NCBI RefSeq assembly: GCF_001571225.1 | Contig: NZ_BCTJ01000023.1 | Span: 1 to 64,000, forward strand | Source: Hydrogenophaga palleronii NBRC 102513 | GTDB lineage: Bacteria; Pseudomonadota; Gammaproteobacteria; Burkholderiales; Burkholderiaceae_C | DNA length: 64,000 nt | Direction of reading: 5' to 3' | Part shown: piece after piece, positions 1 through 64,000 of the stretch | Layout: each line of letters opens with the position of its first letter | Position numbering within the stretch: the first letter of the stretch is position 1 | The notes under the pieces: model-generated | What the model saw: only the letters and a program-made list of their open reading frames with translations | The model's database searches: none | What the model was told of the DNA's origin: nothing | Made by a program: the position numbers and the translations under genes

Positions 1-11
1 CAGGGGGGAGT

Positions 12-2393
12 TCAGTTCAACAAGCGCTCGGGGTTGGCCTCGAGCTTGGCCATGGCGTCGCGTGTGGCGCGCACCGTGAGTGCCTCTTCTTCGCTGGGCA
101 CCAGCAGGCCGGCCTGCAGGTAAGACGCCACCCGGGTCGACTGGATCAGGAAACAGCGCCCGCCATTGGTGACGAACATGTAGAGCTGGCCACGCTGGCT
201 GCGCCAGGCCAGCTGCACGCTGTTGAGGCGGCCGTTGTGGTCGAGCCCGAACCAGGAGCCGATCTGCAACTCCACCGCCCACGAGCGCATGGCCTCGGTG
301 GGCTGGCTGCCGCCCTGGTTGATCACCTCGATGTTGCTCGCATCGACGCCGGTGATCATCTCGATGCTCTCGGTGTCCAGATCCAGATCACCGATGCCGT
401 TTTCCGGCAGGTAGTCTTCCAGATTCGCCAGCCGCTGCGACAGGTGGTCCAGGCTTTCCTGCGAGATCGCCTCGGTGCGCGACATGAAGGCGTCGGCCAG
501 GGTGTCGCTGACCGACTTGATGTGCTGGTCCTGCAGGCTGGTCGGGAAACCGAGCAGGGCCATGCCCTGGCGCAGGCGCTGCAGCCGGCCGGGCAGCTGC
601 TGGATCACGCGGGCACGGTCGTTGCGGTTGGGCTTGGCGCTGGCCGCCCACAACAGGTCGGAAGCGACCTGCTTGAGCGCCATGGTGTCTTCATGCTTGA
701 GGCCGTGTTTGACGCTGGCCACGGCCAGCACATCGACCCAGACCTTGAACAGGAAATCACGCACCTCGTCACGCACCGGCACGTCGTCGAGCAGCTTGCG
801 CAGCTCGATCGTGTACTGCACCGAGAGGGTTTCCTTCTGCTCGACCTGCTGCGCCACGCTGACGAAGCGGCTGGCGCTGCCCTGCTCGCTGAGGTAGGTG
901 GCGAGGAATTTCTGGAACTCGTCGAACACCAGCTGGAACACGCGCCGGCCGGTTTCGGGGTACTGCTCGATCACCTGCACCACGCGTTTGATCTCGGCCT
1001 CCAGCGCGGCCGAACCGACGTTCGACTCGAAGCCCATCACGCACGAACCCATGCGGTCGATCAGGCGGCGCGCCGGATGCTGCAGGGCGCTGAAGAATTC
1101 GGGCTCGGCCAGCGCCACTCGCAGCACCGGGATCTGCAGGCGCGCGAACCACACCCGCACGCTGGGTGGAATGCGTTCTTCGGCCAGGATGCTCTGGAAC
1201 ATCAAGGCCACCACTTCGATGGTGGCCTTTTCGGTCGGCGTGCTGGCGGCCTGTTTGAGCTCTGCTGTGCGCTGACGCAAAGAGCTGGCGGCCCGTTCCA
1301 CGTGCGCAACGTCGACGTACACACCGCCCCCTTCGCTGAGCGGCCCGCCTTGCGAGGGCAGGCCGAGGCTGGGCACAGCGGCTGCCTGGCGCTGGATCGC
1401 CTGCTGCAAACCGGGCGAGGGCGGCAGCAACTGGGTGGCTTCAAAGTCGCCGCCGACGCGGTCGATCAACAAACGTTTGAGCCGACCAACCACGCCCTGG
1501 GCGCGCATGCGCGCGCGCGCCAGCGGCGAGGTGCTGGTCATGAGCCGGGTTTCGTCCTGCACACCCAGCGCGGACGAGTGCGCTCCGGTGCGGCCGGATG
1601 CGGCGCCGAAATCGGAGCCCACCGGGCCGGGTGCGCTGTGGCCGGCGGCCTGCGGGTGGGCAGACCGCACGGGTGTCGGGGTCGGCTGGCCGCGCTGCGG
1701 CGCCAACGGTGCCGACGCCGACGACGGACCCTCGCTGCGGCTGCCGGGAACACGCCGGACCAGTGCCTGCAGATCGATCTCTTTCATCACGCCGCTGGAA
1801 ACGAGAAACTCGTTGGTGGCCTTGTAGGCCTCGTGCAGCTTGTTGGCCAGGATCGGTGACATGGCGTCCTGCACCAGAGCCCAGGCCTCGCGTGTCATGT
1901 GCGCGTCCAGCCACTGATCCACCAGAATGCGGGCGGTGACGTCGGGCAACAACACATCGCCGCGCGGCAGCTCCATGCGGCCTTCGAGGTGCTGCACCCG
2001 CAGGCGCAGTTCGTTGAGTTCGGTGGACGACTTGTCCAGCACCAGCATGGCCAGGCGCGAGGCCAGGATCTGATCGTCGATCGCGCCTTCGGCAACCAGC
2101 TCGAGCTGGCCGGACACGCTGGAAGGACTGCCTGAATTGGAGAAGCGCGGCAGCAGCGAGCGCTGCAGCGCCTTGCGCGTCTGGTTGAGCCAGGTGGTCT
2201 GGTTCTTCTGGAAGGCGGTCCAGGCGTCGCGCCGAGCCTGCATCTCGCGCGCCGGGCCGGCCTGGTCGAGCACCGAGGTCAGACGCGTGTCGCAGGCCTT
2301 GACCAGTTCGGGTAAGGCGCGGCCCACCTGAACCACGAAGAGTTCACGTGCCTGTTTGGCGAGAGAAGAAACGTGCTGATCGGGAGGCGACAC
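12..2393 (-). CDS. DUF1631 family protein
   Basis: This 793-residue protein matches what I know of the DUF1631 family, large soluble proteins common in beta- and gammaproteobacteria with no settled function. It has no signal peptide or membrane segment. The first 200 residues are mostly helical. A Pro/Ser/Ala-rich linker lies at about residues 210-290, followed by a long helical core and a compact C-terminal part (about 690-793) rich in beta-type residues (ELQIGSWFGLDHNGR), which could be a PilZ-like module. The start is the ATG at 2393, giving MSPPDQ. It lies 66 nt downstream of secF on the same strand, so read-through is possible, but nothing else links it to Sec. Family assignment is fairly sure; the role is unknown. 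Confidence 0.8.
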   Translation of the reverse strand: MSPPDQHVSSLAKQARELFVVQVGRALPELVKACDTRLTSVLDQAGPAREMQARRDAWTAFQKNQTTWLNQTRKALQRSLLPRFSNSGSPSSVSGQLELVAEGAIDDQILASRLAMLVLDKSSTELNELRLRVQHLEGRMELPRGDVLLPDVTARILVDQWLDAHMTREAWALVQDAMSPILANKLHEAYKATNEFLVSSGVMKEIDLQALVRRVPGSRSEGPSSASAPLAPQRGQPTPTPVRSAHPQAAGHSAPGPVGSDFGAASGRTGAHSSALGVQDETRLMTSTSPLARARMRAQGVVGRLKRLLIDRVGGDFEATQLLPPSPGLQQAIQRQAAAVPSLGLPSQGGPLSEGGGVYVDVAHVERAASSLRQRTAELKQAASTPTEKATIEVVALMFQSILAEERIPPSVRVWFARLQIPVLRVALAEPEFFSALQHPARRLIDRMGSCVMGFESNVGSAALEAEIKRVVQVIEQYPETGRRVFQLVFDEFQKFLATYLSEQGSASRFVSVAQQVEQKETLSVQYTIELRKLLDDVPVRDEVRDFLFKVWVDVLAVASVKHGLKHEDTMALKQVASDLLWAASAKPNRNDRARVIQQLPGRLQRLRQGMALLGFPTSLQDQHIKSVSDTLADAFMSRTEAISQESLDHLSQRLANLEDYLPENGIGDLDLDTESIEMITGVDASNIEVINQGGSQPTEAMRSWAVELQIGSWFGLDHNGRLNSVQLAWRSQRGQLYMFVTNGGRCFLIQSTRVASYLQAGLLVPSEEEALTVRATRDAMAKLEANPERLLN

Positions 2394-2459
2394 AATGCGT
2401 GCAGTATGACACGAATGGCTTAGCCAACCGCCCCCGAAACAGGAGAGGCGGGTCCGTGT

Positions 2460-3422
2460 TTACACCACTGCGCCAGCGTTCGGATCGTCCGCGCCGCCGG
2501 AGCCGCCTTCGGACTTGTTGGTCGGCTTGATCAGGTCTTCGCGCTTGATGCCCAGCCACATGGCCACGGCCGCACCGACGAACACCGAGGAGTAGATGCC
2601 GAAGCAGATGCCGATGGTCAGCGCCAGGGAGAAGTAGAACAGCGTCGGGCCGCCGAAGATCAGCATCGACAGCACCATGGCCTGGGTGGAGCCGTGGGTG
2701 ATGATGGTGCGGCTGATGGTGGAGGTGATGGCGTGGTCGATCACCTGCTGCGTGTTCATCTTGCGCTGGCGCCGGAAGGTTTCGCGGATCCGGTCGAAGA
2801 TCACCACCGACTCGTTGACCGAGTACCCCAGCACCGCCAATGTGGCCGCCAGTACCGCCAACGAGAACTCCCACTGGAAGAAGGCGAAGAAGCCCAGGAT
2901 GATCACCACGTCGTGCAGGTTGGCCACGATGGCCGAGACCGCGTACTTCCACTCGAAGCGGAAGGCAAGGTAAATCATGATGCCGACGATCACCAGCCCC
3001 AGCGCCATCAGGCCGTGGGTCAGCAGTTCCTGCCCGACCTGCGGCCCGACGAACTCGGTGCGGCGCAGCTCCACCGCGGGGTTCTGCGCCTTCAGCGCCG
3101 CCAGCACGACCTCGCTCTGCTGGCCGGAGGACTTGCCGGCCTGCACCGGCAGGCGCAGCAGCACGTCGCGCGAGGTGCCGAAGTTCTGCACCGGCACGTC
3201 GGCGTAGCCCAGCGATTCAATGACCTTGCGCACCGACTCCAGGTCGGCCGGCTGTTCGTAGGCCACCTCCATCACGGTGCCGCCGGTGAACTCCACCGAC
3301 AGGTGCAGGCCGCGCGTGGTGAGGAAAAAGACGGCGGCGATGAAGGTAATGACCGAAACCGCGTTGAGGACCAACGCATGTTTCATGAAAGGGATGTCGC
3401 GGCGAATGCGGAAGAATTCCAT
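2460..3422 (-). CDS. secF: Protein translocase subunit SecF
   Basis: SecF is the inner-membrane partner of SecD and uses the proton motive force to help pull proteins through SecYEG on the periplasmic side. The 320 residues show the family layout: a first membrane segment at about 17-36, a periplasmic domain carrying the FTGGTVMEV motif, then five membrane segments. The typical NESVVIFDRIRE motif sits near the end of the fourth. Length is usual for SecF. It follows secD with 15 nt between the genes, which are clearly co-transcribed. Confidence 0.97.
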   Translation of the reverse strand: MEFFRIRRDIPFMKHALVLNAVSVITFIAAVFFLTTRGLHLSVEFTGGTVMEVAYEQPADLESVRKVIESLGYADVPVQNFGTSRDVLLRLPVQAGKSSGQQSEVVLAALKAQNPAVELRRTEFVGPQVGQELLTHGLMALGLVIVGIMIYLAFRFEWKYAVSAIVANLHDVVIILGFFAFFQWEFSLAVLAATLAVLGYSVNESVVIFDRIRETFRRQRKMNTQQVIDHAITSTISRTIITHGSTQAMVLSMLIFGGPTLFYFSLALTIGICFGIYSSVFVGAAVAMWLGIKREDLIKPTNKSEGGSGGADDPNAGAVV

Positions 3423-3437
3423 GGCGTGTGTTCCTGA

Positions 3438-5312
3438 TCAGTCGGCCTTGGCCACGGCGTTCTGCGTTTCGGGGCGCCAGACGGTGCCGATGGAAACGGT
3501 CTTGAGTTTCTTCTGACGGCCGTACCAGAAGTTCACCACGCCACGCGAGAAGAACACGGACGAGAACATGCTGGTCAGGATGCCCAGGCAGTGCACCACG
3601 GCAAAACCGCGCACCGGGCCGGAGCCGAAGATCAGCAGCGCGATGCCGGCGATCAGCGAGGTGACGTTGGAGTCCAGGATGGTCGCCCACGCGTGTTCGT
3701 AACCGGCGTTGATCGCCATCTGCGGCGAGGCGCCGCGGCGCAGCTCTTCGCGAATGCGTTCGTTGACCAGCACGTTGGAGTCGATGGCCATGCCCAGCGC
3801 CAGCGCCATGGCGGCGATGCCGGGCAGCGTCAAGGTGGCCTGCAGCATGGACAGCAGCGACACCAGCAACAGCACGTTGAAGGCCAGCGCGATGCTGGAG
3901 AACACGCCGAACAGCGCGTAGTAGATGCACATGAACACCACGATGGCGATGAAGCCCCACAGCACGCTGTGGAAGCCCTTGGTGATGTTCTCGGCACCCA
4001 GGCTCGGGCCGATGGTGCGTTCTTCGATGATTTCCATCGGCGCGGCCAGCGAGCCGGCGCGCAGCAGCAGGGCGGTGTCGTTGGCCTCCACGGTGTTCAT
4101 GGAGCCCGAGATCTGCACCCGGCCACCGCCGATTTCGCCGCGGATCACCGGTGCGGTGACGACTTCGCCACGGCCCTTCTCGAACAGGATGATGGCCATG
4201 CGCTTGCCAACGTTCTCGCGCGTCACGTCGCGGAACACGCGCGCGCCCTTGGCGTCCAGCGTCAGGTGCACGGCGGCTTCCTGGGTCTGGCTGTCGAAGC
4301 CGGCCTGGGCGTCGGTCAGGTTCTCGCCGGTCAGCAGCACCTCGCGCTTGACCACCACGAACTGGCCGCCGCGCTCCGGGTAACGCTCGGCGCCGAAGGG
4401 CACCGGGCCGGTGCCGCGCGCGGCCGCCTGGCCGTCCACGCTCTCGTCCACCATGCGCACTTCCAGCGTGGCGGTGCGGCCCAGGATGTCCTTGGCCTTG
4501 GCGGTGTCCTGCACACCGGGCAGTTGCACCACGATGCGGTCGGCACCCTGCTGCTGGATCACCGGCTCGGCCACGCCGAGTTCGTTGATGCGGTTGTGCA
4601 GGGTGGTGATGTTCTGTTTGAGCGCCTGGTCCTGCACACGGCGTGCGGCTTCGGGGCTGATGGTGCCGATCAGGCGGAAGTCGGCGGTTTCGGTGATCTG
4701 CAGGTCGGCGAACTGGGTGCGGATCAGGTCGCGGGCCGCGCCCAGGGTGTTGGCGTCGCCGGCGCGCAGTTCGACGGTCTGGCCGTTGCGGTTCACGCCG
4801 CCATGGCGTACACCTTTTTCGCGCAACAGGGTGCGCAGGTCGGCGGCCAGCACGTCGGCGCGCCGCTGCAGGGCGGCCTGCATGTCGACCTGCAGCATGA
4901 AGTGCACGCCACCGCGCAAGTCCAGGCCCAGGTACATGGGCGAGGCGCCCAGGGAGGCCAGCCAGTTCGGGGTGCGGGGCAGCAGGTTGAGCGCCACCAC
5001 GTGGCTGACGTCGGCCGGGTCGGGGTTGAAGGCACGCTCCAGCGCGTCACGCGCCTTGAGCTGCTCATCGGTGCTGTCGAAGCGGGCCTTGACCGAGTTG
5101 GCGTCGAGCTGGATCAGGTTGCTCTGGATGTTCTGCGCCGCCAGCACCTGCTCCACGCGGGTGACCGTTGCGGGGTCGATGCGCACCGTGGACCGGGCTG
5201 CGGAGACCTGCACCGCGGGGGATTCCCCGTACAGGTTGGGCAGCGCGTAAAGCGCACTGACGAGCAAGGCGACCAGGATGATCGCGTACTTCCACAGCGG
5301 GTAACGGTTCAT
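3438..5312 (-). CDS. secD: Protein translocase subunit SecD
   Basis: SecD is the larger RND-type subunit of the SecDF complex that assists Sec-dependent export. The 624-residue protein has an N-terminal membrane helix, the P1 domain motif LGLDLRGGVHFMLQVD at about residues 118-133, a long periplasmic region, and a C-terminal six-helix domain. That domain contains the ALGMAIDSNVLVNERIREE motif; its Asp is the proton-relay residue of the family. The length matches proteobacterial SecD. The start at 5312 is the only ATG in the right place. yajC lies 90 nt upstream and secF 15 nt downstream. Confidence 0.97.
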   Translation of the reverse strand: MNRYPLWKYAIILVALLVSALYALPNLYGESPAVQVSAARSTVRIDPATVTRVEQVLAAQNIQSNLIQLDANSVKARFDSTDEQLKARDALERAFNPDPADVSHVVALNLLPRTPNWLASLGASPMYLGLDLRGGVHFMLQVDMQAALQRRADVLAADLRTLLREKGVRHGGVNRNGQTVELRAGDANTLGAARDLIRTQFADLQITETADFRLIGTISPEAARRVQDQALKQNITTLHNRINELGVAEPVIQQQGADRIVVQLPGVQDTAKAKDILGRTATLEVRMVDESVDGQAAARGTGPVPFGAERYPERGGQFVVVKREVLLTGENLTDAQAGFDSQTQEAAVHLTLDAKGARVFRDVTRENVGKRMAIILFEKGRGEVVTAPVIRGEIGGGRVQISGSMNTVEANDTALLLRAGSLAAPMEIIEERTIGPSLGAENITKGFHSVLWGFIAIVVFMCIYYALFGVFSSIALAFNVLLLVSLLSMLQATLTLPGIAAMALALGMAIDSNVLVNERIREELRRGASPQMAINAGYEHAWATILDSNVTSLIAGIALLIFGSGPVRGFAVVHCLGILTSMFSSVFFSRGVVNFWYGRQKKLKTVSIGTVWRPETQNAVAKAD

Positions 5313-5402
5313 GGTGAAGCCGGGCCTGAGGCCTGGAATTGTTCAGCGAAGGCGGGAAACGTATCGGTGCGGGCCCGGCCACCAGAGCCGGGCGCCACAG
5401 CT

Positions 5403-5729
5403 TCAGACGTTCTTGATCGTGCCCTTGGGCAGGACCTGCACGACAGCGGTGCGTTGGATCTTGATTTCATGGCCGTCGCCAAGTTCCACGCCCAGGTAAA
5501 TTTCACCGACCTTGGTGACGGTGGCAAGGAAGCCACCGGCGGTGACGACTTCGTCGCCCTTGGCCAGTGCGGACACCATGGCCTTGTGCTCTTTCTGGCG
5601 CTTGAGCTGAGGGCGGATCATGACGAAATACAGGACCACGAACATCAGCACCAGGGGCAGCATGCCGAGCAGGGTGGACTGGGTGTCGCCACCGGCAGCG
5701 GCTTGGGCGTAAGCGGAGGAAATGAACAC
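5403..5729 (-). CDS. yajC: Preprotein translocase subunit YajC
   Basis: YajC is a small inner-membrane protein that associates with SecDF and YidC. The 108 residues contain one hydrophobic segment (about 20-40, LLGMLPLVLMFVVLYFVMIR), followed by the family's RPQLKRQKEHKAM stretch and a cytoplasmic domain with GDEVVTAGG. Order yajC-secD-secF is the conserved one. In many relatives tgt and queA precede yajC; here the gene upstream is the unrelated indolepyruvate oxidoreductase, so the operon probably starts at yajC. Confidence 0.95.
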   Translation of the reverse strand: MFISSAYAQAAAGGDTQSTLLGMLPLVLMFVVLYFVMIRPQLKRQKEHKAMVSALAKGDEVVTAGGFLATVTKVGEIYLGVELGDGHEIKIQRTAVVQVLPKGTIKNV

Positions 5730-5773
5730 GGGGAGTCTCCAAAACAGATTCGGGGGTCACGACAATGCCGAAG

Positions 5774-5803
5774 GCCCGGGGCGCCTGCAAGGCGCCGCCG
5801 GGC
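5774..5803 (-). terminator. GC-rich stem-loop after the indolepyruvate oxidoreductase gene
   Basis: GCCCGG (5774-5779) plus GGCGCC (5780-5785) pair with GGCGCC (5791-5796) and CCGGGC (5798-5803), with a five-base loop and one bulged base. It lies between the end of the oxidoreductase gene and yajC. No run of T follows on the minus strand, so it is a possible terminator or RNA stabiliser, not a classical intrinsic terminator. Confidence 0.4.
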
Positions 5804-5850
5804 ACTCCGGACTCAGCCGGCGATTGTATGTCGCGGGTGTTGCCGGCCGT

Positions 5851-8800
5851 TCAGGCGGCGCGGGCCAGGGCAGGGGCCGCCGGCTGGCGCCATTGCTGCA
5901 GCAGGGCCTCGCGCCGGCTGCGGGCGGCGGCCAGATGGCGCTCCTTGATGTGGCCGTAACCCTTGATCTGCTCGGGCAGCGCCGCGATCTCCAGGGCCAG
6001 CGCGTGGTTGCCGGCGTTCAGGCCGCCCAGCAGGGTTTCGATATCGGCGCGGTACTCGGCGATCAGGGCGCGTTCGGTGCGGCGCTCTTCGGTGCGGCCG
6101 AAGAGGTCCAGCGGCGTGCCGCGCAGGCGCTTGAAGCGCGCCAGCCACTTGAAGGCGGTGAACATGTAGGGGCCGAACGGCTGCTTGATGAGTTCACCGC
6201 GTTCGTTCTTCTTCGCCGTCAGCGGCGGCGCCAGGTGCACCTTGAGCTTGTAGTCGCCCTCGAACTGGTTCGCCAGCCGGGCGTGGAAGGCCGGGTCGCT
6301 GTGCAGGCGGGCGACCTCGTACTCGTCCTTGTAGGCCATCAGCTTGAACAGGTAACGCGCCACGGTTTCGCTTAGCGTGGTCTTGCCCAGCGCGGCTTCG
6401 GCGGCCCGCACCCGGTCCACGAAGCTGCGGTACTGCGAAGCGTAGGCGGCGCTCTGGTAACCGGTGAGGAACTCGACCCGGCGCGACACCAGGTGGTCCA
6501 GCGTCTCGCGCTGCTTGAACTGGATCACCTGTTCGCCGCTGCCGGTCTTCTGCCACAGCACGCGCACCGCGTCCGGGTCGTGTGCGGCACGCCGGCCCCA
6601 CTCGAAGGCCGCCTTGTTCTTGTCGACCTGCACCGCGTTGAGTTCGATGGCGCGCATCAGCGAGGCCAGCTCCAGCGGCAGCCAGCCCTTCTGCCAGGCG
6701 TAGCCCAGCATCATGGGGTTGGTGTACAGGCTGTCGCCCATCAGGCGCGTGGCGGCGGTTTCGGCGTCGAAGCTGCCCACGGCATCGGGGCCCAGGCTCT
6801 GCACCAGCGCGTCCACACAGGCTTGCGCCGGGTTCTGCCAGTCGGGGTTCTTCACGAAGGCCGCCGTCGGCGTGGCATTGACGTTGAGCGCCACGTGCGT
6901 GCGGCCGGCGCGCAGGCGCTGCCAGGTTTCCTTGTTGGCGCTGACGATGGGGTCGCAGCCCAGGATCAGGTCGGCCGACGCGGCCGACACGCGCGTGGTG
7001 CGAATGTCGTCCTGGTGCGCGCCGATCAGCACATGGCTCCAGGTGGCGCCACCCTTTTGCGCCAACCCCGCCGCGTCCTGCGTGACGATGCCCTTGCCTT
7101 CCAGGTGCGCGGCCACGCCGAGCAGCTGGCCGATGGTGATCACGCCGGTGCCGCCGACACCGGCGACGATGACGCCCCAGGCCTCCGCGTCCAGGCGCGG
7201 CAAGGCCGGGAGTGGCAACGCGCCACCGGTCCATTCGATCTTCGTGCCCGCCTTGTCCTTCTTGCGCAGCTGGCCCCCTTCAACCGTGATGAAGCTCGGG
7301 CAGAAGCCCTTCACGCAGGAATAGTCCTTGTTGCAGGTGCTCTGGTTGATGGTGCGCTTGCGGCCGAACTCGGTTTCCAGCGGCTCGACCGACAGGCAGT
7401 TGGATTGCACGCCGCAATCACCACAGCCTTCGCAGACCAATTCGTTGATGACCACGCGCTTGGCCGGATCGACCAGGGTGCCGCGCTTGCGGCGGCGGCG
7501 CTTTTCGGTGGCACAGGTCTGGTCGTAGATGATGACCGTGGTGCCCTTGATCTCGCGGAACTCGCGCTGCACCGCGTCCAGCGTGTCGCGGTGCTGGATG
7601 GCGATGCCTTCCGGCAGGCCCTTCACGCCGTCGTACTTCTCAGGCTCGTCGGTGACGATGGTGATCTTCACCGCGCCCTCGGCGCGCATGCTCTGCGCGA
7701 TCTGCACCACGCTGTGGCCCTCGGGGCGCTCGCCCACCTGCTGGCCGCCGGTCATGGCGACGGCGTCGTTGTAGAGGATCTTGTAGGTGATGTTCACACC
7801 GGCCGCGATGCTCTGGCGCACCGCCAGCAGGCCGCTGTGGAAGTAGGTGCCGTCGCCCAGGTTGGCGAACATGTGCTGGTCGTGGCTGAACGGCTGCTGG
7901 CCGACCCAGGGCACACCCTCACCACCCATCTGCGTGAAGCCGACCGTGGCGCGGTCCATCCAGATGGTCATGAAATGGCAGCCGATGCCGGCCATGGCGC
8001 GTGAGCCCTCGGGCACCACGGTGCTGGTGTTGTGCGGGCAGCCCGAGCAGAACCAGGGCTGGCGCTCGGCACCGGGCACGCCCTGCGTGAGCAGGGTGTG
8101 CATGGATTGCTCCTGCGCCGTCAGGATGGTGAGGTGCGCGTCCATGCGCGCCAGCACGTCCTCGGGCAGGTGGCCCATCTTCTTCAGGCGCTTGGCGATG
8201 GCGCGCGCGATGATGGCGGGCGACAGGTCGGCGTTGGCGCGCAGCAGGGTGCGCGTGCTCGGGTTCGGCAGGCTCCACTCACCGCCGCTGAAGTCGCCCT
8301 CGGCCTCCTCGAACTTGCCGAGCACGTTCGGGCGCACGTCGGGGCGCCAGTTGTAGAGCTCTTCCTTCAGCTGGTACTCGATGACCTGGCGCTTTTCTTC
8401 CACCACCAGGATCTCGCGCAGGCCGGTGGCGAATTCGCGCGTGGTCTGCGCCTCCAGCGGCCAGACCACGGCCACCTTGTGCAGGCGCAAGCCGATGCGG
8501 CGGCAGGTGGCGTCGTCCAGCCCCAGGTCGAGCAGGGCCTGGCGCGTGTCGTTGTAGGCCTTGCCGCTGGCGATCAGGCCGAAGCGGTCGTTCGGACCGG
8601 CGATCACGTTGTGGTTGAGCTTGTTGGCGCGCACATAGGCCAGTGCGGCGTACCACTTGTAGTCGAACAGGCGCGCTTCCTGGTCCAGCGCGTGGTCGGG
8701 CCAGCGGATGTGCAGGCCGCCGGGTGGCATCTCGAAGTCGGGGATGACGATGTTCACCCGGTCCGGGTCGATCTCGGCCGTGGCGCTGGACTCGACGATC

Positions 8801-9447
8801 TCCTGGATCGTCTTCATGCCGGCCCAGACGCCGCTGAAACGGCTCATGGCGAACGCGTGCAAGCCCAGGTCCAGGATGTCCTGCACCGAGGTCGGGAAGA
8901 ACACCGGCAGCCCGCAGGCCTTGAAGATGTGGTCGCTCTGGTGCACGGCGGTGGAGCTCTTGGCGACGTGGTCGTCACCGGCCACCGCGATCACGCCACC
9001 CCAGGGCGTGGTGCCGGCCATGTTGGCGTGCTTGAAGACGTCGGAGCAACGGTCCACGCCCGGGCCCTTGCCGTACCAGATGCCGAACACGCCGTCGAAA
9101 CGGTTGCTGCCGGGCGGCGCAAAGCCCAGTTGCTGGGTGCCCCAGAGCGCGGTGGCGGCCAGCTCTTCGTTGACGCCGGGCTGGAACACGATGTTTTGCG
9201 CCTTCAGGTAGGACGCCGCCTTCTGCAAGGCCTGGTCGTAGCCGCCGAGGGGCGACCCCCGGTAACCGCTGACAAAACCCGCGGTGTTCTTGCCCACCAG
9301 GGCGTCGCGCTGGCGCTGCAGCATGGGCAGCTTGACCAGGGCCTGGACACCGCTCATGAAGGCGCGGCCGTGGTCGAGGGCGTACTTGTCGTCGAGGGTG
9401 ACCGTTTCCAGCGCGCGGCGGATGTGGTCGGGCAGTGGGGCGTTCAT
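5851..9447 (-). CDS. Indolepyruvate ferredoxin oxidoreductase family protein (fused subunits)
   Basis: This 1198-residue enzyme belongs to the thiamine-diphosphate 2-oxoacid:ferredoxin oxidoreductases, which oxidatively decarboxylate aryl pyruvates from aromatic amino-acid breakdown to acyl-CoA. It is a single-chain fusion. An alpha-like part occupies about residues 1-440. A TPP/beta-like part (GDGTYFHSGLLAVRQ) follows. A cysteine-rich stretch (CEGCGDCGVQSNC, CNKDYSCVKGFC) lies near 660-715, then a gamma domain with GVGGTGVITIGQLLG, then a C-terminal extension. I chose the ATG at 9447 (MNAPLPD): GGAG sits 8 nt upstream and homology starts there. The reading frame stays open 330 nt further upstream, but that part looks like non-coding sequence and overlaps the divergent gene. 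The next gene, divergent, is an Lrp-type regulator. Confidence 0.9.
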   Translation of the reverse strand: MNAPLPDHIRRALETVTLDDKYALDHGRAFMSGVQALVKLPMLQRQRDALVGKNTAGFVSGYRGSPLGGYDQALQKAASYLKAQNIVFQPGVNEELAATALWGTQQLGFAPPGSNRFDGVFGIWYGKGPGVDRCSDVFKHANMAGTTPWGGVIAVAGDDHVAKSSTAVHQSDHIFKACGLPVFFPTSVQDILDLGLHAFAMSRFSGVWAGMKTIQEIVESSATAEIDPDRVNIVIPDFEMPPGGLHIRWPDHALDQEARLFDYKWYAALAYVRANKLNHNVIAGPNDRFGLIASGKAYNDTRQALLDLGLDDATCRRIGLRLHKVAVVWPLEAQTTREFATGLREILVVEEKRQVIEYQLKEELYNWRPDVRPNVLGKFEEAEGDFSGGEWSLPNPSTRTLLRANADLSPAIIARAIAKRLKKMGHLPEDVLARMDAHLTILTAQEQSMHTLLTQGVPGAERQPWFCSGCPHNTSTVVPEGSRAMAGIGCHFMTIWMDRATVGFTQMGGEGVPWVGQQPFSHDQHMFANLGDGTYFHSGLLAVRQSIAAGVNITYKILYNDAVAMTGGQQVGERPEGHSVVQIAQSMRAEGAVKITIVTDEPEKYDGVKGLPEGIAIQHRDTLDAVQREFREIKGTTVIIYDQTCATEKRRRRKRGTLVDPAKRVVINELVCEGCGDCGVQSNCLSVEPLETEFGRKRTINQSTCNKDYSCVKGFCPSFITVEGGQLRKKDKAGTKIEWTGGALPLPALPRLDAEAWGVIVAGVGGTGVITIGQLLGVAAHLEGKGIVTQDAAGLAQKGGATWSHVLIGAHQDDIRTTRVSAASADLILGCDPIVSANKETWQRLRAGRTHVALNVNATPTAAFVKNPDWQNPAQACVDALVQSLGPDAVGSFDAETAATRLMGDSLYTNPMMLGYAWQKGWLPLELASLMRAIELNAVQVDKNKAAFEWGRRAAHDPDAVRVLWQKTGSGEQVIQFKQRETLDHLVSRRVEFLTGYQSAAYASQYRSFVDRVRAAEAALGKTTLSETVARYLFKLMAYKDEYEVARLHSDPAFHARLANQFEGDYKLKVHLAPPLTAKKNERGELIKQPFGPYMFTAFKWLARFKRLRGTPLDLFGRTEERRTERALIAEYRADIETLLGGLNAGNHALALEIAALPEQIKGYGHIKERHLAAARSRREALLQQWRQPAAPALARAA

Positions 9448-9475
9448 GGGCTTGTCTCCGTGGGGGGCTTGGCAT

Positions 9476-9492
9476 CCCGCTTTGTGAGCGGG
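9476..9492. promoter_or_regulatory. Inverted repeat in the divergent promoter region
   Basis: CCCGCT (9476-9481) and AGCGGG (9487-9492) form a perfect six-base inverted repeat with a five-base spacer. It lies in the 130-nt region shared by the oxidoreductase gene and the Lrp-type gene, in the leader of the former. It may be an operator or an mRNA hairpin; nothing in the sequence decides which. Confidence 0.3.
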
Positions 9493-9577
9493 TTCTGAAC
9501 GGGGCGCGCCGGGTAGGTGCGCGGCTCCAGTGTGGCGCACAGTGTATGCCCCGGTGCGCGATAGGTGTTTGCGTTTC

Positions 9578-10111
9578 ATGCCCGATTTCAAGATGATCGA
9601 GAAAGATTCATTCTCGAAAGCCGCGATCCTGGAAACACTCGACAAGTTTGACATCGCCATCCTGCACGAACTGCAAAACGACGGCCGGCTCACCAACGCC
9701 GAACTGGCACAACGCGTGGGGCTCTCGGCAGCGCCGTGCTGGCGCCGCGTGCGGGCACTGGAAGAAGCGGGTTTCATCCGCGGCTACCGCGCCGAGATCG
9801 ACCGCGAAAAGATCGGCCTGGGCGTGCTGGCCTTTGTGCGACTGGACGCCGACCGCAACAGCGGCGACGTCACCCGCAACCTGGAAAACGCCATCCGCCG
9901 CATCCCCGAGGTGGTGTCGTGCCACTACATCAGCGGCTCGGGCACCTTCGAGCTGCAGGTGGTCAGCCGCGACCTGAACCACTTCAGCCAGTTCGCCCGC
10001 GAGGTGCTGCTGAACCTGCCCAACGTCAAGGACCTGCACACCAGCTTTTCCCTGGGTGAAGTGAAGTCCGGCAGCGCCTTGCCGCTGCAGCACCTCTCAG
10101 GCAAAAAGTAG
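9578..10111 (+). CDS. Lrp/AsnC family transcriptional regulator
   Basis: The 177-residue product has the two Lrp parts: an N-terminal winged helix-turn-helix (DIAILHELQNDGRLTNAELA, then VGLSAAPCWRRVRALEEAG) and a C-terminal RAM domain that binds small effectors, often amino acids. I start it at ATG 9578 because AGGTG lies about ten bases before it; the ATG at 9593 is an alternative. It is transcribed away from the indolepyruvate oxidoreductase gene. Local control of that gene by an aromatic amino acid or its keto acid is the natural guess, but it is inference. Confidence 0.93.
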   Translation: MPDFKMIEKDSFSKAAILETLDKFDIAILHELQNDGRLTNAELAQRVGLSAAPCWRRVRALEEAGFIRGYRAEIDREKIGLGVLAFVRLDADRNSGDVTRNLENAIRRIPEVVSCHYISGSGTFELQVVSRDLNHFSQFAREVLLNLPNVKDLHTSFSLGEVKSGSALPLQHLSGKK

Positions 10112-10348
10112 CAACACGGCGATGAGGGTGAAAACTTGAGCGTTTTTTTCGACCGCCTGTGCCCTGTTTTTCACCATTGACTAACAATTCGCCTGTAAGT
10201 CATTGAAAAGCGTGACTTTTTTCCTTAGGCCATATTGCCGACCGTAGTCCCTTTCCGTAACATTGCGCCGTCACCAACCCGTGGACGGCGTACCAAAAAG
10301 TACTCAGACCACACTTTTGTCTCTCTGTATCTTTTTGAAGGATTCGTC
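10112..10348 (+). promoter_or_regulatory. Leader and promoter region of the surface-fibre locus
   Basis: These 237 bases hold no gene. They are clearly more AT-rich than their surroundings, with several T runs, as expected of the control region of a strongly expressed gene. A possible -35 TTGACT lies at 10177-10182, but no good -10 stands at the right distance, so I do not claim a defined promoter. GAAGGA at 10338-10343 is a good ribosome binding site for the GTG start at 10349. Confidence 0.4.
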
Positions 10349-10942
10349 GTGAACAAAGCTCTGATGCTCAAAGCCACCCTGGCCCTGGCCCTTGCCACCC
10401 CGCTGCTGGCCTCGGCCGAATCGAACCTGGTCGCCACCGGCAGTGCCACCGCGCGCCTGGACTTTCGCGTGGTCATCCCGCGCGTGCTGTTCCTCGGCGT
10501 GGGCACCGGTGCCACCGTGATCCCGCTGGCCAACAACACCACCGTCGACATGGTGACCTTCGACTACACGACCAACCCGACCGCCATCGGCACGGGCGCT
10601 CCCGCCACCACCATCACCGGCAACGTGGTGCCGGTTCGTGTGGTCGGCAACAACGGCCAGATCACCCTGACCGCCAGCACCACCGGCGCGCTGACCAACG
10701 CCACCGGGGACACCATTCCATGGACGCAAATCACGTCCACCAGCAGCCTGCCTGCGCTGCCCAGCCCGGTCATTCCGGCCACGGGCGCCGGTGTGGCCTC
10801 CAACGTCACCCTGTCTTCCGGCACCCGCGTGACCGACCAATCCGCCAACTGGACCTTCAGCTACGCCAACGCGGCCACCGTCGCACCCGGTACCTACGGC
10901 ACCAACAACGGCCGTGTGACCTACACCGCCGCCATGCCCTGA
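10349..10942 (+). CDS. Exported pilin-like subunit 1 (probable major subunit)
   Basis: I do not recognise this as a named family. The 197-residue product starts at GTG 10349, supported by GAAGGA six bases upstream; an upstream open frame is leader sequence. A signal peptide (MNKALMLKATLALALATPLL) ends at about ASA-ES. The mature part is Thr/Ala/Val/Gly-rich, has no cysteine and looks all-beta. Three motifs recur in other genes of the locus. ATARLDFRVVIPRVL near the mature N-terminus is matched in the last gene. DTIPWTQI in the middle and the C-terminal TFSYANAA...GTYGTN..VTYT are matched in the next gene. A conserved C-terminal beta strand with a Tyr near the end is what chaperone-bound fibre subunits show. 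Its position first, with its own leader, suggests the most abundant subunit. Confidence 0.75.
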   Translation: MNKALMLKATLALALATPLLASAESNLVATGSATARLDFRVVIPRVLFLGVGTGATVIPLANNTTVDMVTFDYTTNPTAIGTGAPATTITGNVVPVRVVGNNGQITLTASTTGALTNATGDTIPWTQITSTSSLPALPSPVIPATGAGVASNVTLSSGTRVTDQSANWTFSYANAATVAPGTYGTNNGRVTYTAAMP

Positions 10943-10955
10943 TCGGCGTACGGGT

Positions 10956-11028
10956 CCGTTGATGGCGCGGCCTGCCCGCCGGTCAACGGCCCTCGCGGGG
11001 GAGGTGGTGTACGGCACCCGCCCCCGCG
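10956..11028 (+). terminator. Two consecutive hairpins between subunit genes (probable attenuator)
   Basis: The first hairpin pairs CCGTTGA (10956-10962) with TCAACGG (10983-10989). The second pairs CGCGGGGG (10994-11001) and GGTG (11003-11006) with CACC (11015-11018) and CCCCCGCG (11021-11028). Neither is followed by a long T run. Placed just after the first subunit gene, they may reduce read-through or protect the upstream mRNA, so that subunit 1 is made in excess over the rest. Confidence 0.5.
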
Positions 11029-11107
11029 GCCTTTCATGCGCCGGCGCCACAGCTTGTGACCAAGCGGCCCGGCAGACAGCTCCGAACGCCATGCCCGCCA
11101 ACACACC

Positions 11108-11773
11108 ATGAAGCACATGCAGCGTCACAACACCATCCGGCTCGCCGCGAGTGCGGGCCTGGTCGCGCTGTGCCTGGTGGACATCGGCGCGGCCCATGCG
11201 TGGAACCTGGACGTCGTCGCCGGTTCGCGCCGCCTTTTTCTGCACGTCGGCAACGGTGCCTTGAGCGGCAGTGGAAACGGCACGCTCGATGCAGCGGTCG
11301 GCAGGAGCGGCCCCGTCAACCTGGTGCAGGTCACGGTGCCGGCGACCGCTGTCGGCACGGGCGCCGCGCAGCCCATGACCAGCAACAGCACCCAGTCAAA
11401 CAGCCTGTGGGCCGACGGTTACCTGGTCTGCCCGGACCCCTCGCGCCAAATGCTCGTCGGGGCCGGTTACCGCATCGCCAGCGGCGCCACGACCAGTGCC
11501 TCCCTGAGCGTCGCACAGACCACTCCGCTCACCAATACCGCAACGACCGACACCATTCCGTTCTCGCAGATCAGCTGGACCGTCTCTGCCGCGGGCAGCA
11601 GCGTCCCCGGCGTGATTCCGGCCGGCACCTTTACCGGAGCCAGCCAGACGCTGGCCACCGTGCCCGCCAACCGGTATTTCGAGAACTGCCACACCTTCAG
11701 CTATGCCAACTCGGCGGTGCGTGCCGCTGGCACCTACAACGGGGGGGTGACCTACACCCTCAGCGCGCCATGA
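11108..11773 (+). CDS. Exported pilin-like subunit 2
   Basis: This 221-residue exported protein has a signal peptide of about 32 residues ending in AHA-W. It is related to the first subunit: both contain a DTIP(W/F)(T/S)QI block and end with the same pattern, TFSYANSA...GTYNGGVTYT...P. Unlike subunit 1 it has two mature cysteines (CPDPS and ENCHTF), likely a disulfide. An insert makes it longer, which would suit a minor or tip component. Its stop codon overlaps the next gene's ATG (ATGA). ATG 11117 is an alternative start. No database family is claimed. Confidence 0.7.
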   Translation: MKHMQRHNTIRLAASAGLVALCLVDIGAAHAWNLDVVAGSRRLFLHVGNGALSGSGNGTLDAAVGRSGPVNLVQVTVPATAVGTGAAQPMTSNSTQSNSLWADGYLVCPDPSRQMLVGAGYRIASGATTSASLSVAQTTPLTNTATTDTIPFSQISWTVSAAGSSVPGVIPAGTFTGASQTLATVPANRYFENCHTFSYANSAVRAAGTYNGGVTYTLSAP

Positions 11774-12237
11774 CGACGCGATCAACCCGCCTGGCCATCG
11801 CGGCCGCCCTGTGTGCCTGCATGGCCAGCGCCGCCTGGGCCAACCCGCATCGGCTGGACGATTCGGCCAGCCACACCGTGCCACCCAATGTGCAGATGCA
11901 GTGGCTGCCGCTCACGCCCGGCCAGGCTTTCGCCGGTGGCATGGAGGCCACCCTGCGTGTCAACGTGCGCATCGACACCCGCGACTGGGTCGGCCGCAGC
12001 GGTCGGATCTACATGGTGCTGCCACGCGACCAGGCCTCCACCGTCGAGGCGGTGTGGTCCACGCAGGGCCGGCTGCAGGCCGGCCGGCTGACCTCTGGCG
12101 AACGCACCCTGGTGTACGCCGGACAGATCACCAGCCCGACGCTGGAAGACCAGCTGCAAGTGCGCCTGCGCTCGGCCCCGGACTGGGTGTCCAACTCGCG
12201 GCGCCTGAGCTTCCATTTCGAACTCGATGTCGACTGA
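11770..12237 (+). CDS. Small exported protein of the fibre locus, unknown function
   Basis: The 155-residue product begins at the ATG overlapping the previous stop. The frame is open further upstream, but only this start gives a signal peptide (LAIAAALCACMASAAWA) and fits the operon. The mature part has no cysteine and is predicted all-beta, with TLRVNVRIDTRDWVGRSGRI and SGERTLVYAGQI. It does not carry the subunit C-terminal pattern, so it is more likely a periplasmic assembly factor or an adaptor than a shaft subunit. I do not recognise a family. It overlaps the chaperone gene by 11 nt. Confidence 0.65.
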   Translation: MTTRSTRLAIAAALCACMASAAWANPHRLDDSASHTVPPNVQMQWLPLTPGQAFAGGMEATLRVNVRIDTRDWVGRSGRIYMVLPRDQASTVEAVWSTQGRLQAGRLTSGERTLVYAGQITSPTLEDQLQVRLRSAPDWVSNSRRLSFHFELDVD

Positions 12238-13069
12238 TACCCCCATGCGCCCTGCCGTTTCCCGCTTCCGCTCTCCGCTCGCACGGGCGGGCTGGCTTGC
12301 TGCCCTGGTGCTGGCCGGCACGCCGCTGGCCTCGCTGGCGCAAGGCTTCGCGGCCTACATCACGCCGCCGCGTTTCGAGGTGCAGGTGGCCCCCGGCCAG
12401 AACCTGCGCCAGGTGGTGGAAATCCACCACGTCGGCCCACAAACCGGCCACTACCGCATCTACACCAACGACTGGAGCTTCCTGCCCGACAACTCGGTGG
12501 TGTTCAGCAACGAGCTGGCGCCGGACAGCTGCCGGCCCTGGGTGGCGGTGGAGAAGCGCGAGCTGCAGATCGAACCCGGCGCACGCTACCGCTACCGCTT
12601 CGAGATCACGCCACCGGCCGGCACGCCGGCGCGCGAGTGCCGCTTCGCGCTGATGATCGAAGGCCTGGAGCCCTCGCAGGTCAAGGGCGACCTCAACTTC
12701 CCGGTGGGCGGGCGCATCGGCGTGATCGTCTACGCCAGCATCGGTGACGCCGCGCCACAGCTCGAAGTGGTCAGCAGCCGCACCGTCAACGTCAACGGCA
12801 CGCCGACCCCGGTGGTCGAGGTGCGCAACCGCGGCAACGCCCACGGCCGCCTGGAGGGTTACCTCGACGGCACCGACGCCAACGGCGCGCGCCTGGAGAT
12901 GGCGCCTGCCGACCTGCCGATCCTGCCGGGCGAAACGCGCAACGTTGCCATCGCCCCGGTCGCCGAACAGGGCAAGCCCTTGCCCACGATCCGCTTCCCG
13001 CTCAAGGTCAAGGGCAACCTGGAGTGGGGCAAGAACCGCATTCCGCTGGACGCGAGCTTTGCCCCATGA
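12227..13069 (+). CDS. PapD-like periplasmic chaperone of the fibre locus
   Basis: This 280-residue exported protein resembles periplasmic pilus chaperones: two Ig-like domains after a signal peptide that ends at about SLAQ. Domain 1 (about 42-165) has ITPPRFEVQVAPGQ, then a block in which PG and RF residues precede ECRFALMIE, and VGGRIGVIVYASIG. Domain 2 (about 175-280) has VVEVRNRGNAHGRLEG and ILPGETRNVA. The likely job is to bind unfolded subunits in the periplasm and hand them to the outer-membrane protein encoded next, which it overlaps by 4 nt. The resemblance is by pattern; I cannot align it against known chaperones here. The start is ATG 12227; ATG 12245 is possible. Confidence 0.7.
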   Translation: MSTDTPMRPAVSRFRSPLARAGWLAALVLAGTPLASLAQGFAAYITPPRFEVQVAPGQNLRQVVEIHHVGPQTGHYRIYTNDWSFLPDNSVVFSNELAPDSCRPWVAVEKRELQIEPGARYRYRFEITPPAGTPARECRFALMIEGLEPSQVKGDLNFPVGGRIGVIVYASIGDAAPQLEVVSSRTVNVNGTPTPVVEVRNRGNAHGRLEGYLDGTDANGARLEMAPADLPILPGETRNVAIAPVAEQGKPLPTIRFPLKVKGNLEWGKNRIPLDASFAP

Positions 13070-15042
13070 TGAGGGCGGTGCTGCGCCCGATCCACTGCCT
13101 GCTGGCGCTGCTGGGTGCTTCCACCCCGTGGCTCCCGGCCTGGGCACAAGGCACCCCGACACCCACCGCGCCACCGGCCTATGTGGACCGCGTCATCGAA
13201 GGCCTGCCGCCCGAGCCGACGGCCGCGGCCGAGTCGCAGCCCTATGACCCGAGTGGCTGGCCGCGTTTCCTGCGGCTGGAGACCCGGCTCGGCACGCAGC
13301 CCTTCGACCAGAGCCACAAAACCCGCATCGGCTACGGCATCTACGGCCTGCTGGACACGCCCAACCACGGCACGTTGTCGATCGACGGCACCTACGCACC
13401 GCACGACAGCAGCGGTTCGCTCACGCTGCGCCAGCGTGCCATGCCGCTGTCCAACGGCTGGATGCTGAGCAACGAACTCGGTGTGATCACGCCGCCTTCG
13501 CCCGCCATCCTGCGCTTGCCCACCCGCATCTACCTGCCCACGGCCATCCTGCAAGGTGTCAGCACCGAATGGGAAAACCCGGGCAAGGGCCTGCAGCTGC
13601 AGGCCAGCACCGGCGAGCCCGGCCGGCTGGACTTTCTGCCCTCCAACGGCTTTCGCAAGCTGATGGGCCAGCGCACCACGTTCGGTGGCCAGTGGCGGAT
13701 CAACGCCGACGACACCAACCCGCTGTCCACCCAGGGCTGGACGGTCGCGCTGCAACACGAAGACGCGCGCCGGGTCTCCAACCTCGACGTGCCCACGCAG
13801 CCCGGCGACATCGTCGACGCCAACGCCACCGTGCTGGCGCTGCGTTTCGAAGGCGCCGACCACCGCATCCAGGCGCAGGTGCTGCAGAGCCAGGCCAGCA
13901 ACGTGAGCGGCTCGCGCAGCGGCTTCTGGATCGACGGCGAATGGGACGACGGCCCGCGCCGGCACGGCCTGGGCGCCTACCGCCTCGAGCGCGACCTGAG
14001 CTGGGCCAACCAGCCAATGGCCAACGACCTGGTGGGCGTCTACGCGCGCAGCAGCTGGCGCACGCGCCAGTGGTCGGCCGAAGGTTCGGTGGACTGGCTG
14101 GACTCGATCTCCGGGCGCAGCGACAGCGGTTACTTCGCCACCGGCTCGGCGCGCTGGCGCCTGGACCGCGACAACACCATCGGTGCCGGCGCCACGGTGC
14201 GCCACTTCGGGGGCGACGCCTGGAGCAGTTATGGCGACTGGCGTTTCCAGAACGGCTGGGGCAACAGCGGCCTGCGGCTGGAGTTCCAGCAGGCCGACAA
14301 CGAAGCCGATGCGCGCTGGCTGACCTGGGACCAGGAGTGGCAGGTGCCGCAAGGCTGGAGCCTGTCCACCACGTTGGGTGTGGGCGCCTACGACGCCTAC
14401 CAGAGCCGCCCGAAAGAGTCGGTCTGGCGCACGGCACTGAGCATGTCGGCGCCGATCACCGCCAAGGCCAGCCTGCGCGGCAACGTCAACACCGAGCGCA
14501 GCAACAACGGCCAGACGCGCTACAGCCTGAACCTGGGCGGCCACTGGCGCATCGACCAGCGCTGGAGCTTCGAAGCCAACTACAACCGCTACACCGGCCG
14601 CAACCGCTTCGACACCTCGCTCGACCCGCTGGCGCCTCCGGTCAACTTCTTCATCCCGCAGTCGGACCGCTCCTTCTACGCCGTGTTGCGCTACGAGCTT
14701 GAGGCCGGCAGCCGCAACGTGCCGCTGGGTGGGCGCGCCGCCGACGGTGGTGGCCGCATCGAAGGCACGGTGTACTTCGACGACAACCGCAGCGGCACCC
14801 AGGAAGCCAGCGAACAAGGCGTGCCCAACGTCACGGTCTACCTCGACAACCGTTACGCGGTGCGCACCGACAGCCAGGGCCGCTTCGAATTCCCGTTCGT
14901 CGCCAGCGGCCCGCGCACCGTCACCGTGCGCGGCGAAACCCTGCCGCTGCCCTGGAACGTGGTCAACCAGGGCCAGGCCCGGGTGGACGTGCGGTTGCGC
15001 GAGAGCGCCACGCTGTCGATACCGGTGCAGCGCACCGAATAA
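13066..15042 (+). CDS. Outer-membrane beta-barrel with C-terminal Ig/Cna-B-like domain (usher-like role)
   Basis: This is a 658-residue exported protein whose signal peptide ends at about AWAQ. Residues of about 60-565 are a long run of alternating polar and aromatic beta strands typical of an outer-membrane barrel (for example YSLNLGGHWRIDQRWSFEAN). Residues of about 575-650 form a separate domain with GTVYFDDNRSGTQEASEQGV, VTVYLDNRYAVRTDSQGRF and PLPW. That pattern is that of the SdrD-B/carboxypeptidase-regulatory beta-sandwich. By position after the chaperone it should be the secretion pore, yet it is shorter than typical ushers (about 800 residues). I see no clear usher plug or N-terminal chaperone-binding motif. 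The start is ATG 13066, overlapping the chaperone stop. Confidence 0.7.
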   Translation: MMRAVLRPIHCLLALLGASTPWLPAWAQGTPTPTAPPAYVDRVIEGLPPEPTAAAESQPYDPSGWPRFLRLETRLGTQPFDQSHKTRIGYGIYGLLDTPNHGTLSIDGTYAPHDSSGSLTLRQRAMPLSNGWMLSNELGVITPPSPAILRLPTRIYLPTAILQGVSTEWENPGKGLQLQASTGEPGRLDFLPSNGFRKLMGQRTTFGGQWRINADDTNPLSTQGWTVALQHEDARRVSNLDVPTQPGDIVDANATVLALRFEGADHRIQAQVLQSQASNVSGSRSGFWIDGEWDDGPRRHGLGAYRLERDLSWANQPMANDLVGVYARSSWRTRQWSAEGSVDWLDSISGRSDSGYFATGSARWRLDRDNTIGAGATVRHFGGDAWSSYGDWRFQNGWGNSGLRLEFQQADNEADARWLTWDQEWQVPQGWSLSTTLGVGAYDAYQSRPKESVWRTALSMSAPITAKASLRGNVNTERSNNGQTRYSLNLGGHWRIDQRWSFEANYNRYTGRNRFDTSLDPLAPPVNFFIPQSDRSFYAVLRYELEAGSRNVPLGGRAADGGGRIEGTVYFDDNRSGTQEASEQGVPNVTVYLDNRYAVRTDSQGRFEFPFVASGPRTVTVRGETLPLPWNVVNQGQARVDVRLRESATLSIPVQRTE

Positions 15043-15069
15043 CGCGCCGGGTGCCGCTCGACGGACGCT

Positions 15070-15087
15070 GCGCCGGCACACCGGCGC
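15070..15087 (+). other. Hairpin before the last subunit gene
   Basis: GCGCCGG (15070-15076) and CCGGCGC (15081-15087) form a perfect seven-base stem with a CACA loop, in the only sizeable gap (82 nt) in the second half of the locus. It may lower expression of the last gene or protect upstream mRNA ends. An AAGGGGGG ribosome binding site follows at about 15104-15111. Confidence 0.45.
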
Positions 15088-15124
15088 CGACTCAAGTTCC
15101 CGAAAGGGGGGTCGATAGTGGGTC

Positions 15125-15604
15125 ATGTCCACCTCGAGATCCCTCACTCTTTCTGCACTGGCCGCCGGTGCACTGATGCTGGTGCCTGCCACCAGCATCG
15201 GGGAGAGCATGGTGACCAGCCGCGGCAACGCCAGCGCGGCGCTGGACTTCCGCATCATCATTCCGCCGGTCATGCGGGTGCTGGAGAACAGCCACCCGGT
15301 GGTGCTGGACGCCGAGGCCAATGGCGACTGGAGCGCGCAGCAGCGGCTGGTGGTGATGTCCAACCTCAAGCGCGGTTTCTGCGTCACCCTGCGCATGAGC
15401 GCCCCCGAGGTGGATGCCTGGCGCCTGCGCGCGGTGCAGGGCGACGGCCTGAACTTCAGCGCGGTCGACGACGGTTACCGCCTGTGCGCCGAGCGCGCCG
15501 GCCGCTACACCCTGCTGCTGGACCACGAGTTCGATGCCGCCGCCCGCCCATCCGGTGCCGGCCCATTGCGCTGGCCGGTGCAGACGGACATCGCGGCACT
15601 GTAA
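15125..15604 (+). CDS. Exported pilin-like subunit 3 (possible tip or terminator subunit)
   Basis: The 159-residue exported protein has a signal peptide ending near SIGES. Its mature N-terminus, NASAALDFRIIIPPVMRVL, closely matches ATARLDFRVVIPRVLFL of subunit 1. The C-terminal strand pattern of subunits 1 and 2 is missing. Two cysteines (GFCVTL and RLCAER) could form a disulfide. A subunit that keeps the N-terminal motif but lacks the C-terminal strand would fit the tip or base of a fibre. That is inference from pattern only. The gene is preceded by a strong AAGGGGGG ribosome binding site. Confidence 0.65.
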   Translation: MSTSRSLTLSALAAGALMLVPATSIGESMVTSRGNASAALDFRIIIPPVMRVLENSHPVVLDAEANGDWSAQQRLVVMSNLKRGFCVTLRMSAPEVDAWRLRAVQGDGLNFSAVDDGYRLCAERAGRYTLLLDHEFDAAARPSGAGPLRWPVQTDIAAL

Positions 15605-15638
15605 AAACCACCGCTCGCACCGGAGCGAAATGCCCCCT

Positions 15639-15717
15639 CCAGAGCGCACGGAACCGGCTCTGCCGGGCCGTAGCGTGCGCCCCCTTGAGGGGGGCGCGCG
15701 CAGCGCGGCGGGGGTGC
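15639..15717 (+). repeat. Dispersed GC-rich palindromic repeat, copy A
   Basis: This copy has three parts in order: GGAACCGGCTCTGCCGGGCC (a CCGGC/GCCGG hairpin), a CCCCCTTGAGGGGGG hairpin, and a GCGC-rich end with CGCGGCGGGGG. The same order and near-identical first part recur at 37891-37965 (same strand) and 58662-58738 (opposite strand). It lies between the fibre locus and the convergent mltA gene, where it could act as a terminator. Confidence 0.7.
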
Positions 15718-15719
15718 TC

Positions 15720-16877
15720 CTACCTCGGCAACAGCGCCCACATCTGCAGCGGCTGCTTGAGCGCCGCGGCCGTGGTGTAGGCCTCGTCGTGCCAGTCGCC
15801 CCAGCCGGTGAACAGGTCGGCGCGCACCGCGCCGACGATGGCGCCGCCGGTGTCCTGCGCCAGCACCAGGCGCTGCAGGTTGAGCGTGGGCCCCTGCGTC
15901 GCCAGCCACACCGGCGTGCCGTAGGGAATGCTCTGCGGATCGACCGCAATGGAACGCCCCGGCGTGAGCGGCACGCCTTGCGCACCGCGCGGGCCGAAGC
16001 GCGCATCGAACTCGGACAAGGCCTCTTCGCGGAAGAACACCGTGCGCGGGTTGCTCCACAGCATCTGGTTCAGGCGTTGCGGGTTCTGCAATGCCCAGGC
16101 CTTGATGGCGGCCCACGACGGGTCGGTGATCGCGCGCTGGTCGAGCAACCAGCGGCCCACGCTCTGGTACGGGTGGCCGTTGTGCGCGGCAAAGGCCACG
16201 CGCACCTGGCGCGTGCGGCCATCGGCCTCGACGAGGTTCAGGCGGCCCGAACCCTGGATCTGCAGGATCAGCGCGTCGATCGGATCGGCCAGCCAGGCCA
16301 GCGCACGGCCCTGCAGCGCGGCCTGCGCGGCCGGCAGGGAATCGATCTCCTGCCGGCTGTACCAGGGCTGGCCGGCGCGCAGCCCGGCCGGCGGGCCGTA
16401 GAGCGGCACGCGGTAGGTGGCGCTGGGCACACGGCTGGCGGCCATGATGGGCTCGTAATACCCCGTCAGCAAACCGCTCGGCACTTCACCCGAGGTCTCG
16501 ACCACGCGGTAGGGCTGGAAGCGGCGTTCCACCCAGGCCTGTTGTTCGGCCGCGGTGCCGATGCTCAGGCGGCGCAGCTCGGCGCAGGGCCCGGCCTGGC
16601 CCGGTGCCGGGCGTTCGCAGCCGCGCACCCAGGCGTTCCAGGCTTCGTGCAGGCTGTCCTGGCCCCAGCCGGGCAAGTCGCTCCAGCGCACCGGTTGCCA
16701 CAGGCTCTTGCCGCGTTGCAGCGGCACCGCGGGGGCACCGTCGCCGGGGGCCGGCGTGGCCACCACTGGCGGTGGCGTGGTGCCACCCACCGGTGCGGGG
16801 GGGTAAGTCCGCGGGTCCACCGCGCAGGCGGCGAGGCTTCCTACAATGAGGGCCACCACGCCCCAGCGCAGCGCCAT
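15720..16877 (-). CDS. mltA: Membrane-bound lytic murein transglycosylase A
   Basis: MltA cleaves peptidoglycan glycan strands to 1,6-anhydro products from the outer membrane's inner face. The start at 16877 (MALRWGVVALIVGSLAAC) gives a lipoprotein signal peptide with lipobox LAAC. A Pro-rich linker follows. The family motifs are present: LLTGYYEPIMAASR, LADPIDALILQIQGSGRL, and near the end VLAQDTGGAIVGAVRADLFTG followed by GDWHDEA. The Asp of AQDTGGAI is the likely catalytic acid. Length (385 residues) is usual. The frame is open 132 nt further upstream, but that would add a non-signal N-terminus. It is divergent from a 54-codon membrane protein gene. Confidence 0.93.
   Translation of the reverse strand: MALRWGVVALIVGSLAACAVDPRTYPPAPVGGTTPPPVVATPAPGDGAPAVPLQRGKSLWQPVRWSDLPGWGQDSLHEAWNAWVRGCERPAPGQAGPCAELRRLSIGTAAEQQAWVERRFQPYRVVETSGEVPSGLLTGYYEPIMAASRVPSATYRVPLYGPPAGLRAGQPWYSRQEIDSLPAAQAALQGRALAWLADPIDALILQIQGSGRLNLVEADGRTRQVRVAFAAHNGHPYQSVGRWLLDQRAITDPSWAAIKAWALQNPQRLNQMLWSNPRTVFFREEALSEFDARFGPRGAQGVPLTPGRSIAVDPQSIPYGTPVWLATQGPTLNLQRLVLAQDTGGAIVGAVRADLFTGWGDWHDEAYTTAAALKQPLQMWALLPR
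16842..16847 (+). promoter_or_regulatory. Possible -10 element (TACAAT)
   Basis: CTACAAT, with TACAAT at 16842-16847, matches the -10 consensus and would start a transcript near 16854, about 73 nt before the small membrane protein gene at 16927. It lies inside the 5' end of mltA on the other strand. No convincing -35 is visible. The same CTACAAT motif recurs before purB and before the riboswitch. Confidence 0.35.
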
Positions 16878-16926
16878 CAGGCCGCGCCCTTGCCCACCCA
16901 CTCCGGAAGCACCGCCGCACCGCCCC

Positions 16927-17091
16927 ATGACCCTGTTGTTGCTCGAAGCGCTCGGCGCGCTGTTGTTGTTCGTGTTCATCGTGTGGTGGACCATGTTTTC
17001 GGGGCGCAAGAAGGGTGAGTTGCCGGATGCCGCGGACAGTGAGAAAAAAGAAGCCGGGCAAGATCCGGCAGCGCCGCCTCCACGCGACTGA
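16927..17091 (+). CDS. Small single-pass membrane protein (54 residues)
   Basis: The product begins MTLLLLEALGALLLFVFIVW, a membrane helix at about 2-21, followed by WTMFSGRKKGELP and a charged, Lys/Glu/Pro-rich tail. It looks real because the hydrophobic helix plus basic stop-transfer signal is well formed. I also recall small proteins of this kind beside mltA in related species. Function unknown. The gene is divergent from mltA (49 nt between start codons) and convergent with the response regulator gene, 12 nt away. Confidence 0.6.
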   Translation: MTLLLLEALGALLLFVFIVWWTMFSGRKKGELPDAADSEKKEAGQDPAAPPPRD

Positions 17092-17103
17092 ACCGCGCCC
17101 GCC

Positions 17104-17736
17104 TCACGGTGGCGGCCGCAACAGGTTGGCCAGCTCCACGGCCGACTTCACACCCATCTTGTCGAACACGCGCGAGCGGTGCACTTCCACCGTGCGCACG
17201 CTGATGTTGAGCTGGTCGGCCACCAGCTTGTTGGGCAGGCCGGCGATCACCAGGTCCATGACGTCGCGCTCGCGTTCGGTCAGGCCGTCGAGCCGCTGCT
17301 GCAGCCCGCGCCGCACCCGTTGTTCGGCCAGCACCCGGGCCGAGCGGTCCAGCGCCTGCTCCACCCGGTCCACCAGCGCGTTGTCGGAGAACGGCTTCTC
17401 GCAGAAATCGAAAGCCCCACGCTTGACCGCGTCCACCGCGGTCGGCACGTCGGCGTGGCCGGACAAAAAAATCACCGGCAACGCGGCCTGCCAGCGCAAT
17501 TGCAGCAGGCGCTCGAACAGGGTCAGGCCGCTCATGCCGGGCATGCGCACGTCGAGCAGCACACAGCAGGGCGCCTGGGGCGCGTCGTTCCACACACCGG
17601 CGTCGGCCATGAAGGCTTCGGCGCTGTCGTAGCCTTCGCTGAGCAGGCGGCGCGTGCGCAGCAGCCAGGCCAGTGCTTCGCGCACCCCGGCATCGTCGTC
17701 GACGAGGTAGATCTTCGCGTCGGGGTGCTGCGTCAT
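17104..17736 (-). CDS. FixJ/NarL-type response regulator
   Basis: The 210-residue regulator has a receiver domain (YLVDDDAGVREAL, phospho-acceptor Asp in CVLLDVRMPGMSG, Lys in CEKPFSD). A LuxR-type helix-turn-helix (LTERERDVMDLVIAGLPNKL, then ISVRTVEVHRSRVFDKMGVK) follows. This pairing is that of FixJ, TodT or DctR regulators. The start is ATG 17736, whose codon overlaps the stop of the kinase gene (ATGA), so the two are translationally coupled. The open frame upstream of that start is the kinase gene in another frame. Targets are unknown. Confidence 0.93.
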   Translation of the reverse strand: MTQHPDAKIYLVDDDAGVREALAWLLRTRRLLSEGYDSAEAFMADAGVWNDAPQAPCCVLLDVRMPGMSGLTLFERLLQLRWQAALPVIFLSGHADVPTAVDAVKRGAFDFCEKPFSDNALVDRVEQALDRSARVLAEQRVRRGLQQRLDGLTERERDVMDLVIAGLPNKLVADQLNISVRTVEVHRSRVFDKMGVKSAVELANLLRPPP

Positions 17737-19823
17737 GGGGCGGATGATAGTGGAGGGCGCTCGGCGACCACGGCCGGCAGGGTGAAGCGAAACACCGTGC
17801 CGCGCGGCGGATTGTCTTCGTAGGTGAGCACGCCGCCGTGTTGTTCGATCACGGTGCGGCACAGGCTCAGGCCCAGGCCCATGCCTTCGGTGCGGGTGGT
17901 GAAGAAGGGCGTGAACAGCTTGGCCTTCACCTCGGCGCTCAGGCCCAGGCCGTGGTCGGCCACCGAGAAAGCCACCCAGGTCTTCTGCCGCTGGCCATCA
18001 GGTCCCTCGCCCGACTGCAGGCGCACCGCGCCCACCGACAGGCGCAGCACACGCAGGCCCGAGCCCGGCGCCGGGTCGCCCGGCGGCATGGACTGCACGC
18101 CGTTGCGCGCCAGGTTGAGCAGCACCTGCTCGACCATGGTGCGGTCGCACTGCACCGGTGGGCAGCCGGGCGCCACGTGGATGAACAGGCGGATGCCCTG
18201 CTTCTTGGCCTGCAGGCCGAGAAGCGGCAGGATGGCCTCGATCAGGCTGTGCGGCGTGACCGCCTCACGCACCTGCTCGCGCCGCCGCACGAAGTCGGCC
18301 ACGCTCTTGATGACGCGCCCGGCGCGTTCGGCCTGTTCGCCAATGCGCCGCATGGCCTGCACCAGGTCGGCCTGCAGCGGGTCGCTGGCGGCGGGCCGGC
18401 CCGCCGCGGGCTCCAGCAGGTTGAGCGTGCCGCTGGCGTAGCTGGCAATGGCCGCCAGCGGCTGGTTGAGTTCGTGGCTCAGCAGCGAGGCCATCTCGCC
18501 CACCGTGGCCAGCCGGGCGGTGGCCTGCAGGCGTTCCTGCGAGGTGCGGTTGAGGTCTTCGACGCGGCGCTGCTCGGTCAGGTCGAGGATGGCGCTCATG
18601 AAGCCGGTCTGCTGGCCGGCCGCGTTGATCAGCGGCGCCTCGATGATCAGCACCGGGAAACGCGTGCCGTCGGGGCGCTGGAACAGGGACTCGTAGCCCT
18701 CGCGCGGCAGCGCCTGGTCGGCCAGCCGCATCATCTGGCGCTGTTGGTATTCGTCCACCAGCTCGGGCGGCCACCAGGGCGCGGGCAGGCCGGTGCCGAC
18801 CAGCTGCTCGGCGCTCAGGCCGACCATGTCGCAGAAGGCAGGGTTCACGTAGGTGATGCGGCCGTCCATGTCGCGCGCGCGCAGGCCGGTCACCAGCGAG
18901 TCTTCCATCGCCTTGCGAAACGCCAGCGCCTCGGCCACCACCAGCTCGGCGCGCTGGCGCCGGCGGATGTCGCGCCCGAGCAGGAACAGCACCGACAGCA
19001 GCGCCAGCGAGAGCGCGCCCACCACCGCGGTGAGCACGTTGGGGAACAGGCCACGCGTGGCGCGCGGGCTCTTGAGTTGCAGCAGCAGGGTGTGGCCCGG
19101 CAGGTCGACCAGGGTGCGAGCGACCAGGGTGCGGCGCGACTCGGGCACCAGGCTGTGCAGCGCCAGCCGCGTGCCGTCGGCCTCGATGAAGCTCAGGCCG
19201 CGCCCGCGCAGCAGGGCGCGGTTGGTCATCTCGGACAACACGCCGGGCAAGGAATAGGTGGCGACCAGAAAACCGTTGGGCTGGCCGGCGCGCACCAGCG
19301 GCAGGCACATCTCGATCATCTCCACGCCCTGGCCGTCGCTCATCGGCCAGAAGTGGGTGTTGGAATAGGCCGGGCCCGACAGGCGCGTGGCGTTGTCGCA
19401 GGCCCGGCCGACTTCGGGCAGGGCCTGGTCGCGGCCGAGCAGGCCGAACATGTCGGGCATGTAGGGCGTGTCGCGCTGGGCCTGCAGCCGGCGCGCGCTG
19501 TCGCGCCATTCCACACGCACGATCTCGCGGTGCTGCACCAGCAGCTCGGCCGCCGGCACGCCCCAGGACTCGGGCGAAGGCACCACGCTGTAGAGCGACT
19601 GCAGGGTCTGCACGTTGCGCACCAGGTTGCTGCGGATGTCGTTGGCGATCGAGGCCGCGTCCTGGTCGAGCCCGGCCTGGTCGCGCGACTCTTCGTACTC
19701 GCCCGCCAGGAACACCAGCAGGCCGAGCACCGACACCACCAGCAACAGCATGGCGGCCCACAAGCGCCAGCGGCGCAAACGAAGTTGCTCGCGCCAGGCG
19801 TTCAGCCACTGCGGGCGCTGCAT
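17733..19823 (-). CDS. PAS-containing sensor histidine kinase (DctS/FixL-like)
   Basis: This 696-residue membrane kinase has helices at about 24-42 and 263-285 with a 220-residue periplasmic sensor region between them. A cytoplasmic PAS domain follows (about 305-425, MDGRITYVNPAFCDMVGLS). The HisKA motif LLSHELNQPLAAIASYAS has its phospho-acceptor His near residue 450. The ATPase domain has QVLLNLARNGVQSM, DHGLGLS and GMGLGLSLCRTVIEQHGG. The HELNQP form of the H-box is typical of the FixL/DctB/DctS group. It forms an operon with the regulator downstream; the amidase gene lies 14 nt upstream. The ligand is not evident; a small organic acid is plausible by family only. Confidence 0.92.
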   Translation of the reverse strand: MQRPQWLNAWREQLRLRRWRLWAAMLLLVVSVLGLLVFLAGEYEESRDQAGLDQDAASIANDIRSNLVRNVQTLQSLYSVVPSPESWGVPAAELLVQHREIVRVEWRDSARRLQAQRDTPYMPDMFGLLGRDQALPEVGRACDNATRLSGPAYSNTHFWPMSDGQGVEMIEMCLPLVRAGQPNGFLVATYSLPGVLSEMTNRALLRGRGLSFIEADGTRLALHSLVPESRRTLVARTLVDLPGHTLLLQLKSPRATRGLFPNVLTAVVGALSLALLSVLFLLGRDIRRRQRAELVVAEALAFRKAMEDSLVTGLRARDMDGRITYVNPAFCDMVGLSAEQLVGTGLPAPWWPPELVDEYQQRQMMRLADQALPREGYESLFQRPDGTRFPVLIIEAPLINAAGQQTGFMSAILDLTEQRRVEDLNRTSQERLQATARLATVGEMASLLSHELNQPLAAIASYASGTLNLLEPAAGRPAASDPLQADLVQAMRRIGEQAERAGRVIKSVADFVRRREQVREAVTPHSLIEAILPLLGLQAKKQGIRLFIHVAPGCPPVQCDRTMVEQVLLNLARNGVQSMPPGDPAPGSGLRVLRLSVGAVRLQSGEGPDGQRQKTWVAFSVADHGLGLSAEVKAKLFTPFFTTRTEGMGLGLSLCRTVIEQHGGVLTYEDNPPRGTVFRFTLPAVVAERPPLSSAP

Positions 19824-19837
19824 CGTGCGGCGTCCCT

Positions 19838-20644
19838 TCAGAGGCGGCGGTGCTGCAGCGAGGGCAGTTGTTCGCGCACGGTGCGCAGGCGCTGGATGTC
19901 CAGATCGGCCAGCACCACGCCCGGGCCTTCGGACTGCAAGGCCATCACCTCGCCCCAGGGGTCGATCACCATGCTGTGGCCCCAGGTGCGGCGGCCGTTC
20001 TCGTGCACGCCTCCCTGGGCGCTGGCGATCAGGAAGGCCTGGTTCTCGATCGCGCGGGCGCGCAGCAGCACCTCCCAGTGCGCCTGGCCGGTGGTGTGGG
20101 TGAAGGCCGCCGGCACCAGCAGGATGTCGGCCGCCAGCATGCGGTAGAGCTCACCGAAGCGCAGGTCGTAACAGACGCTCTGGCCAACGCGCCAGTGCTG
20201 GCCGCTCTGGTCGCGGCACTCGAACACGGTGGGTGTTTCACCGGCCACCAGCACCGTGCCTTCGTCGTAGTGCTCGCGCCCGTTGTCGTAGCGGAACAGG
20301 TGGATCTTGTCGTAGCGGCTCACGCTCTCGCCGCGGGGGTTGTAGGCCAGCGAGGCGTTGGCCGCGTGGCCCGGGTCGTCGGTGGCCATCGGCAGCGTGC
20401 CGCCAACCAACCAGAGCTTGAGGTCGCGCGCGGCGTCGGACAGGAAGTCCTGCACCGTGCCCAGGCCCGGGGTTTCGGCCAGCAGCAGCTTGTCTTCGTC
20501 GCGCGCGCCCATGAAGCAGAAGTACTCGGGCAGCACCGCGAGTTCGGCGCCAGCCGCCGCGGCCTGGCGCAGCAGGCGCATGGCTTCGCTGAGATTGGCG
20601 TCGAGGCTGATGCCCGAGACCATCTGGATGGCGGCGACTTTCAT
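19838..20644 (-). CDS. Carbon-nitrogen hydrolase, Nit1-type amidase
   Basis: The 268-residue protein is a nitrilase-superfamily amidase close to the Nit1/NitFhit type, several of which hydrolyse deaminated glutathione. The catalytic triad is visible: Glu in AVLPEYF, Lys in RYDKIHLF and Cys in SVCYDLRF. Family blocks FTHTTGQAHWEVLLRARAIE and WGHSMVIDPWG also fit. It lies between yhdP (70 nt upstream) and the histidine kinase gene (14 nt downstream). Sitting next to yhdP is something I recall from relatives. The exact substrate is inference. Confidence 0.9.
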   Translation of the reverse strand: MKVAAIQMVSGISLDANLSEAMRLLRQAAAAGAELAVLPEYFCFMGARDEDKLLLAETPGLGTVQDFLSDAARDLKLWLVGGTLPMATDDPGHAANASLAYNPRGESVSRYDKIHLFRYDNGREHYDEGTVLVAGETPTVFECRDQSGQHWRVGQSVCYDLRFGELYRMLAADILLVPAAFTHTTGQAHWEVLLRARAIENQAFLIASAQGGVHENGRRTWGHSMVIDPWGEVMALQSEGPGVVLADLDIQRLRTVREQLPSLQHRRL

Positions 20645-20714
20645 GAGGAAATCCTTTCGGGCGAACGGGCGAAGCAGCGTTGGCGGGACGCAGGGCCCGC
20701 AGCAGGGCCACAGC

Positions 20715-23700
20715 TTACTGCAGCACGCCGGTGGTCGGGTCGCGCAAGGCGGCGGCCGGCGTGGGCGCCGGGCGCTCGACCTTCTCGACCTGCGGATCGG
20801 CCCAGGTGCCGGTGATGCGGAACTCCTGCGTGGCGGCCGACTGCAGCGGCTGGCGCAACAGGAACTGGGCCAGGAAACTGCCCAGGCCGATGGCGGGGTT
20901 GATGGCGGTGGCGATCAGCGAGGCGGTGCCGGCGTTGATCTCGGGCACCACCACCACCTTGAGGGCTTGCTGCTCGCGCGCGATGTCGGCACTGCCCTCC
21001 ATCAGCACGGCGGCATTCACGCCCTTCATCTGCAGGTTGTTGGTGTGCAGCACGCCCTGCTCGACGCGCGCGTCGCCGCGCACGAAGTCAAACGCGAAAC
21101 CTTCGGAGAAGACGTCGCGGAAATCCAGCGCCAGCCGCCGCGGCAGCGACTGCAGGCTGAGCACACCGAGCAGGCGCGCAGCCCCCGGGTCGGCCTTGAG
21201 GAACTGGCCGCGCTCGATGTCGGCGTGGAGCTGGCCGGTCATGCTGGGGTAGTCGATGGCCAGCGGCGAGCCGACCCAGCCGATGTTGCCCTCCAGCCGG
21301 CCCTTGCCGCCACGCACCAGGCCGTCGCGGCCGAAGCGGGTGAGCAGGCGGCCGGCGTCGTCGATGTCGAGCCGGAAGTTCAGCACCGTGCGGCGCTGCG
21401 CACCGCCGCTGCCGCCGCCCGTGCCAGCCCAGTTGCCGGTGGCGCTCAGGCGCGCCTCGGGCGCGTCGAGCCGGAGTTTGGTCAGGCGCCATTCGCTGCC
21501 GCGCAGCGGTCCGCCGCGGTTGACGGCCTCGACCTCGACCCGGCCCAGGCTGCGGCCGGAGAGGTTGAAGTCGTCCACCACGATGTCCAGCGAAGGCACG
21601 CTGGTGGTGGGTTGCGACAGCAGGGTCTCGACCTCGCTGGCCGCCGCCGGCGCCAGGTGCAGGCGCTTGAGCCGCGCGTACACATTGCCCGCCGTGCCGG
21701 CGCCGGCCTGGCGCATCGAGAGGTAACCGGCCAGCTCATCGGCCTCCACATTGGCCTGCCACTGCGCGCCGTCGCGCGTGCCGCCCAGCACCACCTTGTT
21801 GAAGCGGTGGCCGTGCACCGTGATCCGGTCGGCCCGCAGCGACAGCGTGGTGGGCAGGTAGGCCTGGCTGCCGGCGACGTCGTTGGCCACCGGGTTCGCG
21901 CGCGCCGCTGCCGGCAGGGGCGGCAACGCGGTGGCGCCGGCCATGGTGCTGCTGCTGCGCGGCTCGGCCACAGTGCTGCCGTTGCCGACGCGCTCCCAGG
22001 CGTCCAGATCCACCTGCCCCAGTAGCACCTGGCCGCTCACGCCTTGCGCCGGCAGCGCGGCGGTGGTGGCCTCGGTGCCCGCGCCCAGCACCACCGCGCC
22101 ACGCAGCACGCGCGGTTCGGCACTGGCGCCGCTGCGCTCGCGCTCGTAGCGCAGCGACAGCACCGGCGCGAGCGCGCTGCCGACCTGCACCACCAGCCGG
22201 TCGGTGCGCGCGTTGCCGTCGACCACGCTCAACACGCTGTTCTCGTAGTGCAGCGGCAGCGTGGCCTCGGCGCTCTTGTTCAGCGGCGCGGGCAGGTTCA
22301 TCGCCAGGCCCTGCAGGTTGCTGTGGATCTGCAGCTCGGGCACACCCCCACGAAAACCGAGCTGGGCGGTGTAGGCGGCGCTGCCGCTGGCGTGCTGGAA
22401 CAGGCGCGAGACGGCACCCAGGCCGCCGTCGCGCAGGCCTTCGGCACTGGCCACACCCTGGCCGCGGAACTGCACCACCGGCGCGGCACCGGCCGTGGCG
22501 GGCTGCATGCCGCCTTCAAAACGCAGCTCACCGCCGTACACGCGGGCCTGGCCGGCCTGCACCGAGAAGCCGCGTTCGCTGAACCCGAGCTGGCCGCTGG
22601 CCTGCGCCAGCAACGGCGAGTCGGGGCTGAACTGCAGGTCGTTGCGCTCCAGCTTCACCGTGCCGTTGACCTGCGTGTGCTCGGCATCCAGCAGCGGCAC
22701 CTTGAGCGAGAAACCAACCTGCGCCACACCGCCGGCGCGCGCCTGCGCCAGCGCCTCGCCTGTCATGGCGTTCAGGGGCGATTGCTGCACGAAGCCCAGG
22801 GCCTCGTGCGCCGGCCCCTGGGCCTGGGCGTCCACCAGCAGCACGGCCTGGTGACCGAGGTCGGCAATGCCGACCCGGCCCTGGCTCAGGCGCACGCCGG
22901 GCGCGCCCACCACGCCGCCTTCGAGCTTGCCGAGCTGCAGCGACACGCGATCGAGCACCAGCTCGCCCGAAACGCCGCGCAGCGCCGGCCAGCTCGCCGG
23001 CTTGCTGGCCGCAGGGCCGCTGTGTTGACCGGCCGCGTGCAGGTAGTCCGGCAGGTAGTCGAAGTCCACGTTCTGCAGCGGCGCGGTGATGCGGAACTCG
23101 CCGCGCTCACCGGGTTTGTCGAACGGCACGTGATCGACCAGGCCGGCGACACGGAACACCACCTTGTTCGAGCGCCCGCCGCGCACCGCCTCGCGCACAT
23201 AGGTGCGCGCATCGGCGTTCACCGTGAGCGGCAGGTAGCGGTGCACGCGCGTGGCGTCGGCGCGGGTGAGGGTGGCGTTGAGGTCGAGCACGCCGGGGAA
23301 GCGCGACGCGCCAGAACCCGGCGTCGCCTCGCCGGTGTGCCAGGTCAGCTGGCCCGTGCCTTCGGCGTCGGCGTTGGACAGGCGCAGCTTGTCCACCTGC
23401 AGTTCGATGTGTTCGCCCTGCACGCGCCAGACCGCCTCGGCCTGCAGGCTGTCGAGCGGGATGCGCGGGTCTTCAAACACGTCGGGCAGTTCCAGCGCAC
23501 CCTGCACCACGCTGAGCTGGGCGCGGCCGCCGGCCTGGTTGAGATCAAAGTCCACGGTGGCACCCGAGATGCCGGGCCGCCCGGGCAACGGGTAACGCCC
23601 GCTGACCGACATGCGACCGCTGGGCTCACCCGCCAGCGCCAGGCCGACGGCGCGGCCGCGCGCCTGGTAGGTCTCGGGTGGCCAGGCCGCGCCCGGGGCC

Positions 23701-24995
23701 TGGCCGGCGCGTTCCTGCCAGCGCGCCGACAGGCCGTCGATGCGGCCGGCCGGCTGCAGCTGGGCCAGGCGCCGGTGCAGCTCGGCCGGCAGCGGCAGGC
23801 GGCTGGCGATGGCCGCCAGCGCGCCCAGATCCAGCCGCTCGGCGCTCAGCTCGGTGCTGGCGCCATGGCCGCCGAGGGCGGCGTTGTGCTGCAGGCTCAG
23901 GCGGCCGCTCGGCCATTGCAGGCCTTCGCGGGTGCGCAGGCGCAGGTCGTCGGTGGAGAACTTGAAGCCGGCTTCCGACCACTGCGCGAGCAGCCGGCCC
24001 TGCAACTCGTCGAGCGCCAGCGGCGGCAGGTCGCGGCCGAGCCGGGCATCAACGTCGCGCAGCGCGAGGTCGGCGGTGAGGCCGGCCACGGCGCCGTCCA
24101 CCACCTCGGCCCAGGCGCGCAGCGCACCCCGGCCGGCCTGCACCTCCACGCCCCAGGTGGAGAGGTCCACATGGGCGCGCAGCTGCGCCACGTCCACATG
24201 GGTGAAGTCGGCATACAGCTCGCCGCCCCAGCGCCGCCAGGGCAGGGCGCCGGCCGGCTGCGGGCCGAGTTCGAGGTCGATCAGGGGTTCGCGCAGGCGC
24301 CCGAGCAGGCTCAGGCGTTCGCCCCACTCGGGCGGCGGCGTGGCGTCGAGGCGGAACTGGTGGGTGCGGGCGGTATTGCGCACGACCAGCGAGAGCTCGG
24401 CCAGCGCCAGCGGCGGCCGGGCGCGCAGATCGTCGGTCCAGCGCACGGTGCCGCCGCGGATGACGAACTCGCGCAAGGAGAAGAAGCTGTCGGCGGCGCT
24501 GCCGTCGTGCCCGCCCTCGCCACCGATGTCCAGCCCGGCCACTTCGATGCGGCCTTGCGCGGTGCGGCGCACGTCGAGCACGGGCTGGTCGATCACCACC
24601 TGCTCGAAGCTGCCACGCCAGAGCGAGCGCACCGACACCGCGGTGCGCACCAACGGCAGGTGCAGGGCGACGCGGCCTTGCGGGTCGAACAGCTGCACGT
24701 CGCGCAGTTCAAAAGAGGGCATCAGCGCGGGCAGCCAGGCCACGCCGTCGGCGCTGTGTTCGGCGCGGATTTCACCCACTTTCACCGGTGCCCCTACGCT
24801 CTGGCTGGCCCAGCGTTCCAGCTCGGGACGCCATTCGCCGATTCGGGGCACAATCCACCAATTCAGCGCGCCCCAGCTCAACACGAACAGGGCCCACGCC
24901 AGAAACACGGCCCACAAACCCACCCGGGCAGCCAGCGCAAGCATCTTGAGTGGGGTTCGCCGGGCAGAGGCGATGGGAGCCGGGCTTTGATTCAT
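20715..24995 (-). CDS. yhdP: YhdP family AsmA-like protein
   Basis: YhdP is one of the AsmA-like proteins that bridge the periplasm and help move phospholipids to the outer membrane. The 1426-residue product has one N-terminal membrane helix (about 24-48, GLWAVFLAWALFVLSWGAL) and then a very long, repetitive, all-beta periplasmic body. The C-terminal region (GMNAAVLMEG-like, here KGVNAAVLMEGSADIA, followed by VVVPEINAGTASLIATAINP) is typical of the family. I chose ATG 24995 over the GTG two codons upstream because GGTGG lies just before it. It is divergent from glnE, with only 14 nt between the start codons. Confidence 0.93.
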   Translation of the reverse strand: MNQSPAPIASARRTPLKMLALAARVGLWAVFLAWALFVLSWGALNWWIVPRIGEWRPELERWASQSVGAPVKVGEIRAEHSADGVAWLPALMPSFELRDVQLFDPQGRVALHLPLVRTAVSVRSLWRGSFEQVVIDQPVLDVRRTAQGRIEVAGLDIGGEGGHDGSAADSFFSLREFVIRGGTVRWTDDLRARPPLALAELSLVVRNTARTHQFRLDATPPPEWGERLSLLGRLREPLIDLELGPQPAGALPWRRWGGELYADFTHVDVAQLRAHVDLSTWGVEVQAGRGALRAWAEVVDGAVAGLTADLALRDVDARLGRDLPPLALDELQGRLLAQWSEAGFKFSTDDLRLRTREGLQWPSGRLSLQHNAALGGHGASTELSAERLDLGALAAIASRLPLPAELHRRLAQLQPAGRIDGLSARWQERAGQAPGAAWPPETYQARGRAVGLALAGEPSGRMSVSGRYPLPGRPGISGATVDFDLNQAGGRAQLSVVQGALELPDVFEDPRIPLDSLQAEAVWRVQGEHIELQVDKLRLSNADAEGTGQLTWHTGEATPGSGASRFPGVLDLNATLTRADATRVHRYLPLTVNADARTYVREAVRGGRSNKVVFRVAGLVDHVPFDKPGERGEFRITAPLQNVDFDYLPDYLHAAGQHSGPAASKPASWPALRGVSGELVLDRVSLQLGKLEGGVVGAPGVRLSQGRVGIADLGHQAVLLVDAQAQGPAHEALGFVQQSPLNAMTGEALAQARAGGVAQVGFSLKVPLLDAEHTQVNGTVKLERNDLQFSPDSPLLAQASGQLGFSERGFSVQAGQARVYGGELRFEGGMQPATAGAAPVVQFRGQGVASAEGLRDGGLGAVSRLFQHASGSAAYTAQLGFRGGVPELQIHSNLQGLAMNLPAPLNKSAEATLPLHYENSVLSVVDGNARTDRLVVQVGSALAPVLSLRYERERSGASAEPRVLRGAVVLGAGTEATTAALPAQGVSGQVLLGQVDLDAWERVGNGSTVAEPRSSSTMAGATALPPLPAAARANPVANDVAGSQAYLPTTLSLRADRITVHGHRFNKVVLGGTRDGAQWQANVEADELAGYLSMRQAGAGTAGNVYARLKRLHLAPAAASEVETLLSQPTTSVPSLDIVVDDFNLSGRSLGRVEVEAVNRGGPLRGSEWRLTKLRLDAPEARLSATGNWAGTGGGSGGAQRRTVLNFRLDIDDAGRLLTRFGRDGLVRGGKGRLEGNIGWVGSPLAIDYPSMTGQLHADIERGQFLKADPGAARLLGVLSLQSLPRRLALDFRDVFSEGFAFDFVRGDARVEQGVLHTNNLQMKGVNAAVLMEGSADIAREQQALKVVVVPEINAGTASLIATAINPAIGLGSFLAQFLLRQPLQSAATQEFRITGTWADPQVEKVERPAPTPAAALRDPTTGVLQ

Positions 24996-25009
24996 GTCCA
25001 CCGCAAATT

Positions 25010-27835
25010 ATGACGGCCAGCCACACCACAGGTTCCGCAGCGGACGAAGCCGCTTTGTCAACAAATGTGAGGTCCTGCCGAACCTTGTCGGAGGTTGATC
25101 GCCAGGCCGACCATTCGCGCTTCGTGCAGCGCGTGCGCCGGCGTTATGCGGCCGAGCTGGCCTGCCTGCCCGAAGGGGCGCCGGAACACGCCAGCATGCA
25201 GGTGGCACTGGCCCGGCTGCGCGAGCAGGGCCTGGCGCTGCCGGCGGCCTTGCGCGTGCTGCGCCAGCTGGTGCTGGAGCGCCTGGTGGTGCTGGACTGC
25301 GAGCAGGCCGCTGCGCTGAACGTGGTGACGCGCGCCGTCACCGAACTGGCCGAACTCGCGCTCGACGCCGCCTGCGCCCTGGCCTTTGCCGACCTCGACG
25401 AACTGCATGGCGCGCCGCTCGGGCAGACGCCACAGGGCCAGCCCCAGCGCGCCCAGCTGTGGGTGATCGGCATGGGCAAGCTCGGTGCGCGCGAGCTCAA
25501 TGTGTCGAGCGACATCGACCTGATCTACGTCTACGACCAGGACGGCGACACCGCCGGCAACGCGCAGGGCCGCAACCGCATCAGCAACCACGAGTACTTC
25601 GGCAAGGCGGTCAAACACATCTACAACACCATCGGCGAAACCACCGAACACGGCAACGTGTTCCGCGTCGATCTGGCGCTGCGGCCCAACGGCAACTCGG
25701 GCCCGAGCGCGGTCTCGGCCGGCGCGCTGGAAGAGTATTTCCTGGTGCAGGGCCGCGAGTGGGAACGTTTTGCCTGGCTCAAGAGCCGCGTGATCGCACC
25801 CGTGGCCAACGTGCGTGACGGCAGCGCCAGCGCGCTGCGCGGCACGGTGCTGCCCTTCGTCTTCCGGCGTTACCTCGACTACGGCGTGTTCGACGCCCTG
25901 CGCGTGCTGCACCGCCAGATCCGCGACCACGCCTCGAAGCGTGCGGCCGGCAACCCGGGGCGCTCGAACGACGTCAAGCTCTCACGCGGCGGCATCCGCG
26001 AGATCGAGTTCACCGTGCAGCTGCTGCAGGTGGTGCGCGGCGGCCAGTTCCCCGAGCTGCGCACCCGCCCCACGCTGGACGCGCTGCAGCGCCTGTGCAA
26101 GGCCGGGCTGATGCCGCAGAGCACCGCCACCGCCCTGGCCGAGGCCTATGAGTTCCTGCGCCGGGTCGAGCACCGCATCCAGTACCTGGACGACCAGCAG
26201 ACCCACGTCATCCCGACACGCGACGACGACCTGGCCTGGATCGCCGCCTCGCTGCAATACCCGGACGTCTGCGCCTTCCTGCACGCGCTGGACGCGCACC
26301 GCGAACTGGTGGCACAGGAGTTCGACACCCTGCTCGGCGGCCCGACCCATGGCGGCTGCAACGGCAAGAAGGGCTGCAGCAACAAGAACGGCGCCCAGGG
26401 CCGCAGTGCGGACGACCTGCAGAGCGTGCTGGAGCAGCTGCCGGCCGCCTTCGCCGCCCGCGTGGCGCAATGGGCCGGCCACCCGCGTGTGCTGGCCTTG
26501 CGCGAAGACACCCGCGCGCGCCTGGTGCGGCTGGTACAGCGCACCGGCGCGTGGCTCGACGAAGGCCGCGTGAGCGAAGAGGCGGCGCTGCGCATGGCCG
26601 ACTGGATCGAGCCCCTGATGCGCCGCGAGAGTTACCTCGCCCTGCTGCAGGAACGGCCGTCGGTGCACGAACGCCTGCTGCGCCTGCTGGGCGCGGCCCG
26701 CTGGCCGGCGCGTTACCTCATTCAGCACCCGGGCGTGATCGACGAACTGGCCAGCCCCGAACTGTTGACCGAGCGCTTCGACGCCGCGCAGTTCGAGGCC
26801 GAGCTCGAAGCCCGCCGCACGGCGTTGCGCTCCACTGGCGAAGACGACGAGGAGGCCCTGCTCAACCTGATGCGCCGCGCCCACCACGCCGAGGTCTTCC
26901 GCACCCTGGCGCGCGACCTCGAGAAAGTGCTGAGCGTGGAGCAGGTGGCCGACGACCTGTCGGCCCTGGCCGACGCGGTGCTGCGCACCACCGCGCGCTG
27001 GTGCTGGGACCGGTTGAAGAACCGCCACCGCGAACACCCCAGCTTCGCCATCATTGGTTACGGCAAGCTCGGCGGCAAGGAGCTGGGCTACGGCAGCGAC
27101 CTCGACATCGTGTTCGTCTACGAAGACGAGGACGACCACGAGAACGCCTCGGAAATCTACGCCGCCTTCGTGCGCAAGATGATCAACTGGCTGACCGTCA
27201 AGACCAGCGAAGGCGACCTGTTCGAGATCGACACCGCACTGCGACCCAACGGCAACTCCGGCCTGCTGGTCAGCAGCTTCACCGCCTACGCCAACTACCA
27301 GCAGCAACGCGGCAGCAACACCGCCTGGACCTGGGAACACCAGGCCATGACGCGCGCGCGCTTCGTGCTCGGCGGCGCGGCGCTGGCCAGCCGTTTCGAC
27401 GCCGTGCGCGAGGCCGTCATCACCGCCGAACGCGATGCCGACTCATTGGCGGCTGAAATCGTGGCCATGCGCGCCAAGGTGCGCGCTGCCCACCCGGTGC
27501 GCGGCACGCGCTTCGATGTGAAACACAGCCCGGGCGGCATGGTCGACGTGGAGTTCGCCGTGCAGTACCTGGTGCTGCTGCATTCACGCGCCCACCCCGA
27601 GCTGCGCGCCAACACCGGCAACATCAACCTGCTGTGGCGCGCCGAGGCCGCCGGCCTGCTGGCGCCCGGCATGGGCGAAGCCGCGGCCCAGGCCTACCGC
27701 GAGCTGCGCCAGATCCAGCACCGCGCACGGCTGGACGAAGCCCCCACCCAGGTGGAGGCAGACGAAGTGCAGGCCGCGGTGCAGGCCGTGCTGGCGTTGT
27801 GGCAACACGTGCTGGGGCGCGCGGCGACACCATGA
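25010..27835 (+). CDS. glnE: Bifunctional glutamine synthetase adenylyltransferase/adenylyl-removing enzyme
   Basis: GlnE adds AMP to glutamine synthetase when nitrogen is plentiful and removes it when nitrogen is short, under PII control. The 941-residue protein shows the two related catalytic domains. The N-terminal, deadenylylating domain has MGKLGARELNVSSDIDLIY. The C-terminal, adenylylating domain has YGKLGGKELGYGSDLDIVF. PII-binding helical bundles lie between and after them. At about residues 443-466 a Gly/Lys/Asn/Cys-rich loop (GGCNGKKGCSNKNGAQG) interrupts the central part and looks lineage-specific. Start ATG 25010 lacks a clear ribosome binding site; the true start could be slightly downstream. 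Confidence 0.95.
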   Translation: MTASHTTGSAADEAALSTNVRSCRTLSEVDRQADHSRFVQRVRRRYAAELACLPEGAPEHASMQVALARLREQGLALPAALRVLRQLVLERLVVLDCEQAAALNVVTRAVTELAELALDAACALAFADLDELHGAPLGQTPQGQPQRAQLWVIGMGKLGARELNVSSDIDLIYVYDQDGDTAGNAQGRNRISNHEYFGKAVKHIYNTIGETTEHGNVFRVDLALRPNGNSGPSAVSAGALEEYFLVQGREWERFAWLKSRVIAPVANVRDGSASALRGTVLPFVFRRYLDYGVFDALRVLHRQIRDHASKRAAGNPGRSNDVKLSRGGIREIEFTVQLLQVVRGGQFPELRTRPTLDALQRLCKAGLMPQSTATALAEAYEFLRRVEHRIQYLDDQQTHVIPTRDDDLAWIAASLQYPDVCAFLHALDAHRELVAQEFDTLLGGPTHGGCNGKKGCSNKNGAQGRSADDLQSVLEQLPAAFAARVAQWAGHPRVLALREDTRARLVRLVQRTGAWLDEGRVSEEAALRMADWIEPLMRRESYLALLQERPSVHERLLRLLGAARWPARYLIQHPGVIDELASPELLTERFDAAQFEAELEARRTALRSTGEDDEEALLNLMRRAHHAEVFRTLARDLEKVLSVEQVADDLSALADAVLRTTARWCWDRLKNRHREHPSFAIIGYGKLGGKELGYGSDLDIVFVYEDEDDHENASEIYAAFVRKMINWLTVKTSEGDLFEIDTALRPNGNSGLLVSSFTAYANYQQQRGSNTAWTWEHQAMTRARFVLGGAALASRFDAVREAVITAERDADSLAAEIVAMRAKVRAAHPVRGTRFDVKHSPGGMVDVEFAVQYLVLLHSRAHPELRANTGNINLLWRAEAAGLLAPGMGEAAAQAYRELRQIQHRARLDEAPTQVEADEVQAAVQAVLALWQHVLGRAATP

Positions 27836-28503
27836 GCGCCCTGGTCGCGAGCAGCAAACGCAGCAGCGGCGACCGCCCCGGTGGTTTCATGGCCTGGCTC
27901 GCGCGCCACAGCTGGTTGCTGCTCTGCGCGCTGCACGCACTGGCCAGCCTGCTGGTCTGGACCTGGCGCGGCGGCGCGCTCGACAGCCTGGTCTGGTACG
28001 CCACCGACTGGACGACCCACGCCTGGACACTCTGGACCAGCGCCTGGGTGCACCTGAACATGGCCCACCTGCTAAGCAACCTGCTCGCGCTCGGCGCCCT
28101 GGCCACGCTGGGTTGGGCGGTGCGGCCCAGCCTGCCCTGCACGCTGGCCTGGTTGCTGGCCTGGCCGCTGGCGCAGGCCTCGCTGCTGCTGTGGCCCAAG
28201 GTCGGTTATGCGGTCGGCCTGTCGGGCCTGATGCACGCCGGCACCATGGTGATCGCGGTGCAGATCGCACTCGACCGCATCCCGATCCGCGGCGCGCGCT
28301 TCTGGGGCGGGCTGCTGGTGATGGGCGCGAGCACCAAGGTGCTGCTGGAAGAGGGCTGGTCCCGCCCGGTGGTCTGGGACGCCAGCAACGGCATGCCGGT
28401 GGTGCAGGCAGGCCACCTCACCGGCATCGTCTGGGGCGCACTGCTGGGGCTGCTGGTGGCCTGCCTGCCCACCTCGGCCTCGCGCCCGGCCGCCAGATAC
28501 TGA
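27832..28503 (+). CDS. Rhomboid family protease, rhombosortase-like
   Basis: The 223-residue polytopic membrane protein is a small rhomboid protease. Motifs are WVHLNMAHLLSNLLAL in an early helix, the catalytic Ser131 in GLSGLMH, and His195 in GHLTGIVWGALLG. Small six-helix rhomboids of this kind include rhombosortases, which process exported proteins ending in a GlyGly-CTERM tail. I see no protein with such a tail in this window. The gene starts at the ATG overlapping the glnE stop and ends just before a bidirectional terminator. Confidence 0.82.
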   Translation: MSALVASSKRSSGDRPGGFMAWLARHSWLLLCALHALASLLVWTWRGGALDSLVWYATDWTTHAWTLWTSAWVHLNMAHLLSNLLALGALATLGWAVRPSLPCTLAWLLAWPLAQASLLLWPKVGYAVGLSGLMHAGTMVIAVQIALDRIPIRGARFWGGLLVMGASTKVLLEEGWSRPVVWDASNGMPVVQAGHLTGIVWGALLGLLVACLPTSASRPAARY

Positions 28504-28521
28504 GTCGGCCACCCGAACAAC

Positions 28522-28549
28522 AAAAAAGCCCGCCGAAGCGGGCTTTTTG
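28522..28549. terminator. Bidirectional intrinsic terminator
   Basis: GCCCGC (28528-28533) and GCGGGC (28538-28543) with a CGAA loop are flanked by A6 on the left and T5 on the right. It serves both the rhomboid gene and the convergent ferritin-like gene. Confidence 0.9.
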
Positions 28550-28565
28550 TTTCGCGCCGGGGCGC

Positions 28566-29411
28566 TCAGGCCGCCGTGGGTGCGCCGCCCGCCGACATCG
28601 CTTTGCGGAAGCGGTTCAGGTCCTGCACGCTCTTGAAGCTCTGCTCCATCAGCAGGCTCATGTTGTGCAGGATGCGCTCGACCACCTTGGTTTCCCAGAC
28701 GGCGTCGAACTTGATCTGCGTGTCCAGCCAGTGCTCCAGCCACTCGGGGTTGGGCAGGCGGCTCTGGATGGTGTCGTTCGGGAACAGGGCCTTGTTCACG
28801 TGCAGGTTGGTCGGGTGCAGGGCCTGCGCGGTGCGCCGCGCACTGGCCATCAGCACACCCACCTTGGCGAACGCGGCGCGGGCCTCGTTGCCGAACTTGC
28901 CGATGGCGCGTTTCATGTAGCGCAGGTAGGCGCCACCGTGGCGGGCTTCGTCCTGGCTGAGGGTGCTGTAGATCTTCTTGATGACGGGTTCGGAGTGCCA
29001 TTCGCTGGCGCGGCGGTACCAGTGGTTGAGGCGGATCTCGCCGCAGAAGTGCAGCATCAGCGTCTCCAGCGGCGGCGCCGGATCAAAGTCGAAACGGATG
29101 TCGTGCAGCTCCTGCTCGGTGGGCACCAGGTCGGGCCGGAAGCGGCGCAGGTATTCCATCAGCACCAGCGAGTGCTTTTGCTCTTCGAAGAACCAGATCG
29201 ACATGAAGGCCGAGAAGTCGGAGTCGTCGCGGTTGTCGCGCAGGAACATCTCGGTGGCCGGCAACGCCGCCCACTCGGTGATGGCATTCATCTTGATGGT
29301 CTGGGCCTGCTCGTCCGTCAAGGCACTGGCATCGAACTGGTCCCAGGGGATGTCCTTTTCCATGTCCCAGCGCACGGATTCGAGTTGCTTGAAGAGTTCA
29401 GGGTAGAGCAT
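28566..29411 (-). CDS. Ferritin-like di-iron protein
   Basis: The 281-residue soluble protein is helical and carries paired di-iron motifs: EWAALPATEMF with a candidate Glu ligand, FFEEQKH (ExxH type), FCGEIRLNHWYR with a Glu, and DEARHGG (ExxH type). This arrangement matches the ferritin-like superfamily, including ribonucleotide-reductase-like and acyl-ACP-desaturase-like oxidases. The spacing resembles fatty acyl desaturases. That would suit the lipid-modifying cluster starting 1.2 kb away, but the gene is on the opposite strand and the link is inference. A good start is ATG 29411. Confidence 0.75.
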   Translation of the reverse strand: MLYPELFKQLESVRWDMEKDIPWDQFDASALTDEQAQTIKMNAITEWAALPATEMFLRDNRDDSDFSAFMSIWFFEEQKHSLVLMEYLRRFRPDLVPTEQELHDIRFDFDPAPPLETLMLHFCGEIRLNHWYRRASEWHSEPVIKKIYSTLSQDEARHGGAYLRYMKRAIGKFGNEARAAFAKVGVLMASARRTAQALHPTNLHVNKALFPNDTIQSRLPNPEWLEHWLDTQIKFDAVWETKVVERILHNMSLLMEQSFKSVQDLNRFRKAMSAGGAPTAA

Positions 29412-29639
29412 GGTGGTCCTTCAGTAACGCGAACATTCTATTCGGCGGGCCCTTGCCGGGTTCCCAACCCCCCAGGGTATGGGGCAGGCGCGGGCGCGGA
29501 AAGTTCCGGCTCCGTGTGTTGAATCCGATCCGCCGGCACCTGCGTAAAACCAGACGGGCGCTGCGCACAAGAGTCTGCACGCTGGCGTTGTATCCGGGGC
29601 CGTGATGGAATGATTTTTTTGATTTGAGGAGTCGACACC

Positions 29640-30275
29640 ATGAACCTGCCTGAAACACCCCGCCCGAGCCGTTCCACCCGGGCCACGGCCCTCGCCAGCC
29701 TGCTGCTCGGCCTGGGCGCCGCCGCCACCGGCCTGCCCGCCGCGGCACAGACACCTTCGCCACCCCAGGCCGCGGCCGCAGCCCCGGCCTGCCCCACGCT
29801 GCTGCAGCACGGCTTCGACCGGCTGCAGGACGAAAAGCCGCAGTCGCTCTGCCAGTACACCGGCAAGGTGGTGCTGGTGGTGAACACCGCGAGCTTCTGC
29901 GGCTTCACCAAACAGTACGAGGGCCTGGAGGACCTGCACGCCCGTTACCAGGCCCGGGGCCTGGTGGTGCTGGGTTTCCCGTCCAACGACTTCGGCAACC
30001 AGGAGCCGGGCAACAACCAGGCGATTGCCGACTTCTGCGAAAACACCTTCGGCGTGAAGTTTCCGATGTTCAGCAAGACCAGCGTGGTCGGGCGCAACAC
30101 CAACCCGCTGTTCCGCCAGCTGGCCGCCAAGACCGGGGAAAGCCCACGCTGGAACTTCCACAAATACCTGATCGGGCGCGACGGCCAGACCGTGCACAGC
30201 TACGGCAGCGGCGTCGAACCGAAGAACCCGGCGCTTGTAAAAGACATAGAAAAGCTTCTCGAGGCCAAAATGTGA
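29640..30275 (+). CDS. Glutathione peroxidase, exported
   Basis: This 211-residue thiol peroxidase of the glutathione peroxidase family reduces hydroperoxides. It carries a signal peptide (SLLLGLGAAATGLPAAAQ), so it should act in the periplasm. Family motifs are VVNTASFCGFTKQYEGL with Cys87 where animal enzymes have selenocysteine, GFPSNDFGNQEPG (the conserved Gln), and WNFHKYLIGRDG (the conserved Trp and Asn). Cys-type bacterial enzymes often use thioredoxin as reductant. A TGAGGAG ribosome binding site precedes ATG 29640. The stop codon lies inside a GTGACT/AGTCAC palindrome. Confidence 0.93.
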   Translation: MNLPETPRPSRSTRATALASLLLGLGAAATGLPAAAQTPSPPQAAAAAPACPTLLQHGFDRLQDEKPQSLCQYTGKVVLVVNTASFCGFTKQYEGLEDLHARYQARGLVVLGFPSNDFGNQEPGNNQAIADFCENTFGVKFPMFSKTSVVGRNTNPLFRQLAAKTGESPRWNFHKYLIGRDGQTVHSYGSGVEPKNPALVKDIEKLLEAKM

Positions 30276-30613
30276 CTGTATAGTCACGATAAAAACCAAT
30301 GAGTATGAATTCGCTGTTTTCCACCCCTGTCCCATGGCGCGCTGTCTCCAAAGCGACGCGGCGCCATGGGCGCCGGAACTTTTGTGCCGCGTCCGGCGTC
30401 GTACTGCCCAGGTTGGCCAGCGTGCCAGCCACAGGGTTCCGTTTTGTACTGCGAAGCCTTCCGGGTTCATGTGATCCGGTTGAAATCCCAAGGCGCTTCT
30501 CCTCCTCCCTCCCTCCCTTGTTCGTCTGGGGGCGCTTCGCGGTCTTTTGTACATGGCACGGCGGCAGGCACACCCGAGCGGGTGCCGCTGCCCCGCTGTT
30601 CTGAGGTCTGTCC
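30272..30613 (+). promoter_or_regulatory. Intergenic region upstream of the lipid-modification cluster
   Basis: About 340 bases without a convincing gene. It contains a GTGACT (30272-30277) / AGTCAC (30282-30287) palindrome with a four-base centre, overlapping the peroxidase stop. It also holds a perfect ten-base inverted repeat, CCCATGGCGC (30331-30340) and GCGCCATGGG (30361-30370). TTTTGTAC occurs twice (about 30442 and 30544). Several overlapping short frames here look spurious. The control region of the downstream cluster should lie here, but I cannot assign a promoter. Confidence 0.45.
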
Positions 30614-32020
30614 ATGCGCACAGACCTCACCCCTCCCCCCAGCACCGGCCGACCCTCGCGGGTGGCCATCGTCGGCTCCGGCATCGCCGGCCTGGCCGCG
30701 GCCCACACCTTGCAGGGCCTGGCCGACATCACCCTGTTCGAGGCCGGCGACTACTTCGGCGGCCACACCCACACCGTTGACGTGACGCTGCCCGACGCGC
30801 GTGGGGTGGACACCACCTTCGGGGTCGACACCGGTTTCCTGGTGCTCAACGAGCGCACCTATCCCAACCTGCTGGCGCTGCTGGCCGCGCTGGAGGTGCC
30901 GATTGCGCCGTCCGACATGTCGTTTTCGGTGCAGGTGCCCGATGGCGCCGGCCCGGGCCGCGCGCTGGAGTGGAGCGGCAGCGATCTCTCCAGCGTGTTT
31001 GCGCAGCGCCGCAACCTGGCCAACCCGCGTTTCCTGCGCATGCTGGCCGACATCGTGCGCTTCAACCGGGTGGTCACGCGCCTGGCCGAACGCGGTGAAG
31101 ACCTGCGGCCCGACAGCCCCTTGCTGCAGCCCCTGGGCGACTTCTTGCGCGCGCAGGGTTTTTCGGATGCGTTCCGCGACTGGTACTTCCTGCCCATGAT
31201 GGGCTGCATCTGGAGTTGCCCGACCGACCAGATGCTGGCCTTCCCGGTCGCCACCATGGTGCGCTTCTGCCACAACCACGGCCTGCTGCAGGTCACCCAG
31301 CGGCCCCAGTGGTACACCGTGACGGGTGGTGCGCGCCGCTACGTGCAGAAGATCACCGACCGCATCGCCGACAAGCGCCTGGCCACGCCGGTGCAGAAGG
31401 TGCTGCGCGACGCGCAGGGCGTGCGCGTGGTCACGGCCGGCCAGGTCGAGCGCTTCGACGCCATCGTCATGGCCTGCCACAGCGACCAGGCGTTGCGTCT
31501 GCTGGGCGAAGAAGCCAGCGCTGCCGAGCGCGAGCTGCTGGGTGCGATCCGCTACCAGCCCAACCGCGCGGTGCTGCACACCGATGCCTCGGTCCTGCCG
31601 GAGAACCCACGCGCCTGGGCGGCGTGGAACTACGCGCGCGCACCGAGCGCCCCGCTCGAATCGGCACAGGTCTGCCTGCACTACCTGATCAACCGCCTGC
31701 AGCCGCTGCCGGTGGCGCAGCCGGTGCTGGTCTCGCTCAACCCGCAGCGCGAGATCAACCCGACGCAGGTGCTGGGCGAATACGCCTACGAGCACCCGGT
31801 GTTCGACCTCGCGGCGATCCGTGCGCAAGGCATGCTGCCGCGCCTGCAGGGCCAGCAGCACACCTGGTTCGCCGGTGCCTGGACCGGTTACGGTTTCCAC
31901 GAGGACGGCCTCAAGTCGGGCCTGCAGGCGGCGCGTGCGCTGATCGACGCGCGCGGCCTGGTGCCGGTGCCCAGCGACAGCGAACTGCGGCGCGCCGCCC
32001 TGCCCGGGGTGTTTGCTTGA
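30614..32020 (+). CDS. FAD-dependent amine-oxidase-like oxidoreductase
   Basis: The 468-residue protein starts with the dinucleotide-binding motif VAIVGSGIAGLAAAHTL and an acidic end of the second strand (LFEAGDYFGGHTHT), as in FAD-dependent amine oxidases and phytoene-desaturase-like enzymes. The C-terminal GAWTGYGFHEDGLKSGLQAA is the matching FAD-binding end. Proteins of this kind regularly stand before a DUF1365 gene and a cyclopropane-synthase-like gene, as here, and probably oxidise a modified acyl chain. ATG 30614 has GAGG upstream. Its last codons overlap the next gene. Confidence 0.88.
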   Translation: MRTDLTPPPSTGRPSRVAIVGSGIAGLAAAHTLQGLADITLFEAGDYFGGHTHTVDVTLPDARGVDTTFGVDTGFLVLNERTYPNLLALLAALEVPIAPSDMSFSVQVPDGAGPGRALEWSGSDLSSVFAQRRNLANPRFLRMLADIVRFNRVVTRLAERGEDLRPDSPLLQPLGDFLRAQGFSDAFRDWYFLPMMGCIWSCPTDQMLAFPVATMVRFCHNHGLLQVTQRPQWYTVTGGARRYVQKITDRIADKRLATPVQKVLRDAQGVRVVTAGQVERFDAIVMACHSDQALRLLGEEASAAERELLGAIRYQPNRAVLHTDASVLPENPRAWAAWNYARAPSAPLESAQVCLHYLINRLQPLPVAQPVLVSLNPQREINPTQVLGEYAYEHPVFDLAAIRAQGMLPRLQGQQHTWFAGAWTGYGFHEDGLKSGLQAARALIDARGLVPVPSDSELRRAALPGVFA

Positions 32021-32847
32021 CCGGCGCTGCGCCGGTGGCACAGATCGGCTTCGGCCAGGTGCGCCACACCCGCCATCGGCCGCAGCGCAACGCCTTCGTT
32101 TACCCGACCTACTTCCTCATGCTGCCGATGCGCAGCCTGCGCGCGCACGGCCCCGGTGCCCTGGCGCGCAACCGCCGGGCGGCCCTGGCCTTTCACGACG
32201 CAGACCATGGCGACGGTGGCGATGACAGCCTGGCCTGGCTCGACGGCGTGCTGCAGCAGCACGGCATCCACGACGCGCAGGGCGAGGTCTGGCTGCACAC
32301 CTACCCGCGTGTGCTCGGCTACAGCTTCAAGCCGGTGAGCTTCTGGTACTGCCACCACCGCGACGGTGCCTTGCGCGCGGTGCTGGTGGAGGTCAACAAC
32401 ACCTTCGGCGAGCGCCACTGCTACCTGCTGGACGCGCCACGCTACGGCCAGCCCTGCGAAGCCAGCAAGGTCTTTCACGTGTCGCCGTTCTGCCCCCTGC
32501 GCGGCCGTTACCGCTTCGTGTTCCAGCGCACCGCCGGCGAGCGCCCGCGCACGGTGGCGCGCATCGACTACTTCGACCACGACGGCGCTGCGGATGCGCC
32601 ACCGCTGCTCAACACCAGCGTGAGCGGTGCGCTGCTGCCGCTGAACCCGCAGACCTTGCGCCGCGCGTTGTGGCGCCATCCCGCCATGACCGTTGGCGTG
32701 ATCGCGCGCATCCACTGGCAGGCCCTGCGCCTGTGGTGGCGCAAGGCGCCGTTTTTTCGCCAGCCACCCGCACCGGGTGATTTCGTGACCACCGCCACCG
32801 CCGTGCCCACGGCCCCCACCCCGAACGCGGAGCCCCTCCGACCATGA
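32017..32847 (+). CDS. DUF1365 family protein
   Basis: The 276-residue product matches DUF1365: an opening with FGQVRHTRHRP, RNAFVYPTYFLMLPM, GYSFKPVSFWYCH and VEVNNTFGERHCYLL. Function is not established, but the gene almost always sits between an FAD oxidoreductase and a cyclopropane-synthase-like methyltransferase. I start it at TTG 32017, which overlaps the previous stop and has GGGG about eight bases upstream. GTG 32035 is the alternative. The frame is open much further upstream only because it runs antiparallel to codon positions of the previous gene. It ends in an ATGA overlap with the next gene. Confidence 0.85.
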   Translation: MTGAAPVAQIGFGQVRHTRHRPQRNAFVYPTYFLMLPMRSLRAHGPGALARNRRAALAFHDADHGDGGDDSLAWLDGVLQQHGIHDAQGEVWLHTYPRVLGYSFKPVSFWYCHHRDGALRAVLVEVNNTFGERHCYLLDAPRYGQPCEASKVFHVSPFCPLRGRYRFVFQRTAGERPRTVARIDYFDHDGAADAPPLLNTSVSGALLPLNPQTLRRALWRHPAMTVGVIARIHWQALRLWWRKAPFFRQPPAPGDFVTTATAVPTAPTPNAEPLRP

Positions 32848-34073
32848 ACAGCACCACCGCCCCGCGCAGCCCCGTCGGCTTTGAACTGCCCCGCAACGCA
32901 CCCGCGGCCGCGCGCACCACCCTGCAGTTGCTGCAGCGCCTGGTGCATGGCAGCCTGACGCTGCAACTGCCGGACGGCACGCTGCAACGCTTCGGCCAGG
33001 CCGACGGGCCGCACGCCAGCATAAAGCTGCACAACTGGAACGTGTGCGGCGCGGCGCTCAAGTCGGGCGACATCGGTTTTGCCGAGACCTACATCGCCGG
33101 CGACTGGAGCACGCCCAACCTCACGGCCTTGCTGTCGCTGCTGGTGGCCAACCGGCGCGAGGTGGAAGACATGGTCTACGGCTGCTGGATCGGGCGCCTG
33201 GCCTACCGCGTCAAGCACCTGCTCAACCACAACTCCAAGGCCAACAGCCGCAAGAACATCCACGCCCACTACGACCTGGGCAATGCGTTCTACTGCCTCT
33301 GGCTCGACGAGACCATGAACTACTCGTCGGCCTTGTTCGAAACGCCCGACCAGCCCCTGGTGGACGCGCAACACGCCAAGGTGCGGCGCGCCTTGCAGGA
33401 GGCCGGCGTGCGCGCCGGCGACCGCGTGCTGGAGATCGGCTGCGGCTGGGGCGCGCTGGCCGAGAAGGCCACCACCGAGTTCGACGCGTCGGTGGTCGGC
33501 GTGACGCTGTCCACCGAACAGCTGGACTTCGCGCGCGAACGCCTGCAGGCCATCGACTGCACCGAACGCGCCGACCTGCGGCTGCAGGACTACCGCGACA
33601 TCACCGATGCGCCCTTCGATGCGATCTGCTCGATCGAGATGGTGGAAGCCGTCGGCCGCGAATACTGGCCGACCTACTTCCAGAGCGTGGCGCGGCTGCT
33701 GAAGCCGGGTGGGCGCGCCTGCATCCAGAGCATCGTCATCGACGATGCGCACTTCGAGCGTTACGTGAAGGGCACGGACTTCATCCAGCAGTACATCTTC
33801 CCGGGCGGCTGCCTGCCATGCCCGCGCGAGTTTCGCGCCCAGGCCGCGGCGGCCGGGCTGGAGGTGGTGAACGAATGGGCCTTCGGCCGCGACTACGCGC
33901 GCACGCTGGCGATCTGGCGCGAGCGTTTCCTGCACGAGCAGGAGCGCGTGCAAGCGCTGGGCTTCGACACCCGTTTCCTGCGCATCTGGGAGTTCTACCT
34001 CGCCTACTGCGAAGCAGCGTTCGAGCAGGGCAGCATCGACGTCGTGCAGTACACCCTGCGCAAGCCCGGCTGA
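32844..34073 (+). CDS. Cyclopropane-fatty-acyl-phospholipid synthase family methyltransferase
   Basis: The 409-residue SAM-dependent methyltransferase belongs to the CFA synthase family, which transfers a methylene or methyl group to unsaturated acyl chains of phospholipids. The SAM motif is VLEIGCGWGALAEKA. Family blocks are NIHAHYDLGNAFYCLWLDE, MNYSSALF, ICSIEMVEAVGREYW and QYIFPGGCLP. With the FAD oxidoreductase and DUF1365 partners, it resembles the methyltransferases of furan or branched fatty-acid pathways more than the stand-alone Cfa. That distinction is inference. ATG 32844 overlaps the DUF1365 stop. Confidence 0.88.
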   Translation: MNSTTAPRSPVGFELPRNAPAAARTTLQLLQRLVHGSLTLQLPDGTLQRFGQADGPHASIKLHNWNVCGAALKSGDIGFAETYIAGDWSTPNLTALLSLLVANRREVEDMVYGCWIGRLAYRVKHLLNHNSKANSRKNIHAHYDLGNAFYCLWLDETMNYSSALFETPDQPLVDAQHAKVRRALQEAGVRAGDRVLEIGCGWGALAEKATTEFDASVVGVTLSTEQLDFARERLQAIDCTERADLRLQDYRDITDAPFDAICSIEMVEAVGREYWPTYFQSVARLLKPGGRACIQSIVIDDAHFERYVKGTDFIQQYIFPGGCLPCPREFRAQAAAAGLEVVNEWAFGRDYARTLAIWRERFLHEQERVQALGFDTRFLRIWEFYLAYCEAAFEQGSIDVVQYTLRKPG

Positions 34074-34083
34074 GGCCGCCGCC

Positions 34084-34674
34084 ATGCGCGCCCGCGTCGC
34101 CCGCCGCCGGTTCTGCCCCTTGGCCCTGCTGACGGCCATGGCCTTGCTGGCCGGCCTGCCGATGGCCACGCAAGCCACGCCGGCCGACACCACGCTGGCC
34201 ACGGCGCTGCAACACCAGCCACGCGTGGGCACGGCACGGCTGCGTTACTGGGGCTTCGATGTTTACGACGCCAGCCTGTACGCCGCCCCCGGCTTCGACA
34301 TCCTGCGTTTTCAGGAACAGGGCTTCGGCCTGGAGCTGCACTACCTGCGCAGCTTCAAGGGTGCCGACATCGCCGAGCGCTCGATCCAGGAAATGAAAGG
34401 CCTCGCCACCATCAGCCCGGCGCAGGCGCAGCGCTGGCAGAGCACGATGGCCGCCCTGTTCCCCGACGTGGAGAAAGGCGACCGCATCACCGGCCTGCAC
34501 CTGCCCGGGCGCGGTGCGCGTTTTTACCTCAACGGGGCGCTGCTCGGCGACATTGCCGACGACCCCTTCTCGCGCCTGTTCTTCGGCATCTGGCTCTCGC
34601 CCGGCACCTCGCAGCCGCGCATGCGCGACGCGCTCATCCAGTCCGTCGGCGCGGGCGCGCCACGTGCACCATGA
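34084..34674 (+). CDS. Exported chalcone-isomerase-like protein
   Basis: The 196-residue protein has a signal peptide (LALLTAMALLAGLPMATQA) and a mature part matching bacterial chalcone-isomerase-like proteins. The pattern includes RVGTARLRYWGFDVYDASLY, LELHYLRSFKGADIAERS, FYLNGALLGDIAD and a final FFGIWLSPGTSQPRMRDAL. Plant relatives bind fatty acids or flavonoids; the bacterial ones are probably periplasmic lipid or small-molecule binders, which would fit this cluster. The next gene's ATG overlaps the stop (ATGA). Confidence 0.82.
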   Translation: MRARVARRRFCPLALLTAMALLAGLPMATQATPADTTLATALQHQPRVGTARLRYWGFDVYDASLYAAPGFDILRFQEQGFGLELHYLRSFKGADIAERSIQEMKGLATISPAQAQRWQSTMAALFPDVEKGDRITGLHLPGRGARFYLNGALLGDIADDPFSRLFFGIWLSPGTSQPRMRDALIQSVGAGAPRAP

Positions 34675-35996
34675 GCGACGTCGCGGCCCGCTTCATCGGC
34701 CCCGGTGCGTGGCGCGAAGGCCTGCGCTACGGCCTGCTGGGTCTGCCGCTGGCCTTCGTCGCGCTGCCGCTCTACGTGATCCTGCCCAACCTCTATGCGC
34801 GCAACTTCGGTGCGCCGCTCGCGCTGCTGGGTGCGGTGCTGCTGGCCGCGCGCCTGTTCGATGCGCTGCTCGACCCCTGGATCGGCCGCTGCTGCGACCG
34901 CTGGTTCCAGCGCTCCACCGGCCACGTGCTCCGCGCCACCGCCTGCGCGGCGCTGCTGCTGGTGTTCGGCCTCTGGGCTCTGTTGTTCCCGCCTGCCGCG
35001 GTGCGCGCGGCCGGGAGCGGCGCGCTGCTGGCCTGGGCCGGCGCCTGGATGGTGCTCGGCTTCACCGCCTACAGCGTGGTCGCGGTGGCGCACCAGTCCT
35101 GGGGTGCCCGGCTCGGTGGCAACGAAGCCGAGCGCAGCCGCGTGGTGGCCTGGCGCGAAGGCCTGGCGCTGCTGGGTGTGTTGATTGCCGCCGTGCTGCC
35201 CGGCACCGCCGGCCTGGGCGCCACGGTGCTGGTGTTCGCGCTGTTGCTGGCCGCCGGCTGGTGGGCCTGGGGCCGCAGCGCCGCACCGGGCCACGCCGCG
35301 CCCAACCCCGCGCCGGCCACCACCCGCGCATCGCCCCTGGCGCAGCCGGCGTTCCGGCGTCTGCTGCTGGTGTTCGTGCTCAACGGCACCGCCAGCGCGG
35401 TGCCGGCCACGCTGGTGCTGTTCTTCGTGCAGGACCGGCTGCAGGCCGCGCCCGAGATGGAGCCGGCCTTCCTCGCCACCTACTTCCTCTGCGCCGCGCT
35501 GTCGATGCCGCTGTGGGTGAAAGCCGTGACGAGGCTCGGGCTGGCGCGCACCTGGTTGCTCGGCATGGGCCTGTCGGTGGCGGTGTTCGTCTGGGCCGCC
35601 ACGCTGGGCCCCGGCGATGTGTGGCCCTTCCTGCTGGTGTGCGCGCTCTCGGGCGTGGCGCTCGGCACCGACCTCACCGTGCCCGGCGCCTTGCTCGCCG
35701 GCCTGATCGGCCAGCTGGGCGAACGCGGCCAGCGCGAAGGCGCGTACTTCGGCTGGTGGAACTTTGCCACCAAGCTCAACCTGGCGCTGGCCGCCGGCCT
35801 CGCGCTGCCCTTGCTGGCGGCCTTCGGCTACGTGCCCGGCGCGCGCGACGCCGCCGCGCTGCAGACCCTCAGCGTGGCGTACTGCCTGCTGCCTTGCGCG
35901 CTCAAGCTGCTGGCGGCAGGCGCGCTCTACACGCTGGTGATCCGGCATCAACCCAAGTGGATACCGGCTGCATCCCGTTCCGTTTCCTCCCCCTGA
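34671..35996 (+). CDS. MFS transporter of the lipid-modification cluster
   Basis: The 441-residue protein has about twelve hydrophobic segments and the general features of the major facilitator superfamily, nearest in style to the GPH/MFS_2 branch (DALLDPWIGRCCDRW after helix 2). The substrate is unknown; in such clusters it may move a lysophospholipid or acyl product. It is read from the ATG overlapping the previous stop, and the lipoprotein gene follows after 9 nt. Confidence 0.82.
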   Translation: MSDVAARFIGPGAWREGLRYGLLGLPLAFVALPLYVILPNLYARNFGAPLALLGAVLLAARLFDALLDPWIGRCCDRWFQRSTGHVLRATACAALLLVFGLWALLFPPAAVRAAGSGALLAWAGAWMVLGFTAYSVVAVAHQSWGARLGGNEAERSRVVAWREGLALLGVLIAAVLPGTAGLGATVLVFALLLAAGWWAWGRSAAPGHAAPNPAPATTRASPLAQPAFRRLLLVFVLNGTASAVPATLVLFFVQDRLQAAPEMEPAFLATYFLCAALSMPLWVKAVTRLGLARTWLLGMGLSVAVFVWAATLGPGDVWPFLLVCALSGVALGTDLTVPGALLAGLIGQLGERGQREGAYFGWWNFATKLNLALAAGLALPLLAAFGYVPGARDAAALQTLSVAYCLLPCALKLLAAGALYTLVIRHQPKWIPAASRSVSSP

Positions 35997-36005
35997 AAGA
36001 CCGCC

Positions 36006-36551
36006 ATGAAAAGACGCCTTCTGCTCGCCGGCGGCATCGCCGGTGCCGCCACCCTGAGCGGCTGCGCCGGCCCGCAGCTCGCACAGTACGCCGCCGAAAA
36101 ACCCGTGCTCGACCTGCGCAGCTACTTCAACGGCACGCTCGATGCCTACGGCGTGTTCACCGACCGCTCGGGCGCGGTGGTGAAGCGTTTCACGGTGGTG
36201 ATGCGCTGCAGCTGGAACGGCGACGACGGCGTGCTGGACGAAGCCTTCACCTACTCGGACGGCAGCACACAGACACGGGTGTGGCGCATGAAGCACCTGG
36301 GCCAGGGCCGCTTCAGCGGCACCGCCGACGACCTGGTGGGCGAAGCGCGCGGCGAGCAGCAGGGCAACGCCTTCCGCTGGGGCTACACGCTGCGCCAGCC
36401 GGTGGGCGAGCGGACGTATGAGCTGCAGTTCGACGACTGGATGTACCTGATGAACGAGCGCGTGATGCTGAACAAGGCGACCATGAGCAAGTTCGGCATC
36501 CGCCTCGGCGAAGTCACGCTGTCCTTCGTGAAGCGCAGCGGCGGCGCATGA
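36006..36551 (+). CDS. DUF3833 family lipoprotein
   Basis: The 181-residue protein has a lipoprotein signal (MKRRLLLAGGIAGAATLSGC, lipobox LSGC). Its body matches DUF3833: LRSYFNGTLDAYGVFTDRSG, FTYSDGSTQTRVW and DDWMYLMNERVMLNKATMSK. Function is unknown; it accompanies cyclopropane-synthase-like genes in many proteobacteria. Its stop overlaps the SDR start. Confidence 0.87.
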   Translation: MKRRLLLAGGIAGAATLSGCAGPQLAQYAAEKPVLDLRSYFNGTLDAYGVFTDRSGAVVKRFTVVMRCSWNGDDGVLDEAFTYSDGSTQTRVWRMKHLGQGRFSGTADDLVGEARGEQQGNAFRWGYTLRQPVGERTYELQFDDWMYLMNERVMLNKATMSKFGIRLGEVTLSFVKRSGGA

Positions 36552-37417
36552 TGGGCACACCACGGTCCTTCGTCGAAACACCGGCGGCCGCACCGCCGCC
36601 CGCACAGCTGCGCCGCAACCGCTCGCTGCTGCCACCCATGAACCCGCCCCTGACCGACTGGCGTGGGCAACGTGTGTGGCTGGTGGGCGCCTCCAGCGGC
36701 ATCGGCGCGGCCACCGCGTCGGCGCTGCACGCGCGCGGCGCGCAGGTGCTGGTGTCGGCGCGCCAGGCAGATGCCTTGCAGGCCTTCGTCGCCACACACC
36801 CGCCGCGCGACGGCCTGGCCGCGCAGGCCTGGCCGCTCGATGTGACGGACGCCGACGCCGTGGCCCGCACCGCGCGCGCCATCTTGGCGCAAGGCCCGCT
36901 GGACCTGGTGCTGTACTGCGCCGGCCACTACCGCGAGATGCGCGCGACCGACATGGACCTGGCCGACCTGGAGCGGCACCTGGACATCAACTACCGCGGC
37001 GCGCTGCGCGTGCTGGCCGAAGTGCTGCCGGCGATGACGGCGCGCGGCCAGGGCCACGTCAGCCTCATCAGCAGCGTGGCGGGTTTTCGCGGCCTGCCCA
37101 AGAGCCTGGCCTACGGACCGACCAAGGCCGCGCTGACCCACCTGGCGGAAACGCTGTACCTCGACCTGCACCCGCAGGGGCTGGGCGTGAGCGTGGTGCA
37201 TCCGGGTTTCGTGCAGACGCCGCTGACGGCACAGAACCGTTTCACCATGCCGGCACTCATCACGCCGGCGCAGGCCGCACAGGCCATGCTGGAAGGCTGG
37301 GGGCGTGGCGCCTTCGACATCCACTACCCCAAGCGCTTCACGCGCTGGATGAAGCTGCTGCGCCTCCTGCCCTACCGCGCCTACTTTCCGGCAGTGCGCC
37401 GCTTCACCGGGCTATAA
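36548..37417 (+). CDS. Short-chain dehydrogenase/reductase
   Basis: The 289-residue SDR has the cofactor motif VWLVGASSGIGAATASAL, YCAGHY in place of NNAG, and the catalytic Ser/Tyr/Lys in SLISSVAGF and AYGPTKAAL. A leader of about 32 residues precedes the Rossmann fold when ATG 36548 is used. An ATG at 36638 (MNPPLTDW) would give the usual SDR length, but the first start overlaps the previous stop as elsewhere in this cluster. The substrate is probably the acyl chain handled by its neighbours. Confidence 0.88.
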   Translation: MMGTPRSFVETPAAAPPPAQLRRNRSLLPPMNPPLTDWRGQRVWLVGASSGIGAATASALHARGAQVLVSARQADALQAFVATHPPRDGLAAQAWPLDVTDADAVARTARAILAQGPLDLVLYCAGHYREMRATDMDLADLERHLDINYRGALRVLAEVLPAMTARGQGHVSLISSVAGFRGLPKSLAYGPTKAALTHLAETLYLDLHPQGLGVSVVHPGFVQTPLTAQNRFTMPALITPAQAAQAMLEGWGRGAFDIHYPKRFTRWMKLLRLLPYRAYFPAVRRFTGL

Positions 37418-37424
37418 ACCGCTC

Positions 37425-37880
37425 ATGCAGACCCCACACCCCGACGACCCGCGCGCCGCCATTGACCGCCTCTGCGTCTGGTTCGAAGCGCTGTCGCCCG
37501 AGTCGCTCGCGCGGCTGCCCGAGTTCTACACCACCGACGCGCGCTTCAAGGACCCGTTCAACGACGTGCAGGGCATCCCGGCGATCACGCAGGTGTTCGA
37601 GCACATGTTCCGCAGCCTGCAAGCGCCGCGTTTCGTGGTGACCAGCCGCGTGATCGACGGCGCGCAGTGTTTTCTGGTGTGGGAGTTCCGCTTCCGCTTC
37701 CAGCGCTTCGACACCGTGACCGAACAGGTGGTGCGCGGCGGCTCACACCTGCACCTGGCCGCCGATGGCCGTGTGCGCGAACACCGCGACTACTGGGACG
37801 CAGCAGAAGAGCTGTACGAGAAACTGCCGGTACTGGGTGGCCTGATGCGCTGGCTGAAGAAGCGCGCGAACGAGGGGTAG
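37425..37880 (+). CDS. NTF2-like (SnoaL-type) protein
   Basis: The 151-residue protein has the layout of nuclear-transport-factor-2-like folds: LPEFYTTDARFKDPFNDVQG, then a helix and three long strands ending in GGSHLHLAADGRVREHRDYW. This fold serves as isomerase, dehydratase or binding module. It ends the cluster and is followed by a copy of the dispersed repeat. Confidence 0.82.
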   Translation: MQTPHPDDPRAAIDRLCVWFEALSPESLARLPEFYTTDARFKDPFNDVQGIPAITQVFEHMFRSLQAPRFVVTSRVIDGAQCFLVWEFRFRFQRFDTVTEQVVRGGSHLHLAADGRVREHRDYWDAAEELYEKLPVLGGLMRWLKKRANEG

Positions 37881-37890
37881 CCAGACCAGG

Positions 37891-37965
37891 ACAGCGCGGA
37901 ACCGGCTTTGCCGGGCCGCTGCTGTCGCCCCCTGGGGGGTGACGCGCCGCAGGCGCGGCGCGGGG
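37891..37965 (+). repeat. Dispersed GC-rich palindromic repeat, copy B
   Basis: Same structure as the copy at 15639-15717: GCGGAACCGGCTTTGCCGGG hairpin, CCCCCTGGGGGG hairpin, then CGCGCCGCAGGCGCGGCG and a G run. It lies between the NTF2-like gene and the convergent glutathione transferase gene, touching the latter's stop codon, so it may also terminate both transcripts. Confidence 0.75.
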
Positions 37966-37968
37966 GAG

Positions 37969-38583
37969 TCAACTCGGCTTGCTGTCGACGAAGCTCGGAC
38001 GTGCGTGCAGCTTCTCACCCAGGCGCGCCAGGTTGGGGTACTGCGAACGCCAGTCGATGGCGGGGAAGCGGAAGTCCAGGTAACCCAGCGCGCAGCCCAC
38101 GGCCACGTCGGACAGGCTGAAGTGGATGCCCGAGCAGAAGGCCTTCTCGCCCAGGCCCTGGCTCATGGACCTGAGGCTGGCGTCGATCTTGGCTTGCTGG
38201 CGCTGGATCCAGGCGTCGCTGCGCTCACCCTCGTTGCGGCCCGGCCAGGTGGCTTCGAGGCGCGCGAGCACGGCGGCGTCGAGCAGGCCGTCGGCCAGGG
38301 CTTCCCAGGTTTTTACTTCCGCGCGCTCGCGGCCCTGCGTAGGAATCAGCTTGCCCACCGGCGAGAGTGTGTCGAGGTACTCGACGATCACGCGCGAGTC
38401 GAACACCGCTTCGCCACCTTCCATCACCAGGCAGGGCACCTTGCCCAGCGGGTTGGAGGTCATGATGGTGGTGTCGGCCGACCACACGTCTTCCAGAATG
38501 AACTGGTAGTCCAGTTTTTTCTCGGCCATGACGACACGCACTTTGCGCACGTAGGGGCTGGTGATGGCGCCGATGAGTTTCAT
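37969..38583 (-). CDS. Glutathione S-transferase family protein
   Basis: The 204-residue protein has an N-terminal thioredoxin-like domain (MKLIGAITSPYVRKVRVVMA, NPLGKVPCLVMEGGEAVFDS) and a C-terminal helical domain (SLSDVAVGCALGYLDFR). The SPYVRKVR segment holds the Ser that often activates glutathione in stress-type bacterial enzymes. The start is ATG 38583; the long open frame upstream is the antisense of purB. Substrate unknown. It is divergent from purB. Confidence 0.92.
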   Translation of the reverse strand: MKLIGAITSPYVRKVRVVMAEKKLDYQFILEDVWSADTTIMTSNPLGKVPCLVMEGGEAVFDSRVIVEYLDTLSPVGKLIPTQGRERAEVKTWEALADGLLDAAVLARLEATWPGRNEGERSDAWIQRQQAKIDASLRSMSQGLGEKAFCSGIHFSLSDVAVGCALGYLDFRFPAIDWRSQYPNLARLGEKLHARPSFVDSKPS

Positions 38584-38592
38584 GTCGCGTGA

Positions 38593-40116
<1,524 letters not shown>

Positions 40117-40123
40117 AGGCGTT

Positions 40124-40146
40124 CCGCGCTCCCGGGCGGAGCGCGG
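40124..40146. terminator. Perfect GC-rich hairpin after purB
   Basis: CCGCGCTCC (40124-40132) pairs with GGAGCGCGG (40138-40146) around a CGGGC loop, with AAGGC/GCCTT flanks extending the symmetry. It lies between convergent purB and the oxygenase gene. There is no T run, so termination efficiency is uncertain. Confidence 0.55.
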
Positions 40147-40180
40147 CCTTGAAGTCGGCTCCGCGCCGGAGCCTGCCGCG

Positions 40181-41056
40181 TCAGCGGTTCGAGCTCAGGC
40201 GGCGACGGATGCGGAAGAACAGGCGCGACAGCACGGGCGGCAGCCAGTCCCGGATGTGCTCGTCCGCGCGGAATTGCCGCACTTCGGCCTGCACCTCGGC
40301 CGAGTCCGTGGGCCGCGCGTAATACATGGTGCCGTGGCTCGGCACTTCCTTGTAGACGTTGCGCGAGCTGGTGTAGTAATACAGCGCGATCGAGCGCCGC
40401 TTGACGCCCTCCGGCGTGTTCAGCGGATCCGGGTGGCCATGGAAGCTGTCGGCGTCGGTGCTGAACACCACGCAGCGGTTCAACAGCGGGAACACCTTCG
40501 AGTGGCAGGTCGTCATCTTGCGGTCCCACAACTCGAGCGCACCACCCCACTCCTCGTTCCAGTCCGGGTTCAGATAGATCAGCAGGTTGATGCGGCGTTC
40601 GAGGTGCAGGGTCTCGTTGATGCGGAAGTCGGCGTGCACGCCCAGCAAACCGCCCTTGCTGATTTCGTGAAAACCGCCACCTTCGAAATAGGGGTCGGGG
40701 ATCAGGCCGTCGATGCCGGTCAGGCCTTGCAGGAACTGCAGCACCGCCTTGGAATTGAGAAAGGCGAACAGCGCCTGCGCATCCCTGTTGCAGTCGTAGG
40801 GCAGGATCTGGCGCTTGTGGTGCCCGCCGTAGTTGATGTCGAACACACGGTCCGACTTCAAGGGCTCGGCCGGGAAATTGTCCAGCGCCTGGTGCAGCAC
40901 CGCCTCTGGCAGGATGCCGTCGAGCACGATGTGCGGGAAGGGCTCGGCCGAACGGTATTCCTGCGCCAGCATTTCGCCGGTGGCGCGGGCCTCGTCGGGT
41001 TCCATGCTCAAGGTGCCGTCAAAGCTGACCGGCAAGGTGAGGTCGAAGCGATTCAT
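40181..41056 (-). CDS. 2OG-Fe(II) oxygenase
   Basis: The 291-residue protein is a 2-oxoglutarate and iron-dependent dioxygenase of the prolyl-4-hydroxylase-like group. The metal ligands are readable: His and Asp in GVHADFRIN (about residues 141-143) and the distal His in SFHGHPDP (about 205). The 2OG-binding Arg is in VKRRSIALYYY. The substrate is unknown. I start at ATG 41056 (MNRFDL). The short in-frame extension upstream has no ribosome binding site. It has no obvious partner genes. Confidence 0.88.
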   Translation of the reverse strand: MNRFDLTLPVSFDGTLSMEPDEARATGEMLAQEYRSAEPFPHIVLDGILPEAVLHQALDNFPAEPLKSDRVFDINYGGHHKRQILPYDCNRDAQALFAFLNSKAVLQFLQGLTGIDGLIPDPYFEGGGFHEISKGGLLGVHADFRINETLHLERRINLLIYLNPDWNEEWGGALELWDRKMTTCHSKVFPLLNRCVVFSTDADSFHGHPDPLNTPEGVKRRSIALYYYTSSRNVYKEVPSHGTMYYARPTDSAEVQAEVRQFRADEHIRDWLPPVLSRLFFRIRRRLSSNR

Positions 41057-41359
41057 TGGGTCAAAACTCCACGGATCCGGGGATCCCATTCAAAACGGCT
41101 GGGGAGGGCGGCCGGCAGGCAGTCCGCTTGCTTCGGCAAAGGCCGGTCGACCTCTCGGGGGGTTGACGCGGCAGCAACCGCGAGCGCTACGGGGCAGCCA
41201 GGGTCTGGCCGCGGACGCCTACATCCAGCGCGATGATATCGAGCCTGAAGGGCAAGCACTGCATTCGAAGCGCGGCTTTCGTGCAATCCGATACAAAAGT
41301 GCACGGTCCTTGATCCAAGTCACCCTCCGACTGCCATCAGGCGGCCGGCACCACCCCGG
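41057..41359. other. Gap of about 300 bases without a convincing gene
   Basis: No reading frame with plausible composition is present on either strand. Around 41131-41205 a G run followed by TTGACGCGGCAGCAACCGCG has some resemblance to the GC-rich dispersed repeat (the copy at 37891 has GGGGGGTGACGCG), so it may be a decayed copy. I see no terminator or promoter I would defend. Confidence 0.35.
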
Positions 41360-41776
41360 TCATTTGTCCGTCGGCTCCAGCGCCCGCTCGGCATACCGGT
41401 TGAAGCGCCAGGCATCGCCCTCGATGGTGATGCGGCGCCAGCTTGCGCGCTTTTCGCCAGGCGTCATTTCGGTCCAGCGCTGCACCTCGTTGAAGTAGCG
41501 CCCACAACCCTTGCAGACCTCATCGCCCTGGCTGGTCGAGCAGATGGCAATGCAGGGCGTGTCCGGTGTGGTGTCGTACCAGGCCAGCCACGCCGCCTTG
41601 GCGGCCTCGGGCAGGGTGGCTTCATCGGCTTCGGGCTCGTGGAACCAGACCATCAGCGCGTACACCTCGGCCAGAGCGCGCAATTCCTTGCACAGCGACA
41701 CGCCGTCCGGCGAGGGTGAACGCTCACGCCAGAAGTTGATCGCGGCTTCGATGTCAGTGATGTGGATGCCGGCCAT
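41360..41776 (-). CDS. DUF3717-DUF1289 fusion protein
   Basis: The 138-residue protein joins two small domains. The N-terminal half (about 4-60) has the DUF3717 pattern ITDIEAAINFWRERSPS. The C-terminal half (about 75-125) has the DUF1289 pattern PCIAICSTSQGDEVCKGCGR, with four cysteines that could bind a metal, followed by ITIEGDAWRFNRYAE. The start is ATG 41776; upstream in-frame sequence lacks coding character. Function unknown. Confidence 0.82.
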   Translation of the reverse strand: MAGIHITDIEAAINFWRERSPSPDGVSLCKELRALAEVYALMVWFHEPEADEATLPEAAKAAWLAWYDTTPDTPCIAICSTSQGDEVCKGCGRYFNEVQRWTEMTPGEKRASWRRITIEGDAWRFNRYAERALEPTDK

Positions 41777-41891
41777 GGGGGGTGGATCATAGCCAGTTCG
41801 ACCGCCTTGAGTCGCGACCGGCGGCAGAACCGGCATGGGCCCTGTGGTAACTGCGTACCCCCGGCCTGATCCATAACGCACGGTGGCCCGC

Positions 41892-41897
41892 TACAAT
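41892..41897 (+). promoter_or_regulatory. -10 element of the riboswitch transcript
   Basis: TACAAT within CTACAAT would start transcription at about 41904, exactly at the left edge of the aptamer. The consistent geometry supports it although no strong -35 is present. Confidence 0.55.
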
Positions 41898-41903
41898 CTC
41901 GCT

Positions 41904-42060
41904 TCTCGAAGGGGAGTAGCTCCCAATTCCATCGCAGACGGGCCACAGCGCCCTGCTTCGGCGGATGTTCGGGTTTGTCGTCAATACGAAGCCCTCGGCT
42001 TCCGGCAACCCGGGCCCGGTGTCACCACACCAGGCTGAGCAAGACCTTTGATGGGCCCAC
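41904..42060 (+). promoter_or_regulatory. yybP-ykoY (manganese) riboswitch
   Basis: The sequence carries both signature ends of the yybP-ykoY aptamer: AAGGGGAGTAGCTCCC at 41909-41924 and, after several stems, CGGCAACCCGGGC at about 42003-42015 and GCTGAGCAAGACCTTTG at 42034-42050. Known members bind Mn2+ and raise expression of manganese exporters. The gene downstream is a TerC/YjbE-type transporter, the classical partner. The 170 bases between the aptamer and the ATG hold the expression platform, including a long GGGCGGG/CCCGCCC hairpin. Confidence 0.9.
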
Positions 42061-42161
42061 CGGGTCGATCAAGGCTTGCCGTCCCTTCGCGCTGCGCAAT
42101 TGCGCCATCGTGGGCAGATGAACAATGCCCCTGATTGCCCTGGTGGTCGATAGAAAAGAAC

Positions 42162-42203
42162 GGGCGGGCAACGATGACAACGGGAACGACGCGCGTCCCG
42201 CCC
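42162..42203 (+). promoter_or_regulatory. Expression-platform hairpin
   Basis: GGGCGGG (42162-42168) pairs with CCCGCCC (42197-42203), enclosing a shorter CGGGA/TCCCG stem. It ends about 20 bases before the GAGGA ribosome binding site of the transporter gene. It could be the off-state structure, acting at transcription (weak, no T run) or on ribosome access. Confidence 0.45.
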
Positions 42204-42230
42204 TTGTGAGCAAACGACAACGAGGAATAT

Positions 42231-42983
42231 ATGGATTTCCTGACATCACCTGCGTTTTGGGTCGCGCTGGGTCAAATCATCATCATCGACATCCTGCTGG
42301 GGGGCGACAACGCGGTCGTGATCGCGCTCGCCTGCCGCAAGCTGCCACCCGCCCAGCGCACCAAGGGCATCATCTGGGGCACGGCCGGCGCCATCGTCCT
42401 GCGCATCATCCTGATCGCGTTCGCGATGACGCTGCTGGCGGTTCCGTTCATCAAGCTGGTGGGGGCCATCCTGCTGGTGTGGATCGGCGTGAAGCTGCTC
42501 GCTCCCGATGACGAAGGCCACGGCGACATCCAGGGCAGCGACCGCCTGTTCGCCGCCATCAAGACCATCATCGTCGCCGACCTGGTGATGAGCGTGGACA
42601 ACGTGATCGCCATCGCCGGCGCCGCCCAGAATGCGGGCGAGCACTCGTTCCTGCTGGTGGTGCTGGGTCTGCTGATCTCCATCCCGATCATCGTCTGGGG
42701 CAGCACGATTGTCATCAAGCTGATGGCGCGCTTCCCCGTCATCATCACGGTGGGCGGCATGCTGCTGGGTTGGATCGCTGGCGGCATGCTGGTCACCGAC
42801 CCGGCTTTCGTCAACCCCGACAAGTGGCTGTGGATGCCCAAGCTGGGCACGCTGGCCGCGGACGGCACGGCCGAAATCTCCACCACGCTGTACTGGGTGT
42901 CCCACGTGGCTGGCGCGCTGCTGGTGCTGGCCCTGGGCAAGTGGCTGGCCTCGCGCAAGCCGGCCGTGACGCACGAAGCCTGA
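42231..42983 (+). CDS. TerC/YjbE family transporter (probable manganese exporter)
   Basis: The 250-residue integral membrane protein has about seven helices and the two repeated TerC motifs GGDNAVVIAL and SVDNVIAIAG, whose acidic residues are thought to bind metal. Length and motifs fit the YjbE branch that is typically preceded by a yybP-ykoY riboswitch, as here. The probable role is Mn2+ efflux, or metal loading of exported enzymes as proposed for some TerC proteins. ATG 42231 follows GAGGAATAT. A terminator lies 40 nt after the stop. Confidence 0.92.
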   Translation: MDFLTSPAFWVALGQIIIIDILLGGDNAVVIALACRKLPPAQRTKGIIWGTAGAIVLRIILIAFAMTLLAVPFIKLVGAILLVWIGVKLLAPDDEGHGDIQGSDRLFAAIKTIIVADLVMSVDNVIAIAGAAQNAGEHSFLLVVLGLLISIPIIVWGSTIVIKLMARFPVIITVGGMLLGWIAGGMLVTDPAFVNPDKWLWMPKLGTLAADGTAEISTTLYWVSHVAGALLVLALGKWLASRKPAVTHEA

Positions 42984-43023
42984 TCGGCGGCGAGCGCTTC
43001 GCGCCTGCCAGGGGCGGTGTCCG

Positions 43024-43043
43024 AAAGGGCATCGCCCTTTTTC
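43024..43043 (+). terminator. Intrinsic terminator after the TerC gene
   Basis: AAAGGGC (43024-43030) and GCCCTTT (43034-43040) form a seven-base stem with a tight ATC loop, followed by TTC. It separates the transporter from the next gene. Confidence 0.75.
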
Positions 43044-43082
43044 TTGGTCGCGCCCGGGCTCGGGGTGCAGGCGCAGCGATGC

Positions 43083-43088
43083 TATGCT
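43083..43088 (+). promoter_or_regulatory. Possible -10 element (TATGCT) for the small membrane protein gene
   Basis: TATGCT lies seven bases before ATG 43095, so transcription would begin at or next to the start codon. It is a second possible leaderless arrangement like that at purB. The only purine-rich stretch before the ATG is too close to serve as a ribosome binding site. Confidence 0.35.
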
Positions 43089-43094
43089 GGCCCC

Positions 43095-43442
43095 ATGAAA
43101 CTCATCCTCAACTGGTTGCTGGCCGCTTGTGCGTTGTTGCTCGTGGCGTATCTTTATCCCGGCGTGCAGGTGCAGAGCTTCACCTCGGCGCTGATCGCGG
43201 CGGCCGTCATCGGCCTGTTCAACGCGGTGCTGCGCCCGGTGCTGGTGATCCTGACCCTGCCGGTCACCATCGTCACGCTGGGCCTGTTCCTGTTCGTCAT
43301 CAACGCGCTGATGTTCTGGGCAGCATCGGGCGTGCTCGGTGGCTTCCACGTGAACGGCTTCGTCGCCGCCCTCATCGGCTCGCTGATTTATTCGCTGCTG
43401 ATGCTGGTGGTGAACGCGGCCACCCGCTCGGTCACGCGCTGA
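43095..43442 (+). CDS. Phage-holin-4-like small membrane protein
   Basis: The 115-residue protein has four hydrophobic segments: [59 protein letters not shown] and a final [14 protein letters not shown]. The pattern, including FNAVLRPVL and GFHVNGF, is that of the chromosomal family named after phage holins but found widely outside phages. Nothing phage-like surrounds it. Function unknown; the convergent neighbour is a periplasmic protease. Confidence 0.85.
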
Positions 43443-43473
43443 GCCCGCCCGCGGTGCCGCTGCACCGCGCGCC

Positions 43474-45165
43474 TTATTTCTCTTCGTTCACCGAATCGCG
43501 CAGCTGCGCCTCCACCTCGCGGCGGCGGCTGTCGACGATGGCGAGCTCCATCGCGTCGGTGCGCTGCGCCGCCGGCAGGGCCTGCGCCACCTTGAAGCGG
43601 TCCACCGCGCCACCGAAGTCGAGATGGGCCGCACGTGCCTCGGCTTCGGCGCGAATCGAGCGCAGCTGCTGACCCTGGGCCGCGTACGCACGCGACAGGG
43701 TCTGCCAGGCCACCGCGTCCCGCGGCGCCACCGCCACCCAGGCCTGCAAGCGTGTCACCGCACGCTGCGCTTCGCCGGTGGCCAACGCCGCCTGGGCACC
43801 GAGCAGCGCGCTGGCGCGCGAGGTGCCCGCGAGGGCCTGGTCGCGCAACTCCGCCAGCAACTGCGCCTGGGGTGCGGGCATGGTTCTGGTGGCACCGGGT
43901 GCCAGCAGCACGTCCATCAACAACGCATCAACCGTCGGCCGGGCATCGGCCGTGACCTCCGTGCGCAGGCGCTGCGCCAGGTCCAGGGCAAGATCGCGCT
44001 GGCCCAGACGCAGGGCAGAGAGCGCGGCGGCGTAACGGTCGCCGGTCGATGCGTTGGCGGCCTGGCCACTCGCCAGCCAGGCGCGTTGGCGGTCGGGGCT
44101 GTTTTCGGCCAGCACGCGGGCGCGGGCCGCCATCAGCGCGTGCACGGCGCGCGAGGGCGTGGGCAAGCCGATCGCCGCATCGCGCGCATCCCGGCCGCCG
44201 CCGCCCGGCAAATCCAGGCGCAGACCCTGGCTGCCGCCGGCCATCGCAGCGCCGGAACGGCTGGCCGCGGCCATCGTCGGCCCGCTGGTCGAGGCGGCCG
44301 GCCCCTGTGGCAAGCGCGAGCGCATGTCGGCGATGCGGTCGCCAGTCAAGGGGTGGCTGCGCAGATAGGGAAACGAACCGTCGTCGTAGCGCGAGGCCTG
44401 CTGCATCTTGTCGAACATGCTGACGAAGCCATGGCCATCGAAGCCGGCGCCGGTGAGCACACCGAAGCCGACGCGGTCGGCCTCGCGCTCCATGTCGCGC
44501 GAAAAGTTGAGCTGGCTTTGCGCCGCCACCGCGCTGCTGCCGGCGATCGCCGCACTGGCCACGTTGGCGTTGGAGCCCGCCGCGAGGGCGCCCAGGATCA
44601 TCGCACCCATCATCCACGGCGCCATGCGGTCCTGGCGCGACATCATGCGTGCGATGTGGCGCTGCGACACGTGGCTGAGTTCGTGCGCCATGACGGAGGC
44701 GACTTCTTCCGGCCGGTCCGAGAGCGCCACCAAGCCCAGGTTCACACCGAGGTAACCGCCGGGCAGGGCAAAGGCGTTGACGCGTTTGTCGCGCGAGACC
44801 ACCAGCTCCCAGGCCATGCGCTCGGCCAGTTCGGGCGGCACGTCGCCACGGTCACGCGCCGCGCCCAGCAAGGGCTGCCAGAGCGCCTGCAGGTAGTCGC
44901 CCAGCACCGGGTCGTCGATGTAGTCGGGGTCGCGGTAGATGTCGCGCGCGATGCGGTCGCCCAGCCGCCGCTCGGCACCGATCGACATGCCGTCGCCATC
45001 ACCCAGACTGGGCAGGGCAGAAGCCGACGGACCTTCGCGCCCGGACGACGATTGCGCCAGGGAGGCCGGGGCCGTGAACAGCAGCGAGGCGGTGGCGGCC
45101 AGCGCGCACAGGCCCAGCAAAGCTTGTCGAACAGCGGTGGGCAGCGGGGTCGGAGTCAAACGCAT
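43474..45165 (-). CDS. M48 family periplasmic metalloprotease with TPR region (BepA-like)
   Basis: The 563-residue protein begins at ATG 45165 with a signal peptide ([20 protein letters not shown], then AQ). The zinc protease domain has [18 protein letters not shown] (the HExxH ligands), a third ligand in [13 protein letters not shown], and [16 protein letters not shown]. The C-terminal 220 residues are an Ala-rich helical array like the TPR domain of BepA/YfgC, which helps outer-membrane protein assembly and degrades stalled intermediates. Length is somewhat above E. coli BepA because of a loop rich in Gly, Ser and Ala near 310-340. Confidence 0.9.
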
Positions 45166-45222
45166 CCCCGTATGATGCCGCCAAGTCCCGCAGGTTCTGT
45201 AAAGCCTGCGAAACAAGCCCAG

Positions 45223-45732
45223 ATGCCCGATACCAAACCCTCATCCCCCCTGACCCATTTCGACGCCCAAGGCCAGGCCCACATGGTCGACGTGGCCGCC
45301 AAGGCCAGCACCCACCGGGTGGCGGTTGCCGAAGGCCGCATCCGCATGCTGCCCGCCACGCTGGCCCTGATCCAGGCCGGCACGGCGAAAAAAGGCGACG
45401 TGCTGGGCATCGCCCGCATCGCCGGCATCCAGGCCGCCAAAAAAACCAGCGACCTCATCCCGCTGTGCCATCCCATCGCCTTGACCCGCGTGGCGGTGGA
45501 GTTTGACATCGAGCCCGATCTGCCCGGCGTTCGTTGCCAGGCCACGGCCGAGTGCACCGGCCAGACCGGAGTGGAGATGGAAGCCCTGTCCGCCGTGTCC
45601 GTCGCACTGCTCACGATCTACGACATGTGCAAGGCGGCGGACCGCGGGATGGTGATGGACGGGGTGCGGCTGGTGGAGAAGCGCGGGGGGAAGAGTGGGG
45701 TGTTTTTTGTCGATCAGTCGCCCGAGCTTTGA
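45223..45732 (+). CDS. moaC: Cyclic pyranopterin monophosphate synthase
   Basis: MoaC makes cyclic pyranopterin monophosphate in molybdenum cofactor synthesis, together with MoaA. The 169-residue protein has [36 protein letters not shown], a block with [20 protein letters not shown] and the closing KRGGKSG. Start ATG 45223 gives the usual length; the long open frame before it is the antisense of the protease gene. Its last 19 bases overlap, tail to tail, with the pilin accessory gene. Confidence 0.96.
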
Positions 45733-46469
45733 GAGTCCCTCAGGACTTGCTCCAGTCTCATTGGCGTGTGGTTTCGCAACCGAGTATCCACGGCAAGCAC
45801 CCAATCCCCGTTGAGGCCATCCAATGGTAGATAGTGCGTCAGTTCGACCCCGTTCACCGAAATGACGCCCGTGGTTTCTCCACCAAAAGCACGGGCCCTG
45901 TCCAAGATTGCGCCCCTCTGAGTTTGCACGTTGTCGACCCACCGAGAGGGGCGCTGCGGCAGATCGAAACCTGCCATAGCGAGCTCAATGGCTTCTAGAC
46001 GCTCGAAGTCGTTCGAAGGACGAGTCGCCAGCAAGGGAAGAGGCCCTGACCACCTCAAATGATGAAGCGCGGCAAGATCACGCGATGTGAATTCTATGGT
46101 TCGCAGCTCGCTGGCGCGGACCAGCACAACCCGATCAACCGCATACACAAGCGCAACAGGACGCTCCGCCGCGAGAACTGAAAGGCTTAGCAGCGCTGTT
46201 GACAACAGTATCCACAGCAGCACACCAATGTCTGCGACAACCTCCGCGCCCACCTTCCTCCGGGTTCGCCAAGGCAACACCAGCAGCGCTGTAGTGACCA
46301 CATGAACAACCACCGCATAGGCCCCGACAGACAAGACGCCGGAGCCCACCCAGAAGGAGCGGGGGTACCACCAGCCCAACACTGCCCACACGCCAAGCAG
46401 CAAGGTCAAGAGTGACACTCCCACCGCTCCCCAAAACATCGCGTCATGGCCTCGGCGAGTTGTCGTCAT
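45714..46469 (-). CDS. TfpX/TfpZ-like type IV pilin accessory protein
   Basis: The 251-residue membrane protein has three or four hydrophobic segments in the first 110 residues (ending in a WYP motif, [10 protein letters not shown]), then [20 protein letters not shown] and a polar C-terminal domain. That resembles TfpX/TfpZ proteins, encoded beside pilin genes and needed for proper pilin function. The start ATG 46469 overlaps the stop of the oligosaccharyltransferase gene. Its DNA is visibly less GC-rich than the flanking moaC. The call rests on pattern and context. Confidence 0.65.
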
Positions 46470-48121
46470 GGCGTCTTCGTATCTTTTGAGCTGAGCAGCC
46501 CGCACGCATTGAGCACTTCGGGACTGTTGATCTGCATGAATTCATCGTGTGCCGCAGGAAAAATTTGAGCAAACGATACGGCCGTCTCACCGGCTTGCAA
46601 GGCCCTGCCCAAGCGACACAGCGCTTCGAGGCGAACCCAGAAAACAATCGGATTGGGACCCACATTCAGCAAGCGATCCGTGACTTCCAACATGGCCGAT
46701 GCGTTCGCGGAACTCAAGGCGACGCGCTCCACCAAAGCGCGATCAGCGTAATAGCGGAACAAAACCGTGCCCTGAGCACCAGTCACGCGCGTCATGTCGG
46801 TTGAAGCACGACCGTCTTCGCCGAACGCCCTAGCCACACGGACATAGTCCGCCAACGCCAGAAAACTGGAAACCAACAACAACGCGGCCAGAACCACAGT
46901 TCCCGCACTTGGAAAAGTACGGTTCGCGCGCGCCGCAACTGGCTCCGCTACCATCAATACGCCAAAAGCAAATGCTGTGGGCAGAAGGAAGTGCATGTAC
47001 CAGGCCGGATACTCCAGGAGACTGTGCACACCCACCACTGCGATCAGCATCCAGGCCCATTGGGAGTTGGTATCGGCTAGCCGCCAAGGCAACCGCCGGC
47101 ACAAAAACCAGACCATGGGGGCAAGAATCAGGAACGTGGTTGCGAATCCAGTTTCCGCCAGCAGGTGCAGCACCAGATTATGAGCATTGGTCGTATTGGA
47201 ACCGGCTGGATTAAATGGCAACTCAAACAAGCGCGCAAAACCCAGATTGCCCCACCCCACACCCGCTATGGGGTGCATAAGCGCCAGGGACCACGCCTCT
47301 TGCCAATAGATGAACCGGATCGACACGGACTCCATGCCTCGTCCATGCACACCTTCCAGACCAAACCCGAACAAAGCTGACAGCGCATCCAGGAGTTGGG
47401 TGAGTAGAAGTACCCACAACGGAGCCAGGAAGAAGAGCTTGAACTCATGGGGCCTTGCGGTCTTGCGCCAGATACACAAGCAACCGGAAATCAAGAACAA
47501 CTCAAGCAGCCCTGTTCTGGAGGCGGATAGGGCCAAACCTGAAAAGGCGAGAAAAGCGACCCCAAGCGACACCCTCAGCGTCACCTCGCGCTCTCGATAC
47601 AACCACCATAGTGACACCAGTCCGAGAACGCAGAATGAGGCGAGATGGTTTGCCTGGCGCAGATTTCCGTAGGGGCGGTCGGACTCGTTTTGACTCACAA
47701 GCGGGTAGAAGATCCGCTCGATGTCAAAGTACTGAAGCCACGCCACCAACGCGTGAATCACCATTCCAATCAGCAGTGTCCACATCACCCCCCTCAGCAG
47801 GCTTCGCCGTGCCACGAACTGTGCACCCAGTCCGATGGAGATCCATGCACAAAGTGCGGCCGCAAGCAGCGCGATCAGAGAGAGCGGTTCGGATTGGGGC
47901 CCAAGCATGATGGCCACGAACGATGCAAGGAGCCAAATGCCAGGCCACTTGGGCAAGGATGGCCTACAGACCAGGCCGATCAAAGACACGGTGATCACGC
48001 CCATCAGAAAAGGCGTCACCATCAGCGATGGCCCATAGGCCCTCGGCCAGACCAGCGCTGCGAGAAGCAAAACGGCGATCCCTATCAGCCCTGAAGTTTT
48101 CTTCGACACGGATTGCGTCAT
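46466..48121 (-). CDS. PglL-type O-oligosaccharyltransferase (Wzy_C family)
   Basis: The 551-residue membrane protein has about twelve helices and the O-antigen-ligase/PglL signature. The pattern is RPYGNLRQANHLASF, a large periplasmic loop with AGVGWGNLGFARLFELPF and NTTNAHNLVLHLLAETG (the candidate catalytic His), then HSLLEYPAWYMHFLLP. The EYP.WY pattern separates protein O-glycosylating PglL/TfpO enzymes from O-antigen ligases. Directly downstream of a type IV pilin gene, it most likely glycosylates that pilin. The start is ATG 48121; it begins just after the pilin terminator, so read-through is expected to be partial. Confidence 0.85.
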   Translation of the reverse strand: MTQSVSKKTSGLIGIAVLLLAALVWPRAYGPSLMVTPFLMGVITVSLIGLVCRPSLPKWPGIWLLASFVAIMLGPQSEPLSLIALLAAALCAWISIGLGAQFVARRSLLRGVMWTLLIGMVIHALVAWLQYFDIERIFYPLVSQNESDRPYGNLRQANHLASFCVLGLVSLWWLYREREVTLRVSLGVAFLAFSGLALSASRTGLLELFLISGCLCIWRKTARPHEFKLFFLAPLWVLLLTQLLDALSALFGFGLEGVHGRGMESVSIRFIYWQEAWSLALMHPIAGVGWGNLGFARLFELPFNPAGSNTTNAHNLVLHLLAETGFATTFLILAPMVWFLCRRLPWRLADTNSQWAWMLIAVVGVHSLLEYPAWYMHFLLPTAFAFGVLMVAEPVAARANRTFPSAGTVVLAALLLVSSFLALADYVRVARAFGEDGRASTDMTRVTGAQGTVLFRYYADRALVERVALSSANASAMLEVTDRLLNVGPNPIVFWVRLEALCRLGRALQAGETAVSFAQIFPAAHDEFMQINSPEVLNACGLLSSKDTKTP

Positions 48122-48140
48122 CTCTACTGTCCAAGAATTA

Positions 48141-48164
48141 AAAAGGGCGCTCGAAGCGCCCTTT
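48141..48164 (-). terminator. Terminator after the pilin gene
   Basis: AAAGGGCGCT and AGCGCCCTTT pair around a three-base loop; on the minus strand the stem is followed by TTAATT. It lies 21 nt after the pilin stop and just before the oligosaccharyltransferase start, which should make pilin mRNA far more abundant than the rest. Confidence 0.85.
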
Positions 48165-48185
48165 CTTGCATGCCACGGAACGATA

Positions 48186-48665
48186 TCAGCGACGGCAATC
48201 CGCAGGTACCAGGCGCGCGTTGAGCAAACCACGGTTGCCACCCGAGGCGCTCGTCGTGCCTGCCGAGTTGCAATTCCAGGTCACGGAGCCGGTAACCGGC
48301 GGGGTGCCAGCGGTCAGGCCGTCGTCTCCATCACGCGGAGCGAGAATCAGCGTATTGCTACCTGCAGGGGCTACACGGGGGGTATAGGCGATGGTGATTT
48401 CGCCATTGCCCGAGTCAATTACCACAGAGGTCACGTTGGCCGTCGCGGTGGGCTGCGTCCAGCCCGAGCCGAAAGGCGCGCCATTCGCGGCGTTTTCGCT
48501 AACGGCCGTCTTGGCCGAACCTGCCAAGGTCAGGCCTTCGGTCACGCGAGCACGGATCGTGTAATCCTGATAAGCCGGCAGAGCCACAGCAGCCAGGATA
48601 CCGATGATGGCCACCACGATCATCAATTCGATCAGGGTGAAACCTTTTTGCAGGGAACGCTTCAT
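48186..48665 (-). CDS. pilA: Type IV pilin
   Basis: The 159-residue prepilin has an eight-residue leader (MKRSLQKG) cut before [20 protein letters not shown], the conserved hydrophobic helix with Glu5. The globular part ends with two cysteines (TWNCNS and PADCRR) that form the usual D-loop disulfide. Thr/Ser-rich stretches could carry glycans. An AAGGAG ribosome binding site stands six bases before ATG 48665. Transcription is from a sigma-54 promoter. No other pilus assembly gene is in the window, so the machinery must be encoded elsewhere. Confidence 0.95.
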
Positions 48666-48719
48666 GGAGAACTCCTTGGAGAGAAAAAACAGAAACTGGG
48701 TTGAAGACAGTTCTGTATC

Positions 48720-48735
48720 AGCAGGCGCCGTGCCA
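48720..48735 (-). promoter_or_regulatory. Sigma-54 promoter of the pilin gene
   Basis: Read on the minus strand, TGGCACGGCGCCTGCT has GG and GC separated by exactly ten bases, matching the -24/-12 consensus (TGGCAC-N5-TTGCT) at all key positions. The transcript would start near 48709, giving a leader of about 44 bases. Confidence 0.85.
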
Positions 48736-48786
48736 ACTTGAATTGGCCTGTTTTCTGCGGCCTATTTCACGCTTCACACGCTCGCA

Positions 48787-48835
48787 GTGACATTTGTTGA
48801 CCGGTACTCCGGCATGGGAGCGACATTTTTTGTCA
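48787..48835 (-). promoter_or_regulatory. Possible PilR enhancer sites
   Basis: TGACATTTGTTGAC (48788-48801) and CGACATTTTTTGTCA (48821-48835) are related elements 33 bases, about three helical turns, apart. They lie 55-100 bases upstream of the sigma-54 promoter. They contain the TGTC/GACA units described for PilR sites in Pseudomonas. No PilS/PilR genes are in the window. Confidence 0.5.
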
Positions 48836-48860
48836 CCGCCTGCCGTTCAGACAGGATTTG

Positions 48861-49664
48861 TCACAGCTCGAAGGTCTGCCCCGCGCTGAGCCAGCGGATG
48901 TCGTGGCGGCCGTCTTGCGGGCGATCAGGGGCCTGGTCGAAGCCCTGGATCTCTTCCATGATCTGGCCGGTTTCGGCCGGCTTGGTGTGGGTGATGTAGA
49001 TCGGGTACTGGCGGCCGGGCGCGATCTGCGCCAGTTCGTCGGCCAGGGTGCCCGGGTCCAGGTGCAGGCTGCGTTGCGCCAGCGCGTGTTCGCGGGTGCT
49101 GAACGCGGTTTCGATCACCAGCTGTGCCACCGGCAGCTGGTTGATGCGCTGCCAGAAGGCCGGGTTACGTCCAGTGTCGCCGCTGAAGACCCAGTGGCCG
49201 GACGCGCTGGCAGCGGCAAAGCCCACCGCCGGCACCGTGTGCACGGCAGGCAGCACCTCCACCGCTTTGCCGCCCACGTGCAGCACCTCACCAACCGAGA
49301 TCGACACAAAACGCATCAGCGGCGCATCGACGCTGGGAATGGCGGAAAAGTCGGGCCAGATCAGGTTGTTGAAGATGTGCACCTTGAGCGCGGCGATGGT
49401 GCCGGGCAGGGCGTGCACCTGCAATGGTGCGGCGCCCGCGGCCAGGCGCCGGGCGGCCACCGAGTCCAGCATCAGCGGCAAGGCCGCCACGTGGTCGAGG
49501 TGGGAGTGCGTGAGCAGCACGTGGTCGATGCGCGCCATCTCGTCCAGGGTCAGGTCACCGACCCCGGTGCCGGCGTCGATCAGGACGTCGTCGTCCAGCA
49601 GAAAGGAGGTGGTGCGGCAGCCATGGGCAATGGCACCGGAACACCCCAGAACACGAACCCTCAT
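48861..49664 (-). CDS. Metallo-beta-lactamase-fold hydrolase, class II cyclic-nucleotide phosphodiesterase-like
   Basis: The 267-residue protein has the fold's motifs: THSHLDHVAALPLMLD (HxHxDH), HTVPAVGF, FSGDTGRNP and a late ITHTKPAE. These, with the opening MRVRVLGCSGAI, resemble class II cAMP phosphodiesterases. The actual substrate is uncertain (tRNase Z-type relatives exist). ATG 49664 is chosen because family similarity begins there. Confidence 0.8.
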   Translation of the reverse strand: MRVRVLGCSGAIAHGCRTTSFLLDDDVLIDAGTGVGDLTLDEMARIDHVLLTHSHLDHVAALPLMLDSVAARRLAAGAAPLQVHALPGTIAALKVHIFNNLIWPDFSAIPSVDAPLMRFVSISVGEVLHVGGKAVEVLPAVHTVPAVGFAAASASGHWVFSGDTGRNPAFWQRINQLPVAQLVIETAFSTREHALAQRSLHLDPGTLADELAQIAPGRQYPIYITHTKPAETGQIMEEIQGFDQAPDRPQDGRHDIRWLSAGQTFEL

Positions 49665-49821
49665 CGGCAGCTCAGCAGGCAATTGGCATGGCCGGTGCTG
49701 CCGGCGCATGACGGGTGGAATCTGGCTGCTCCAGGCCTGTCACAGACCGGGCGCAGCCGCTTCGCGCAGGCTAACCCGTCAGCACCGCGCCGGATAGGAC
49801 TTTTTTGGCATTTTGGCCCGC

Positions 49822-49868
49822 GGTTGCAAAACGCAACGGGCTCGGGCGGGCACAGCCCCGTGCGGGGC
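49822..49868 (-). terminator. Two hairpins after the FHA gene
   Basis: GCCCC/GGGGC (49855-49868) and GTTGC/GCAAC (49823-49837) are the first structures met after the FHA stop on the minus strand, followed by an A-rich stretch rather than T. They probably end the phosphatase-FHA transcript. The remainder of the 217-base gap holds nothing recognisable. Confidence 0.45.
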
Positions 49869-49881
49869 ATGCCGGTGTTCG

Positions 49882-50511
49882 TCAGTGCTGGACGAACTGC
49901 ATCTGGGTGCCGGCCAGTTCCAGCAGGTCACCGTGGTACAGCTGCACGGCGTCGGAGCCGATCGGGTTGCCGTTGATGGTGGGTTTGTGCGTGCCTTCAA
50001 CCAGCGCGACGACGTAGCCCTGGGGACGGCGCGTGATGGCGGCCACCGCCACTCCCGGCTTGCCAATGGTGGTCACCACTTTGACCAAGGGCACTTCGCG
50101 CCCGGCAGCGGTGCCCGACATCACCTTGATGGCGGCGTTGCCCACCGTGCTGCCCTGGGAATCGGCGCCTTCGACCACGGCGCCCCCGCTGATGACGGTG
50201 GTCTTTTCGTGGCTCTCGGTGGCGCCTTCGTGCACGAACTTGATCTTGTACTTGCCGATCTCGACCGTGTCACCGTTCTGCAGCTGCTGCTTCTTGATCG
50301 CCTTGCCGTTGACGTAGGTGCCGTTGGTGCTGTTCAGGTCTTCCAGGAAAACGTCCATGCCGGACATCTGCATGACGGCGTGTTCACCGCTGACCGCCAG
50401 GTTGTCGATCACGATGTCGTTGTAAGGACGGCGTCCGAGCGTGGTGCGGTCTTTGGTGAGCTGCACTTCCTTGATGACGACACCGTCGATGGAAACGATC
50501 ATTTTCGGCAT
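49882..50511 (-). CDS. Tandem FHA-domain protein
   Basis: FHA domains bind phosphothreonine. Residues of about 20-90 form a canonical domain: TLGRRPYNDIVIDN, SGEHAVM and NSTNGTYVNG carry the Arg, Ser, His and Asn used in binding. Residues of about 120-209 form a second, degenerate copy (TTIGKPGVAVAAITRR, KPTINGNPIG, HGDLLELAGTQMQF) that lacks the phospho-binding Arg/Ser. It lies 50 nt downstream of a PP2C phosphatase gene. The two probably act on one phosphorylated target, with the kinase encoded elsewhere. Confidence 0.9.
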   Translation of the reverse strand: MPKMIVSIDGVVIKEVQLTKDRTTLGRRPYNDIVIDNLAVSGEHAVMQMSGMDVFLEDLNSTNGTYVNGKAIKKQQLQNGDTVEIGKYKIKFVHEGATESHEKTTVISGGAVVEGADSQGSTVGNAAIKVMSGTAAGREVPLVKVVTTIGKPGVAVAAITRRPQGYVVALVEGTHKPTINGNPIGSDAVQLYHGDLLELAGTQMQFVQH

Positions 50512-50561
50512 GGCCGACTCCTGTGGAACCTGTGAAGTGGTTTCTGAATGGATGAACAGTA

Positions 50562-51347
50562 TTACTTGCCGAGCATGCGCGACAGCAGGCCCTTTCGGAC
50601 CGGTCTCGAGCGAGCATACGCCAGTATCACCGAAATATTGTCGCGTCCGCCCGCGTCGTTGGCCGCGTCAATCAGGGCATGCGCCTTTTCTTCCAGCGTG
50701 CCCGCCGTCACCAGAATGGCGGCGATTCGCTCGTCGGTCATCATGTCGCTCAGGCCGTCCGAACACATCAGATACAGGTCTTCGTCTTCGACCCGGTATT
50801 CGTTGACCTCGAGCAGCACCGTGTCTTCCACGCCGAGCGCGCGCGTCACCAGATTCTTGTGCGAAGCGTACTGGGCCTGCTCCAGCGAGATCAGGCCGGC
50901 GTCGATTTGCTCCTGCAGCAGGGAGTGGTCGCGCGTGATCTGCACGAACTCACCAGCACGCAGGCGGTAGCAGCGCGAGTCGCCCACATGGCCGACCATG
51001 GCGCGTGCGCCGTGGAATACCCCCATCACCAGCGTCGTGCCCATGCCAGCGTACTGCGCATTGGAGTTGGCGGCGTTGAAGATCGAGCGGTTGGCGTTGT
51101 CGATGCAGATTTCCATGGCGCGTTTGAGCTCGCGCGCGCTGGCCTCGTGCCCGCCTTCGGACATCCAGCGTCCCAGTTCGGTCTTGATGAAGGTGGTGGC
51201 CATGGCGCTGGCGACTTCACCCGCGTTGTAGCCCCCCATCCCGTCGGCCAGCACCGCAATCTGGTTGTCAGGGTCGAAGGACACGGAGTCCTCGTTGTTG
51301 TCCCTGACCAGGCCCGGGTCGGTCAGACAGAAATACTCGAAGATCAT
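50562..51347 (-). CDS. PP2C-type serine/threonine protein phosphatase
   Basis: The 261-residue enzyme shows all main PP2C motifs: RDNNEDS, LADGMGGYNAGEVAS, GTTLVMGVF, VGHVGDSRCYRL, RDHSLL, CSDGLSDMM and GGRDNISVIL. These place the metal-binding aspartates correctly, so it should be active. It resembles stand-alone bacterial phosphatases such as PppA or Stp. It precedes the FHA gene and lies 10 nt after a small membrane-protein gene. Confidence 0.95.
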   Translation of the reverse strand: MIFEYFCLTDPGLVRDNNEDSVSFDPDNQIAVLADGMGGYNAGEVASAMATTFIKTELGRWMSEGGHEASARELKRAMEICIDNANRSIFNAANSNAQYAGMGTTLVMGVFHGARAMVGHVGDSRCYRLRAGEFVQITRDHSLLQEQIDAGLISLEQAQYASHKNLVTRALGVEDTVLLEVNEYRVEDEDLYLMCSDGLSDMMTDERIAAILVTAGTLEEKAHALIDAANDAGGRDNISVILAYARSRPVRKGLLSRMLGK

Positions 51348-51357
51348 ATTGTTGGAT

Positions 51358-51702
51358 TTATAGGGGGATGGCGGCGCCGGCCCGCAGGGCCACGGTCGGC
51401 GCCCCCGGGGGCGCCGTGATCACCTTGGCAAGCAGGGTATTTTCGTCGTACGTTGGATCCGTCGGCGTCGGATTGTCGCTTGCGCGAACGCCACCGCCTG
51501 GCTCAAGCTGCCCGGATGTCCTGGACATAAGCCGGGCACACAGATCGGCCAGCTGCTGCGGCAGCCCCAGGCGCTGGGTGATCGGGTACGCCAACACCGC
51601 CGGCGCGGCCGCCATCACCCACAGGCCCATGAAGGGGTCGGGTCGCCAGATCCTGCCCTGGCCTCGATGGGGGGTTTTCCTGTTGTTCAACACGTCGCGC
51701 AT
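51358..51702 (-). CDS. Small membrane protein upstream of the phosphatase, unknown
   Basis: The 114-residue product (from ATG 51702, [10 protein letters not shown]) has one hydrophobic segment ([17 protein letters not shown], about 25-42) and a Pro/Thr/Asp-rich tail. Third codon positions are mostly G or C, as in genuine genes here. The stop lies 10 nt before the phosphatase start, which suggests an operon. I do not recognise a family; a non-coding leader remains possible. Confidence 0.5.
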
Positions 51703-51872
51703 TCTCCGTCTGGGTTCGCTGGCTGGTCGCCGCGAACTGCCCAAAGGTCAGAGACAAGCGCACCGTCGGTGTCCGGCGGCATGCCGGTCCGAGACGTAGC
51801 ATTTTGTTGCAAGCCGGCTCGGTGGATCAAGGGGCTTTTGTGCGTTTGCGGCCCAATCTGCGAGCAGACATA

Positions 51873-51900
51873 AAAAAAGGCAACGCAAGCGTTGCCCTTT
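51873..51900 (-). terminator. Intrinsic terminator after sucD
   Basis: GGCAACGC and GCGTTGCC (51879-51886, 51889-51896) form a strong stem. On the minus strand it is followed by seven T residues. It ends the sucCD transcript. Confidence 0.9.
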
Positions 51901-51920
51901 TCACGGTGGCGCTGAAATGC

Positions 51921-52814
51921 TCAGAGCTGCGCCTTGAGCAGTTTGCCCAGTTCGGACGGGTTGCGGGTGATGATGAAGCCCGACTCTTCCATGATGGCGA
52001 GCTTGGCGTCGGCCGTGTCGGCACCACCGGAGATCAGCGCGCCGGCGTGGCCCATGCGCTTGCCGGGAGGAGCGGTCACGCCAGCGATGAAGCCGACCAC
52101 CGGTTTCTTCATGTTGGCCTTGCACCATTGGGCAGCTTCAGCTTCGTCAGGACCGCCGATTTCGCCGATCATGATCACGGCATCGGTGTCCGGATCGTCG
52201 TTGAAAGCCTTCATCACGTCGATGTGCTTCAGGCCGTTGATGGGGTCGCCACCAATGCCCACGGCGCTCGACTGGCCCAGGCCGACTTCGGTCAGCATGG
52301 CCACGGCTTCGTATGTCAGCGTGCCCGAACGGGACACCACGCCGATGCGGCCCTTGCGGTGGATGTGGCCGGGCATGATGCCGATCTTGATCTCGTCGGG
52401 CGTGATCAGGCCGGGGCAGTTGGGGCCCAGCAGCAGGGTCTTCTTGCCGCCGGCGGCTTCCTTGGCCTTCATCTTGTTGCGCACTTCGAGCATGTCCCGG
52501 ACCGGGATGCCTTCGGTGATGCAGATAGCCAGGTCCAGGTCGGCTTCAACGGCTTCCCAGATGGCGGCGGCAGCGCCTGCGGGCGGCACGTAGATCACGG
52601 ACACGGTGGCGCCGGTCTGCGTGGCGGCTTCCTTCACGGAGGCGTAGATCGGGATGTTGAAGATCGACTCGCCGGCCTTCTTCGGGTTCACGCCGGCCAC
52701 GAAGGCGTTCTTGCCGTTCGCGTATTCCTGGCACTTTTCCGTGTGGAACTGACCGGTCTTGCCGGTGATGCCCTGGGTGATGACCTTGGTGTCTTTGTTG
52801 ATGTAGATCGACAT
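51921..52814 (-). CDS. sucD: Succinyl-CoA synthetase alpha subunit
   Basis: SucD and SucC form the citric-acid-cycle enzyme that converts succinyl-CoA to succinate with nucleotide triphosphate formation. The 297-residue protein has the CoA-binding N-terminal domain ([20 protein letters not shown]), [10 protein letters not shown] and the active-site loop [14 protein letters not shown] with the phospho-His near residue 256. It follows sucC with a 15-nt gap. Length is usual. Confidence 0.97.
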
Positions 52815-52829
52815 GTGTGTTCTCCGGGC

Positions 52830-53990
<1,161 letters not shown>

Positions 53991-54167
53991 GAGGACTCTC
54001 TCAGGATCTGGGGGGGATGGAACGGCAGCCAGACCAGGGCAACCGCAAAGGGGGCACTGAAAACAGCAGCCGGCAACTGTATCATGGTGCAACGCACCAA
54101 TGCGGAACAGCGCGCCCAGGCCCGTTTGGGGGCCGCCTCCCAACTCTCTCTGACAAGGCACACGTCC

Positions 54168-55079
54168 ATGGCCAAGGTTTTCATCGACGGCGAAGCAGGC
54201 ACGACCGGTTTGCAGATTCGCGAACGGCTGCAAGGCATGCCGCAAATCGAACTCGTGAGCATCGCGCCCGAGCTGCGCAAGGACCCGGCGGCCAAGCGCG
54301 AACTCATGGCGCAGGTCGATCTGGTCATCCTGTGCCTGCACGACGACGCGGCGCGCGAATCGGTCGCCATGATCGACGCACTGCCGGGCCACCAGCCCAA
54401 GATCATCGACGCCTCCACCGCGCACCGCGTGGCGCCGGGCTGGGTGTTTGGTTTCCCCGAGCTGGCCGCCGGCCAGCGCGAGGCCATCGTGAACGCCAAA
54501 CGCGTCGGCAACCCGGGCTGTTACGCCACCGGCGCCATCGCGCTGCTGCGGCCCCTGATCGACGCCGGCGTGCTGCCGGCAGACCACCCGGTCAGCCTGC
54601 CCGCGGTGAGCGGTTATTCGGGCGGCGGGCGCAGCATGATCGAGGCTTACGAACAGGGCAACGCCGCGGCCTACGAGCTCTACGCCCTGAGCCTGAAGCA
54701 CAAGCACATTCCGGAAATCATGGCCTACACCGGCCTCACGCGCCGGCCGATCTTCGTGCCCTCGGTGGGCAATTTTGCGCAGGGCATGCTGGTGCAGTTG
54801 CCGCTGCACCTGGACACGCTGCCGGGCGCGCCCACGCTAGCCGACCTGAACGCGGTCTACACGAAGCACTATGCCGGCAGCGAGTGGCTGAGCGTGTTGC
54901 CCGCCACCGAAGACGGCAAGCTCGATGCGCTGGCCCTCAACGACACCAACCAGCTGGAAATCCGCGTGTTCGGCAACACCGAAGCGCACCACGCCGTGGT
55001 GGTCGCGCGCCTGGACAACCTGGGCAAGGGTGCCAGCGGCGCTGCGGTGCAAAACCTCAAGCTGATGCTGGGGCTGTAA
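54168..55079 (+). CDS. argC: N-acetyl-gamma-glutamyl-phosphate reductase (type 2)
   Basis: ArgC makes N-acetylglutamate semialdehyde in arginine synthesis. The short, 303-residue form here is the type 2 enzyme: [17 protein letters not shown] opens the NADP fold. The catalytic Cys118 is in [10 protein letters not shown], and [14 protein letters not shown] and [15 protein letters not shown] follow. The start is ATG 54168; the much longer open frame upstream is the antisense of sucC and sucD. Confidence 0.95.
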
Positions 55080-55171
55080 AACCCCGCGGGCATCCGGGTC
55101 CGGCCGCACCGACGGTCGGGCCGTCACACAGGCATGCGATCCTGCGCCCGGCGTGTCGGAAACCGGGCCGA

Positions 55172-55191
55172 TTCAACGTCGTGCTGTTGAA
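55172..55191 (+). promoter_or_regulatory. Possible operator upstream of the exporter gene
   Basis: TTCAAC (55172-55177) and GTTGAA (55186-55191) form a perfect inverted repeat with eight bases between, 55 nt before the exporter start. This is the form of a TetR- or MarR-type operator, but no regulator gene is adjacent. Confidence 0.35.
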
Positions 55192-55245
55192 CGGCGCAGC
55201 GGTACGGCTGCGGCGCTCGCGCCGGCCCGACCTTGAGGAAACCGC

Positions 55246-56811
55246 ATGTCCCACGCTGCTCCCCCACACACCGAGATCGCCCCCGCGCGCGCCACACGGC
55301 GCGAATGGACTGCGCTGGCCGTGATCGCCCTGCCGTGCCTGGTCTATGCGATGGACCTCACGGTGCTCAACCTGGCCCTGCCCGCCATCAGCGCCAACCT
55401 GCGGCCCAGTGCCAGCGAGCTGCTGTGGATCGTCGACATCTACGGCTTCATGGTCGCCGGCCTGCTGATCACCATGGGCACGCTGGGCGACAAGATCGGC
55501 CGCCGGCGTTTGCTCATGATCGGCGCCGCCGCGTTTGCCGCCGCCTCGGTGGCGGCGGCCCTGTCCACCACCGCCACGGCGCTGATCGCCACCCGGGCGC
55601 TGCTCGGCGTCGCCGGCGCCACGCTGGCACCGTCCACGCTCTCGCTGATCTCCAACATGTTCCGCGACGAGCGCCAGCGGCGCGTTGCCATCGGCATCTG
55701 GATCTCCAGCTATTCGGTCGGCAGTGCCATCGGTCCGCTGGTGGGCGGGGTGGTGCTGCAGTACTTCGCCTGGCCGGCGATCTTCTGGGCCGCCGTGCCG
55801 GTGATGCTGCTGTTGCTGGCCGTCGGCCCGTTCCTGCTGCCCGAGTACCGCGACCGCGACGCCGGCCGGCTCGACCTGGGCAGCGTGGCACTCTCGCTCG
55901 GCGCGGTGCTGGCCGGCGTGTTTGCGCTCAAGCAGGCGGCCGAGGGGCATCTGGGCCTGCTCACCGGCGTGGCCGCCTTGTCCGGGCTGGCCGCGGGCAT
56001 CGCCTTCGTGCGCCGCCAGCGCCGCATTGCCTACCCGCTGCTCGATCTGGCGCTGTTTGCGCAGCCGCGTTTTGCCGCCGCCATCTGCACCTATGCGTTG
56101 ACCTCGTTCGCCATGTTCGGCGTCTACATCTTCATCTCGCAGTACCTCCAGCTGGTGCTGGGCCTGTCGCCACTGGTGGCCGGCATCTGCACCGTGCCCT
56201 GGGCCCTGTCCTTCGTGCTGGGTTCGATGCTCACCCCGGTGCTGGCCCAACGCTGGTCGGCGTCCAACACCATGATCGGCGGCCTGGTGGTGGCGGCCAG
56301 CGGCTTTGCCGTCACCAGCCTGCTCGACGGCAGCCACGGCCTGGCCGCGCTGATCGTGGGCATGACGCTGATGGGCATCGGCATGGCCCCGGTGTTCACC
56401 CTGGGCAACGACATCGTGATCGGCTCGGCACCGCCCGAGCGGGCCGGTGCAGCCTCGGCCCTGTCTGAAACCAGTTCGGAGCTCTCGGGTGCGCTGGGCA
56501 TTGCGGTGTTCGGCAGCATGGCCACCGGCCTGTACCGCGCCGGCATGGGCGGCCAGCTGCCGGCGGGCCTGCCATCCGCGTCGGTGGAACAGGCTGCCAC
56601 GCTGGGTGGCGCGCTGACCCTGGCCGACAGCCTGCCGGCGCCACTCGCCGAGAGCCTGCGGCTGGCGGCGCGCACCACCTTTGTCGATGGCCTGCAGACG
56701 GCCACCGTGCTGGGCACGCTGATCATGGTCGGCAGCGCGCTGATGGCCTGGCGCATGCTGCGCCCGCCATCTGGCCCGGGCTTGCCGGCACCGGTGGCGC
56801 CGCCGCGCTGA
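55246..56811 (+). CDS. DHA2-type MFS drug exporter (EmrB/QacA-like)
   Basis: The 521-residue protein has about 14 membrane segments, as in the DHA2 family of proton-driven multidrug exporters. The first cytoplasmic loop carries the motif GTLGDKIGRRRLLMIG. VDIYGFMVAGLL precedes it, and GSAIGPLVGGVVLQY in helix 5 is the antiporter motif. Similarity is strongest to QacA/SmvA-type pumps for cationic compounds. GAGGAAA stands before ATG 55246. Substrates cannot be read from the sequence. Confidence 0.9.
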   Translation: MSHAAPPHTEIAPARATRREWTALAVIALPCLVYAMDLTVLNLALPAISANLRPSASELLWIVDIYGFMVAGLLITMGTLGDKIGRRRLLMIGAAAFAAASVAAALSTTATALIATRALLGVAGATLAPSTLSLISNMFRDERQRRVAIGIWISSYSVGSAIGPLVGGVVLQYFAWPAIFWAAVPVMLLLLAVGPFLLPEYRDRDAGRLDLGSVALSLGAVLAGVFALKQAAEGHLGLLTGVAALSGLAAGIAFVRRQRRIAYPLLDLALFAQPRFAAAICTYALTSFAMFGVYIFISQYLQLVLGLSPLVAGICTVPWALSFVLGSMLTPVLAQRWSASNTMIGGLVVAASGFAVTSLLDGSHGLAALIVGMTLMGIGMAPVFTLGNDIVIGSAPPERAGAASALSETSSELSGALGIAVFGSMATGLYRAGMGGQLPAGLPSASVEQAATLGGALTLADSLPAPLAESLRLAARTTFVDGLQTATVLGTLIMVGSALMAWRMLRPPSGPGLPAPVAPPR

Positions 56812-56846
56812 GCCGGGCTGGGCCGGGCCGCCGGGAGGGTGGCCAC

Positions 56847-57341
56847 TCAGTCGTCCAGCGGCAGGCCCTCGGCGTCACCGTCGCCGAAACGATCGGTGGT
56901 GGCACCGCCGCGCAGCACGCGCCGCACCACTTCGCTGCCGAAGCCGCGCGTGAGCAGGAAACGCATCTGCTTGCCGCGCTCGGCGGCATCGCGTGGTGGT
57001 TCGCCGAACTTCTTGCGCCAGACTTCGCGCGCCCGCGCCTCTTCGCTGCCTTGCAGGCTGGCCACCGCGGCGGCCACCGCTTGCGGGTCCAGGCCCTTGG
57101 CTTGCAGCTCCTGGCGCACGCGCGCCGCGCCCAGCCGGGCCGAGCGCCGGTGCAGCACCGACTCCAGCACGCGTTGTTCGTTGATGAAGCCCTTGGCCTC
57201 GAGCTCGTCGAGCGCCTTGGCGAGTTCACCGGGCTCGGTTTCGTGCGCGCTCAGCTTGCGCTGCAGCTCGGCGCGCGAATGCTCGCGGCCGGCGAGCAGG
57301 CGCAGCGCTCGGCCCTTGAGAGAGATCTGGTCAAAACCCAT
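56847..57341 (-). CDS. recX: Regulatory protein RecX
   Basis: RecX binds RecA filaments and limits recombinase activity. The 164-residue helical protein has the repeated three-helix units of the family (ALRLLAGREHSRAELQRKL, ALDELEAKGFINEQRVLESV, RVRQELQAKGLDPQAV). The C-terminal tail is acidic. It lies 53 nt after recA and is probably co-transcribed with it. Confidence 0.95.
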   Translation of the reverse strand: MGFDQISLKGRALRLLAGREHSRAELQRKLSAHETEPGELAKALDELEAKGFINEQRVLESVLHRRSARLGAARVRQELQAKGLDPQAVAAAVASLQGSEEARAREVWRKKFGEPPRDAAERGKQMRFLLTRGFGSEVVRRVLRGGATTDRFGDGDAEGLPLDD

Positions 57342-57394
57342 GGGTCACCGCAATGACCGGGCCCGCGGCCACAGGGCCGGCGGGCACCGGGGCC

Positions 57395-58528
57395 TCAGGC
57401 CGCGGACGCGGCGTCGCTGTCCTTGGCGGCCTTGGCCGGCTTCTCTGCCTTGTCGGCTTTGTCGGCCTTGCCACCCTTGGCCGGCGCCGGCGCTTCGTCC
57501 ACCGGCAGCAGCGGCACGCCCAGCTCGGTGCGCACCTTGTTTTCGATTTCCACGCGCAGCTCGGGGTTCTCGCGCAGGAATTCGCGCGAATTGTCGCGGC
57601 CCTGGCCGATCTTCTCGCCGTTGTAGGCGTACCAGGCGCCCGACTTTTCCACCACCCGGTGCAGCACACCCAAGTCGAGGATTTCGCCCTCGCGGCTGAT
57701 GCCCTCACCGAACAGGATGTCGAACTCGGCCGTCTTGAAGGGTGGCGAGACCTTGTTCTTCACCACCTTGACCTTGGTCTCGTTGCCGATCGCCTCTTCG
57801 CCCTTCTTGATCGTGCCGGTGCGGCGGATGTCCAGGCGCACCGAGGCGTAGAACTTCAGCGCGTTGCCGCCGGTGGTGGTTTCGGGCGAGCCGAACATCA
57901 CGCCGATCTTCATGCGGATCTGGTTGATGAAGATGACCATGCAGTTGGTCTTCTTGATGTGGGCGGTGAGCTTGCGCAGGGCCTGGCTCATCAGGCGGGC
58001 CTGCAGGCCGGGCAGGGAGTCGCCCATTTCGCCTTCGAGTTCGGCCTTGGGCGTGAGCGCGGCCACCGAGTCGACCACGATCAGGTCAACCGCGCCAGAG
58101 CGCACCAGGCTGTCGACGATTTCGAGCGCTTGCTCGCCGGTGTCGGGCTGGGAGATCAGCAGGTCGGACAGGGTCACGCCGAGCTTCTGCGCGTACTGGA
58201 TGTCGAGCGCGTGTTCGGCATCGACGAAAGCGCACTGGCCGCCGAGCTTCTGCATTTCGGCAATGACCTGCAGCGTCAGCGTGGTCTTGCCCGAGGACTC
58301 CGGGCCGTAGATCTCGACCACCCGACCGCGCGGCAGGCCGCCGACGCCGAGGGCGATGTCCAGGCCCAGCGAACCGGTGGAGACGACCTGGATGTCCTCG
58401 ATCACCTCACCTTCGCCCAGCCGCATGATGGTGCCCTTGCCGAACTGCTTTTCGATCTGGGCCAGCGCGGCCTGCAGGGCCTTGGATTTTTCGCTGTTGA
58501 GGGGGTTGTTCTTGACGGCTGCGTCCAT
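57395..58528 (-). CDS. recA: Recombinase A
   Basis: RecA carries out homologous strand exchange and triggers LexA self-cleavage in the SOS response. The 377-residue protein has Walker [11 protein letters not shown], Walker [16 protein letters not shown], the DNA-binding loops and the usual ending. The C-terminal tail is longer and richer in Ala, Lys and Asp ([19 protein letters not shown]) than in E. coli. A LexA box lies 40 nt upstream of the start. recX follows. Confidence 0.98.
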
Positions 58529-58567
58529 GAGAAAGGCTCCTGAGCGGTTGGTAGGGTGGGCAACAAC

Positions 58568-58583
58568 CTGTTCATGCGTACAG
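58568..58583. promoter_or_regulatory. LexA (SOS) box of recA
   Basis: CTGT-N8-ACAG matches the LexA consensus ends perfectly. It sits 40 bases before the recA start codon, just downstream of the predicted transcription start. Confidence 0.85.
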
Positions 58584-58601
58584 GCTGGATGTCTGAGCAG
58601 G

Positions 58602-58629
58602 AGTGTACAGGGGGATTAAATTCCAACAA
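58602..58629 (-). promoter_or_regulatory. Promoter of recA
   Basis: On the minus strand TTGTTG (58629-58624) and TACACT (58607-58602) are separated by 16 bases. The start would fall near 58595, shortly upstream of the LexA box, giving repression by blocking elongation or clearance. Confidence 0.55.
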
Positions 58630-58661
58630 GCCGATATTTGGTCAGTTTGCTTTACCATTTG

Positions 58662-58738
58662 ACGCCCCCCTGCGCCGCTTCGCGGCTTCCCCCCGGGGGG
58701 ACCACGCCTGCGGCCCGGCGAAGCCGGTTCCGCGGCGT
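58662..58738 (-). repeat. Dispersed GC-rich palindromic repeat, copy C (reverse orientation)
   Basis: Read on the minus strand, this copy has GCGGAACCGGCTTCGCCGGG, then CCCCCCGGGGGG, then GCCGCGAAGCGGCGC and a G run: the same order as the copies at 15639 and 37891. It lies in the recA-marR divergent region, upstream of both genes, so it cannot be just a terminator here. Confidence 0.75.
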
Positions 58739-58773
58739 GTGCTGGAAAAGCCCCTTCACTCCACCGCCACCCC

Positions 58774-59295
58774 ATGCCCGAATTCACCTCCACCCCCTTG
58801 CCCGACGACCGCTGGCGTGGCGGCCACCTGGGCCGCCTCATGGGCCTGGCCTTGCGCCGTTTCGACGAGCGCGTGCTCAGCCTGATGGCGCACGACGCCA
58901 ATGTGCCGCTGGCGCTGTCGCACCTGGCGGCGCGTGCGCAGGTGGGCGCGGCGCACATCCACATCACACGCCACCTCGGCCTGCAGGGTTCGCGGCTGAC
59001 CGAGCTGGCCTATCAGGCCGGCATGAGCAAGCAGGCCATGGGCGATCTGGTGTCGCAGTGCGAGGCCTGGGGCCTGGTGCGGCGCGAGGCCGATGCGCGC
59101 GATGCGCGTGCGCGCCGCATCGTCTTCACCGACACCGGCCTGTCGTGGCTGGAAGCGTTCCGCCAGGCGGTGGCACAGGCCGAGGCCGAGTTCCGCGCCC
59201 AGGTGGGCGACGACGTGGCCACCGTGGTCGCGCTGGGCCTGGAGGCCTACGGTTCGGAAGCCCCGGGCGCGCGCGCTGCCGTGCCACCCCGGTGA
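58774..59295 (+). CDS. MarR family transcriptional regulator
   Basis: The 173-residue protein has the winged helix-turn-helix of MarR regulators: HITRHLGLQGSRLTELAYQA, GMSKQAMGDLVSQCEAWGLV (recognition helix) and RRIVFTDTGLSWLEAF (wing and dimer helix). No catabolic or efflux gene is next to it, so its target and ligand are unknown. It is divergent from recA across the copy C repeat. Confidence 0.88.
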   Translation: MPEFTSTPLPDDRWRGGHLGRLMGLALRRFDERVLSLMAHDANVPLALSHLAARAQVGAAHIHITRHLGLQGSRLTELAYQAGMSKQAMGDLVSQCEAWGLVRREADARDARARRIVFTDTGLSWLEAFRQAVAQAEAEFRAQVGDDVATVVALGLEAYGSEAPGARAAVPPR

Positions 59296-59336
59296 AACCC
59301 CTGTGCCGGCGGCCACGCGCCACGCGGAGCGCGGCC

Positions 59337-59342
59337 TAAAAT
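59337..59342 (+). promoter_or_regulatory. Possible -10 element for the two-component operon
   Basis: TAAAAT in a CCTAAAATG context stands in an otherwise very GC-rich stretch and would start a transcript near 59349, 54 bases before the regulator gene. No -35 is visible. Confidence 0.4.
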
Positions 59343-59402
59343 GTTTTGCACGCCCAGACCGACACAGAGCGGTGCACCGCCATCCAACGAGGAGACCCGC
59401 TC

Positions 59403-60077
59403 ATGCGCATCCTGATTGCCGAAGACGACCACGTGCTGGCCGACGGCCTGCTGCGCAGCCTGCGCGCGGCGGGCGCAGCGGTGGACCACGTGACCAATGG
59501 CACCGAGGCCGACGCGGCCCTGCTGACCAACAACGAGTTCGACCTGCTGATCCTCGACCTGGGCCTGCCCCGGCTGCACGGCCTGGAAGTGCTGCGGCGC
59601 CTGCGCTCGCGCGGCTCGGCGCTGCCGGTGCTGATCCTCACCGCGGCCGACAGCGTGGAGGAGCGCGTCAAGGGCCTGGACTACGGCGCCGACGACTACA
59701 TGGCCAAGCCATTTTCGCTGCAGGAACTGGAGGCGCGCGTGCGCGCGCTCACGCGGCGCGGCATGGGCGGTTCGACCAACACCATCCGCCACGGCCCGCT
59801 GGAGTACGACCAGGCCGGGCGCGTCGCCACCATCGACGGCAAGATGGTGGAGCTCTCGGCGCGCGAACTCGGCCTGCTCGAAGTGCTGCTGCAGCGCGCC
59901 GGGCGCCTGGTCAGCAAGGACCAGCTGGTCGAGCGCCTCTGCGAATGGGGCGAAGAGGTGAGCAACAACGCCATCGAGGTCTACATCCACCGCCTGCGCA
60001 AGAAGATCGAGAAGGGTCCGATCCGCATCGCCACCGTGCGCGGCCTGGGTTACTGCCTTGAAAAAATCGCCGCCTGA
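59403..60077 (+). CDS. OmpR/PhoB-type response regulator (TctD-like)
   Basis: The 224-residue regulator has a receiver domain (RILIAEDDHVLADGLLRSLR, phospho-Asp in LILDLGLPRLHGLEV, Lys in DDYMAKPFS). The winged-helix output domain has VELSARELGLLEVLLQRAGR, VYIHRLRKKI and ATVRGLGYCLE. The start is ATG 59403 with GAGGAG eight bases upstream. It overlaps the kinase gene by 20 bases. Similarity in style to TctD suggests control of organic-acid uptake, but no transporter gene is present here. Confidence 0.93.
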   Translation: MRILIAEDDHVLADGLLRSLRAAGAAVDHVTNGTEADAALLTNNEFDLLILDLGLPRLHGLEVLRRLRSRGSALPVLILTAADSVEERVKGLDYGADDYMAKPFSLQELEARVRALTRRGMGGSTNTIRHGPLEYDQAGRVATIDGKMVELSARELGLLEVLLQRAGRLVSKDQLVERLCEWGEEVSNNAIEVYIHRLRKKIEKGPIRIATVRGLGYCLEKIAA

Positions 60078-61566
60078 CGAGCCAGCCACTGGCGAGTCCC
60101 TGCCGCCGGACACGCGGCCCGCGCCGGTTTCCTTCGGCCTGTTCCAGCGCGAACAGCGCAGCCTGTTCGGCGAAATTTTGGACTGGATGCTCACACCGCT
60201 GCTGCTGCTGTGGCCGCTCTCGCTGGCGCTGACCTGGTTCGTCGCCCAGGGCATTGCCAGCAAACCCTTCGACCGCGCACTCGAGTTCAACCTGCAGGCC
60301 CTGACCCAGTTCGTGGCCGTGCACAACGGCCAGGTCAGCTTCAACCTCAATGCCCAGGCGCGCGACCTGCTGCGCGCCGACGACAGCGACCTCGTTTACT
60401 ACCAGGTGCTGGACCCCCGCGGCAAACTGGTCAGCGGCGAAAAGGAGTTTCCGCTGCCGAGCGAAGAAGAGGTGCCCGAGCCGGGCCGCGTGCTGCTGCG
60501 CGACGACATGGTGCGCGGCGACGAGGTCCGTGTGGCCTACACCTGGCTGGTGCGCAACGACCCCACGCAGCTGGTGCTGATGCAGGTGGCCGAAACGCGC
60601 GGCAAACGCTCCACGCTGGCGGCCGAAATCATCAAGGGCGTGATGGTGCCGCAGTTCGTCATCCTGCCGCTGGCGGTGCTGCTGGTCTGGCTCGCGCTGG
60701 TGCGCGGCATCCGCCCGCTCAACGAGCTGGAGCAGCGCATCCGCGCGCGCAAGCCCGACGACCTGAGCCCGATCGAAGAGTCGGCCATTCCGCAGGAGGT
60801 GGCGCCGCTGGTGTCTTCCATCAACGACCTGCTGACGCGCCTGAAAGCCTCGCTCTCCACCCAGCGGCGTTTCCTGGCCGACGCGGCGCACCAGCTCAAG
60901 ACGCCGCTGGCTGGCCTGCGCATGCAGGCCGAGCTGGCGCAGCGCGAGACCGATCCGCACGAGATCCACGGCTCGCTGCAGCAGATTGCGCGCTCCAGCT
61001 CACGCGCGACCCACACCGTGAACCAGCTGCTGGCGCTGGCGCGCGCCGAGACCACCGGCCGCACGCTGCCGAGCGCGCGTGTTGATCTGGCGCGGCTGGT
61101 GAATGGCGTGGTGCAGGAGTCGGTGCCGCGGGCGCTGGAACACGGCATCGACCTGGGCATCGAAGGCGCAGAGCGGGTGCCCGACGACTGCCTGATCGAC
61201 GGCAACCCGATCCTGCTGCAGGAAATGGTGCGCAACCTGCTGGACAACGCCATCAACTACAGCGGGCGCGGTGGCGTGGTGACGGCGCGGGTGCTGGTGG
61301 ATCCGTTCAGCGGTGTGCAGATCCTGCAGGTGGAAGACAACGGCCCGGGCATCGTTGCGAGCGAACGCGAGTTCGTGCTGCAACCGTTTTACCGCGCGCT
61401 CGGCACCGACGTGGACGGCTCCGGCCTGGGCCTGGCGATCGTGCAGGAGATCGCGCAGCAGCACGGCGCCAGCGTGATCATGGAAGACGCGCACAGCGAC
61501 CGCCACCCGCCCGGCCTGCTGGCCTCGGTGCGCTTCACGCCCAAGACGCCGCGCAAGCCGGTCTGA
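60058..61566 (+). CDS. Sensor histidine kinase (TctE-like)
   Basis: The 502-residue partner kinase has membrane helices at about 42-62 and 195-215. A periplasmic domain of the 2CSK_N type (PFDRALEFNLQALTQFVAV, then DLVYYQVLDPRGKLVSGE) lies between them, and HAMP follows. The H-box is FLADAAHQLKTPLAGLRMQA, and ATPase motifs are EMVRNLLDNAINYS, VEDNGPGI and GSGLGLAIVQEIAQQHGA. The N-terminal domain is the hallmark of TctE kinases, which sense tricarboxylates. I use the TTG at 60058, coupled to the regulator stop, because the first ATG lies inside the first membrane segment. Confidence 0.9.
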   Translation: MKKSPPDEPATGESLPPDTRPAPVSFGLFQREQRSLFGEILDWMLTPLLLLWPLSLALTWFVAQGIASKPFDRALEFNLQALTQFVAVHNGQVSFNLNAQARDLLRADDSDLVYYQVLDPRGKLVSGEKEFPLPSEEEVPEPGRVLLRDDMVRGDEVRVAYTWLVRNDPTQLVLMQVAETRGKRSTLAAEIIKGVMVPQFVILPLAVLLVWLALVRGIRPLNELEQRIRARKPDDLSPIEESAIPQEVAPLVSSINDLLTRLKASLSTQRRFLADAAHQLKTPLAGLRMQAELAQRETDPHEIHGSLQQIARSSSRATHTVNQLLALARAETTGRTLPSARVDLARLVNGVVQESVPRALEHGIDLGIEGAERVPDDCLIDGNPILLQEMVRNLLDNAINYSGRGGVVTARVLVDPFSGVQILQVEDNGPGIVASEREFVLQPFYRALGTDVDGSGLGLAIVQEIAQQHGASVIMEDAHSDRHPPGLLASVRFTPKTPRKPV

Positions 61567-61587
61567 GTCTTCAGGATCGGCCGGGAT

Positions 61588-62241
61588 TCAGGCCGGGCGC
61601 GGCTTGTAGATGTTGAGCACCAGGCGCTCGCGCTCGATGGCGCGCGCCACCGCCGGCAAGGCCGCATAACGCTGGGCCAGCGCCCAGGTGGCGGGCAGGG
61701 TAGTCGGGTCGATGCCGGCAAAGCCGCCCCAGCGCAGCAGCGTGAGGGCGTAGGCATCGAGCGCGCCCGGGCGCTCGCCGGTCAACCAGGGTTGCGCCTT
61801 CTCGGCCTGCGCCTCGATTTCGCCCAGCAGGCCGCGGTAGCTTTGCGTCGCATGGGCGCGAATGGCCTGTTGCGCGGCTTCGTCGTCGGTGAACTTGTGG
61901 GGCATGAACACGTGCGTGAACGTGGGGTGCACGGTGTTGTTCATCCAGGTCAGGGTCTGCAGCGCGCGCGTGCGCGCCAGGCCCGACGCCGGCAGGATGC
62001 CCGCTTCGGGCAGCTTGGCGTCCAGGTGCAGCAGGATGGCGACGATCTGCGTGATCACCTCGTCATCGTCCACCAGCACCGGCACCTGACCACGCGGGTT
62101 GATCGCCAGGTACTCGGGGCTGCGCTGTTCGTTCTTGTGCAGCTTGACGCTGTGCGGCTCGAAGGTCAGGCCGGAGAGTTCCAGCAGGCTGTGCGGCACG
62201 AAGGAGCAGGCACCGGGGGCGAAATAAAGTTTCAGGCTCAT
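61588..62241 (-). CDS. Glutathione S-transferase family protein
   Basis: The 217-residue protein opens with LKLYFAPGACSFVPHSLLEL, the beta-class style start with a Cys near residue 12 that contacts glutathione. NPRGQVPVLVDDDEVITQ and a helical C-terminal domain with GALDAYALTLLRW follow. This beta-class type is usually a soluble stress enzyme. It is convergent with the kinase gene and followed by topB on the same strand. Confidence 0.92.
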   Translation of the reverse strand: MSLKLYFAPGACSFVPHSLLELSGLTFEPHSVKLHKNEQRSPEYLAINPRGQVPVLVDDDEVITQIVAILLHLDAKLPEAGILPASGLARTRALQTLTWMNNTVHPTFTHVFMPHKFTDDEAAQQAIRAHATQSYRGLLGEIEAQAEKAQPWLTGERPGALDAYALTLLRWGGFAGIDPTTLPATWALAQRYAALPAVARAIERERLVLNIYKPRPA

Positions 62242-62266
62242 TGTCGAAACATCCTCTGAAAAACGA

Positions 62267-64000
62267 TCAACTCAGGTGCGGGCCGAGCAGGCCGGCGATC
62301 TCGAACATGGTGACCTGCGGCTTGCCGAACACGGCGGCGAGCTTGGCATCGGCGTTGATGCGGCGCTTGTCGGCGGTGTCCTGCAGACCGTTGGCCTTGA
62401 TGTAGTCCCACAGCTTCTTGACCACCTCGGGGCGCGACACCGCGCCTTCGCCGATCACCGCGGCGAGCGCGGCGCTGGGCTGCTTGCCGGTGGCGGCGGT
62501 GGTCTTGCGTGGCGCCTTGGGTGTCTTGGCGGCCGCGGTCTTCTTGGCCGCGGGTGCTTTCTTGGCGGCGGTCTTGGCCGCTGCGCCCTTCTTCGCCGGT
62601 GCGGCCTTGCCCGGTGCGCCGGCCGCGGTCTTGCGCGGCGGGAACTTGCTGGCACGCGGCTCGAACTCGAAGTTCACCTTGCCCGCTTCCTTGTCCCAGG
62701 CCAGGAAGGCCTTGAAGGCGCGGCGCGTGCGCATGGAGACGAACTTGTCGAGCAGGTCGGTCTTGCCGATGTCGAGCAGCTTGCTCATCTGCTCGCGCGC
62801 CACCGGCTGCTGCAGGATGATCTTGCCGCTCTTGAAGTCGCAGCTCGGCGTCGGCTGGGCCAGGGTGGGCACGGCCTTCTCGCAGACGTAGTTGGCGCCA
62901 TGTTCAAACACCGAGCCACCGCACTTGGGACACTTGCCAAGCGCTTCGCTGCCGCTGAAGTCGACCAGCTCGCCGCTCTCTTCGTTCTTCTTGTCGTCGC
63001 CGAAGTCGAACTCGAGCTTCCAGTTCTTGTCTTCCTCGTTGAACTTGATCACGATCTCGGCCACGAAGGGCCAGCCCGCCTTGGAGCGGAAGCCTTCCAG
63101 CGGGCCGATCTTCTTGGTCGCCAGCAGCTGCTCGGCCTCTTCGGGCTCGAAGGTGCGGCCGGCAGGCGACTTGCCGAACGAGAAGCCGCAGCCCTCGCTG
63201 TTGCCGTCGGCGCCGGTGCAGGCGTAACGGCGGTAGTTTTCCTTCACCACGCCGCCGCAGTTGGGGCAGGGCGTGGACAGCGTGGCGTAGTTGCCGGGAA
63301 TGGTGTCGCGGTCGTATTCCTTGGCCTTCATCACCATGCGCTCGGTCATGGCGGCGATCTGGCCCATGAAGGCGGCGCGGCTGAGCTTGCCCTGCTCCAT
63401 CTGCGAGAGCTTGTATTCCCACTCGCCGGTGAGCTCGGCCTTGGAGAGTTCCTCCACGCCCAGGCCGCGCAGCAGCGTCATGAGCTGGAAAGCCTTGGCG
63501 GTGGGGATGATCTCGCGGCCTTCGCGGAACATGTACTTCTCGGTCAGCAGGCCTTCGATGATGGCCGCGCGCGTGGCTGGCGTGCCCAGGCCTTTTTCCT
63601 GCATGGCCTCGCGCAGCTCGTCGTCGTCCACCAGCTTGCCGGCGCCTTCCATGGCGCCCAGCAGCGTGGCTTCGGAGTAACGCGCCGGCGGCTTGGTCTT
63701 CAGTCCCTTGGGCTCCACGCTTTCGGTGCGCACGGTCTCGCCTTCGCGCACCGGCACCAGGTTCTGGCCCTTGTCGCCTTCCTTGGCGTCGGCCACGTCT
63801 TCGGCCGCTTCCTTGCCGTACACCGCCATCCAGCCCGGCTTGACCAGCACCTTGCCTTCGGTCTTGAAGTGGTGGCCCACCGCCGAGGTGATGCGGGTGG
63901 TGACCATGAACTCGGCGCTGGGGAAGAACACCGCGAGGAAGCGGCGCACCACCAGGTCGTACAGCTTCTGTTCGGCTTCGCTCAGGCCGCTGGGCGCCTG
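62267..64000 (-). CDS. topB: DNA topoisomerase III, C-terminal part, with SWIB domain (partial at window edge)
   Basis: Only the last 577 codons are in the window; the frame runs through the right edge with no start. The visible part has the gate region of type IA topoisomerases (ARYSEATLLGAMEGAGKLV, EKGLGTPATRAAIIEGLL, TLLRGLGVEELSKAELTGEW). Two zinc-finger-like segments follow (CPNCGGVVKENYRR with later CGFSFG; CPKCGGSVFEHGANYVC). Then comes an Ala/Lys/Pro-rich linker of about 55 residues resembling histone H1 tails. The last 70 residues (SRPEVVKKLWDYIKANGLQD, INADAKLAAVFG, MFEIAGLLGPHL) match a SWIB/MDM2 domain. Confidence 0.9.
   Translation of the reverse strand, partial: QAPSGLSEAEQKLYDLVVRRFLAVFFPSAEFMVTTRITSAVGHHFKTEGKVLVKPGWMAVYGKEAAEDVADAKEGDKGQNLVPVREGETVRTESVEPKGLKTKPPARYSEATLLGAMEGAGKLVDDDELREAMQEKGLGTPATRAAIIEGLLTEKYMFREGREIIPTAKAFQLMTLLRGLGVEELSKAELTGEWEYKLSQMEQGKLSRAAFMGQIAAMTERMVMKAKEYDRDTIPGNYATLSTPCPNCGGVVKENYRRYACTGADGNSEGCGFSFGKSPAGRTFEPEEAEQLLATKKIGPLEGFRSKAGWPFVAEIVIKFNEEDKNWKLEFDFGDDKKNEESGELVDFSGSEALGKCPKCGGSVFEHGANYVCEKAVPTLAQPTPSCDFKSGKIILQQPVAREQMSKLLDIGKTDLLDKFVSMRTRRAFKAFLAWDKEAGKVNFEFEPRASKFPPRKTAAGAPGKAAPAKKGAAAKTAAKKAPAAKKTAAAKTPKAPRKTTAATGKQPSAALAAVIGEGAVSRPEVVKKLWDYIKANGLQDTADKRRINADAKLAAVFGKPQVTMFEIAGLLGPHLS

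Follow-up and report, generated by a model that had tools for sequence, protein, structure and literature searches.

A putative chaperone-assembled fibre locus with an unusual outer-membrane barrel in Hydrogenophaga palleronii

The window analysed here is a stretch of 64,000 nucleotides from Hydrogenophaga palleronii. It contains six genes on the same strand, and the open frames confirm them at the positions given by the initial annotation (Table 1). A hydrophobic leader, judged by eye without a signal-peptide program, stands at the start of each product, in line with the signal peptides that had been assigned to all six. The genes overlap at three junctions (11770, 12227 and 13066), which fits translational coupling. 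A promoter and terminator scan gave none above shuffles, and an RNA hairpin between P0001 and P0002 was not significant (z -1.4).

Table 1 Genes and predicted features of the six-gene locus
Feature	Position	Strand	Remarks
P0001, type-1 subunit, proposed polymerising (rod) pilin	10349..10942	+	GTG start, GAAGGA upstream; mature from ~10418
Extension at the N-terminus of mature P0001 (residues 1-21), a putative donor strand	10418..10480	+	
P0002, type-2 subunit without N-terminal extension, two Cys; proposed tip subunit	11108..11773	+	
P0003, small and beta-rich secreted protein found once in each system; may be a minor subunit or pore gate	11770..12237	+	
P0004, PapD-superfamily periplasmic chaperone	12227..13069	+	
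P0005, barrel of the outer membrane; proposed platform for export and assembly	13066..15042	+	
N-terminal tail of mature P0005 (39 residues) bearing a Y-x-D motif whose Y12 and D14 are invariant; may serve as a docking peptide where ushers have an N-terminal domain	13147..13263	+	
Predicted 26-stranded barrel of P0005, mature residues 40-520	13264..14706	+	AF2 model
Loop between strands 5 and 6 of P0005, residues 115-133	13489..13545	+	R127 conserved in 99%, P131 in 88% of rows
C-terminal beta-sandwich of P0005, SdrD_B/CarboxypepD_reg-like, at usher CTD1 position	14749..15039	+	
P0006, accessory subunit, lineage-restricted; possible base or terminator subunit	15125..15604	+	

Apart from the C-terminal domain of the barrel, Pfam, NCBIfam and PHROGs gave no named family for the proteins of the locus, and the papers that literature searches listed give no description of this system. 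Weak Pfam matches of P0001 to URO-D, P0003 to DUF4131, P0004 to Ig_DLEC1 and P0006 to Phage_P2_GpE lay below the cut-offs and were taken as chance. The URO-D match was found in one of 130 subunits, namely P0001 itself, and those to DUF4131 and Ig_DLEC1 did not recur in the respective families. Of 160 long matches, 128 entered the subunit alignment (A4) together with two sequences of the window, 130 rows in all; alignment A5 combines 36 of 82 with the window in 37 rows. P0003 had no convincing family match.

Profile comparison indicates that P0004 is a distant chaperone of the PapD superfamily. By hhalign, its family aligned with a PapD-like profile, made from 18 PapD-like chaperones and FimC, over 185-188 columns reaching into the second Ig-like domain (probability 96-98, E ~1e-9 to 1e-12), which bears out the PapD-like chaperone of the initial annotation. 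The same profile in a plain hmmsearch detected members of the P0004 family, matched L128 at 5.8e-10 and gave at least 21 further matches between 9.4e-8 and 6.1e-5, some genomes appearing twice. PF00345 gave no match to P0004 at E up to 1, nor to any of the 83 proteins of its family when the limit was 0.01, and a single-protein PDB search of P0004 returned nothing useful. R11 is invariant in all 83 chaperones; the printed alignment sets it against the conserved Arg of the profile, and the column map places it one column off. The classical carboxylate anchor consists of Arg8 and Lys112 of FimC, and around Lys112 the P0004 family has Gly, Val or Ile, not Lys. Archaic chaperones are described as being without analogues of both anchor residues (PMC4654587).

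Among PDB sequences the chaperone profile matched EfmWxLIP1 best (2e-4, profile 21-173), a protein that is not a pilus chaperone, and DUF916 (PF06030) reached two of the 83 chaperones at a limit of 0.01, with 0.0027 as the better value. The WxLIP proteins (DUF916-DUF3324) of Gram-positive bacteria are predicted to complete the WxL sandwich by lending it a strand (PMC10599100). Unlike them, P0004 has no C-terminal membrane helix on reading of its sequence, and a scan of the six proteins and of 130 subunits gave no WxL match.

The AlphaFold2 model of P0001 (pLDDT 93.2) suggests a fold like that of chaperone-usher pilins, preceded by an N-terminal extension from which a strand could be donated. 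In a VIA comparison, 39 of the 50 matches listed came from chaperone-usher systems (CFA/I-class, type 1, P, Csu, ECP and Caf1), as pilins or adhesins; Z scores over the 50 ran from 4.9 to 7.6, and the best match covered 122 residues at 3.2 Å. According to the tool, a Z below 8 may reflect only a common arrangement, and the best Foldseek E value was 0.019. The extension is not in a strand in the model, and the aligned model range begins at residue 16-25 in 42 of the 50 matches listed.

The subunits can be divided into two classes. The predicted cleavage site and a conserved Gly are separated by a median of 32 residues in type 1 (n=77) versus 17 in type 2 (n=50 of 51), an extension about 15 residues longer in type 1. 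Cysteines are absent from 70 of the 77 type-1 subunits, and two are present in 47 of the 51 of type 2. Two type-1 subunits (2/77) have a short N-terminus and are possibly misclassified members of type 2; they were retained in the count. The P0002-type subunits, without the extension and mostly with two Cys, fit a tip subunit, a role that is inferred. P0006 has only an N-terminal stretch of ~40 columns in common with P0001 (E 7.1e-11), and a likeness confined to the N-terminus is what a shared donor strand would predict.

The subunits had been described as unlike spore-coat-U pilins, and our comparisons agree. PF05229 had no match in the 130 subunits at E up to 0.01, and a sequence-level identity with SCPU or archaic subunits was rejected at hhalign probabilities of 4.6 and 4.2, where the aligned part was the last strand only. 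Profile searches likewise gave no sequence resemblance to named pilins. This absence, and the fact that the chaperone profile in a simple search points to the partner of a Gram-positive surface protein, would suit a system in which the chaperoned proteins build no fibre and pass through the barrel singly, as surface or matrix proteins. We consider such a system unlikely, since the N-terminal extension is present in type 1 and absent from type 2, fibre subunits dominate the fold matches of P0001, and the subunit genes are repeated, usually two to three per complete locus.

P0005 has the 658 residues assigned to it by the initial annotation, and its AlphaFold2 model (pLDDT 89.5) predicts 26 long strands. 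Ushers are described as having five domains: next to a barrel of 24 strands these are a plug, one N-terminal and two C-terminal domains (PMC8410936). The earlier statement that the barrel has no plug holds in the model: the longest inter-strand stretch is ~22 residues, and no plug-sized insertion is seen in the strand 5-6 loop or elsewhere. An usher-type periplasmic N-terminal domain is also absent from the model, in which only 39 residues precede the first strand and residues 1-30 have a pLDDT of 54-58. The C-terminal Ig-like domain noted before is real, matching Pfam SdrD_B at 6.9e-07, just above the cut-off, and CarboxypepD_reg at 3.2e-06, below it. PapC_C, which was taken as CTD2 from its position in scanned ushers, was matched by none of 81 C-terminal domains at E up to 0.1.

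PF00577 did not match P0005 at E up to 1, a search made with P0005 only and not with the other 80 barrels at full length. When 13,590 open frames were searched with an usher profile built on 20 distinct ushers, among them FimD (31 frames), no barrel was matched at E up to 10; the only two matches, in L047 and L119, are separate canonical ushers. Searched singly against the PDB, P0005 yielded useful matches at its SdrD-like end only. When the barrel body without its C-terminal domain was aligned with four profiles, the usher profile reached a probability of only 0.5 locally and 0.1 globally, the TonB profile did better than the usher profile, LptD reached 11 and 0.0, and MtrB was the best of the four with 67 and 77. 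The body is probably not an usher, and its profile resembles those of MtrB/TonB-class barrels.

It remains possible, if not the reading we favour, that P0005 descends from genuine ushers, through an archaic-like chaperone-usher branch whose usher dropped its plug, CTD2 and N-terminal domain and acquired two more strands. The chaperone and the pilins are themselves superfamily-like, and the whole barrel in global alignment prefers the usher profile (probability 78.7, E 2e-6) to MtrB (9.9) and TonB (0.1). However, given the result for the body alone, this match stems from the C-terminal domain, and the local usher match of the whole barrel (E 1e-4) is not specific, because TonB (1e-4) and MtrB (3e-5) match as well. 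The C-terminal domain by itself aligns to the CTD1 region of ushers (profile 651-767 of 842) with a probability of 78-80, against 0.5 or less for TonB, PapD, SCPU and MtrB. As proof of descent this match is weakened by a control in which generic SdrD repeats also matched usher CTD1 (probability 26, score 35 vs 43), so that the link between P0005 and CTD1 is one of fold. CarboxypepD_reg does occur in 2 of 9 distinct ushers (10 frames), at sub-threshold values of 1.8e-4 and 0.046 near the C-terminus, but at the position of CTD2, not CTD1. Foldseek places FimD/PapC at ranks 1-11 for the barrel model (E 5e-12 to 2e-8, 671-713 columns), with TM scores of 0.30-0.41 and rmsd of 17-23 Å, whereas VIA puts the barrel of the Mtr complex (Z 19.0, 411 residues, 4.7 Å) above FimD (Z 15.8). 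Descent from ushers would also have to account for the missing plug, N-terminal domain and CTD2 and for the different strand count.

The P0003, P0004 and P0005 types co-occur in 80 of 80 loci, which were retrieved from named genomes via the chaperone; the count thus shows that the chaperone keeps the barrel and not the reverse. Across 77 loci without duplicate genomes, pairwise distances of the small protein, chaperone and barrel correlate at 0.90-0.94, uncorrected for species divergence, and an earlier set with duplicates gave the same result. Identity is retained in distant relatives (~25-29% for the barrel, ~36-46% for the chaperone) and the genes stay together, so the locus is more than a chance assembly. 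The six-gene locus of the initial annotation needs one correction: the sixth gene lies outside the conserved core, with full-length matches in 26 of 80 loci.

This linkage and the correlated divergence also argue against an ordinary porin-like or MtrB-like electron-conduit barrel that is unconnected with subunit export. The Mtr-complex barrel is the closest geometric match and MtrB the best body profile of the four, and we nevertheless regard this reading as very improbable: on reading, the six-gene locus contains no cytochrome, and searches of the genome itself for the families of ushers, PapD_N and SCPU, with E values up to 0.001 admitted, gave no match, so that no other usher or PapD_N gene was found. 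The top VIA match, chain 6r2q_B, is one we take to be MtrB, with 26 strands. Among the MtrB/PioB outer-membrane barrels, MtrB sheathes a cytochrome and is not known to have chaperone-pilin neighbours. P0005 also differs from MtrB in its SdrD_B-like domain, which has no match to the MtrB profile.

With the archaic (sigma) pili, such as Csu of Acinetobacter baumannii and CupE of Pseudomonas, the locus has in common a PapD-superfamily chaperone, pilin-like subunits with an N-terminal extension, several subunits per locus and, in most loci, a chaperone gene that adjoins the outer-membrane gene. Unlike them, it has no SCPU or PF00577 match, its modelled barrel is 26-stranded and plug-less, and it includes the extra conserved P0003. 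The best fold matches of P0001 are pilins of the alternative (alpha) CFA/I class (the CFA/I tip complex 6k73, CS17, CfaB and CooA), although no sequence match to that class was found. The outer-membrane protein of the CFA/I class is a full-size usher.

Together, our results suggest that the locus probably encodes a chaperone-assembled fibre (pilus) system, which works in a chaperone-usher-like manner with its own outer-membrane platform. The chaperone homology, the pilin-like modelled fold, the two subunit classes, the genetic linkage and the modelled barrel anatomy were computed here. The PapD-superfamily chaperone, the pilin-like modelled fold of the major subunit (at moderate scores), the barrels missed by usher profiles and the lack of usher, PapD_N and SCPU matches in the genome support the initial proposal of a fibre system distinct or strongly diverged from the known chaperone-usher branches, with the fibre itself still inferred. 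Neither outcome named beforehand as refuting it, a full-length usher match of the barrel or assignment of the six genes to a characterised fimbrial system, turned up. Our analysis adds the proposed roles of the subunit classes, the likely non-usher barrel body and a wider range that includes Gammaproteobacteria.

We then propose a model in which fibre formation, the missing strand, donor-strand exchange, the direction of assembly, the secretion route and the roles of P0002, P0003 and P0006 are inferred. Subunits would reach the periplasm via their signal peptides without a last beta-strand, and P0004 would lend them a strand and hold them ready for assembly. Since the usher N-terminal domain and CTD2 are absent, recruitment of chaperone-subunit complexes may fall to two parts of P0005, its C-terminal domain and the short tail with Y-x-D. 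Where the barrel opens to the periplasm, an incoming P0001 would displace the chaperone strand with its own N-terminal extension, and the fibre would be pushed out via the plug-less 26-stranded pore. Without an extension, P0002 could occupy only the first position and would thus cap the tip. P0006, where present, has the extension with a different body and may end the fibre. It is more speculative, and on present evidence doubtful, that the pore evolved independently of ushers, as an MtrB/TonB-class barrel of 26 strands with no plug or recruiting domain that gained an SdrD-B-like domain as a substitute for CTD1, with P0003 gating the pore or starting the fibre. If such a system works with neither plug nor recruiting domain nor CTD2, it would reveal what fibre building and export truly require of an usher, and how a wide pore stays shut without a plug.

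One scan of species genomes gave 202 related stretches, going by the titles of their records mostly from Beta- and Gammaproteobacteria, of which 80 were examined; with the proposed system, all 202 can be named and tested. A search for the barrel on plasmids gave no match at E up to 0.001. A phylum-wide search with the barrel matched 21 of 398 genomes, only three at full length and 18 through the C-terminal domain alone. The range takes in Gammaproteobacteria such as Steroidobacteraceae and Pseudoxanthomonas.

The six genes encode P0001 (type-1 subunit, proposed rod pilin), P0002 (type-2 subunit, proposed tip), P0003 (small beta-rich secreted protein), P0004 (PapD-superfamily periplasmic chaperone), P0005 (outer-membrane barrel with a C-terminal SdrD_B-like domain) and P0006 (accessory subunit). 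Their co-directional arrangement, described in the initial annotation, was borne out, with few-base overlaps at three junctions (P0002/P0003, P0003/P0004 and P0004/P0005).

Features of the six-gene locus, its surroundings and a distant gene pair
Feature	Position	Strand	Basis
Six genes (P0001-P0006)	10349-15604	+	
Lrp/AsnC-like regulator gene	upstream of six-gene locus		named by reading
Large indolepyruvate-ferredoxin-oxidoreductase-like gene (IOR)	upstream of six-gene locus		named by reading
MltA-like gene	downstream of six-gene locus		named by reading
O-antigen-ligase-like membrane protein gene	46466-48241	-	named by reading only; adjoins type IV pilin-like gene
Type IV pilin-like gene	48186-48665	-	named by reading only

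Against sequence profiles, the body of the P0005 barrel alone gave local/global probabilities of 0.5/0.1 for the usher, 51/45 for TonB, 67/77 for MtrB and 11/0 for LptD. The whole barrel reached 55/79 against the usher profile because of its C-terminal domain, which alone gave 78/80 against usher CTD1. The score of this domain against CTD1 was 43.0; 30 column shuffles reached 22.9 at most, and generic SdrD repeats, used as a control, scored 35.2. Taken together, the usher probability of the body and the SdrD control indicate that, as judged by sequence, the barrel body is not usher-like, and that the C-terminal domain is usher-like at the fold level. By the tests done, P0005 lies outside the usher family, in keeping with the distinct or strongly diverged system first inferred for this locus. 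On this evidence P0005 functions like an usher, the export route being inferred.

The P0005 model (81 rows; pLDDT 89.5, pTM 0.81) contains 26 long strands at residues 40-520, a sandwich at 535-629 and a poorly ordered N-terminal tail, in which Y12 and D14 are invariant across the alignment. In contrast, ushers are described as having a 24-stranded barrel with a plug, an N-terminal domain, CTD1 and CTD2 (PMC8410936). In Foldseek, FimD and PapC occupied ranks 1-11 (TM 0.30-0.41, rmsd 17-23 Å), the Mtr barrel followed at rank 12 (TM 0.44), and the remainder of the 50 were mostly TonB-dependent receptors. The Mtr barrel was the top VIA match (Z 19.0, 411 residues, 4.7 Å), with TonB-dependent receptors at up to 16.4 and FimD 9fxs at 15.8 (366 residues, 5.2 Å).

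Apart from SdrD_B and CarboxypepD_reg at the P0005 C-terminus, Pfam gave only weak sub-threshold matches for the locus proteins; NCBIfam gave none near any cut-off, and PHROGs a single weak one (P0001, 0.025). Searched at E up to 0.001, the genome itself shows no match to PF00577, PF00345 or PF05229. No description of a comparable system was found among the titles and abstract openings of the top-ranked papers in the literature searches, which is weak evidence of absence since most subscription papers lay outside their reach.

A PapD-like profile combining FimC with 18 PapD-like chaperones from relatives recovered members of the P0004 family in a plain hmmsearch (L128, 5.8e-10; at least 21 more matches at 9.4e-8 to 6.1e-5), the window's P0004 not being among the matches listed. 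In hhalign, 83 new chaperones matched this profile with a probability of 96.4 locally (E 1.3e-9), 97.8 globally (6e-12) and 97.0 in the reverse direction (E 8.6e-11). Two cysteines (64 and 100) and the motif S-C-R-P-W-V are invariant in all 83. In the PDB, the best sequence match of the chaperone profile was the WxLIP protein EfmWxLIP1 (2e-4), and no pilus chaperone appeared at E 1 or better. The family may lie near the meeting point of pilus chaperones and WxLIP-type partners, and this sequence match hints at a possible common origin of pilus chaperones and Gram-positive WxL-interacting proteins.

The P0001 model (130 rows; pLDDT 93.2, pTM 0.83) leaves residues 1-23 outside any strand. Chaperone-usher pilins or adhesins make up 39 of its 50 VIA rows, the first being 6k73_D from the CFA/I tip complex (Z 7.6 over 122 residues at 3.2 Å); Foldseek by itself gave only weak support, its best match being to the type 1 pilus rod (E 0.019). 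The aligned range begins at residue 16-25 in 42 of the 50 rows, and in six pilin rows at residue 6-11, covering part of the N-terminal extension proposed as donor strand. The median number of residues to the conserved Gly is 32 in type-1 subunits (n=77) versus 17 in type-2 (n=50), which are defined by a gene immediately ahead of the small-protein gene. Cysteines are absent from 70/77 type-1 subunits, and 47/51 type-2 subunits have two. P0006 resembles P0001 only in its N-terminal part (E 7.1e-11). These patterns are as expected if, as we infer, P0001 polymerises, P0002 forms the tip, and P0006 joins via the same donor strand with another function.

P0003, whose conserved ends are D-D (N-terminal) and F-E (C-terminal), occurs in every locus at one copy per chaperone. 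No convincing family match was found (Pfam, NCBIfam and PHROGs included); its role could be that of a minor subunit or of a pore-closing element.

To analyze distribution, the chaperone alignment was scanned against one genome per species (84,980 species), giving 215 candidate stretches, 202 of them confirmed. Record titles include Hydrogenophaga, Variovorax, Polaromonas, Ramlibacter, Ideonella, unnamed Burkholderiales, Steroidobacteraceae, Pseudoxanthomonas and Thiothrix; among named genomes, those with close relatives of the locus belong to Hydrogenophaga. The barrel was matched in 32/60 genomes at E 1e-5: the genome itself, 27/35 others of the genus and 4/24 others of the order, two with the C-terminal domain only (G037, G051) and two with more (G045, G057). 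Phylum-wide, 3/398 genomes had a full-length match.

Among the best 80 of the 202 confirmed stretches, the six genes stay together only in part. Iterated HMMs placed the P0003, P0004 and P0005 families in 80/80 loci (82, 82 and 81 matches), counting an L071 barrel cut at 418 residues, but full-length P0006 in only 26/80; in 10 further loci one gene matched over 47-61 residues only. Type-1 or type-2 subunits were present in 77/80; the other three (L072, L076, L120) start at a contig end lying near the small-protein gene. The subunit genes usually come first, followed by the small protein, the chaperone and then the barrel. Exceptions are L052, L053 (in one of two sets), L054, L055 and L075, where the barrel comes next but on the opposite strand, and L117, L127 and L128, where it heads the locus. 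Over 77 loci, pairwise distances correlated at 0.94 (chaperone-barrel), 0.92 (small protein-barrel) and 0.90 (small protein-chaperone); 0/999 permutations were as high, without correction for species divergence.

L053 carries two complete sets, and L115 two chaperone clusters with one barrel in the stretch examined. Within the genus, L045, L046, L048 and L050 hold a much diverged version, with another gene order and a barrel of about 26-29% identity, adjoining the same lrp/IOR genes, and mltA too in L045 and L048, as if alleles were exchanged at one chromosomal site. Two records have alphaproteobacterial names: L101 (titled Novosphingobium) and L124 (titled Pseudotabrizicola), the latter probably a misassigned contig because its lrp/IOR flanks are like those of Hydrogenophaga. 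In one Burkholderiales genome (L047:5474-8068 and L161), the new barrel has a long additional N-terminal region that by eye resembles LysM; within a few kilobases lies a canonical usher whose own LysM match is weak and under the cut-off (0.0044). Elsewhere in the H. palleronii genome, a 2840-residue open frame weakly matches the barrel C-terminal domain (G000:C2:81022-81210, L002; 0.007). Within the window, positions 46000-49000 are low in G+C (57-59%) and include the type IV pilin-like gene, which possibly forms a pilin glycosylation pair with the O-antigen-ligase-like gene.
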